DNA of 35,649 nucleotides from an uncultured Myxococcales bacterium (GTDB lineage: Bacteria > Myxococcota_A > Polyangia > Polyangiales > Polyangiaceae): the NCBI GenBank assembly GCA_937902985.1, contig CALFNG010000484.1, positions 1 to 35,649 of the forward strand, written 5' to 3'. Below, piece after piece: positions 1-35,649 of this stretch; position 1 is the first letter of the stretch; the number at the start of each line of letters is the position of its first letter. The position numbers were made by a program, and so were the translations under genes. The notes beneath the pieces were generated by a model. It had not been told where the DNA came from. It saw only the letters and a list, made by a program, of their open reading frames with translations, and made no database searches.

Positions 1-3
1 CCC

Positions 4-45
4 TAAATCGACGAGCGTGATCTTCGATCACGCTCGCCCGATTTA
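4..45 (-). terminator. Hairpin 2 of a tandem pair downstream of the 93-536 gene
   Basis: A perfect inverted repeat, CGAGCGTGATC (12-22) against GATCACGCTCG (26-36) with a 3-nt loop, sits inside an outer pair TAAATCG (4-10) / CGATTTA (39-45). It is the second of two similar hairpins behind the minus-strand gene. The A/T-rich outer arms give it a bidirectional-terminator look, but there is no long T run, so it could also be a REP-like palindrome. Confidence 0.4.
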
Positions 46-62
46 TTCGCCCAGGTTTGACC

Positions 63-95
63 AAATCAGCGCTCACGTTCGTGAGCGCCGATTTA
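63..95 (-). terminator. Hairpin 1 of a tandem pair, at the stop codon of the 93-536 gene
   Basis: GCGCTCAC (69-76) pairs with GTGAGCGC (81-88) across a GTTC loop. Outer AAATC (63-67) pairs with GATTT (90-94). The stop codon of the minus-strand gene (93-95) lies in the outer arm, so the structure starts exactly where translation ends. It is probably an intrinsic terminator, although the tail GATTTGG on the minus strand is short of T. Confidence 0.45.
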
Positions 96-536
96 GCGCA
101 CGGCGACGATGCCTTCGCGAACGAGGTCGTCGAACAGATTGGATGCGTCGACGAGCGAGATGCCCGTTCGCGCGGAGATGGCCTCGATCGCCGCGTTGCC
201 GTCGACGTGCTCGAGGAGCTGGCGCGCGAGCGGCGGAATGTCGAACCATTCGAGGTCGTCGCGGGCGACCGCGAGCGACGGGATGGTCGAGGCGTCGACC
301 GCCCAGAAGACCTCCATCGTGCCGCTCACGAGCTCCGGCGCGTCGGACGGGGTTCTCGGCGGCGGGGGCAAGGTCGCGCGCTCGCTCTGACGTGCGAACT
401 CTTCGGGATCGAAGGGGGGTCGCGCCGTGACGACATCGCCCGCACCTCCGCCTTCGCTCTCCTGGGCCGCGGCCATCCTGCGGATCGATTTGGGTCGTCT
501 GTCGATCACTCGGGCGATGTTCTCACGATAGCCCAT
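93..536 (-). CDS. Small protein with a PqqD-like winged-helix-like C-terminal module
   Basis: A 147-residue protein of unknown function with no signal peptide or membrane segment. Residues about 40-50 carry PPFDPEEFAR, and residues about 84-147 form a small alpha/beta module (IPSLAVARDDLEW ... LEHVDG ... DLVREGIVAVR). Both elements recur, in the same order, in the protein at 6341-7228, so the two are paralogues. The pattern of a hydrophobic strand, 'L..VDG', two helices and 'GIV' resembles the winged-helix fold of PqqD-like domains; that assignment is my inference. The ATG at 536 has no clear Shine-Dalgarno site; a second ATG at 476 (M21) is possible. The gene diverges from mutY, whose first possible start is only 9 bp away. 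Confidence 0.7.
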   Translation of the reverse strand: MGYRENIARVIDRRPKSIRRMAAAQESEGGGAGDVVTARPPFDPEEFARQSERATLPPPPRTPSDAPELVSGTMEVFWAVDASTIPSLAVARDDLEWFDIPPLARQLLEHVDGNAAIEAISARTGISLVDASNLFDDLVREGIVAVR

Positions 537-545
537 TGCTGACCG

Positions 546-1751
546 GTGTACATATTCCCCTGCTTGTCCACGCCTCCCACATCGAACCTCGGTCGCCGCC
601 CCGCGCCTCGCTTACGAGGCCGGGGCCGAGGTAGCCGTGGCCGCAACGGCGCCGGCTCGGCGCCCGCCGCCCACGAGCTTGCGAAGCACGCCGCGCTCCG
701 GGCGAGGCTCCTTGCCTGGTACGCGAGCGCGCGGCGCGATCTGCCCTGGCGGCGCACGCGCGATCCCTACGCGGTGTGGATCAGCGAGACGATGCTCCAG
801 CAGACGCGCGTCGACACGGTCATTCCCTACTACGAGCGCTTTCTCAGGGACCTCCCGACCCTCGGGCATCTCGCGGAGGCGCCGCAAGAGCAGGTGCTCG
901 GCTTGTGGAGCGGTCTCGGGTACTACCGGCGCGCTCGAATGCTCCACGCCGCAGCGAAGCAGGCGGCCGTGAACCATGCCGGCGCCGTGCCGAGCGAGGT
1001 CGAAGATCTCCGCAAGCTCGCGGGTATAGGGGCGTACACGGCGGGTGCCGTGGCCAGCATCGCCTTCGGGCGCCGCGCCGCGGTCGTCGACGGGAACGTG
1101 GCGCGCGTTCTCGCGCGGGTCTTTGCCATCGAAGACGACGTCAAGGCCGCGCGCGGCTCCGGGCTCGTCTGGAGGCTTGCCGAGCAGCTCGTGCCCGACG
1201 GTGACGGCGACCCCGGAGACTGGAATCAATCGCTCATGGAACTCGGCGCGACCGTCTGCGTTCCGCGCGAGCCGAGGTGCGATGGTTGTCCGGTTCGCGA
1301 TCTCTGCGAAGGAAAGCGCAGGGGCATCGCCTCGACGCTTCCGCGGGTCACCCCGAAGAAGGCCCCGATCCCCGTGCGCAGGGTCGCGATCGTACTCGCG
1401 TCGGAACGGGCGGTGCTCCTCGCTCGACGGCGAGGCGACGGGCTGTTTGGCGGCCTCTGGGAGCCTCCGACCGGTGATGGCGAGATGACCGCGCTAGCGA
1501 GCCGTCTAGGGATCGACGCCGGGGCGCTCGAGCCGGCGGGGGAAGTGGTGCATGTCCTCTCGCACCGTCGCATGCAAATCGAGGTGGCGCGTGCGCCGCT
1601 CGGCCGGTGGGCGCGCCGCAAGCGCTGGCCGCTCCCTGGCCCCGAGTACGACGCCGTCGAGTTGGTCCGCTTCGAAGACCTCGCGAAGCGCCCCCAAGCC
1701 GCGCTCTCGCGAAAGGTTCTCGCGGTGGCCGATGTGGCGGCGCCGTTATAA
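546..1751 (+). CDS. mutY: A/G-specific adenine DNA glycosylase MutY
   Basis: MutY removes adenine mispaired with 8-oxoguanine in base-excision repair. Numbered from the GTG at 546, the catalytic Glu is E81 (WISETMLQQT), the helix-hairpin-helix is at about 155-175 (LAGIGAYTAGAVA), the catalytic Asp is D182 (VVDGNVARVLAR), and the 4Fe-4S ligands are C238-x6-C245-x2-C248-x5-C254. Residues after about 270 form the NUDIX-like domain that reads 8-oxoG. Length is about 400 residues, near the family norm, but residues 1-48 are an Arg/Gly/Ala-rich extension not needed by the family. Only GTG 546 and TTG 564 are in-frame starts before the core, and neither has a good ribosome-binding site. The gene is followed after 13 bp by a TolC-family gene. 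Confidence 0.95.
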   Translation: MYIFPCLSTPPTSNLGRRPAPRLRGRGRGSRGRNGAGSAPAAHELAKHAALRARLLAWYASARRDLPWRRTRDPYAVWISETMLQQTRVDTVIPYYERFLRDLPTLGHLAEAPQEQVLGLWSGLGYYRRARMLHAAAKQAAVNHAGAVPSEVEDLRKLAGIGAYTAGAVASIAFGRRAAVVDGNVARVLARVFAIEDDVKAARGSGLVWRLAEQLVPDGDGDPGDWNQSLMELGATVCVPREPRCDGCPVRDLCEGKRRGIASTLPRVTPKKAPIPVRRVAIVLASERAVLLARRRGDGLFGGLWEPPTGDGEMTALASRLGIDAGALEPAGEVVHVLSHRRMQIEVARAPLGRWARRKRWPLPGPEYDAVELVRFEDLAKRPQAALSRKVLAVADVAAPL

Positions 1752-1764
1752 GGTCGCGCACGAA

Positions 1765-3339
1765 ATGCCCTGGCCACGGCGCGCATCGCTTCCTGTGCTG
1801 TCCGTCTTCGGGAGCCTCGTCGTAGGGCCGATCGCGATAGGCAGCGCGGTCGCGCGCGCCGGGAGCCCTCCGGCGCCGCCAGCGCAATCACCCCCGGCAC
1901 CCCCGGCCTCGCCGGCCTCGTCGCCTTCCTCGCCGCCATCCTCGCCGGCGCCGGAAGACGCGGACGACGACGCCGCCGGCGGCTTCGGCGAACCGACCCA
2001 CAGCGCGCCGGCCACCATCAGCGCGCACCGATACACACTGACGGAGTGCCTGGCGCTGGCCGACCGCAATTTTCCGAACCTCTGGGCGGCGCGAGCCCGC
2101 CTCGCGCTCGCGCACGCGCAGCTCGAAGAGGCCAAGTGGATCCCCTGGTTCCAGTGGTCCGCGCAGTCGACGTTCGGCGTCGCGCCGTCGTTTTCGGGCA
2201 GTGTGCTCTACCCTCAGGCGACGCAGCAAACCCGCAACATCACGGGCATCGGCAATGGCGGACCTCTCGGCTTGGGCCTCACCCCCTTCCTCGGGTTCGG
2301 GATCAGCGGCGTCGTACCGCTCTACACGTTCGGAAAGATCGAGTCGTCGCGCGAGGCTGGCGAGGCCAACGTGCGCGTCTCGGAGTGGGACATGGAGAAG
2401 GCGCGCCAGTCGATGCGCATGGACGTCCGCCGCGCGTACTACGGCCTCCAGCTCGCACGCGACGCGAAAGACGTCTTCTCAGACGCCAACGATCGGCTCG
2501 ACAAGGCGGTGAAGGGCATCCGCGACAGGCTCGCCAAGGGCGACCCCAACGTGGGCGAGGTCGATCGGCTCCGGCTCGAGGAGTACAAGCAGGAGGTCAT
2601 CGCCCAGGGCCTCCAGGCGCCAAAGGGCGAGTCGTACGCCATGGCGGGTCTCAGGTTCCTCACCGGCGTGCAGTCGAACTTCGACGTGCCCGACGAGCCC
2701 CTCAAGCGACCGGACCGGCCCCTCGTGTCGATCGCTCAGTACCTCGAGGCGGCGCGCGTCTTGCGGCCCGACGTGAACATGGCGCGCGCCGGCGTCGTCG
2801 CGCGGCGAGCGCTCGTGGAATACAACCGCGCGAAGCTCTTCCCCGACTTCGGGCTGGGCCTCGGAGCCGACTTCATCTCCACGCCGAGCGCCAACGAGCA
2901 ACAGAACCTCTTCGCTTCGGATCCCTTCAACCACTTCTACTATGCCTTCGGCTTCGGCCTTCGCTGGAGCCTCGATCTGCTGCCGCAGGCCGCCCGCATC
3001 GACCAGGCCGAGTCTCAGCTCGAAGAGACCCACGCGCTCGAGCGCCTCGCGCTCGGCAACGCGATGCTCGAGGTCGAGAAGGCGTACGCCGACGCGCTCG
3101 AGGCCAAGTCGCGCGAAGAGGCCTGGGACAAGGCGGAGCACGTCGCCAAGCAGTGGATCTCGACGGTGCAGGATCAGATCGACCTCGGCACGTGGGACGA
3201 GCGCGCGCTGCTCGAGCCCCTCCGCTCCTACGCGAACGCGCGCGGCCAGCACCTGTTCTCGCTCATGGACTACAACGTCGCGATGAGCGCCCTCGCCCTC
3301 GCGAGCGGCTGGGACAGCGCCGCCCCGACGGGCGAATAG
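1765..3339 (+). CDS. TolC-family outer-membrane protein (OEP), copy 1
   Basis: This is a 524-residue outer-membrane efflux/export protein. A hydrophobic N-terminus suggests a signal peptide (about residues 1-33, ending near AVARAGS). It is followed by a Pro/Ala/Ser linker and an acidic stretch to about residue 75. The body shows the two OEP repeats: YTLTECLALADRNFPNLWAARA opens repeat 1 in the usual 'T..ea...A...N..l..a' form, and long amphipathic helices rich in Ala, Glu and Leu follow. Segments such as LTPFLGFGISGVVPLYTFGK look like strand/turn parts of the beta barrel. The ATG at 1765 lies just past the mutY stop; an upstream in-frame start inside mutY is unlikely. No inner-membrane pump or adaptor gene is nearby, so the transported substrate is unknown. 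It converges on another TolC-family gene. Confidence 0.85.
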   Translation: MPWPRRASLPVLSVFGSLVVGPIAIGSAVARAGSPPAPPAQSPPAPPASPASSPSSPPSSPAPEDADDDAAGGFGEPTHSAPATISAHRYTLTECLALADRNFPNLWAARARLALAHAQLEEAKWIPWFQWSAQSTFGVAPSFSGSVLYPQATQQTRNITGIGNGGPLGLGLTPFLGFGISGVVPLYTFGKIESSREAGEANVRVSEWDMEKARQSMRMDVRRAYYGLQLARDAKDVFSDANDRLDKAVKGIRDRLAKGDPNVGEVDRLRLEEYKQEVIAQGLQAPKGESYAMAGLRFLTGVQSNFDVPDEPLKRPDRPLVSIAQYLEAARVLRPDVNMARAGVVARRALVEYNRAKLFPDFGLGLGADFISTPSANEQQNLFASDPFNHFYYAFGFGLRWSLDLLPQAARIDQAESQLEETHALERLALGNAMLEVEKAYADALEAKSREEAWDKAEHVAKQWISTVQDQIDLGTWDERALLEPLRSYANARGQHLFSLMDYNVAMSALALASGWDSAAPTGE

Positions 3340-3361
3340 GCTCGAGGACGGGCTCGCGTGC

Positions 3362-4849
3362 TCACCAGGGACAGGTCGCGAGCGCGAGCTGGGCCAGGAG
3401 CCGCGCCTTGACGACGTTGAACTCGGCGAGCGCGAAGTTGAGCTCGGCCTGCCGATGCGCCTCGGACGCGGTCACGAGCTCGAGGCTCGTTCCCTGGCCC
3501 GTGGCGTACGCGAGCTGCGTCATCTGGTCGTTCTGCGCGGCGAGATCGCGCTGGTCCTTCGCCACGCGCTCCGACTCTTGGGCGACGACGAGCTGGCGCT
3601 GGGCCTGCTCGACCTGGATGATCGCCTGGCGGCGGAGGGCCTCGAGTTGCTGCGACGCGATGTCCTCGGCGGCGCGAGCGTTCCGGAGGTTGCCGTAGCG
3701 TGTCCCGCCGTCCCAGATCGGCACCTGCAGGATCCCCTGGATGCTCCAGACCGGGTTCGGCGCGCCAAAGGACGGCGGGGAGGTCGCGAGGACCGAGCTC
3801 TGCGCCGTGACCGTCGGCAAGAACGTGTACCAGATGTTCCGGAGCGTGCGCTTGGCCACGTCGAGCCGCAGCCGCGCGGCCGCCACGTCGGAGCGGTCGT
3901 CGACCGAAGCGACCACGCGACACGACGACGCGGCATCGAGCGCGAGGCCGCTCACGTCGACGTCGGGGGACACGCCGGTCTCCTCGGGGAGCCCGAGCGC
4001 GATGCCGAGCGCTTCGCGCGTCTCGCGGAGCGATTCGTCGCCAGTGACGAGCGTCGCCCGGGCGTTCGCGGCGTTCTGCTGCGCGCGAACCACGTCGAGG
4101 CCGTTCGCCGCGCCGAGCGCGCGCTTGCGGTTGGTGATCTCCGCCTGCTCGAGAGCGACCCGGAGGCCGACGCGGTTGATCTCCGCGTCCCGCTCGGCGG
4201 TCACCACGGCGACGATCTGGTTGGCGACGCTGAGCGCCAGCGTGCGCTTCTCGTCGTCGACCGAGAGTCGCGAGGCATCTTCGCTGAGCTCGTCGACGCT
4301 GATCTGATCGAACTCCTGCACGTTGATGATGTCTTGCGTCAGCTGGATGCCACCGTTGAACGAGTTCGGGTTCGGCACGCGGTTCGACGTGACGATCCCG
4401 TTAGTGCCCAGCGAGACGTCGCCCAACGCGCCGCCAAGCGCCGGGTTCGTGATCAGCTGGTGGGTATAGCCGCCGTTCCCGACGATGAGGGGGAGGTACT
4501 GCGCGAGCGCGATGCGCGTCTGGGCCTCGGCCTGGAGCACCTGATCGACGGCGATGCGGAGATCGGTCGAGCGCGATCGCAGGAGCTCGACGGCCTCCTT
4601 CCACGATTTCAAGACGCGCTTGGGGGTCGGTACGGGCGCCAGCATCGGGTCGCTCACGTCGGGCGGCGGCGGAACCGTGACCGGAGCGGCCGACGGCGAC
4701 CCCGCTGCGGGACCGCCGAGCGCCGCTGGAGCCGCCGCGGAGCCCGGCGTCCCGGGTCCGACGGGCGCACGGGGCACGACAGGAGGGACCTGCGCGAGAG
4801 CAGGCAACGCGACGAAGGTGATCGCGAGCACGAAGGCGGCCGTTCGCAT
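3362..4849 (-). CDS. TolC-family outer-membrane protein (OEP), copy 2
   Basis: A 495-residue OEP-family protein with a clean Sec signal peptide (MRTAAFVLAITFVALPALAQ, cleavage after ALA). A Pro/Ala/Gly linker follows to about residue 75, then two OEP repeats. LKSWKEAVELLRSRSTDLRIA starts repeat 1, and QVLQAEAQTRIALAQYLPLI and LDVAKRTLRNIWYTFLPTV are the paired 'A...yLP' helices typical of the family. It is the last gene of the minus-strand series that starts with the acyltransferase, but a 126-nt hairpin separates it from the gene before. It shares only family-level likeness with the copy at 1765-3339, so a recent duplication is not supported. The partner pump is not in the window. Confidence 0.87.
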   Translation of the reverse strand: MRTAAFVLAITFVALPALAQVPPVVPRAPVGPGTPGSAAAPAALGGPAAGSPSAAPVTVPPPPDVSDPMLAPVPTPKRVLKSWKEAVELLRSRSTDLRIAVDQVLQAEAQTRIALAQYLPLIVGNGGYTHQLITNPALGGALGDVSLGTNGIVTSNRVPNPNSFNGGIQLTQDIINVQEFDQISVDELSEDASRLSVDDEKRTLALSVANQIVAVVTAERDAEINRVGLRVALEQAEITNRKRALGAANGLDVVRAQQNAANARATLVTGDESLRETREALGIALGLPEETGVSPDVDVSGLALDAASSCRVVASVDDRSDVAAARLRLDVAKRTLRNIWYTFLPTVTAQSSVLATSPPSFGAPNPVWSIQGILQVPIWDGGTRYGNLRNARAAEDIASQQLEALRRQAIIQVEQAQRQLVVAQESERVAKDQRDLAAQNDQMTQLAYATGQGTSLELVTASEAHRQAELNFALAEFNVVKARLLAQLALATCPW

Positions 4850-4925
4850 GACCCCATTTGGCTAACTCATGTGCCGCAACGATTGCACGCGAAAGCGAGC
4901 CAACCGTCACTACCCCCCGACGGTC

Positions 4926-5051
4926 GAGAGCGCTTTTCGTCTAAGTTCCTTGGGTCCGGATCGGCGCACGCCGCGCGGAGACGTACTTCCTGTACGTCGA
5001 GCACGGCGGGCGTCGAGACGGGCCCAAGGAACGACGACGAAAAGTGCTCTC
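4926..5051 (-). repeat. 126-nt near-continuous hairpin between two genes
   Basis: The two ends pair along almost the whole length: 4926-4941 with 5036-5051 (16 positions, one G-T), 4945-4958 with 5019-5032 (14 positions, one T-G), then shorter blocks from 4961-4976 with 5001-5016, and ACGTAC 4981-4986 with GTACGT 4992-4997 around a TTCCT loop. It begins 1 bp after the stop of the TPR gene and ends about 76 bp before the next start. It could be a large terminator or processing hairpin, a REP-like element, or a MITE. No target-site duplication is visible at the ends. Confidence 0.75.
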
Positions 5052-5052
5052 C

Positions 5053-6159
5053 TCAGCGGCGGCGGAGCGTCGCGTACCGGGCGTCGCCCGGGAGGAGATC
5101 CAGGTGCGACCGGAGCTCGCCGAAGCGACCGCGGAGGCTCGCGACGCTGACCCGAAAGCAAGCGGCCACTTCTGCGTGCGTGAGGGGCACGTGGTCGACG
5201 TAGACGATCGCGTAGGCCACCGCAGCGGCGATCGCGTCGACGGATCCGCGGCCCGCGGTGGCTCCACGAGCGCTGCGCGCCGCGGGGGGCCTCGAGAGGT
5301 AACCGACAGCGTCGCGAGCGAGCGACTTCGCGCGTGTGCGCTGCTTTGCGTCGAGCGGGAGGCTCGCGAGGCCGCGCGCGAGCACTTCTTCGATCTCGCC
5401 GACCGGCGGTGTGCGCGCGGAGCGACGCGACGACAGCGCGCCCTCGTCTCGTCTGGTGGATGGGCGGGGCTCGGCGTCGCGGTCTCGCCGTCGGGCCAGG
5501 AGCTCGCCGCCCGCGGTGCCCGCGATGGAGTGGACCGGCGCGGGGCGCGGGAGCGGGTGATCCTTGTCGGGGGGGGCGCCCTGCTCGAGCCATCGAAGCA
5601 GCGCGGCGTGCTCGCGAGACGCTCCTCGCTTGGTCGCTCGCGTCAGCACCTTGCGCGCCTCGGTCAGTCGACCGACTCGCGCGAGGGCGTGCGCGTAGCT
5701 GGCCGCGACCTCGCCGCTCTCGGGTGCGCTCTGATAGGCCTGCTTCAACCAGGTGATCGCATCGGTCGCGCGGTCGAGCGCCACGTCGAGCAGGTGACCC
5801 AGGTTGTGCGCGTACCAGGGGTTTTTGGGCGCGCCGACGAGCGCGCGATGGTACGCGGTCACCGCGAATTTGTAGTTGCCGAGGAGGGTCTGGCAAAGAG
5901 CCAGCGTCGCCCACCCGCGGTCGTCTTCGGGGCGGTGGGCGAGGACGCGGCGGGCGAAGAGCGCTGCGCGCCACGGATCACGCTCGACCAGGAGCTCGGC
6001 GAGGTGCAGGTTCGCGAAGAGGCTGTCGTCGGACCCGGCTTGTGCGAGGCGCGCGAGCCGGTGGAGCATCGGGAGGACGTCGCTTGGATCGATCGCGCGG
6101 GCCAGCGTCCACTCGATCTGGCTGCGCAGCTCGTGCGCTTGCTTTCGACGCGCGTCCAT
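5053..6159 (-). CDS. TPR protein with a cyclin/TFIIB-like C-terminal domain
   Basis: This 368-residue protein appears cytoplasmic, as no signal peptide is seen. Residues about 45-190 are TPR-type helical pairs (for example WATLALCQTLLGNYKFAVTA). Residues about 195-250 are a charged, Arg/Pro-rich linker. Residues about 253-368 form a second helical domain: IEEVLARGLASLPLD, then AIAAAVAYAIVYVDHVPLTH, then AEVAACFRVSVASLRGRFGE. The order 'Ala-rich helix, short loop with LT, AEVA..F.VS..SLR.RF.EL' recalls the second half of a TFIIB/cyclin repeat, where the last helices form a helix-turn-helix. That likeness is by eye only. Start: the ATG at 6159 has GAAGGGAAG just upstream, better than a start at 6210. 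It lies downstream of the dnaK group on the same strand. Confidence 0.75.
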   Translation of the reverse strand: MDARRKQAHELRSQIEWTLARAIDPSDVLPMLHRLARLAQAGSDDSLFANLHLAELLVERDPWRAALFARRVLAHRPEDDRGWATLALCQTLLGNYKFAVTAYHRALVGAPKNPWYAHNLGHLLDVALDRATDAITWLKQAYQSAPESGEVAASYAHALARVGRLTEARKVLTRATKRGASREHAALLRWLEQGAPPDKDHPLPRPAPVHSIAGTAGGELLARRRDRDAEPRPSTRRDEGALSSRRSARTPPVGEIEEVLARGLASLPLDAKQRTRAKSLARDAVGYLSRPPAARSARGATAGRGSVDAIAAAVAYAIVYVDHVPLTHAEVAACFRVSVASLRGRFGELRSHLDLLPGDARYATLRRR

Positions 6160-6340
6160 CCTCTTCCCTTCAAGGATGTAGCTTCCAGAGAGTGCGCGTG
6201 CAACGCGCAAAACCGCCGTCGGTCCGTGTTTTCACGTTTGACTTGCGCTCGACCAGTTCTCGGTTAAGAGCCGGAGGCGACGATCGAGGCGGCCGAGCGC
6301 CGCACCGCGCGCACCCGGCGCGGCCGCGTCGTGTCGGCGA

Positions 6341-7228
6341 TCACGAGGGTAGCGCGACGATCCTTTGCTGAACAAGCTCGTGGAGGATGCGCAGTGCGTC
6401 GAGTCTGGGCATTCCACAGACGTCGAGGATCATCTCGAGGGTCGAGGATCCGTCGACGAGCGACAGCACGAACCCCGCGCGGTGGTCGATCGACAGCCAG
6501 CGAAGCTGCGTGCGCTGTACGGCGACCGACGGTACGCGATCGAGCGGCCCGAGGCGCGCGGCATACATGCTCTCGAGCACGCCGCGACAGCTCTCGGCGC
6601 ACGCCGCGGCTTCGGCGTCGGACGGGTCTCCCGTGAGGAGGAGCTCGGCCATCTCTAGCGCCCCGGTGTAGTCGCCGAGCGAAAGACGCTCACGCATCTC
6701 GGCGATGGGGTCCTCGATCGTGCGTTCGGTGATCTCGGGTCCGGGGTTTCCGATCGCCCCGAGCACGGCCGCTTCGATGCTCGACGGCGTGGGTATGCTC
6801 GCGGCGGGCATGTCGGTCACGCTCGGCGCCCGGGCGTTCGCGATCGAGAGGGCGCTCGACGAAGAGTTGCGGCGAAACGCGACGCGGACGCGGGGCGTCT
6901 CCAGGCGCTCGGGGCCCGTCGACTTGGCGAGCGCCCTCTCGAGCTCGACCTCGTTGGTGAGGGTGATCCGCTCGCCGCGCTCCTCTCCCGGGTCTGCGCT
7001 GGGTGGCGGCGGCCGGGCGGTGGGCGCGTCGGGGGCCTGGGCGCGCTCGACCGCCGGCCAGTCCGGCTCGCGGTGCGACGCGGCGGTCGCCCTGGCGAAG
7101 GCCTCGACGTCGAACGGAGGGTTCACCGTCGGACGATCGCTCGCCGAGTCGTCTCGCTCGCCCTCTTCGACCGCCGGCTCGGTGGGCGACGGGTGCAGAG
7201 GGGTTCTCCGAGGTGGTTCGTGGGTCAT
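6341..7228 (-). CDS. Module-bearing protein coupled to dnaK
   Basis: A 295-residue protein of unknown function. Residues 37-45 carry PPFDVEAFA, like the protein at 93-536. The middle is Pro/Ser/Ala-rich and probably disordered. Residues about 168-215 look like one TPR-type helical pair (MRERLSLGDYTGALEMAELL). Residues about 230-295 are the same winged-helix-like module (VPSVAVQRTQLRWLSIDHRA, LSLVDG, LHELVQQRIVAL). The dnaK stop codon TGA is part of its ribosome-binding site (TTGAGG, 9 nt before the ATG), so the two genes are probably translationally coupled. In myxobacteria this module is familiar at the ends of signalling proteins (my recollection). A role as adaptor or client selector for the neighbouring chaperone is inference. 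Confidence 0.75.
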   Translation of the reverse strand: MTHEPPRRTPLHPSPTEPAVEEGERDDSASDRPTVNPPFDVEAFARATAASHREPDWPAVERAQAPDAPTARPPPPSADPGEERGERITLTNEVELERALAKSTGPERLETPRVRVAFRRNSSSSALSIANARAPSVTDMPAASIPTPSSIEAAVLGAIGNPGPEITERTIEDPIAEMRERLSLGDYTGALEMAELLLTGDPSDAEAAACAESCRGVLESMYAARLGPLDRVPSVAVQRTQLRWLSIDHRAGFVLSLVDGSSTLEMILDVCGMPRLDALRILHELVQQRIVALPS

Positions 7229-7238
7229 GAGGTCGGCC

Positions 7239-9065
7239 TCAATGCGTCTTGGCCACTACCCCCTTGAACATACGGTGGGTTCGCGACAGCCCCTCGATCT
7301 CCGTCTTTATCGCGGGCACGTCGCGCTTGGCGATCGCGCCTCGCGCCTTGGCCAGGATCGTCCGGGCCTTGTCGATGGCGTCGCGCCCGAAGTCGCTCGC
7401 GGCGACGATCTGCTCGACTTGCGGGAAGAGGCGCTCGATCTCGCCGATGAGGCGCTCAGCTTCCTGCTTGGACGCCTCGAGCTCTTCGGTCGAGCGGCGC
7501 TCGACCATGTAGTCCTTCGCCCCGTCGATCATGTTCTTGATCTCGTCTCGGGTCAGGCCGCTCGACGCCGTCACTTCGATCGACTGCTCCTTCGCGGTCT
7601 CCAGGTCCTTGGCGTGGACGCTCACGATGCCGTCGGCGTTGATCTCGAAGGTGACTTCGATCTCGACGCTGCCCTTCGACGCCCGGCGAAGGCCCGTCAA
7701 AATGAATTCGCCGAGGAGTTCGTTCTCTTCGGCGCGGTCGCTCTCGCCCTGCATGACGACGATCTTCACGGCCGTCTGGTTCTCGCGGCTCGTCGTGAAG
7801 ATCTTCGTGCGATGCGTCGGGACGGTCGTGTTCTGCGGAATGAGCTCCTCGAAGAACCCCCCCTGCGTCATGATGCCGAGGGCGTGCGGAGTCACGTCGA
7901 GGAGCACCATGTCGTGCTTGTCGTCGACGAGCGCCGCGCCCTGGATGCTCGCGCCGAGCGCCACGCTCTCGTCCGGGTGAATGCCCTTCGACGGCTCGCG
8001 CTCGAAGAACTCTTGAACGGCTTGCTGGATGCGCGGCATGCGCGTCATCCCTCCGACGAGAATGGCCTCCTCGATGTCTTCCTTGCCGAGACGGGCGTCG
8101 GACAGGGTTTGCCGGCAGATGTCGATCGTGCGCTCGATGAGATCGGCCGACAGGTCTTCGAGCGTCTTGCGGTCGATCGACCGCTGGAGGTGCAGGGCCT
8201 CGTTGCGGCCGCTCGAGATGATGAAGGGGAGGTTCACCTCGGTCTCTTTCACGCTCGATAGCTCGCACTTGGCCTTCTCGGCGGCGTCCTTCAGGCGCTG
8301 GAGCGCCATGCGATCCTGGCGAAGATCGATCCCGTGCTCTTCCTTGAAGCCCTGGACCAGCCAGTCGATGACCCTGGCGTCGACGTCTTCACCTCCGAGG
8401 AAGGTGTCGCCCGCGGTCGCGATGACCTTGAAGACGCCGCTCGATCCGATCTCGAGGATCGAGATGTCGAACGTGCCGCCGCCGAAGTCGTAGACGGCGA
8501 TTGTCTTCTCGACGTTCTTGCCGAACCCGTACGAGAGCGCGGCCGCGGTGGGCTCGTTGATGATCCTGAGGACGTCGAGGCCGGCGATCTCGCCCGCGTC
8601 TTTGGTCGCTTGCCGCTGGTTGTCGTTGAAGTATGCCGGCACGGTGATGACCGCCTTGGTCACCGGCTGGCCGAGATAATCCTCGGCGATGAGCTTCATC
8701 TCCTGGAGCACCATCGCGCTCACTTCGGAGACGCTGTACTCCTTCTCTCGGAGGACGATGCGCACGTCGTTGTGCGGGCCCTGCACGATGCGATAGCTCG
8801 ACGTCGCCACCGCGTTCTTAACCTGGGGCGAGTTCCACTTTCGGCCGATGAGTCGCTTGGCCGCGTAGACCGTGTTCTCGGCGTTGGTGATCGCCTGGCG
8901 CTTGGCGATGTGTCCCACGAGCCGCTTGCCCGCCTCCGTGATGGCGACCATCGACGGCGTGGTCTTGTAGCCGCCGCGGTTTGGTACGACGGTGGGTACT
9001 CCGTTTTCGACGATGGCGACGCAGGAATTCGTCGTCCCGAGGTCGATGCCGATCACCCTCTCCAT
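7239..9065 (-). CDS. dnaK: Hsp70 chaperone DnaK (short C-terminus)
   Basis: An ATP-dependent Hsp70 chaperone of 608 residues. It shows the expected nucleotide-binding signatures: IGIDLGTTNSCVA at the start, VYDFGGGTFDISIL in the middle, and ILVGGMTRMPRIQQ. The linker and substrate-binding domain follow (VLLDVTPHALGI, about residues 380-500), and then the helical lid. The protein stops at KGVVAKTH and lacks the Gly/Gln-rich tail with acidic end (EEVD/EEK-like) of housekeeping DnaK, which is usually about 630-640 residues. No grpE or canonical dnaJ lies beside it; instead the upstream gene is an unusual J-domain/TPR protein 37 bp away. This suggests a second, specialised DnaK rather than the main one. 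The ATG at 9065 follows GAAGGGAG at a somewhat long distance. Confidence 0.95.
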   Translation of the reverse strand: MERVIGIDLGTTNSCVAIVENGVPTVVPNRGGYKTTPSMVAITEAGKRLVGHIAKRQAITNAENTVYAAKRLIGRKWNSPQVKNAVATSSYRIVQGPHNDVRIVLREKEYSVSEVSAMVLQEMKLIAEDYLGQPVTKAVITVPAYFNDNQRQATKDAGEIAGLDVLRIINEPTAAALSYGFGKNVEKTIAVYDFGGGTFDISILEIGSSGVFKVIATAGDTFLGGEDVDARVIDWLVQGFKEEHGIDLRQDRMALQRLKDAAEKAKCELSSVKETEVNLPFIISSGRNEALHLQRSIDRKTLEDLSADLIERTIDICRQTLSDARLGKEDIEEAILVGGMTRMPRIQQAVQEFFEREPSKGIHPDESVALGASIQGAALVDDKHDMVLLDVTPHALGIMTQGGFFEELIPQNTTVPTHRTKIFTTSRENQTAVKIVVMQGESDRAEENELLGEFILTGLRRASKGSVEIEVTFEINADGIVSVHAKDLETAKEQSIEVTASSGLTRDEIKNMIDGAKDYMVERRSTEELEASKQEAERLIGEIERLFPQVEQIVAASDFGRDAIDKARTILAKARGAIAKRDVPAIKTEIEGLSRTHRMFKGVVAKTH

Positions 9066-9102
9066 CCGCGCGCGTCTCCCTTCACCTGCAGGAGGTGTGA
9101 CT

Positions 9103-10662
9103 TCACGCGGGCTGTCCTACCCGCCTGATCATGCCTTGAATGTTATCATCATGCGGGGCGAGCTGCGTGGCCGTATCGAGCTCTCGGCGTGCATTGAGCC
9201 CGAGGCCGGCAGCCGCGTAGCAGGTCGCAAGGGTAATTCGGTAGAGCGGATTCTTCGGGTCGATCTCGCAGGCGCGTTGCGCGAAACGGGCCCCGTCGTG
9301 GAGGTCGCCGCCGGCCTTCACTACGGCGTTTGCCGCGCGCTCGTGGGCGTTCGCGTCGTTCGGGCACACCTTGCACACGCGCGCCCACGATCGCGCCGCC
9401 TCGGGCCATTGGCCGTGGGTCTCCTCGTAGCGCCCTTGCTTCGTGTAGGTTTCGCTGAGCAAGAGGTCAGCCTTCACCTTCGCGCCGCGGGCCTTCTGGG
9501 TGAGTTCGACATCTTCCGGTGTCAGGCTGGCCGCGATGCGGAAGGCGTTGGCCGAAGCCACGAGATCGCCCGCAGTGAGCGCCGCCTCGGCCTGGCGCGC
9601 GAACTTTCGTGATTCGCTCGCCTTGGCTCCCGCGACGCGCTCCTCGTACCGCCGCTTGAGCGCGGTCATCGCGTCGGCGGTAGGCATCGGGGCTGGCGCT
9701 CCTGGAGTCCGTGACTCCCCGGGGGTCGACGCCTTCGCCGCGCGCATGGGCTGCGACGACGCCGGCGACTGATTTCCCCCGAGCAGGCGCCGGGCGAATG
9801 CATCGCGCCGGGCGGCGATGTCGATCTGGGGCGCCAGCGTCTTGTCGGGTGGGGTCGGCACCGCTTCGAACGTGATGGCGCCGAGGTCGGCGCTGATGGC
9901 GCGCTCGACGCTCTTTTCGACCTGCTGAGCCTGGGTGAAGCCGTTCGCCAGGTGCTCCTCGATGGCGAGAGAGATGCGTCGCTCGGAGAGGTAGTCATTG
10001 TATTCGCTGCGCTTCTCCTTGTCCGAGAGCGTGTCGTGCGCGAGCGTCAGCTTCGCGAAGACCGCCTCCATGCGAACCTTGAAGGAGCCCAGCCGCTTTC
10101 GAAAGTACCGGTCCGGGTGGAACGTGGCAGCGAGCTCGTAGTAGGCGCGCTTGACCGCCTTGCGATCGTCGTGCGCTCCGATCCCGAGGAGCGCATAGTA
10201 GTCACGCCGGTCGAGGTCTCGATACGCGTTGATCACCCGCTTTCGAAGCTCGGGGTCGAGATCGATGTCTTCGGCGAGGCTCGCCTGCTCCGATTCCGTG
10301 AGGGGTGCGGGCGCTGATGGCGGCGCCGGAGGCACGGCCTTCATCGAACCCGACGGCGTTAGAGTCGAGGCCGCCCGCATCTGGACCGACGAGGTACGCG
10401 CGGCTACGGCCGAGGCGCCGGAGACGGGCGCTACGCGCGTGGCGGGCGCGCCATCGAACACGATGAGCCCGAGCGACTCGAGCTTGGCGAGCGAGGCCTG
10501 CACTTGGGCCTCGGGAAGGCCGGTCGAAGCCGTGAGATCGGCCTCGTTCATGGTCCCGTCGATTCGCGACAAGACGTAGCCGTCGGTCGGCGAGAGCGGG
10601 AAACTTTTGGCGTCACGCCGCTCGGGCGACTGCCTGGGCGTGCGCTTCTGCGCCTCGGACAA
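9103..10662 (-). CDS. J-domain protein with N-terminal winged-helix-like module and C-terminal TPRs
   Basis: A 519-residue co-chaperone. Residues about 20-70 form a module (FPLSPTDGYVLSRIDG ... LAKLESLGLIVFDG) similar in pattern to those in the proteins at 93-536 and 6341-7228. After a linker, the J domain spans about 154-223 (DYYALLGIG, then YYELAATFHPDRYFRKRLG, with the HPD triad at 182-184 that stimulates Hsp70 ATPase). A long disordered stretch and TPR-like helices fill about 360-519. The Gly/Phe and zinc-finger regions of DnaJ are absent, so it is a class III J protein. Start: TTG at 10662, with a perfect AGGAGG 5 nt upstream. Upstream ATGs at 10740 and 10737 fall before the acyltransferase stop region and are less well placed. 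It is very likely the partner of the adjacent DnaK. Confidence 0.88.
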   Translation of the reverse strand: MSEAQKRTPRQSPERRDAKSFPLSPTDGYVLSRIDGTMNEADLTASTGLPEAQVQASLAKLESLGLIVFDGAPATRVAPVSGASAVAARTSSVQMRAASTLTPSGSMKAVPPAPPSAPAPLTESEQASLAEDIDLDPELRKRVINAYRDLDRRDYYALLGIGAHDDRKAVKRAYYELAATFHPDRYFRKRLGSFKVRMEAVFAKLTLAHDTLSDKEKRSEYNDYLSERRISLAIEEHLANGFTQAQQVEKSVERAISADLGAITFEAVPTPPDKTLAPQIDIAARRDAFARRLLGGNQSPASSQPMRAAKASTPGESRTPGAPAPMPTADAMTALKRRYEERVAGAKASESRKFARQAEAALTAGDLVASANAFRIAASLTPEDVELTQKARGAKVKADLLLSETYTKQGRYEETHGQWPEAARSWARVCKVCPNDANAHERAANAVVKAGGDLHDGARFAQRACEIDPKNPLYRITLATCYAAAGLGLNARRELDTATQLAPHDDNIQGMIRRVGQPA

Positions 10663-10667
10663 GAAGA

Positions 10668-10673
10668 CCTCCT
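10668..10673 (-). promoter_or_regulatory. Strong ribosome-binding site fixing a TTG start
   Basis: The minus strand reads AGGAGG here, followed by five bases and then TTG (10662-10660). The downstream peptide starts SEAQKRT. This is the best translation-start signal in the neighbourhood and argues for a non-ATG start of the J-domain gene. Confidence 0.75.
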
Positions 10674-10717
10674 GCGATCCCCGAAACGATACGGGCCAAG
10701 GCCCGGGACTCGAGCGA

Positions 10718-11737
10718 TTATCGACTGAGTCTACCATCATCCTCTGCGGGGACCGGCCAGCGCTCGTGCATCCACACCCACGCATGGGGTAGGGCATGGA
10801 TGCGCGACGAGAGCTCGCAATTGATGCGCGCCGTCAGCTCGAGGTCTGCCGCGGCGCGCGCGCTCCGCGGCTCGCTCCCGCTGGCGGCGAGGCCGTCCGT
10901 TGGGATCCGGGTCGCAGTGATGACGAAGCGGGCTCCGCCTGGCGGGCCTGGCGCGACCGTCCCGACGACGACCGCGGCGCCGGCGCGAAGGGCGATCCGC
11001 GCGGGGCCCACCGGCGTGGGAGCGATGTGTCCGAGGAACGGGGCGTCGCACGAGACGACGCGCGAGCGGAGGTCCATGGGGACGCCGAGGACGCCGCCAC
11101 GACGCAGCGTGCGCAAGACCGCCGCCACACCGGCCGCGCCAGGCCCGCCGCCGTTCGACCGCCAGACAATCTGCACGCCGCGGCCGCCGCGGAGCTTTTC
11201 ATAGAGGAGCGAGAACCGGGGGTCGTAGCTTTCTCTCGCCAGGGCAGCGAAGGGCAGACCGGCCGCGACCAGAGAGGCGGCCACTCGCTCCCACGGACCG
11301 AGGTGCGCCGAGGCGAAGAGGACGCCGCGTCCCTCGCGCCGCGCCTCTTCGATCACGGCGCGCGCCTCGGGAGTCAACTCGAGGAGGGCTCCGCTCTCGG
11401 CGGCCGGCCTGAGGAGCGCAACGGCATCGGCGAGGAGCTCTCCCATGGTCACGAACGTCTTTCGTACGAGGGCCCGGCGGGCGGCGTCGGGCATGTGGGG
11501 AAAGACGCGCGTCACGTTGGAGAGCGCGGTTCGCCTTGCCTTCCCGGCGACGGCGTGGACCAGCGCTCCGAGGCCGCGACCGACGACGTGAAGACCGCGG
11601 AGCGGCAGCACGCGCGAGAGCGCGAGCGCCACCGTGGCTGCCCCGAAGATGACGTCGTTCTTGATGCGCCGGCGCCGCGACCAAGCGCCGCCAGCGCGAA
11701 GATCGCCGCTCGTCGCCAGCGTCGACGGTCCAGTCAT
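10718..11737 (-). CDS. LpxL/HtrB-type lysophospholipid (lipid A) acyltransferase
   Basis: A 339-residue member of the LpxL/HtrB acyltransferase family, which adds secondary acyl chains to lipid A at the inner membrane or acylates related lipids. Residues about 27-62 are hydrophobic and would anchor the protein. The catalytic HX4E motif is at H145-E150 (SAHLGPWE). Downstream landmarks include the 'lR.GG..g...D.' region (LRRGGVLGVPMDLRS) and the C-terminal 'PHAWVWMHERWP', which resembles 'p.qwlW.H.RW' of LpxL. The ATG at 11737 is preferred over the TTG at 11785. It is the first gene of the minus-strand series and stands 86 bp from the divergent M16 peptidase gene, so the promoter should lie there. 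Why a lipid acyltransferase leads a chaperone series is unclear. Confidence 0.88.
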   Translation of the reverse strand: MTGPSTLATSGDLRAGGAWSRRRRIKNDVIFGAATVALALSRVLPLRGLHVVGRGLGALVHAVAGKARRTALSNVTRVFPHMPDAARRALVRKTFVTMGELLADAVALLRPAAESGALLELTPEARAVIEEARREGRGVLFASAHLGPWERVAASLVAAGLPFAALARESYDPRFSLLYEKLRGGRGVQIVWRSNGGGPGAAGVAAVLRTLRRGGVLGVPMDLRSRVVSCDAPFLGHIAPTPVGPARIALRAGAAVVVGTVAPGPPGGARFVITATRIPTDGLAASGSEPRSARAAADLELTARINCELSSRIHALPHAWVWMHERWPVPAEDDGRLSR

Positions 11738-11823
11738 GTCCTCGTCTTCCGGCAAATCATAACGGCTCTCGAGGCCGGGCTTCAACTAGCGCCGTGCGGC
11801 GTTGGCGGTTACTACGTTGGGCC

Positions 11824-13227
11824 ATGCGCCTGCACGTCCTCGTTCGCGTCTCTCTCTCCTTCGCGTCCGTCGCCGTGGCCTCGATCGCCATGCCGGCGCC
11901 CGCGACTGCCAGCGACGTGCAGATCCCGTTCACGAAGACGACGCTCCCGAACGGCATGGTCGTCATCTTGAGCGAGGACCACGCGGTGCCCCAGGTGGTC
12001 GTCAACGTCACCTACGGGGTCGGTTCTCGAATGGAGCGCGCGGGCCGCACGGGCTTCGCGCACCTCTTCGAGCACCTCATGTTCATGGGCACCCGCCGCG
12101 CGCCGACCAAGGCGTTCGACGCGTGGATGGAGGAGGCGGGCGGTCGCAACAACGCTTGGACCGCCGAGGACCGCACGGACTACTTCGACATCGCGCCGTC
12201 CACGGCGATTCCGCTGCTCCTCTGGCTCGAGGCCGATCGCATGCGCGATCTCGGGCCCCTCATCGACCAGAGCAAGCTCGATCTCCAGCGCGACGTCGTG
12301 CGAAACGAGCGGCGGCAGAGTATCGAGAACCGTCCTTACGGTGTCGAAGAGCTCACGTTGCCGCGTTTGGTCTGGCCCGATGCCCATCCGTACCATCACC
12401 CCGTCATCGGCTCGCACGAAGACCTCGAGGCCGCCAGCGTGGCCGACGTCAAGCAGTTCTTCGCGACCTGGTACGACCCCTCGAACGCGTCGCTCACGCT
12501 GGCGGGCGACTTCGATCTGCAGCAAGCGAAGGCGCTGATCGACAGAGACTTCGGAACCGTCCCGAGCCAGGGCAAGCCCGTGGATCCGGGCGCGCCCGGC
12601 TTCGACAAAGACGTGTCGGGCGCGACGGCCGACCGCTGGCCGACGACGCTCACGAGCGTGGTGCGCGAGACCGTCGCCGACAACGTCGAGCTCACGAAGA
12701 TCACGATCGCATGGCAATCTCCACGCCACTTCAGGCCGGGCGACGCCGAGCTCGATCTCCTGGCGAGCGTGCTCGGGCAGGGAAAGGCGAGCCGGCTCTA
12801 CAAGTCGCTCGTCTACGATCAGAAGATCGCGCAAGAGGTGTCGGCGCGGCAGGAGTCGCGCGTCCTCGGTTCGGATTTCGTGGTCGACGCGCTCGTTCGC
12901 CCGGGGGTCGATCCCGCCAGGGTCGAGAAGGCGCTCTTCGAGCAGGTGGCCAAGGTCCGCGACAAAGAGGTCACGAGCGAGGAGCTCGATCGGGCCCGTA
13001 ACACCTACGAAATGGAGTTCGTCGATCGACTGCAGAGCTTGGAAGAGCGGGCGTCGCTCCTCAACATGTACCAGGCCGAGACGGGCGATCCAGGCTTCGT
13101 GCAGCACGACCTCGATCGGTACCGCCACGCCACCGAAAAAGAGGTCCTGGCGTACGCCAAGAGGGTGCTCTTGCCGGATGCTGCGGTCGTCTTGACCATC
13201 GTTCCCAGGAAAGAAGCCAAGCGATGA
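11824..13227 (+). CDS. M16 zinc metallopeptidase, catalytic subunit
   Basis: A 467-residue M16 (pitrilysin/PqqL/MPP-beta-like) peptidase, exported by an N-terminal signal peptide (about residues 1-29, ending PATAS). The inverted zinc motif HXXEH is intact at H80-L-F-E83-H84 (FAHLFEHLMFMGT), and the third ligand is probably E162 (VVRNERRQS), 78 residues later. ASRLYKSLVYDQKIAQEV in the second half is the usual substrate-binding segment of the family. The ATG at 11824 gives a sensible signal peptide; a GTG at 11794 is less likely. Its stop overlaps the next start (ATGA), so both M16 genes are one transcription unit. Family knowledge suggests a periplasmic heterodimer that degrades small peptides; the substrate is unknown. 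Confidence 0.93.
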   Translation: MRLHVLVRVSLSFASVAVASIAMPAPATASDVQIPFTKTTLPNGMVVILSEDHAVPQVVVNVTYGVGSRMERAGRTGFAHLFEHLMFMGTRRAPTKAFDAWMEEAGGRNNAWTAEDRTDYFDIAPSTAIPLLLWLEADRMRDLGPLIDQSKLDLQRDVVRNERRQSIENRPYGVEELTLPRLVWPDAHPYHHPVIGSHEDLEAASVADVKQFFATWYDPSNASLTLAGDFDLQQAKALIDRDFGTVPSQGKPVDPGAPGFDKDVSGATADRWPTTLTSVVRETVADNVELTKITIAWQSPRHFRPGDAELDLLASVLGQGKASRLYKSLVYDQKIAQEVSARQESRVLGSDFVVDALVRPGVDPARVEKALFEQVAKVRDKEVTSEELDRARNTYEMEFVDRLQSLEERASLLNMYQAETGDPGFVQHDLDRYRHATEKEVLAYAKRVLLPDAAVVLTIVPRKEAKR

Positions 13228-14756
13228 AACGGTCTTTTTCGTTTGCGTCCGCCATCGCGCTCGCGACGATCGGTCTCGGGTTGCCGCTGGTCGCGTGCGG
13301 CGGAGCGGGGGCGCCGGCGCCGGCTCCAGCCGTCGCGACGCCCGGCTCGAGCGCCTGGCCGGCCGCTGCCATCCCGGTGGATCCAATGGGACCTCGTCCG
13401 GAGCCGCTGGCGCCGCCGCCGTTCATCCCTCCGTCGGCCGCGGTCTTCGCGGGAGCAAACGGACTCACCGTCTGGCTGCTCGAGCGGCATCAGGTACCAC
13501 TCGTCTCCTGTAGCCTCACTGTCCCCACGGGCGCGTCGAGCGACCCGAAAGACAAGGCGGGCCTCGCGTATACGACCGCGAACATGCTCGACGAGGGCGC
13601 GGGGAAACTCGGCGCCATCGAGCTCGCGCGCGCGATCGACGACATCGGCGCGCACCTCGGCACCGACGCGAACGCCGACGCGAGCTTCGTGTCGATGACG
13701 GTACTGAAGAGCAACGTCGAGCGCGCGTTCGCGCTCTTCGGCGACGTGGTCGCGCGACCGCGTTTCGAGCCGGCCGAGTTCAAGCGCGTGAAGGACCTCT
13801 GGACCAACGAGCTCCTCGCGCGCCAGAAAGACCCCGACGCTACGGCGCGGGTCGTTTACCGGGTGGCCCTGTTCGGCGCCGAACATCCGTACGGGCACCC
13901 GTGGGATGGCACGGCGCAGAGCGCGAAGGCGATCTCGGTCGACGACGTCCGGCGATTCTATGCCGCGTCGTGGCGACCCGACCGGGCGACCCTGGTGTGC
14001 GTCGGTGACGTCACCCAAGCTGAGCTGACGCCGCTGATGACGACTGCGTTCGGAGCGTGGAAGGCGCCTGCCACTCCGGCGCCCACCCCCCTCGTTCCGC
14101 CCGCTCCCAAGGGCCCCTGGCCCCGGCTCGTCATCGTCGATCGTCCCGACGCCCCGCAGGCGGTGATCGCCGCGCTCCGGCCTGGCGTCGGCGCGTCGGA
14201 TCCCGAAGAGCCCGCGCTCTGGCGCGTCAACGACGCGATCGGCGGCAGCTTCACCTCCCGCCTCAACCAAGACCTCCGCGAGGAGCACGGGTACACTTAC
14301 GGCGCGCGGTCGCGCTTCTCGCGTTCGCGCGGCCCGGGTCAAGTGGTCGCGTGGGCGAACGTGGTCACCGACAAGACCGGCGACGCGATGGCCGCCATGC
14401 TCGCGGACCTCAAGAAGTTCGCCGACGGCGGGCTGACCGACGGCGAAGTCGAGCGCACGCGGTCGCAGGCGCGCGGCGAGCTCGTGAGCGTTTATCAGTC
14501 CGATGAAGGCATCGCCGGGCACCTCGCCGCCGACGCGTCGCTCGGGTTGCCTCCCGACTGGGAGGCGAAGTCGAGCGCGAAGCGCGAGGGAGCGATGAAG
14601 CCCGAGCTCGACGCGCTCGCCAAGCAGTTCTTCGATCCGTCCGATGCCATTCTCGTCGTCGTCGGGCCGCGCGCGCGCGTTCAACCGATGATCGACAAGC
14701 TCGGCCTACCGCCGGCCGAAATCCGCGACGCTGACGGCAACGTCGTCGCCAGGTGA
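13224..14756 (+). CDS. M16-family lipoprotein, zinc site lost
   Basis: A 510-residue M16 homologue. The N-terminus is a lipoprotein signal (LPLVAC, Cys25), followed by a Pro/Ala linker to about residue 70. Where active members have HXXEH, this protein reads GLAYTTANMLDEGA: the His, Glu and His are replaced by Y116, A119 and N120, so it cannot bind zinc in the usual way. The C-terminal half keeps the partner-type features (RLNQDLREEHGYTYGARSRF). This matches the known non-catalytic subunit of two-gene M16 systems, where it shapes the chamber for substrate. It is translationally coupled to the catalytic gene by a 4-bp overlap. The product is probably anchored to a membrane facing the periplasm. 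Confidence 0.92.
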   Translation: MKRSFSFASAIALATIGLGLPLVACGGAGAPAPAPAVATPGSSAWPAAAIPVDPMGPRPEPLAPPPFIPPSAAVFAGANGLTVWLLERHQVPLVSCSLTVPTGASSDPKDKAGLAYTTANMLDEGAGKLGAIELARAIDDIGAHLGTDANADASFVSMTVLKSNVERAFALFGDVVARPRFEPAEFKRVKDLWTNELLARQKDPDATARVVYRVALFGAEHPYGHPWDGTAQSAKAISVDDVRRFYAASWRPDRATLVCVGDVTQAELTPLMTTAFGAWKAPATPAPTPLVPPAPKGPWPRLVIVDRPDAPQAVIAALRPGVGASDPEEPALWRVNDAIGGSFTSRLNQDLREEHGYTYGARSRFSRSRGPGQVVAWANVVTDKTGDAMAAMLADLKKFADGGLTDGEVERTRSQARGELVSVYQSDEGIAGHLAADASLGLPPDWEAKSSAKREGAMKPELDALAKQFFDPSDAILVVVGPRARVQPMIDKLGLPPAEIRDADGNVVAR

Positions 14757-14781
14757 GACCGCGACGCGTCGCGGGACAGCA

Positions 14782-15873
14782 TCACGCGTACGACGCCGCC
14801 GAGAGCGGTCGCTGCTTGCGTCCCGCGCGCTGCGACTGCGCGAGCTGCCCGAGCATCCGCTCGCTGGTCGACCAGTCGATGCACGCGTCCGTGATGCTCT
14901 GGCCGTAGACGAGCTCCGAGGGCGACGCGTCGTCTTCGAACTTCTGTTTGCCGCCGACGAGGTTGCTCTCGATCATGACGCCGAGAAGGTGAGGGGAGCC
15001 GGCCGCCACCTGGCGGCTGACCTCGTCGATCACGTCGGGTTGCTTCAAGTGGCTCTTGCCGCTGTTGTCATGGCTGCAGTCGACGAGAAGGCGCGGCTGG
15101 ACGCCGGCCCTCTCGAGCGCGGCGGCCGCCGCGACCACGTGCTCCTGGGCGTAGTTCGGACCGGCGCTGCCCCCGCGAAGGACGACGTGACCGTCGCGGT
15201 TGCCGGCCGTGCGAACGATGGCGACGCGCCCCGCGCCGTCGATGCCCAGGAAACTGTGCGGGCGCGACGCGGCCATGAGGGCGTGAATCGCCGTCGAGAG
15301 CCCGCCGTCGGTTCCGTTCTTGTAGCCGACCGGCATAGAGAGCCCGCTCGCCATCTCGCGGTGGGTCTGGCTCTCGGTCGTCCGCGCGCCGATCGCCGCC
15401 CAAGAGATGAGGTCAGCGTGGTATTGGGGCACGATCGGGTCTAGCACCTCGGTGGCCGCGGGCATGGCCATGTCGGCCAGTTTCGCCATGAGCTCGCGCG
15501 CGATGCGCAGACCAGCTGCGATGTCGTGGCTCCCGTTGAGATGAGGGTCGTTGATGAGGCCCTTCCAGCCGGTGGTCGTTCGCGGCTTCTCGAAGTAAAC
15601 GCGCATCACGACGAGCAGTTCGTCTTCGTAGCGGCTCCGCAGGCCGCGGAGGCGCTCTGCGTACTCGATCGCCGCCTTCGGATCGTGAATCGAGCACGGG
15701 CCGACGATCACGAGCATGCGCGTGTCGCGCCCGCGCAAGACGCTGCGGATCTCTTCACGCGTCCGGTACACGAGCTCCGAGGCCCCAGGAGAGATTGGCA
15801 CGTCGGCCTTCAGCTCGTCGGGCGTGCAAAGCGGTTCGGTGTCGATGACGTTCAGGTCGTTCGTCGGTCGCAT
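14782..15873 (-). CDS. aroG: 3-deoxy-7-phosphoheptulonate (DAHP) synthase, class I
   Basis: This enzyme condenses phosphoenolpyruvate and erythrose 4-phosphate, the first step of the shikimate pathway. The 363-residue protein matches the AroF/G/H family in length. It shows the metal/substrate motif IVGPCSIHD (58-64 including Cys60), RVYFEKPRTTTGWKGLINDP, the GARTTESQTHR segment, the SVGYKNGTDG-like motif (MPVGYKNGTDGG), DCSHDNSGK, and GVMIESNLVGGKQ. The ATG at 15873 has TGGAGA 6-7 nt upstream. The reading frame stays open further upstream, but only through the terminator hairpin, so the longer form is rejected. No other aromatic-biosynthesis gene is adjacent. Expression is probably controlled by the leader terminator at 15889-15924. 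It converges on the second M16 gene. Confidence 0.95.
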   Translation of the reverse strand: MRPTNDLNVIDTEPLCTPDELKADVPISPGASELVYRTREEIRSVLRGRDTRMLVIVGPCSIHDPKAAIEYAERLRGLRSRYEDELLVVMRVYFEKPRTTTGWKGLINDPHLNGSHDIAAGLRIARELMAKLADMAMPAATEVLDPIVPQYHADLISWAAIGARTTESQTHREMASGLSMPVGYKNGTDGGLSTAIHALMAASRPHSFLGIDGAGRVAIVRTAGNRDGHVVLRGGSAGPNYAQEHVVAAAAALERAGVQPRLLVDCSHDNSGKSHLKQPDVIDEVSRQVAAGSPHLLGVMIESNLVGGKQKFEDDASPSELVYGQSITDACIDWSTSERMLGQLAQSQRAGRKQRPLSAASYA

Positions 15874-15888
15874 GCGGATCTCCAGAAA

Positions 15889-15924
15889 CGAAAAACCCCT
15901 GGTCACTCGCGGCGACCAGGGGTT
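15889..15924 (-). terminator. Intrinsic terminator in the aroG leader (attenuator)
   Basis: On the minus strand AACCCCTGGTC (15924-15914) and GACCAGGGGTT (15904-15894) form a perfect 11-bp stem around a 9-nt loop, and TTTTT overlapping the stem foot follows, then CGTTT. It ends only about 16-20 nt before the aroG start codon and lies upstream of its ribosome-binding site, so it can only act on aroG transcription itself, or on read-through from upstream. This placement is the hallmark of transcription attenuation. Confidence 0.85.
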
Positions 15925-15986
15925 CGAAACCTCAGAGACAGTTCGTACTCTTATGAGGTCGACCTCCGGCGCCGCGTCGCCGCGAG
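15906..15986 (-). promoter_or_regulatory. Candidate antiterminator pairing in the aroG leader
   Basis: CTCGCGGCGAC in the leader (minus strand, 15986-15976) is exactly complementary over 11 nt to GTCGCCGCGAG (15916-15906), which is the loop plus three bases of the terminator's 5' arm. One more G-T pair can extend it. The two pairings compete, or they form a loop pseudoknot. Between them are further short complements (GGAGGTCGACCTC; ACCTC with GAGGT). No leader peptide rich in Phe, Tyr or Trp codons is evident, so the sensor is unknown. Confidence 0.5.
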
Positions 15987-16121
15987 CCAATAGAAGCGGA
16001 ACCCATAAAAGCGCTGCGTCGTGCCCAAGGTTTTCTAGGCTTAGCGCATCGAACGCCGGTCCGCACGTAAAAAATAGCTCAGCGGGCCGTCGGGAACGGC
16101 CCACGTGGTACCGTGCCGCCG

Positions 16122-17246
16122 ATGAGCCTCAGAAACGCGCGCGGCGGGGGGGGTGGTCGCGCGGGCGCGGGGACGGGGAGTCGGGGTGCCTCGGCTCCCC
16201 GCGCCCGTGCGGCGCTGGGGCTCGCCATGGTGTGGCCGGCCTTCGCCGCAGTCGCGTGCGGATCGGGCGACGACTTCGAGCAAGCCCCCGCTCCGCTCGC
16301 CGACGCGGCGCCGCGCGTCGACGCGAGCCCGCAGGTCGACGCGAGCCCGCCAGGCGACGCGCTTGCGGACAGCGACGCGGCGCCCCACGTCGGAGTGATT
16401 CTCCCTACGACGAACGGGCTCCAGTCAATCTGGGGGAGCAGCAACAGTGACGTCTGGGCCGTGGGCGACATGGGCACGATCGTGCATTTCGATGGCCACA
16501 CGTGGGCGCTCGTTCCGAGCGGGGTAACGGAGAACCTCACGTGCCTCACGGGCACGGGGCCGAAAGACGTGTGGGCCACGGGCGATGGCGGCAGCGTCCT
16601 TCACTGGGATGGCGCCGCGTGGAGCGTCGCGTCGAACGTACAAAATACGGCGCTCCTCGGCGTGTGGGCCGGTGCGCCGGACGACGTCTGGACCGTCGGC
16701 ATCGACTTCGACGGCGCCGGTCTCGGTGGTTCCGGATACGTGCGTCGCTGGAACGGCACCCAGTGGGACGACTCGGACGTGACGGGCACCGACACTCTAT
16801 GGAAGGTGTGGGGCTCGGGCGCCACCGACGTCTGGCTCGTGGGTACCGCGCAGCAGCAAGGTCTCGTCTACCGAGGCGCCAGCACCTTCGACGTCGTCGC
16901 GTTCACTGGCGAGTCCGTGCACGGAATCTGGGGAACGGGTCCGGACGACGTGTGGGTCGCACCGGCTTCGGGAGCCCTGCAGCACTGGACGGGCAGCGCG
17001 TTCGCGGCGGCGCCGCCGGCCGCGGCCGATCAGGGCCTCCATGGATTGTCGGGCACGGGCACCGACGACATCTGGGTCGTCGGAAACAACGGAATCACCG
17101 AGCACTACACGGGAGGTACCTGGTCCGTCGAGCCGACCGGTTCCCTCGAGACCCTCTTCTCGGTCTGGACGCCGTCTCCGACTGACGCGTGGCTCGTCGG
17201 CAGCGGCGCGACCTTGCTCCGGTGGGACGGGACGAGCTGGAAGTAG
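16122..17246 (+). CDS. Lipoprotein with a seven-bladed beta-propeller
   Basis: A 374-residue putative lipoprotein. A basic Gly/Ala-rich start leads to a hydrophobic stretch ending VAC (Cys near residue 46), then an Asp/Ala/Pro-rich spacer with the repeated unit VDASP. From about residue 100 to the end there are seven repeats of 38-48 residues following the pattern '(L)..(I/V)WG(S/T)..(D)DVW.VG..G.(I/V)..(W/F)(D/N)G..W'. Examples are IWGSSNSDVWAVGDMGTIVH, GVWAGAPDDVWTVG and LSGTGTDDIWVVG. Seven copies fit one closed propeller. Such repeats are common in myxobacterial surface lipoproteins (my recollection); no catalytic residues are apparent. The ATG at 16122 is preferred over the GTG at 16113; neither has a clear ribosome-binding site. 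Confidence 0.8.
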   Translation: MSLRNARGGGGGRAGAGTGSRGASAPRARAALGLAMVWPAFAAVACGSGDDFEQAPAPLADAAPRVDASPQVDASPPGDALADSDAAPHVGVILPTTNGLQSIWGSSNSDVWAVGDMGTIVHFDGHTWALVPSGVTENLTCLTGTGPKDVWATGDGGSVLHWDGAAWSVASNVQNTALLGVWAGAPDDVWTVGIDFDGAGLGGSGYVRRWNGTQWDDSDVTGTDTLWKVWGSGATDVWLVGTAQQQGLVYRGASTFDVVAFTGESVHGIWGTGPDDVWVAPASGALQHWTGSAFAAAPPAAADQGLHGLSGTGTDDIWVVGNNGITEHYTGGTWSVEPTGSLETLFSVWTPSPTDAWLVGSGATLLRWDGTSWK

Positions 17247-17249
17247 CGG

Positions 17250-18224
17250 CTAGAACGCCCCGCTGAAGAGGGGGACGCTGACCATCGGGGCGGCCAGCGC
17301 TTCGGTGCGCGCGGCTCGGAGCACGGGCAAACGTAGCGACGGACCCAGCGCGATCGAGGGGGGCCGCAAAGCGAGACCCGTGGAGGTCGCGGGAGGCGTC
17401 TGGGACACGCCCGTGTGCGCGTTCGTTGCGATAAGGACGATCCCTCCTACGAGGGCTCCGAGGCCGATGGCCGCGATGGCTCCCCCGATCTCCTCGGCGC
17501 TGCTGCCGTCTTGTCGGGTGATTCCGTTGGATGACAAGGCGCCCTCGCCCTCGCCGACCAAGACGACGAGGAGCCCGATCGTCGCGGCGAGGGCGCCGAC
17601 GCTCACGCCGACGATCCCGAGCGCGAACCCCGTCTTCGAGGCTTCGTCGACATAGAGCGTGTGTCGCTTTCCGTTCTCGTCGACAAGACCGAACGGCCGC
17701 GAGTTGCGAATGCCGGCGCCGCCGATCCGGTACGAGTACTCGAGGGGTACAGCCTGATCGCAGGGCGCCGAGCACACATTCTCCCAGCGACGGTGATCGC
17801 CGGTGTCGCGCTGGAGCTGCGCCGCGTCGGAGCCTTCGATGTGCACGTAGGCCGTGGTCTCCGCGCGCGCGGCCGCCGGCAGCGGAGGGGCCGACGCGGA
17901 CGGCGACGACGTCGGCGCCCCGGCGGCCCGCTCGATGTGGGCGATCTCTTGCCAGGGGACGGTCGCGACTTCGCCGGTGACGAGCTGGATGCGTGCGTGG
18001 CCATTGGGAATCGCGTCGATGAGCGTCCCGCGAAGTACGCCTCCGGTCTTGAGCTCGATGACGTCGCCGCCGACGGCGGGAGGCGTCGCGGTTGTCGCGG
18101 TTGTCGCGGTTGCCCCGGGAGCGGCCCGGGTCTGCGCGTGAGCTGTTGCCGGCGCGGCGAACCCAGAGATCCACAGGGCGTGCGCCCACGCCGCGACCGT
18201 CGCGCCCTTCGAGACGACCTTCAT
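17250..18224 (-). CDS. Exported/membrane protein of unknown function with an SH3-like segment
   Basis: A 324-residue protein. Residues 1-30 form a signal peptide (WISGFAAPATAHAQ). Residues about 50-100 read VGGDVIELKTGGVLRGTLID and VPWQEIAHIE, a small beta pattern seen in many envelope proteins, where short strands rest on 'G..(L/V)RG.(L/V)...' turns. The middle (about 125-200) has a CSAPCD pair that could form a disulfide. Two hydrophobic Gly/Ala-rich segments follow at about 212-240 and 260-285 and are likely membrane-spanning. Start: ATG at 18224 with GGGAGGG 8-10 nt upstream; longer versions are unlikely. It converges with the propeller lipoprotein gene, leaving only 3 bp between stops. 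No family recognised with confidence. Confidence 0.7.
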   Translation of the reverse strand: MKVVSKGATVAAWAHALWISGFAAPATAHAQTRAAPGATATTATTATPPAVGGDVIELKTGGVLRGTLIDAIPNGHARIQLVTGEVATVPWQEIAHIERAAGAPTSSPSASAPPLPAAARAETTAYVHIEGSDAAQLQRDTGDHRRWENVCSAPCDQAVPLEYSYRIGGAGIRNSRPFGLVDENGKRHTLYVDEASKTGFALGIVGVSVGALAATIGLLVVLVGEGEGALSSNGITRQDGSSAEEIGGAIAAIGLGALVGGIVLIATNAHTGVSQTPPATSTGLALRPPSIALGPSLRLPVLRAARTEALAAPMVSVPLFSGAF

Positions 18225-18357
18225 CGAGCGGTCCCTCCCTCTCAGTTCCAAGGTGTGTATAGAAGCCAATCGCGCCGACGAAGGCGGGCCGAAGCCACGC
18301 ACCCATCCACGATCCGCTAGGATGCACCGGCCCGTAGCCGAAAGGAAGTCTCGGTCC

Positions 18358-18969
18358 ATGCAGCCGCCCTCGCAAACGAGCCTTTTGCGGAGACTTGCGG
18401 GCGTCTGGAGAGCCCGTTCTTCCCCGCCACGGCTACCGAACGCATCGGCCACACCGGCCGTGGTGGGCGCGCCGCCCACATCCTTCGCGCCGCGCGTTAC
18501 TCTCGCCGCCAGCGCCGAAGAGAACGGCCTCGCCATCATGCTCGGCGACCTCGTTCGGCAGAACCTCGAGGCCAAACCCAAGAAAAAGGTCGACTTCGCG
18601 GCGCTCGATGGCCGCGTCGCCATCGTGGCCGACGACGCCGACGTCTCGCTGACGCTCGTCTTCGAGAAGCGCGGGCCGGCGGGGGACTCGAGCTCGATGC
18701 CCGCGCCGACGCTCACGATTCACGACGGCATCGAAGGCATTCCCGACGTCACGATCCGTGGTCCGTCGGAGGCGATTCTCGCGCTCTCGAACATGCCGCT
18801 CGCGACGCCGATGGGCCTCCCGCTGCCGAGCCCCGGCGACGGCGATGGCCTGAAGACCGTTCGCGAGCTCGCGCGTCTGATGCGCGAGGGCAAGCTTCAC
18901 TTCTACGGCATGCTGCTGCACATGCCCCTCGTCATGAAGCTGACGCGCGTCATGAGCGTCAATGGTTAG
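18358..18969 (+). CDS. SCP2-like (sterol-carrier-type) domain protein
   Basis: A 203-residue protein. Residues about 45-170 follow the SCP2 lipid-binding fold pattern: ALDGRVAIVADDADVSLTLVFEKR, then LTIHDGIEGIPDVTIRGPSEA, then ILALSNMPLATPMGLP, with the classic 'D..i.G....ll.l..g' progression. The closing part (LARLMREGKLHFYGMLLHMP) is like the 'l...gkl.v.G......l..l..ll' end of SCP2 domains. Such proteins bind fatty acyl or sterol-like ligands; the ligand here is unknown. Start: ATG at 18358 with GAAAGGAAG upstream; an in-frame start at 18253 is less likely. The gene ends 170 bp before rpsP, which has its own promoter. Confidence 0.7.
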   Translation: MQPPSQTSLLRRLAGVWRARSSPPRLPNASATPAVVGAPPTSFAPRVTLAASAEENGLAIMLGDLVRQNLEAKPKKKVDFAALDGRVAIVADDADVSLTLVFEKRGPAGDSSSMPAPTLTIHDGIEGIPDVTIRGPSEAILALSNMPLATPMGLPLPSPGDGDGLKTVRELARLMREGKLHFYGMLLHMPLVMKLTRVMSVNG

Positions 18970-19069
18970 TTCAGCCGGGGCACGGCGGGTGGGGTCGCCG
19001 CCCGTTCCCTACGCCAAAGGCGACTTCATCGCACCTCATCGCACCCGCCGCCCCGGCCCTCGCTTGCAC

Positions 19070-19098
19070 TTGACGAGCGCCGCATCGGCCCGTACGTT
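19070..19098 (+). promoter_or_regulatory. Sigma-70-like promoter of the rpsP operon
   Basis: TTGACG (19070-19075, 5 of 6 to the -35 consensus) and TACGTT (19093-19098, a weak -10) are separated by exactly 17 bp. They sit about 40 bp before the rpsP start, in the only sizable gap upstream. GC-rich genomes often tolerate poor -10 boxes, so this is a fair but unproven promoter. Confidence 0.45.
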
Positions 19099-19139
19099 TC
19101 CGCGCCTTCAGTCCCGCAAACGATCCCAGGGTTTTCTAG

Positions 19140-19409
19140 ATGGCCGTTCACATTCGTCTTTCTCGCATCGGCGCCAAAAAGCGACCGTTTTACCGCATAA
19201 TCGTTGCGGACCACCGCAGCCCGAATGGCGGTCGGTTCCTCGAGAACATCGGCACTTACGACCCGACCGGTGAGCCGACGAAGTTTTCGATCGACACGGC
19301 CCGTCTGACCTACTGGCGGGGTCATGGGGCGCTTCCGTCGGCCACGCTCGACCGCCTGATCAAGCGCCAGGCGCGCGAAGCAGCGGTCGCTCCGGCCGAG
19401 ACCAAGTGA
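19140..19409 (+). CDS. rpsP: 30S ribosomal protein S16
   Basis: S16 is a small-subunit protein needed for assembly of the 30S body. The 89-residue product starts with the family signature MAVHIRLSRIGAKKRPFYRI and continues with VVADHRSPNGGRFLENIGTYDP-type sequence (here IVADHRSPNGGRFLENIGTY), then a KFSIDTARLTYWRGHGALPS segment typical of the second half. The start at 19140 has only a weak CCAGGG upstream. It is the first gene of a tightly packed operon; its stop overlaps a GTG for the next gene. Confidence 0.98.
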   Translation: MAVHIRLSRIGAKKRPFYRIIVADHRSPNGGRFLENIGTYDPTGEPTKFSIDTARLTYWRGHGALPSATLDRLIKRQAREAAVAPAETK

Positions 19410-19669
19410 GTCAGGACGGGGCGGACGCGTCGATGCCGCTCAAGGACCTGATCCACGCGATTGCGGTCGAGCTCGTCGACCACCCCGACCAGGTCGACGT
19501 GGTGGAGATTCCTGGCGACAACAACAGCGTGATCGAGCTCCGGGTCGCGAAAGACGACGTGGGCAAGGTGATCGGCAAAGAGGGCCGCACGGCTCAGTCG
19601 ATGCGCACGATCCTGACCGCTGTCTCGACAAAGCTCGGGCGCCGCGCGCACCTCGACATCGTCGATTAG
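19406..19669 (+). CDS. khpA: KH-domain RNA-binding protein KhpA
   Basis: A small single-KH protein (about 78-87 residues). The family begins near LKDLIHAIAVELVDHPDQV, and the RNA-binding GXXG loop is in VGKVIGKEGRTAQSMRTIL. KhpA-type proteins bind RNA widely and in several bacteria pair with KhpB. The frame can start at GTG 19406, overlapping the rpsP stop (GTGA), or at ATG 19433, which matches the usual family start better; the extra nine residues (SQDGADAS) are not conserved. Its position between rpsP and rimM is the classic one. Confidence 0.93.
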   Translation: MSQDGADASMPLKDLIHAIAVELVDHPDQVDVVEIPGDNNSVIELRVAKDDVGKVIGKEGRTAQSMRTILTAVSTKLGRRAHLDIVD

Positions 19670-19681
19670 GCCGGTCCGACG

Positions 19682-20218
19682 TTGCTCGCGGACGACGTCT
19701 GGGTTCCCCTGGCCGAGATCGCCCGCCCTCACGGGGTGCGCGGCGAGCTCCGGCTGCGCCTTTACAACCGCGACAGCGATCTCCTGCTGGATCAAGACGA
19801 AGTCTTGATTCGATTCCCCGACGGGGGCGAGCAAGAGGTCAGCATCGATGGCGCGCGCCGGGCTGACGATGCCATCTTGATGAAGCTCCACTCGATCGAC
19901 GGCCGCGATCGTGCCGAGGAGCTTCGGGGCGTGGTCGTTTGCGTGCGGCGCGGGGCGTTTCCGCCGCCCGAGCCGGGTGAGTTCTACGCCTGCGACATCG
20001 AGGGTGCGCGCGTCGTCGTCGACGAAGACGGGGTCGAGCGCGAGCTCGGTCGCGTGGCCGCTCTCCGGCCCTATCCGACAATGGACATGCTCGAGGTGGC
20101 GGCCACCGACCAGGGCGCGCCATGGGAAGTCCCCCTCGTCGACGCCGTCGTTCGCAGCGTCGACATCGAGGCCGGCCTCGTTACGCTCTTCACGATGGTA
20201 GGAGTCGAGAGAGGTTGA
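19682..20218 (+). CDS. rimM: Ribosome maturation factor RimM
   Basis: RimM binds S19 and helps mature the 3' domain of 16S rRNA. The 178-residue protein shows the start motif VPLAEIARPHGVRGELRLRL. The N-terminal beta barrel is next, then a PRC-barrel half (FYACDIEGARVVVDEDG ... GRVAALRPYPTMDMLEV), ending with WEVPLVDAVVRSVDIEAG, which matches the family's 'iPfv...v..vd' end. The only start that fits is TTG at 19682, 12 bp after the khpA stop, as no ATG or GTG lies in frame before the conserved motif. Confidence 0.94.
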   Translation: MLADDVWVPLAEIARPHGVRGELRLRLYNRDSDLLLDQDEVLIRFPDGGEQEVSIDGARRADDAILMKLHSIDGRDRAEELRGVVVCVRRGAFPPPEPGEFYACDIEGARVVVDEDGVERELGRVAALRPYPTMDMLEVAATDQGAPWEVPLVDAVVRSVDIEAGLVTLFTMVGVERG

Positions 20219-20227
20219 GCGGCTGTC

Positions 20228-20977
20228 GTGCGCGTCGACATCCTGACCCTGTTCCCCGAGATGTTCACGGGCTTCGTCGCGACGAGCTTCGTTGCGCGCG
20301 CCATCGCCGGCGAGCAGCTCGCCGTTCGAACGCGTAGCCCCCGGGACTTCGGGCTCGGCAAGCACCGCAGCGTCGACGACACGCCCTACGGCGGCGGCAG
20401 CGGCATGGTCATGCGCGCCGACGTCATCGTGCCGGCGATCGAGTCGTTCGACGCCGACGCGCCAGGCGGCCTGCGAGCGCACCGCGTGCTCTTGACGCCC
20501 CAGGGACGCGTCCTCGATCAGCGCAAGGTGCACGAGCTCGCCGGCCACGACGCGATCATGCTCGTGTGCGGCCGGTACGAGGGCTTCGACGAGCGCGTGC
20601 GCGCGCACGTCGCCGAAGAGATCTCGCTCGGAGATTTCGTGATGACCGGCGGCGAAGTAGCCGCCATGAGCATCATCGAGGCATGCGCGCGCCTCTTGCC
20701 TGGCGTTCTCGGCAACGAGGCGTCGGTCATCGACGAGTCGCACAGCCCGGATACCGGCGGGTTGCTCGAGTATCCGCACTACACGCGGCCCGCCGAGTTC
20801 CGCGGTGCGCGTGTGCCGGACGTCCTCGCCGGCGGCAATCACGCCGCTATCGCCAAGTGGCGCCGCGAGCAAGCCGTGGCGCGCACGCAGCAGCGGCGCC
20901 CCGATCTCTGGGAGCGCTTTGAGAACGCGACCGAGGCCACCCACAGGGCTGACCCCAGCGGCAAAGGCCGTTCGTGA
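20228..20977 (+). CDS. trmD: tRNA (guanine37-N1)-methyltransferase TrmD
   Basis: TrmD methylates G37 of tRNAs next to the anticodon and prevents frameshifting. The 249-residue SPOUT enzyme has [11 protein letters not shown] at the start, [43 protein letters not shown] and the trefoil-knot region [20 protein letters not shown], followed by [10 protein letters not shown] and [14 protein letters not shown]. All are landmarks of the family. Start: GTG at 20228. It overlaps the next gene by 4 bp (GTGA). Confidence 0.98.
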
Positions 20978-21531
20978 GGCGGCTCGCGATCGCGCTCGTC
21001 CATCACCCCGTGCTCGACGGAACGGGCGCGATCGTCACGACGGCGGTGACCAACCTGGACGTCCACGATCTGGCCCGGAGCGCGAGGAGCTACGGGTGCA
21101 CCGACTACTTCGTCGCGCACCCCATCGCAGCGCAACGCGAGCTCGTGCAGCGAATCCTCTCGCACTGGACCGAGGGCTCGAGCGGGCGGCGGATCCCCGA
21201 TCGCCGCGAAGCCCTCACCGTTCTGCGAATCGTCGATTCGCTGACCGCCGCGGTCGAGGCGCTCGGCGGCCGCGAGGCCGTGGAGATCTGGGTCACGGCC
21301 GCCCGCGCGTTGGGTCCAGCGCTGGCGTTCGGCGACGCGCGCGGTCGGCTGGAAGGCGAGGGAAAGGCCGTGCTCCTGGTGTTCGGCACGGGCTGGGGCC
21401 TCGCGCCCTCCGTCCTGGCAGACGCCGACGCCCTGCTCGAACCGATCCGAGCCGCGACTACCGACTACAACCACCTCAGCGTTCGGGCCGCGTGCGCCAT
21501 CGCGCTCGACCGCTTGCGCGGCGCCAGGTAG
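20974..21531 (+). CDS. TM1570-type SPOUT RNA methyltransferase
   Basis: A 185-residue protein of the SAM-dependent RNA-methyltransferase group often found next to or fused with TrmD (Pfam Methyltrn_RNA_4, TM1570). Matching features are [41 protein letters not shown] (the recognisable 'tn.D.hDiaR.artyg...y' block), [15 protein letters not shown] (SAM-binding knot) and [18 protein letters not shown] at the end. The RNA target is not known for the family. It starts with GTG overlapping the trmD stop. Unlike the common arrangement, rplS does not follow; the operon ends here against a convergent gene. Confidence 0.9.
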
Positions 21532-21538
21532 GGCCCCG

Positions 21539-22345
21539 TTACTCGTTCGACAGCAGCGACTGCATCTCCGGCGAGTACCCCTCGCCGTCGCGCTCGACGA
21601 GCGGTGGCATCACGAAGAGGCCGCCCGGCCGCCCGGCCTGCGCCTCGACGAGCACCACGCGGGCCGGGGCGTTCGGCGTGCCGTGCACGAAGCGCATGCG
21701 CTTGGCGTGAAGGCCCTCGTTGGCCAGCGTCTCGAGCATCGTCCCCAGCTCTTGCGCACGATAAACGAAGCACACGCGGCCTCGCTTTCCGGCGACCTGG
21801 CGCGCGCCGTGCACGAAGGCGCTAAGCTCCCCGCAGCGGGCGGTGGCCTCGGCAACGGGGACCCGGCCGCGCCCGGGCGCCGTATACGGAGGGTTGCACA
21901 CGACGAGCGACGCTTCGCCGCGGCGAGACCGCGCGACGTCCCTCACGTCGCCGCGGACGACCTCGCCACGGTCGGCCCACCCGTTCACGTCGAGGTTTCG
22001 GCGAGCCAAGGCGGCGGGCTGCTCGTCGATCTCGACGAGCACGACGCGCTGGGCCGCGCCGAACCGGAGCAGCGCGAGCCCGACCGCGCCGACGCCGGCG
22101 CCCAGGTCGAACGCGGTGGCCGCGGGCATGTTCGCGCAGCGCATCGCCGGAGCCACGGCGCCCGGTTCGGATGAGACGGGCCACGGCGTGGCGGCGAACC
22201 ATGCGAGCAAGAGCGCATCGACGTTGGTCCGGTAGCCCGCGCCCCGCCGCGGCTGGAAGAGCACGAGTGAGCCGCCGAAAAGGGCGTCTTGCGTGGCATC
22301 GAACGGGCTGCTTTCGCCGAGTGCGCCTCCGCTCACCGTTGCCAT
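21539..22345 (-). CDS. TrmN6-like tRNA1(Val) adenine-37 N6-methyltransferase
   Basis: A class-I SAM methyltransferase of 268 residues from the ATG at 22345. Near the start it has the motif DALFGGSLVLFQPRRGAGYR, typical of the YfiC/TrmN6 group ('...lGGrl.l.QP..GyR...D..lL'). The SAM-binding loop is FDLGAGVGAVGLALL, the acidic post-II residue is in VVLVEIDEQPAAL, and the N6-adenine/glutamine-type catalytic motif is VVCNPPYTAP. The C-terminus (RARVVLVEAQAGRPGGL) matches 'ARVlvea.kgg'. Predicted role: N6 methylation of A37 in tRNA; a protein-glutamine or 23S rRNA target cannot be excluded. An ATG at 22405 would add 20 residues. It diverges from queG. Confidence 0.85.
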   Translation of the reverse strand: MATVSGGALGESSPFDATQDALFGGSLVLFQPRRGAGYRTNVDALLLAWFAATPWPVSSEPGAVAPAMRCANMPAATAFDLGAGVGAVGLALLRFGAAQRVVLVEIDEQPAALARRNLDVNGWADRGEVVRGDVRDVARSRRGEASLVVCNPPYTAPGRGRVPVAEATARCGELSAFVHGARQVAGKRGRVCFVYRAQELGTMLETLANEGLHAKRMRFVHGTPNAPARVVLVEAQAGRPGGLFVMPPLVERDGEGYSPEMQSLLSNE

Positions 22346-22414
22346 GGCCGCGCGCTCGACAATACTCCAACGCGCGTCCGCGATGACGCATGCTGACCGT
22401 CTCATTTTCCGATC

Positions 22415-23569
22415 ATGACGACGACCGACGACGAGGCGCGCGCGCTGGGCGAGAAGGTCCGCAGGCACGCGCGCGAGCTTGGTTTCGATGCCGTCGGGAT
22501 CGCGCGCGCTGACGTGAGTCTCGATCGAGACATTGAGCACTACGACGCCTTCGTCGACCGTGGAATGCACGGCGAAATGGCATGGCTCGCTCGCCACCGC
22601 GACGCCCGCGCGCGACTCGACAGCGATGCCATTCTCGAGGGCGCGAAGAGCGTGGTCTGTCTCGCGCGGCGTTACCAGCGTCCGCCGCGGCACAGGCCAG
22701 GCGAAGGCAGCGACCACTACGGCGACGGCGGGACGAACACGGCAGGCACCATCGCCCGCTATGCACAGGGTCGCGACTACCACGGGTTCCTTCGCCAGCG
22801 CGTGCGCCGGCTGGCGGCGTTCATTCGTACCCTCGGCACGAAGGCCACCAGCACCTCGGCGGCCCGGCCCGCCGAGGCGCGCCCTCTCTGCGACGATGCT
22901 CCGGTGCTCGAGCGGGCCTGGGCAGCCCGGGCGGGCCTCGGGTTCGTCGGCAAGAACGGCCTGCTCATCGTTCCGGGCGTCGGCTCGATGGTCTTACTCG
23001 GCGAGGTCGTCACGACGCTCCGGCTCGACCTCGACGACGCGATGGTCGAGCGCTGCGGTTCGTGCCGGCGCTGCCTCGACGGGTGCCCGACGCAGGCCTT
23101 CGCGGCTCCCTTCGTCCTCGACCCGCGCCGGTGCATCTCGTACCTCACCATCGAGCACCGGAGCTCGGTCGAGCCCGCGCTGCGCGAAGCGGTGGGGGAG
23201 CACCTCTTCGGCTGCGACGATTGCCAGACCGTATGCCCGTTCAACGCCGGTGCGACGCCGCGCGCGCCGCTCTGGGCCGATGACGGCGACCCGTTCGCGC
23301 CCCTCGAGCGCTGGTCCCGCGTCGACCTCGAACAGCTGCTCACGCTCGACGAGCCTGCCTGGGAGGCCGTTTCGCAGGGCAGCCCCGTCAAAAGGGCAGG
23401 CCGCGCCGGCATCGCCCGCAATGCCGCGATGGTCCTCGGCAACACGGGCGCTCCGTCGGCCCTCCCGGCTCTCCGTCGGGCCGCCGCCGCCCACGACGAC
23501 CCAACGGCGCGCGAGGCGGCAGCCTGGGCGATCGCGCGGATCCGCGCGCGTCACGACTCTCACGATTGA
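22415..23569 (+). CDS. queG: Epoxyqueuosine reductase QueG
   Basis: QueG reduces epoxyqueuosine to queuosine in tRNA, the last step of the pathway, using cobalamin and two 4Fe-4S clusters. The 384-residue protein shows GFDAVGIARAD at the start, the catalytic-Asp region DDAPVLERAWAARAGLGFVG, then the cluster ligands CGSCRRCLDGCPTQAF and, further on, FGCDDCQTVCPFN. CISYLTIEHR is the usual 'C.sylTiE.rg' segment. The C-terminus (AGRAGIARNAAMVLGNTG ... AREAAAWAIARI) is the HEAT-like tRNA-binding repeat. Residues about 100-140 hold a Gly/Asp-rich insertion. The ATG at 22415 is the only plausible start. The neighbouring TrmN6-like gene is also a tRNA modification gene. Confidence 0.95.
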   Translation: MTTTDDEARALGEKVRRHARELGFDAVGIARADVSLDRDIEHYDAFVDRGMHGEMAWLARHRDARARLDSDAILEGAKSVVCLARRYQRPPRHRPGEGSDHYGDGGTNTAGTIARYAQGRDYHGFLRQRVRRLAAFIRTLGTKATSTSAARPAEARPLCDDAPVLERAWAARAGLGFVGKNGLLIVPGVGSMVLLGEVVTTLRLDLDDAMVERCGSCRRCLDGCPTQAFAAPFVLDPRRCISYLTIEHRSSVEPALREAVGEHLFGCDDCQTVCPFNAGATPRAPLWADDGDPFAPLERWSRVDLEQLLTLDEPAWEAVSQGSPVKRAGRAGIARNAAMVLGNTGAPSALPALRRAAAAHDDPTAREAAAWAIARIRARHDSHD

Positions 23570-23611
23570 GAATTGAGAGAGGAGAGGCGGGGCCGAGAGC
23601 GACGAGAGAAG

Positions 23612-24838
23612 CTACTCCGCGTCGGCGATGTGGGCCGTGCCGTTGCCATTCACGGCAATGGCGGGAACGCGGTTGTCGCGCTCGTGGCGCACCGGGCTGA
23701 CCGCGGTCGCGCGGCGCGTGAACATCTTGCGATCGAACTTGTCGATGTTCTTGTGGGCGACGAGCTGGAAGCCCTGGCCGGTGCCCTGGGCCGCGATACG
23801 CCACGACCAGCCGAGAAACAGGTGCCAGATCCGGAACCAGCGCTCCCCGTAGGACTTGAGGACCGTCTCGCGGTGCTTCTGCCAGTTGAGGTGCCACATC
23901 CGGATGGTGTCCGAGTAGTGGATGCTGATGTTCTCGACGCTCTGGATCTGGAAGCCCGCCTTCTCGAGGGCCTTGCTCATGTCGCTGAGCGGGATCGACG
24001 CGTCGGCGCCGGGGAAGATGTACTTGCTCATGAACAGCCCCCAGACGAGGTCTTCGGGGCGGAGGCCGATGATCGGCACGCCGAGATCGCCGCCGCGGCG
24101 CAGGCCGACCCACTGCAGGAGGAAGATGCCGTCGTCCTTGAGGCGGTCGTAGACGAGGCGGCAGTACTTCGAGAGGTTCTTCACCCCGACGTGCTCGACC
24201 ATCTCGAGGCTCGAGATGCGGTCGTATTGCTTGTTCGGAATGTCGCGGTAGTCGAGGCACTCGATCTGCGCGCTGCCCGAGAAGCCGGCCTTCGCGATGC
24301 GCGCGTTGCCGAACGCCGTCTGGTTCTTGCTGATCGTGATGCCGGTAGACTTGGCGCCGAAGGTCTTCGCCGCGTGGAGAGCGAGCGTTCCCCAGCCGCA
24401 GCCGATGTCGAGCATCTCGTCGCCCGGGCGCAGCATGAGCTTCCGGCAGACGAGGTTCATCTTGTTGTCTTGCGCTTGCTCGAGCGACTCGTGCTCGTCG
24501 TGGAAGATCGCGCTCGTGTAGACCATGCGATCGCCGAGAAACGCCTCGAAGAAGTCGTCGCCGCGGTCGTAGTGCTCGCGCACGATGCGCTTGTCTTGCG
24601 ACTTCGAGTGGATGGCGACCTCCGGGATCATCCGCGTGAAGAAGAACTCGAAGTGCTTCTTCGTCAGCGAGAAATCGACCAGATCGCGCCGTGCATCGAG
24701 GAACGCGTCCATGTTGGGGACGTCGACCGCGCCGTCGAGATAGGCCTCGAGGAGCGTCGCCATCGGGATCTTGCCGGCCGCGTAACGAGCGGCGAGCTGC
24801 TTGTCATTGAAGACGATGAGATCGGTCAACTTGGTCAC
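23612..24838 (-). CDS. cfa: Cyclopropane-fatty-acyl-phospholipid synthase-family methyltransferase
   Basis: A 408-residue SAM-dependent enzyme that would transfer a methyl(ene) group to unsaturated acyl chains of phospholipids. The N-terminal 110 residues are the family's lipid-binding part. The core has REHYDRGDDFFEAFLGDRMV, LDIGCGWGTLALHAAKTFGA (SAM site), GITISKNQ, SLEMVEHVG (bicarbonate-ligand Glu region), SKYIFPGADAS and HYSDTIRMWHLNW (matching Y..T...W of Cfa). The conserved Cys of the YSC motif in E. coli Cfa is Ser here (MVYTSAIF). It could instead make another methylated lipid. Start: GTG at 24838 with GAGG 5 nt upstream; a GTG at 24883 has none. The last 25 residues look disordered. 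Confidence 0.85.
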   Translation of the reverse strand: MTKLTDLIVFNDKQLAARYAAGKIPMATLLEAYLDGAVDVPNMDAFLDARRDLVDFSLTKKHFEFFFTRMIPEVAIHSKSQDKRIVREHYDRGDDFFEAFLGDRMVYTSAIFHDEHESLEQAQDNKMNLVCRKLMLRPGDEMLDIGCGWGTLALHAAKTFGAKSTGITISKNQTAFGNARIAKAGFSGSAQIECLDYRDIPNKQYDRISSLEMVEHVGVKNLSKYCRLVYDRLKDDGIFLLQWVGLRRGGDLGVPIIGLRPEDLVWGLFMSKYIFPGADASIPLSDMSKALEKAGFQIQSVENISIHYSDTIRMWHLNWQKHRETVLKSYGERWFRIWHLFLGWSWRIAAQGTGQGFQLVAHKNIDKFDRKMFTRRATAVSPVRHERDNRVPAIAVNGNGTAHIADAE

Positions 24839-24920
24839 GGGACCCTCGTAGGAGCTATTCGCTGTGTGGCAGAAAGGGACCACAACCCGCTCGCATGTTC
24901 AACCGGAACAGCGCGGACGA

Positions 24921-24939
24921 GCCTGAAATACAGGCCTGT
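24921..24939. promoter_or_regulatory. Palindromic pair in the gap between cfa and the TPR gene
   Basis: GCCTGAAATACAGGC (24921-24935) has perfect 5-bp arms, and it overlaps ACAGGCCTGT (24930-24939), a perfect 10-bp palindrome. It lies in a 270-bp divergent gap (24839-25108) that holds no gene, so it might be an operator for either side. I saw no convincing promoter boxes nearby. Confidence 0.25.
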
Positions 24940-25108
24940 GCTACAACGTTTCCTCATGGGAGCTGCGAAGCGCGCGACGATGTGCGTGCCTTTTTACGCA
25001 GCCACTCCAGCCCGGGCGATTTGCCAAGGGACGCAAGGCAATACGCCAAGGCGATAATCCAGTCCGTCGGTTTGGTCGCACCGAACGAGCTTTTTGGACA
25101 GTTCGAAC

Positions 25109-26485
25109 ATGAGGTTTTCTCGACTTTCGGTGCTCGTGCGCGCGGCGTATGCGGCCATGCTGGCGATCGCGATCGCGGCGGGGGGCGCGACCTGCAGGTC
25201 CGCGGCGGCGCAAGAGTCCAAGCTCGACGATTGTCGCTTGACGTCGAGAGCGAACCCTGGCGATCCGGCCGCCGCCCTCGCCTGTGGTCGCGCGCTCCGG
25301 CGCGCCGGGCATCCGACGGAGGCGCTCGCCGAGCTCCGGAGGGGCGTCGCCGTCGGTGGCGCTCGGCCCGACGTCGTCGCGGAGCTGCACTGGGAGGCCG
25401 CGCGGACGTACGGCGACCGCCACGATCTCCCGCGCGCCATGGCCTCGTGCAAGGAGCTCGAACCGCGTCGCGGAGCAGGCCCGGACGCGCTCCCCACGCC
25501 GGCGAGCCACGCCTGCGTCGCGATGGCCTATCTGAGCTGGCAGCGTGCCACCGAGGCGCTGTCCGAAGCCTCCGCTTCGCTCGCGAAGGAGCCTGGCAAC
25601 TACGAGGCCAGGCTCGCCGAGGGGCGCGCCCACGAGCTCGAACTGAAACCGGTCGACGCGGAGGTCTCGCTCCGTGCGGCCACGGCGCTTCGGCCCTCGG
25701 CCCTCGACGGGGAAGAAGCGCACGTCGCCCTCGGTCGCGTCCTCTGGAAGGAGGGGAAGAGAGACGAAGGCGTCGCGGAGCTGCGCAAGGCTCTGCAGCT
25801 CGATCCGAGCGACCCCGACGCGCTCTTCGAGCTCGGCTCGGCTCTCGCGGCCGCGGCGCCGTCGGCCGCCGAGAGCTCGCGCGAGAGCCAGGGCCTCTTC
25901 GAGCGGGCGACGCGCGAACGCCCGTCGTTCGCCGAAGCGTGGCTCGCCCTCGGTTCTCTGCGCCTGGCCGCCGGCGATCTGAACGGGGGCAAGGCAGCCG
26001 CCGACGCGGCGGTGAAGAGCGACCATGCCAGCGTGGGCGCGCTGGTCTTGTCGGGAAAGATCGCCCTCGCGACCGATCATCCCGACGACGCGCTCCGAGC
26101 CGGGCAAGCGGCGCTCAAGATCGTCGCGAACAACGCGGCGGCGGTGCTGCTCGTGGCCGACGCCAACGCCCGCAAGGGCGAGATCGACGCGGCGCTCGAG
26201 GCGTATCAAACGGCGTGGGGTCTCGACCACGCCGATCCCGCACCCCTGGTCCACGCGAGCCAGGCCTGTCACGCGGCGGGGCGGGACACGAGCGCCCGCG
26301 CCTTCGGCGCCAAGGCCGCCCAGGAGTTCCCGAACTTCGCCCCGGGCTGGGCTGCCCTCGGCGATGCGCTCGTCGGTCAGAAGGAGATCAAGGCCGCCCG
26401 CGACGCCTACCGCAAGGCGCTCGGGGTCTCCGAGGGGGCCATCGATCGCGCCGCCGTCGCGCAGAGGCTCGCTGCCCTGCAATGA
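25109..26485 (+). CDS. Exported TPR protein
   Basis: A 458-residue protein with an N-terminal signal peptide (LAIAIAAGGATCRSAAAQ; the Cys in it could also suggest a lipoprotein, but the lipobox is poor). The rest is built of about ten TPR-type helix pairs of roughly 34 residues. Clear ones are HVALGRVLWKEGKRDEGVAE, DALFELGSALAAAAPS, AWLALGSLRLAAGDLNGGKA, LVLSGKIALATDHPDDALRA and WAALGDALVGQKEIKAARDA. TPR solenoids mediate protein-protein contacts; no enzymatic motif is present. Its stop overlaps the meaB start (ATGA), implying co-translation, although one product is exported and the other cytoplasmic. The ATG at 25109 is preferred to a TTG at 25094. Confidence 0.85.
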   Translation: MRFSRLSVLVRAAYAAMLAIAIAAGGATCRSAAAQESKLDDCRLTSRANPGDPAAALACGRALRRAGHPTEALAELRRGVAVGGARPDVVAELHWEAARTYGDRHDLPRAMASCKELEPRRGAGPDALPTPASHACVAMAYLSWQRATEALSEASASLAKEPGNYEARLAEGRAHELELKPVDAEVSLRAATALRPSALDGEEAHVALGRVLWKEGKRDEGVAELRKALQLDPSDPDALFELGSALAAAAPSAAESSRESQGLFERATRERPSFAEAWLALGSLRLAAGDLNGGKAAADAAVKSDHASVGALVLSGKIALATDHPDDALRAGQAALKIVANNAAAVLLVADANARKGEIDAALEAYQTAWGLDHADPAPLVHASQACHAAGRDTSARAFGAKAAQEFPNFAPGWAALGDALVGQKEIKAARDAYRKALGVSEGAIDRAAVAQRLAALQ

Positions 26486-27570
26486 CCCGCGGGCGTGAGC
26501 CGCCGGCGATCACCGTGACGTCCGTCGAGGAGCTCGTCGAGCGCGTCCTCAAGGGCGAAGCGCGCGCGATCGGCCGCGCGATGCGCCTCGTCGACGACGG
26601 CGCCCCCGATGGCTACGAAGCCCTGAAGGCCCTCTGGCCCCATACCGGCAAGGCGTGGGTGCTCGGCGTGACGGGGAACCCCGGCGCCGGCAAGTCGACC
26701 CTCTGCGACGGGCTTGTCGCCGCGTACCGGGCGCGCGGGCACCGCGTCGGAGTCGTGGCCGTCGATCCCTCGAGCCCCTACACGGGCGGCGCCATCCTCG
26801 GCGATCGGATCCGCATGCAGCGCCACGCGACCGACCCCGGCGTGTTCATCCGCTCGCTCGCGACGCGCGGACACCTCGGCGGCCTGACACGAAGCGCGCG
26901 CGACGTCGTGCGCGTGCTCGACGCCGCCGGTCACGACGTCGTGATCGTCGAGACCGTCGGCGTGGGACAAGACGAGCTCGAGATTACCCACACCGCGCAC
27001 TCGACGCTCGTCGTGATGGCGCCCGGAATGGGCGACGAAGTCCAGGCCATCAAGGCCGGCCTCCTGGAGTGCGCCGATGTCTTCGCCGTGAACAAGGCCG
27101 ACCGCGAAGGCGCCGATTCGGCCGTGCGCGATCTCGAGCTCATGATCTCCCTTGGCAACGAGTCGATCCGCGCTCTCTCGAAGACGCGCGGGCACGCGAC
27201 GCACGCGGTCGCGGACGGGTTCGTTCCCGCCCTCGTTCCCGCTCGGAGCTCCGCGACGGCCGGACCGCTCCCCGAGCGCTGGACGCCGTCGATCACGAAG
27301 TGCGTCGCGTCGCGCGGCGAGGGCATCGCCGAGCTCGTCGTCGCGATCGACCGGCATCGCGCCTGGGTCGAGGGGACCGAGACCGGTCGCGCGCGCCGAC
27401 GCTCACGCCTCGCCGAGCAGCTGCGCGAGTCACTCCGCGAGGCGCTCATCGCGGCGGCCGTGCACGACCTCGGCGCCGGCATCGACGACGCCGTGCTCGC
27501 CATCGAGGCGCGTGCGGTCGATCCGTACACGGCGACAGAGCGCCTCGTCGCGGCGTTCCGCGCTAGGTGA
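26482..27570 (+). CDS. meaB: MeaB/ArgK-type GTPase (methylmalonyl-CoA mutase chaperone)
   Basis: A 362-residue SIMIBI-class GTPase. MeaB proteins guard and load adenosylcobalamin mutases. The P-loop is GVTGNPGAGKSTLCD, followed by the diagnostic VAVDPSSPYTGGAILGDRIR. Next come IRSLATRGHLGGLTR, the switch II motif ETVGVGQDE, MAPGMGDEVQAIKAG, and the NKAD base-recognition motif (VFAVNKADRE). The C-terminal helical arm is the dimerisation part. The ATG at 26482 overlaps the preceding stop. No mutase gene is in the window, so its client must be encoded elsewhere; a link to the co-translated TPR protein is not explained by known MeaB function. Its 3' end overlaps the convergent gspE-like gene by 8 bp. 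Confidence 0.95.
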   Translation: MTRGREPPAITVTSVEELVERVLKGEARAIGRAMRLVDDGAPDGYEALKALWPHTGKAWVLGVTGNPGAGKSTLCDGLVAAYRARGHRVGVVAVDPSSPYTGGAILGDRIRMQRHATDPGVFIRSLATRGHLGGLTRSARDVVRVLDAAGHDVVIVETVGVGQDELEITHTAHSTLVVMAPGMGDEVQAIKAGLLECADVFAVNKADREGADSAVRDLELMISLGNESIRALSKTRGHATHAVADGFVPALVPARSSATAGPLPERWTPSITKCVASRGEGIAELVVAIDRHRAWVEGTETGRARRRSRLAEQLRESLREALIAAAVHDLGAGIDDAVLAIEARAVDPYTATERLVAAFRAR

Positions 27571-28750
27571 CGCGAACGACCTCGTCGACGGTCGTGATCC
27601 CGGCCTGCACTTTGAGCATGCCCGCCCAGCGCAGGCTCGGGATCTTGCGACGCGCGTAGATCTCGCGGTATTCGCGCGCCGGCGCCTTCGCCTTCACGAG
27701 CTCGCGCAGCTCGTCGTCGAGCTCGACGACCTCGAAGATGCCCGTGCGACCGCGGTACCCGGTGCGCATGCATGCGTCGCATCCCGCGGGGCGAACGACC
27801 TCGGTTCCGGCGGTCAGGAGCACCTGGTCGCCGTCCCACACGTCGCGTTCGAGCTTCACCTGGCGCTGGCAGTTCGGGCAGACGATCCGCACCAGGCGCT
27901 GGGCCAGCACGGCTGACAGCGCGTTGGCCACGATCCAGGGTTCGATCCCGAGGTCCACCAGCCGGACGATCGTCTCGACCGTGTCCGAGGTGTGGAGTGT
28001 CGAGAGGACCAGGTGACCGGTGAGCGCCGCCTGCATCGCGATACCCGCGGTCTCGGCGTCGCGCATCTCGCCGACGAGGATGATGTCCGGGTCTTGCCGG
28101 AGAATCGCGCGGAGCCCGCTCGCGAACGTGAAGCCGGTGCGCACGTTCACCTGCCCCTGGGTCACGCCGTACAGCTCGACCTCGATCGGGTCTTCCAGCG
28201 TCACGACGTTGACCGCCTTGGGGTCGATGAGCTGGAGGAGCGCGTACAGCGTCGACGTCTTGCCCGCCCCGGTGGGCCCGCTCGTCACCACGAAGCCCTG
28301 GGGCCGGCCGACGACCTCGCGCAGCGTCACCTGCGCCTCACGTTCGATCCCCAGTCGCTCGAACGACGTGAGCTGCTGGCCCGAGAGGATCCGGAGGACG
28401 AGCTTCTCCCCCTGCGACGCCGGGAACGTGGAGGCCCGGAGGTGTATGCGCTTGCCCGGCTCGAGATCGAGCGCGATCTGGCCGTCTTGGGGCATGCGCC
28501 GCTCGGAGATGTCCATCTTGGCGAGGACCTTCACGCGCGAGACGACGTTGGTCGCGACCGTGAGCGCGATCGGCTGCACGTCGACGAGCGCGCCGTCGAC
28601 GCGGAGGCGCACCTGCATGAGGTCGTGCTTCGGCTCGAGGTGGATGTCGCTCGCGCGCTGGGCCACCGCGAGGCGAACGAGCTCGTTGACGAGGAGGACC
28701 GGGTCGCCGGTGATCGGTTCGAGGCGCGGGTTGGGGCGGGAAACGGGCAT
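27563..28750 (-). CDS. GspE/PilB-type secretion ATPase lacking the N-terminal domain
   Basis: A 395-residue hexameric AAA-type motor ATPase of type II secretion/type IV pilus systems. It starts directly with the N2 domain (LVNELVRLAVAQRASDIHLEP). It then has the Walker A VVTSGPTGAGKTSTLYALL, the Asp box VVTLEDPIEVEL, Walker B PDIILVGEMRDAETAGIA, the His box LTGHLVLSTLHTSDT, and a four-Cys zinc site CPNC-x29-CDAC. The N1 domain of GspE/PilB, which binds the inner-membrane platform (GspL or PilC), is absent: the family is usually 500-570 residues. The ATG at 28750 has no strong ribosome-binding site, and upstream sequence offers no extension that looks conserved. No other secretion or pilus gene is in the window. 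Confidence 0.9.
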   Translation of the reverse strand: MPVSRPNPRLEPITGDPVLLVNELVRLAVAQRASDIHLEPKHDLMQVRLRVDGALVDVQPIALTVATNVVSRVKVLAKMDISERRMPQDGQIALDLEPGKRIHLRASTFPASQGEKLVLRILSGQQLTSFERLGIEREAQVTLREVVGRPQGFVVTSGPTGAGKTSTLYALLQLIDPKAVNVVTLEDPIEVELYGVTQGQVNVRTGFTFASGLRAILRQDPDIILVGEMRDAETAGIAMQAALTGHLVLSTLHTSDTVETIVRLVDLGIEPWIVANALSAVLAQRLVRIVCPNCQRQVKLERDVWDGDQVLLTAGTEVVRPAGCDACMRTGYRGRTGIFEVVELDDELRELVKAKAPAREYREIYARRKIPSLRWAGMLKVQAGITTVDEVVRVT

Positions 28751-29282
28751 CGAGACGCGCGGGGCTCCCGTCAGGCGGATTGTCCGGCGACGACAACGAT
28801 ACCTCCTGGCGTCGCCGCTGGCATTCGGCCGCGCGGGCGGTGCACTTCACGTGGCGGATCGCGTGGCGCGTGGCCATTGAACCGATGGGCGGAGGATGGC
28901 GATCTTTGGGGAAATCGGGCCTGGACGCGAGTGGCGACCGCGATGACATGCCGTAGACGACGCCATGCGCGCCGGTCGCGATCGCCACGAAGGGCCAACC
29001 CGGCGCGATGGGGCCTGGCGACGATCGCGACGACCGCCACCCACGCGCGGGGCGCGCGTCCGTGACGACCGTGACGAGCCCGCGTCACGCACGCCATGCG
29101 CGCCCGTGGCGCGCCGAAGGACGGAGATCGCGTGCGCGGCAGGCCCCCGTGACGGCCGCCATGAGCCCGGAGGGCGATGGCCCCGGGCGCCCGTGACGAC
29201 GGCGACGCGCGGGGATCGCGCACGGCAAGCCCGTCAACGTCGCGCGTCACGTGTGCCGATTGCGCTCCGAGCCGTCGGGTCC
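28751..29282. repeat. 532-bp non-coding gap with degenerate short repeats
   Basis: I see no gene here. From about 28920 to 29275 the sequence is built from variations of a short GC-rich unit: CCGTGACG occurs four times (29060, 29069, 29147, 29191), ACGCCATGCGCGCC twice (28960 and 29091, 131 bp apart), and GCGATCGC-like and GCGACGACC/GGCGACG words recur between. The upstream part (28751-28900) should hold the promoter of the gspE-like gene, but no boxes stand out. Confidence 0.5.
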
Positions 29283-30218
29283 CTAGCTCTTGGGTGTCCT
29301 CGGCGACGCCGTTGGCCGTCGAGCACCCGCGCGCTCCGGCGCCCGCCCACCTTGCTTCGGGCCCTCCTTGCGCGTGCGCGCCCGTTCCTGGTCGCCTTTG
29401 CGGCCGGCCTTCGTCGGCGGCGCCGTGGAGCCCGCGCGCGATCGCGTCGTCTTCGACGTCTTTGCGCCCGCTTTCTTGGCCGCGCGGGCCTTCAGGTCCC
29501 CGGGAAGGCTCTTGCGGCCGACGTGCTCCGCTTCGAACGCCGCGGGGCACACGTCGTTGACGCGGCATTCGGGACACGCTGGCTTCCGTGCAAAGCAGAC
29601 ACGGCGGCCGTGAAAGATGAGCACGTGCGCGGCGTGGTCCCACTCGGGGCGGGGGAGGATCGCGCACAGGTCGCGCTCGATCTTCTCCGGGTCGCGGTTC
29701 TTCGTCCACCCGAGTCGCTGACTCAACCGGATGACGTGCGTGTCGACCACGACCCCTTCAGGCTCATTCCAGAGGACGCCGAGCACGACGTTCGCCGTCT
29801 TCCGCCCGACGCCGGCGAGCTTCACGAGCTCGGCCATCGTCTGCGGCACTTCGCCGCCGTGCTTCTCCACGAGCGCGCGGGCGAGGCCCACGATCGCCTT
29901 GGCCTTCATCCGAAAGAAGCCGAGCGTCGCGACGTAGGGCTCGATCTCGATCGGCTCGGCGGCGGCGAGGGCCGCAGCGTCGGGGTACTTCGCGAAGAGC
30001 CTGGGGGTGGCCTTGTTCACGCCGACGTCGGTGGTCTGCGCGCTCAAGACGACCGAGACCACGAGCTCGAACGGCGAGCGGTAATCGAGCTCGGTCTTGG
30101 CGTTCGGATGCTGCTTGGCGAGGCGCGCGAGCGTCTTCGGCGCGATCGAGGGCGCTCGCCTCAGGCGCTCGCGTCGGTCGGCGCGGCCGATGACGGGGAT
30201 CGCGGCGGGCTCGCTCAA
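29283..30218 (-). CDS. nth: Endonuclease III (Nth) with a long basic tail
   Basis: A bifunctional DNA glycosylase/AP lyase for oxidised pyrimidines. From the TTG at 30218 the protein has 311 residues: [18 protein letters not shown], the helix-hairpin-helix [14 protein letters not shown] with catalytic K140, [14 protein letters not shown] with catalytic D159, and 4Fe-4S ligands C208-x6-C215-x2-C218-x5-C224. These complete the usual 210-230 residues. The remaining 75 or so residues (about 235-311) are rich in Lys, Arg, Ala, Pro, Gly and Thr, and probably disordered. The TTG overlaps the gyrA stop (TTGA), the expected coupling; no ATG/GTG suits better. The frame is open for a long way upstream, but that is inside gyrA and is not coding. 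Confidence 0.93.
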
Positions 30219-32842
30219 TTGAGCTCGCTCGGAGGCGGCGGCGGGACGCTCCCTCCGTCTGACGAGGGCGGCGGCGCGATCGAGCCGCCGTCGTCGACGA
30301 CTTCGCTCTCGGCGAGCCGCTCGACGGCGACGATTCGTTCCCCGTCGGCCAGGGTCATGAGGCGGACGCCCTGGGCGTTGCGGCTCGTCTCGCGGATCTC
30401 GTCGACGCACATGCGGATGGTCTGCCCGCGATCGGTGATGAGCATGACCTCGTCGCCGTCTTTGACGAGCTTCACGCCCACGACGGGGCCGTTTCGGTCG
30501 CTGGCGTCGATGAGGATGATCCCCTTGCCGCCGCGGTTCTGGGTCCGGAACTCGTCGATGTGCGTGCGCTTGCCGTAGCCGTTCGCGCACGTGGCCAGCA
30601 CGTAGGATCGGAGCGGGTCGCTCACCTCGAGGCCGACGACCTCGTCGCCCTCGGCGAGGTCGATGCCCTTCACGCCGTGCGTCGCGCGGCCCATCGGACG
30701 GGTTTGCTCCTCGGGAAAGCGAATGCTCTGGCCGCCCTTGGTCGCGATGAGGAGCTCGCTCGTCCCGTCGGTGACGGCGGCGGAGAGGAGCTCGTCGCCG
30801 TCGTCGACCTTGACGCCGATGATGCCCTTCTCGCGGAAGTTCTCGTACTCGTCGACCTCGGTCTTCTTGATCTGGCCGTTCTTCGTGATGGTCACGATGA
30901 ACTTGCCCTTCTCGATCTTGGTCACGAGGGCGATCGCCTGGATCTTCTCGCCGCTCTCGATCCCGATGAAGTTCACGATCGCCCGCCCCTTGCTCGTGCG
31001 GGCCGCCAGCGGGATCTCGTACACCTTCTTGACGTAGACCTTGCCCTTGTCGCTGAAGAAGAAGACGTACCCGTGCGTCGACGACGCGAAGAGCTGCGTG
31101 ACCCAGTCTTCTTCGCGCGCTTCCATCCCGATACGGCCCTTGCCGCCGCGCTTTTGCGCGCGGTAGTCCTTGGGGCTGGTGCGCTTGATGTACCCGGCGT
31201 GGGAGATCGTGACGACCATCTCTTCTTCTTGAATGAGATCTTCGTCGAGGATCTCGCCCTCGTCGGCGACGATCTCGGTGCGGCGCTTGTCGGCGTACTT
31301 CGTCTTGCTCTCCTCGAGCTCCATGACGATGACGTCGTCGAGCAGTTTCGGGCTCGCCAGGATCGCGCGGTACCGCGCGATGGCGTCGCAGAGCTCGGAG
31401 TACTCCTTCGCGAGCTTCTCCTGCTCGAGGCCCGTCAGCCGGGAGAGGCGCATCTCGAGGATGGCCTTGGCCTGCCGCTCGGAGAGCGTGTACGGGGTCT
31501 TGAGCTTGGCTTCGTCGATCTCGCGCTGCGGGCGGCCGGCGCGGCGCACGAAGGCCTCGAGCCCGGCGAGCGGCAGCGCCATCAGCGCGATGCGCGCGGC
31601 CTCGGCGTCGGCCGCGGCGCGGATCGTCTTCACGACCAGATCGACGTCGGCCACGGCGACGCCCAGGCCCTCGACGACCTCGCGCTGCGCCTCGGCCTTG
31701 TTGAGCTCGTAGCGCGTGCGTCGCGTGACGACGTCGCGCCGGTGCGCGATGAACGCCTCGAGCGTCTCTTTGAGGTTCAGGACCTCGGGGCGGCCGTGCG
31801 AGATGGCGAGGTTGATGACGCCGTAGCTCGTCTGCAGATCGGTCTGCCGGTGGAGCTGGTTCATGACCACCTGCGGGATCACGTCTTTCTTCAGCTCGAC
31901 GACGAGCCGGATGCCGTCGCGGTCGCTCTCGTCGCGCACCTCGGAAATGCCATCGATCTTCTTCTCGCGAACGAGCTCGGAGATGCGCGCGGCGACGCGG
32001 GCCTTGTTGACCTGGTAGGGCATCTCCGTGACGATGATCTGCTCTTTTTCGCCGCGTCCCGGAGACTTCTCGACGTTCATGCGCGCGCGCATGATGATCG
32101 ACCCGCGGCCAGTCCGGTACGCCGACTCGATACCCGAGCGCCCGAAGATGAGCCCGGCCGTCGGGAAGTCGGGGCCGGGAATGAAGCGAATGAGGTCGTC
32201 GACGCTGGCCTCGGGCGATCGCATCAGATGCACGGTCGCGTCGATGACTTCGCCCAGGTTGTGCGGCGGAATGTTCGTCGCCATGCCGACGGCGATGCCG
32301 TTGGTGCCGTTGACGAGCAGGTTGGGGACGCGGGCCGGGAGGACCGTGGGCTCTTGCAGGCGGTCGTCGAAGTTCGCGACGAAATCGACGCACTCCTTGT
32401 CGATGTCCTCGAGGAGCTCCATTGCGACCTTCGACAGCCGCGCCTCGGTGTACCGGTACGCGGCGGCCGGATCGCCGTCGATCGAGCCATAGTTGCCCTG
32501 CCCGTCGATGAGCGGGTAGCGCATCGAGAAGTTTTGAGCGAGGCGGACCATGGCGTCGTAGACCGACTGGTCGCCGTGCGGGTGGTACTTGCCGAGCACG
32601 TCGCCGACGATGGTCGCGCTCTTCCGGTATCCCGCCGTGGGGACGAGGCCCTGCTCGTACGCGCTGTAAAGAATGCGCCGGTGCACGGGCTTGAGCCCGT
32701 CGCGCACGTCGGGGATCGCGCGGCCGATGATGACGCTCATCGCGTAGTCGAGGTACGATGTGCGCATCTCGTCTTGGATCGAGACGGGGACCTTCTGCGA
32801 CGGCGTCGGCGGCGTCGGCGGAGTGGCGGGAGTTTCGGCCAT
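30215..32842 (-). CDS. gyrA: DNA gyrase subunit A
   Basis: The 875-residue breakage-reunion subunit of gyrase. After a Pro/Thr-rich start comes the core [20 protein letters not shown]. The quinolone-resistance region reads [17 protein letters not shown] (85-101), in which Q92 stands at the place of E. coli Ser83 and D96 at Asp87. The catalytic Tyr is Y131 ([12 protein letters not shown]). The GyrA box QKRGGKG (563-569) in the C-terminal wrapping domain identifies GyrA rather than ParC. Six-bladed pinwheel repeats follow ([20 protein letters not shown] and similar). The last 30 residues are Pro/Ser/Asp-rich. The ATG at 32842 has an AGG 7 nt upstream. gyrB is not in the window. Confidence 0.97.
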
Positions 32843-32907
32843 CTTGGGCCTGCTGTTTTAGTCCCTCGACGCCCCCGGGTCGAGCGCTGGCAGCGGCGCG
32901 ATCTTCG

Positions 32908-33114
32908 GGGGAGAAACCGCGAAGACGCTGAGGCACGAAGGACCGATTGCGTCGAGAGGGGCCTCGCGTCGGGGCAGGCGGCTCCCCCCCTTGAACCACC
33001 CCTTGAACCACCCCTTGAACCTCCCCTTGAACCACCCCTTGAACCACCCCTTGAACCACCCCTTGAACCACCCCTTGAACACTACGCGCCTCAGCGCCTT
33101 TGCGGTTTCCCCCC
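32908..33114. repeat. Inverted 30-nt arms around a tandem repeat
   Basis: The left arm 32908-32937 (core AAACCGCGAAGACGCTGAGG) and the right arm 33085-33114 are inverted copies of each other, 26 of 30 positions alike, with all four differences transitions. The arm sequence resembles a 'CGCAAAGGCGCTGAGG' type of intergenic sequence found in many bacterial genomes (my recollection, not checked). It lies in the 274-bp gap between bamA and gyrA, which otherwise must carry the gyrA promoter. Confidence 0.7.
32991..33080. repeat. 12-bp tandem repeat, 8 copies
   Basis: TTGAACCACCCC repeats at exact 12-bp steps starting at 32991, 33003, 33015, 33027, 33039, 33051 and 33063, with a final partial TTGAAC at 33075. 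One copy (33015) reads TTGAACCTCCCC. A run of seven C precedes it. The unit is a multiple of three, so it gives open frames on both strands, but no ribosome-binding site, start or conserved partner protein supports coding. Confidence 0.95.
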
Positions 33115-33116
33115 GC

Positions 33117-35649
33117 TCAGAAGAAGTTGCCGATGGTGAACTCGAAGTCGCTGTGGTTCTCGTACGACAGGGGAGCGAGCGGGAAGCCCCACTCGAAGCG
33201 CAGGGGGCCGAGGGGCGAGAACCAGCGAATGCCGAAGCCGGTCGAGGTGCGCAGGTAGCCGAGGCTGCCGGGGAAGGTGAAGCAAGGCTGGACGACCTTG
33301 TCGAACTGCGGCGCCGGCGTGGTGCGGCAGAACTGGTCTTCGGTGTTCCACGCGTTGCCCGCGTCGAAGAAGACGACGCCGCGAATGCCGACCTTGTCGA
33401 TGATCGGGAACTCGAGTTCGAGGTTCTCGTATGCCTGCAGGTTGCCGCCGATGTTCGCGCCGTTGGCGATCGGCGGGGCGTTCGGATCGAGCGTCGACGT
33501 GAGCGGAAGCCGCGGGCCGATGCTCCGCAGGAAGAAGCCGCGGACGTCGAGGATGCCGCCGAGGAAATAGCGCTGGAAGATGGGGACGCCCTGCGGGTCG
33601 GGGCTCGTGATGAGGCCCATCTCGGTGTTTAGCTTGAGCACGAAGCCCGAGCCGGGCTGTCCGGTGCCGCCGCCGAGCGGGTAGTAGAAGCGCGCCGTCA
33701 GCTTGTGGCGCAGGTAGTTGAACTCGCTGCCGAACCCTTCGGACGCGAGCTCCGTCGACGCCTGGACGTACATGCCCGACGTCGGAAAGAGCCGGTTGTC
33801 GCGCGTGTCGTACGTGATCGTCGGCCGGAGGGAGAAGACGCGGCCCGAGTTGAAGAGGTTCGCGAGCGGGAGCTGCTGGAAGACGCTGGCGAACCCGGGC
33901 GTGCTGGTGCCGAAGAGCGTCGTCGTCGACGACGTGTCGACCGAGTCCCACTCCGTGGTCGCCGTCACCGACAGGCGCAGCCAGGGTTGGATGAGCGCGT
34001 AGCCGAACGTGAGCGACCCGCCGACGGACCGCCGCGCGAAGTTCGGGAACACGTAGAGCGTGTCGTAGAGCTCGATGCTCGAGTTCCAGTCGCTGTCGAG
34101 GAAGTACGGCTCGAAGAACCGGAGCGTCACGAGCTGGCGGAGCGCCGAAACCTGGGCCTGGAGCGCGAGCGACTGCCCGTTGCCGAACAAGTTCGCCTGC
34201 TGCACCTGCGCGGTGGCGATGAAGCTCTCGATCGAGCTGAAGCCGGCGCCGACCTGGAACGTGCCGGTCGGCTTCTCGGCCACCTCGATGTTGACCAGGA
34301 GCTTGTCGGGCGACGAGCCCTGTTCGGTCGATACGTCGACCCGGTCGAAGTAGCCCAGCGCCGTGATGCGCCGCTTGCTGTTCTCGAGGCCCGTCTCGCT
34401 GTAGAGCTGGCCCTCGGCGATCTCCATCTCGCGGCGAACCACCTTGTCGCGGGTCTTGGTGTTGCCCTTGATCTCGATCCGCTCGATGTGCACCGGCGGT
34501 CCGCGCTTTATCGGGATGATGATGTCGACCTGCTCGTGCACCGGGTCGAGGTCCGTGGCCGGCTCGGCCTCGACGTTGGCGTAGCCCGCGTCGTGATAGA
34601 GCGTGCGCACGGCCTGCAGGTCCTTGATGAGCTGCGCGCGGTTGAAGTAGTCGCCCGACTCGGCGTGGAGCAGCTGTCGCAGGGCCCGCCGCCCGCCGAG
34701 CGGCTCGACCTCGCGGTCTTCGTTGTCGTGCTCGTAGATGCGAAGCTGCCGGATCTTGAAGCGCGGTCCCTCGTGGATGACGATCGCGATGTCGATGCCC
34801 TGGCGGTCGGGCGTGAGCATCACGCGCGGCGTGCCGATCTGCACGCTCAGATAGCCCTTGTCGTAGTAGAGGGCACTGAGCATCAAGACGTCGCGCTCGA
34901 AGACGTCTTGCCGGTACGGTCCGCCCGACCCGAACGAGAAGAAGCCGCCGCTGCCGGTCTGGATCTGGTCGCGAAGCTCGGCGTCCGACACGTGGTCGTT
35001 GCCGATGAACGTGACGCGGCGCACGGTGACCGGCTGGTGCTCGACGATCTTGAACTTGACGACGACCTCGTTCTCGCGCGCGCTCACCACGTCGTAGCTG
35101 ACGTCGGCGAGGAAGAAGCCCTTCTCGCCGTAGGCGTCCTTGATCTTCTGCACGCTCCGGCGCACGGCGGGCACGCTCAGGATCGTGTTCGGCTTGATCT
35201 CGATGGCCTCGTTGAGCTTGTCGTTCTCGATCTCGTCGTTGCCCTCGAACGTGATCTCTTTGATGTTCGGGCGCTCGCGCACGACGAACCGGAGCACGAC
35301 GCCGCGGTCGTTGGTGGTCAGATCGACCTGGACGTCTTCGAAGAAGCCCGAGTCCCAGACGGCGTGCACGTCGCTCGTGAGGTTCGCGACCTTGAAGAGC
35401 TGCGTCGGCTTCTCGCGCAGATAGGAGAGGACGTCGTCGCGCGATACGCGGCGGTTGCCGACGACGTCGACGGCGACGATCGGGAGCCCTTCGGCCTGAT
35501 CGGCGACGGTGGGCGGCAGGACGATCGTCGGCTCAGCCGTAGCGGCGGTCGTGGTCGCGGGGGGGGCACCCGCGTCGGCCGCCGGGGCGGCGGAGGCGTC
35601 AGCACCGGGACTGCCCGCCGCGGCCGGAGCGGGGGTCGCTGCGGCCGTC
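33117..35649 (-). CDS. bamA: Outer-membrane assembly factor BamA (start beyond the window)
   Basis: The barrel-insertion catalyst of the BAM complex. 843 residues are visible, and the frame is open to the window edge, so the signal peptide and start are missing. The visible N-terminus is an Ala/Pro/Thr-rich linker (about 60 residues) before POTRA 1 ([20 protein letters not shown]). Further POTRA domains follow ([39 protein letters not shown] and [20 protein letters not shown]). The barrel has the loop-6 motif [10 protein letters not shown] and a C-terminal beta-signal ending in Phe (FEFTIGNFF). A GTG at 35369 is not the start, because the first POTRA domain continues upstream of it. It is upstream of gyrA on the same strand, with the repeat region between. 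Confidence 0.95.

Follow-up and report, generated by a model that had tools for sequence, protein, structure and literature searches.

A probable trp-type transcription attenuator with an aromatic leader peptide in front of aroG in Polyangiales

The aroG gene in the window (the whole stretch of DNA analyzed, 35,649 nucleotides of an uncultured Myxococcales bacterium) encodes a DAHP synthase and is very probably controlled by a classical ribosome-mediated transcription attenuator of the trp type, to which we assign a probability of about 0.92. The assignment is based on a leader open reading frame (ORF) rich in aromatic codons, a conserved terminator, a conserved antiterminator pairing (regions 2:3) that excludes the terminator pairing (regions 3:4), and a spacing of these elements that fits in modelling. 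An earlier note on this DNA had proposed an attenuator at this position, and the conservation of the leader ORF, the terminator and the exclusive pairings makes that proposal very probable.

The aroG locus

The aroG product belongs to the AroFGH family of type I DAHP synthases (Table 1), and a search with the AroG protein finds a single AroG of this family in the genome to which the window belongs. A 250-bp gap separates the gene from a divergent upstream frame (16122–17243, plus strand) that has no Pfam match. On the other side, past the end of aroG, there is an M16 peptidase gene (13224–14753, plus strand). Because both flanking frames are on the plus strand, aroG appears to be transcribed as a single gene from the 250-bp gap. 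ARAGORN calls a 98 nt tRNA-Gly (ccc) at 16034–16131 on the minus strand, overlapping the promoter region and the start of the divergent gene; Rfam finds no tRNA there and the call is probably a false positive.

Table 1. Features of the aroG leader region (window coordinates).
Feature	Coordinates	Strand	Basis or remarks
aroG, type I DAHP synthase, AroFGH family	14782..15873	-	TIGR00034, E 5.8e-147; NF009395, E 1.4e-151
GGAG, likely Shine-Dalgarno of aroG	15880..15883	-	read from sequence
Intrinsic terminator hairpin (regions 3:4)	15893..15925	-	T tract 15895-15891
Region 3, terminator 5' arm and loop, GAACCCCTGGTCGCCGCGA	15907..15925	-	pairs with region 2 or region 4
Leader peptide ORF, LGTTQRFYGFRFYWLAATRRRRSTS, TTG start 16028, TAA stop 15951	15951..16028	-	homologous ORFs in relatives
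Region 2, conserved antiterminator segment, CGCGGCGCCGGAGGTC	15961..15976	-	best conserved alternative pairing
11-nt segment of the earlier note, CTCGCGGCGAC	15976..15986	-	perfect complement of 15916-15906; pairing unconserved
Aromatic codon run TTT TAT GGG TTC CGC TTC TAT TGG	15987..16010	-	predicted stall site; overlaps region 1; conserved in relatives
Putative -10, TAAGCC	16038..16043	-	position, and TANNNT-like hexamers of relatives; 17 nt after -35, 9 nt before leader start codon
Putative -35, GTGCGG, weak	16061..16066	-	inferred by position; family consensus TTGCGC

Leader peptide ORF and terminator

The earlier note could see no leader peptide rich in aromatic codons and suggested that the sensing principle may be new. 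Both statements are incorrect; a TTG-initiated ORF on the minus strand contains six aromatic codons among its codons 7 to 14 (three Phe, two Tyr and one Trp). As this ORF adjoins the 11-nt segment that the note had singled out, which starts directly after the Trp codon, the sensing principle is that of a classical attenuator and a new one is no longer needed for the aroG leader. A competing ORF beginning with ATG (16006–15932; MGSASIGSRRRG at its start) does not carry the aromatic run and was rejected.

The terminator itself is as the note described, with a perfect 11-bp stem formed by AACCCCTGGTC (15924–15914) and GACCAGGGGTT (15904–15894) on the minus strand and followed by a T run; with G-U pairs the stem extends to 14 pairs (15925–15893), after which comes TTCGTTTC. 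Folding of the leader is stronger than in all 200 of 200 dinucleotide shuffles (z = -4.28). Only one terminator is found in 600 bp compared with 0.4 expected by chance. Taken by itself the terminator therefore counts for little, and the weight of the case lies on conservation. Conservation in relatives had been named beforehand as a test, and its outcome favors attenuation: among 13 aligned leaders 89.5% of cells in the terminator are paired, with three covarying pairs.

Conservation among AroG relatives

Relatives were fetched with the AroG protein from the order and phylum of the window and from public genomes, and include one from the same family (JAQSWN010000050.1, Polyangiaceae bacterium). 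An aromatic leader ORF and a terminator are present at 16 of the 17 Polyangiales AroGs with at least 58% identity to that of the window. Examples of the leader peptides encoded upstream of the closest AroGs are VQSARFFYGHFSWPAATRRPRLTS (same genus), MASRRFFWFGYWRAETAATGSSL and VSSVRFSYWFGFWPAATRRPGSASS, each ending at a stop codon. Between the leaders L112 and L115 a 1-nt indel follows the aromatic run, after which the peptides differ although the RNA sequence is retained, a pattern expected from selection on the sensor codons first and on RNA pairing afterwards. The sole exception at or above 58% identity is L128 (G125:C482; AroG 58% identical), which has neither leader nor terminator; the same genome also has an attenuated copy (L118), and the attenuator of L128 was possibly lost after duplication.

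AroG isozymes with 57% identity or less are mostly without an attenuator, which is present in L141, L024, L155, L025, L158 and L151. On a tree of 85 AroG sequences the attenuator label requires 3 changes compared with 19.5 when labels are shuffled, and the attenuator thus tracks a subset of the AroG isozymes. By hand count, 19 genomes have an attenuated AroG isozyme beside at least one unattenuated isozyme, and in these a division of labor between DAHP synthases is directly testable.

The specificity of the leader ORF was evaluated within the window and the Polyangiales loci fetched for holding aroG (547,406 bases, both strands counted). These contain 26 ORFs with at least five aromatic residues in ten; a terminator follows 14 of them, every one an aroG leader. 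A covariance model of the 13 leaders gives a single good hit in the genome of the window (E 5.6e-22; the next is 0.4). The aroG leaders account for its strong full-length hits across the order, the model having been built from several of the sequences against which it was searched. Weak matches outside aroG are mostly to the terminator part alone, and the full-length ones that were examined, L225 and L232, have no short ORF with five aromatics in ten; neither class was retained.

Aromatic leader ORFs followed by a terminator also precede aroG elsewhere in the Myxococcota (L170, L174, L179, and L186) and beyond it in a Dehalococcoidia MAG (L056), a Proteobacteria MAG (L053) and Burkholderia sp. 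D-99 (L092), whose leader peptide is MSAKFYFYFFWYLRPLADREG up to the stop codon. The 2:3 pairing is clear in L186, L053, L056 and L092, and weaker or absent in L170, L174 and L179. Since leader, terminator and matching antiterminator are found together in L092, L053 and L056, which belong to other phyla, control of aroG by aromatic leaders may be widespread.

Antiterminator and modelled ribosome stalling

The earlier note had pointed to a segment complementary to the terminator loop and 3 bases of its arm, and the complementarity it reported is exact (CTCGCGGCGAC, 15986–15976, with GTCGCCGCGAG, 15916–15906). However, this pairing is not kept in the 13 relatives, where 53.6% of cells are paired, no better than in shuffles, and the segment is ruled out as the conserved antiterminator. 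The conserved element is region 2, located ~10 nt further on. Its pairing with region 3 occupies 85.8% of cells in the 13 aligned leaders, compared with at most 54% for versions slid along the alignment. Over 21 leaders the 2:3 duplex is stronger than in shuffles, with combined p ~2e-21 (dinucleotide) and ~2e-16 (codon), where no individual p-value could go below 0.001 and the leaders, being related, do not count as independent. In some distant leaders both sides have changed with the pairing kept, as in L116 (GCAACCGGGG with CCCCGGTTGC) and L151 (GCCCGGGGC with GCCCTGGGC); in L114, L158 and L155 it is weak. Covariation in the 2:3 helix is slight, with a double change at one pair in the 13-sequence alignment, because region 3 is nearly invariant. 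For the same reason a comparison of cognate and non-cognate 2:3 pairs, which often equal one another, is uninformative.

In most leaders region 2 starts ~7–14 nt past the last aromatic codon, corresponding to the edge of a stalled ribosome. Leaders were folded with a ribosome placed codon by codon and with 9 nt assumed to be hidden beyond the A-site codon, as is general for ribosome footprints. The modelled mean sequestration of region 3 before region 4 is made is 0.88 at the best aromatic stall, 0.78 at the last aromatic codon and 0.00 at the stop codon. In the window it is 78% at the Trp codon and 78, 59, 28, 22 and 1% at the codons that follow, and in nearly every leader the model shows a drop just past the aromatic run. 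The modelled spacing thus fits an attenuator in which region 2 is left exposed by a ribosome stalled on the sensor codons but masked by one that has reached the stop codon.

These features predict the following course of events, from transcription start and leader translation to stalling and the amino-acid response. RNA polymerase would start just upstream of the leader ORF with a ribosome following. A shortage of charged tRNA for Phe, Tyr or Trp would make the ribosome stall in the aromatic run (16010–15987) with its leading edge just short of region 2 (15976–15961), which could then pair with region 3 (~15925–15907), blocking the terminator and allowing transcription of aroG. When Phe, Tyr and Trp are all plentiful the ribosome would reach the stop codon at 15951 and cover region 2, such that regions 3 and 4 pair and RNA polymerase terminates in the T tract.

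Putative promoter and leader start

Most Polyangiales leaders are preceded by TTGCGC-N17-TAgacT-like elements, with the putative -10 ending 6–13 nt before the leader start codon, and an evident Shine-Dalgarno sequence was not seen before most Polyangiales leader ORFs. The window has degenerate elements (GTGCGG and TAAGCC) and a TTG start codon, and an automatic sigma-70 scan detected no such elements. A transcription start downstream of the terminator had been named in the earlier note as an observation that would count against attenuation; the conserved promoter-like elements are situated upstream of the leader instead.

In Streptomyces lividans the distance from the -10 to the start averages 6.3 nt (PMC8079986). 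If this spacing holds in the Polyangiales, the leader transcripts would be leaderless or nearly so, and the aroG leader peptide may be translated leaderless. The trait is not general, as two leaders of the wider phylum, L170 and L179, carry a Shine-Dalgarno-like AAGGAG ~9 nt before an in-frame TTG. The leaderless leader peptides of S. lividans have no Shine-Dalgarno sequence and begin at the 5' end of the transcript or a few nt from it, as is predicted for the aroG leader; they differ in involving other amino acids and genes, in starting with ATG or GTG rather than the TTG of the window, and in having starts mapped by RNA-seq, whereas those described here are derived from promoter spacing (PMC8079986).

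Comparison with known attenuators

The nearest known case is the AroR-aroF attenuator of Corynebacterium glutamicum (Neshat et al. 2014, as described in PMC11802643), whose leader peptide is also noted in PMC4046766. A leader peptide with aromatic codons there controls a DAHP synthase gene through ribosome stalling and a terminator, as is predicted for the window. However, the leader sequences are unrelated and the phyla differ, and the C. glutamicum leader contains Phe-Tyr-Phe and responds to Phe and not to Tyr, whereas the window has six aromatic codons including Trp and a response that is predicted. E. coli trpL and pheL share with the window pathway-product codons in the leader peptide, exclusive 2:3 and 3:4 pairings and a terminator before the gene, but they each sense one amino acid and act on terminal branches (the trp operon and pheA), whereas the window combines codons for all three amino acids with the common first step.

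Literature searches covering few subscription papers found no earlier report of such an attenuator in the Myxococcota and no description of aroG attenuation in Burkholderia, and the main text of a survey of premature terminators (PMC2965389) mentions neither aroG nor Myxococcus. Leader-peptide attenuation in the Myxococcota is well supported by the comparative sequence evidence, and it suggests how such bacteria adjust shikimate pathway supply to all three aromatic amino acids. The aroG attenuator is unusual in carrying codons for Phe, Tyr and Trp together, in acting on one of two isozymes, and in having a putative promoter near the leader start. A leaderless, three-amino-acid variant is plausible. 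The fuller proposal, that in Polyangiales one of two DAHP synthase isozymes is under a leaderless attenuator (with a UUG start here) opened by shortage of Phe, Tyr or Trp, is tentative, and we consider it somewhat less than an even bet. If true, ribosome-mediated attenuation would gain a new form in the Myxococcota, with three inputs and a leaderless transcript, acting on the first enzyme of the pathway.

Alternative explanations

Attenuation could be real with a single amino acid such as Phe being sensed and the remaining aromatic codons incidental. C. glutamicum provides a precedent, as its AroR contains Phe-Tyr-Phe and yet Phe limitation matters and Tyr limitation does not (PMC11802643), and codons for three amino acids therefore do not prove a three-way response. 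However, Phe, Tyr and Trp codons interchange between close relatives (e.g. L111 and L113), and folding predicts that region 3 is sequestered upon a stall at any aromatic codon, such that single-amino-acid sensing appears rather unlikely.

A riboswitch, T-box or RNA-binding protein of the TRAP kind might operate the terminator with the 11-nt segment as antiterminator, and the perfect complement of that segment in the window is compatible with this. Such a non-ribosomal sensor is nonetheless very improbable, as it is the aromatic leader ORF that is conserved and not the 11-nt pairing, and searches with Rfam cis-regulatory families (T-box, Trp_leader, Phe_leader and riboswitches) yield no match at the gathering score and nothing above chance level or convincing at relaxed thresholds. 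The hairpin might instead be an ordinary terminator that regulates nothing and either serves an upstream gene or is a remnant of one, and its frequency in the 600 bp is indeed close to chance. This is equally hard to credit, because the upstream frame runs the other way, leaving no neighboring minus-strand gene upstream that the hairpin could terminate, and leader and terminator are conserved jointly before aroG. A trp-type attenuator thus remains the preferred reading.

The Rfam search also gave a weak match to the P15 sRNA (16.8 bits, E 0.33), which was set aside, there being no P15 in Pseudomonas aroG loci. The Pseudomonas sRNA P14 (RF01669) is located downstream of aroG in five of the loci (L057, L063, L080, L087, and L094).
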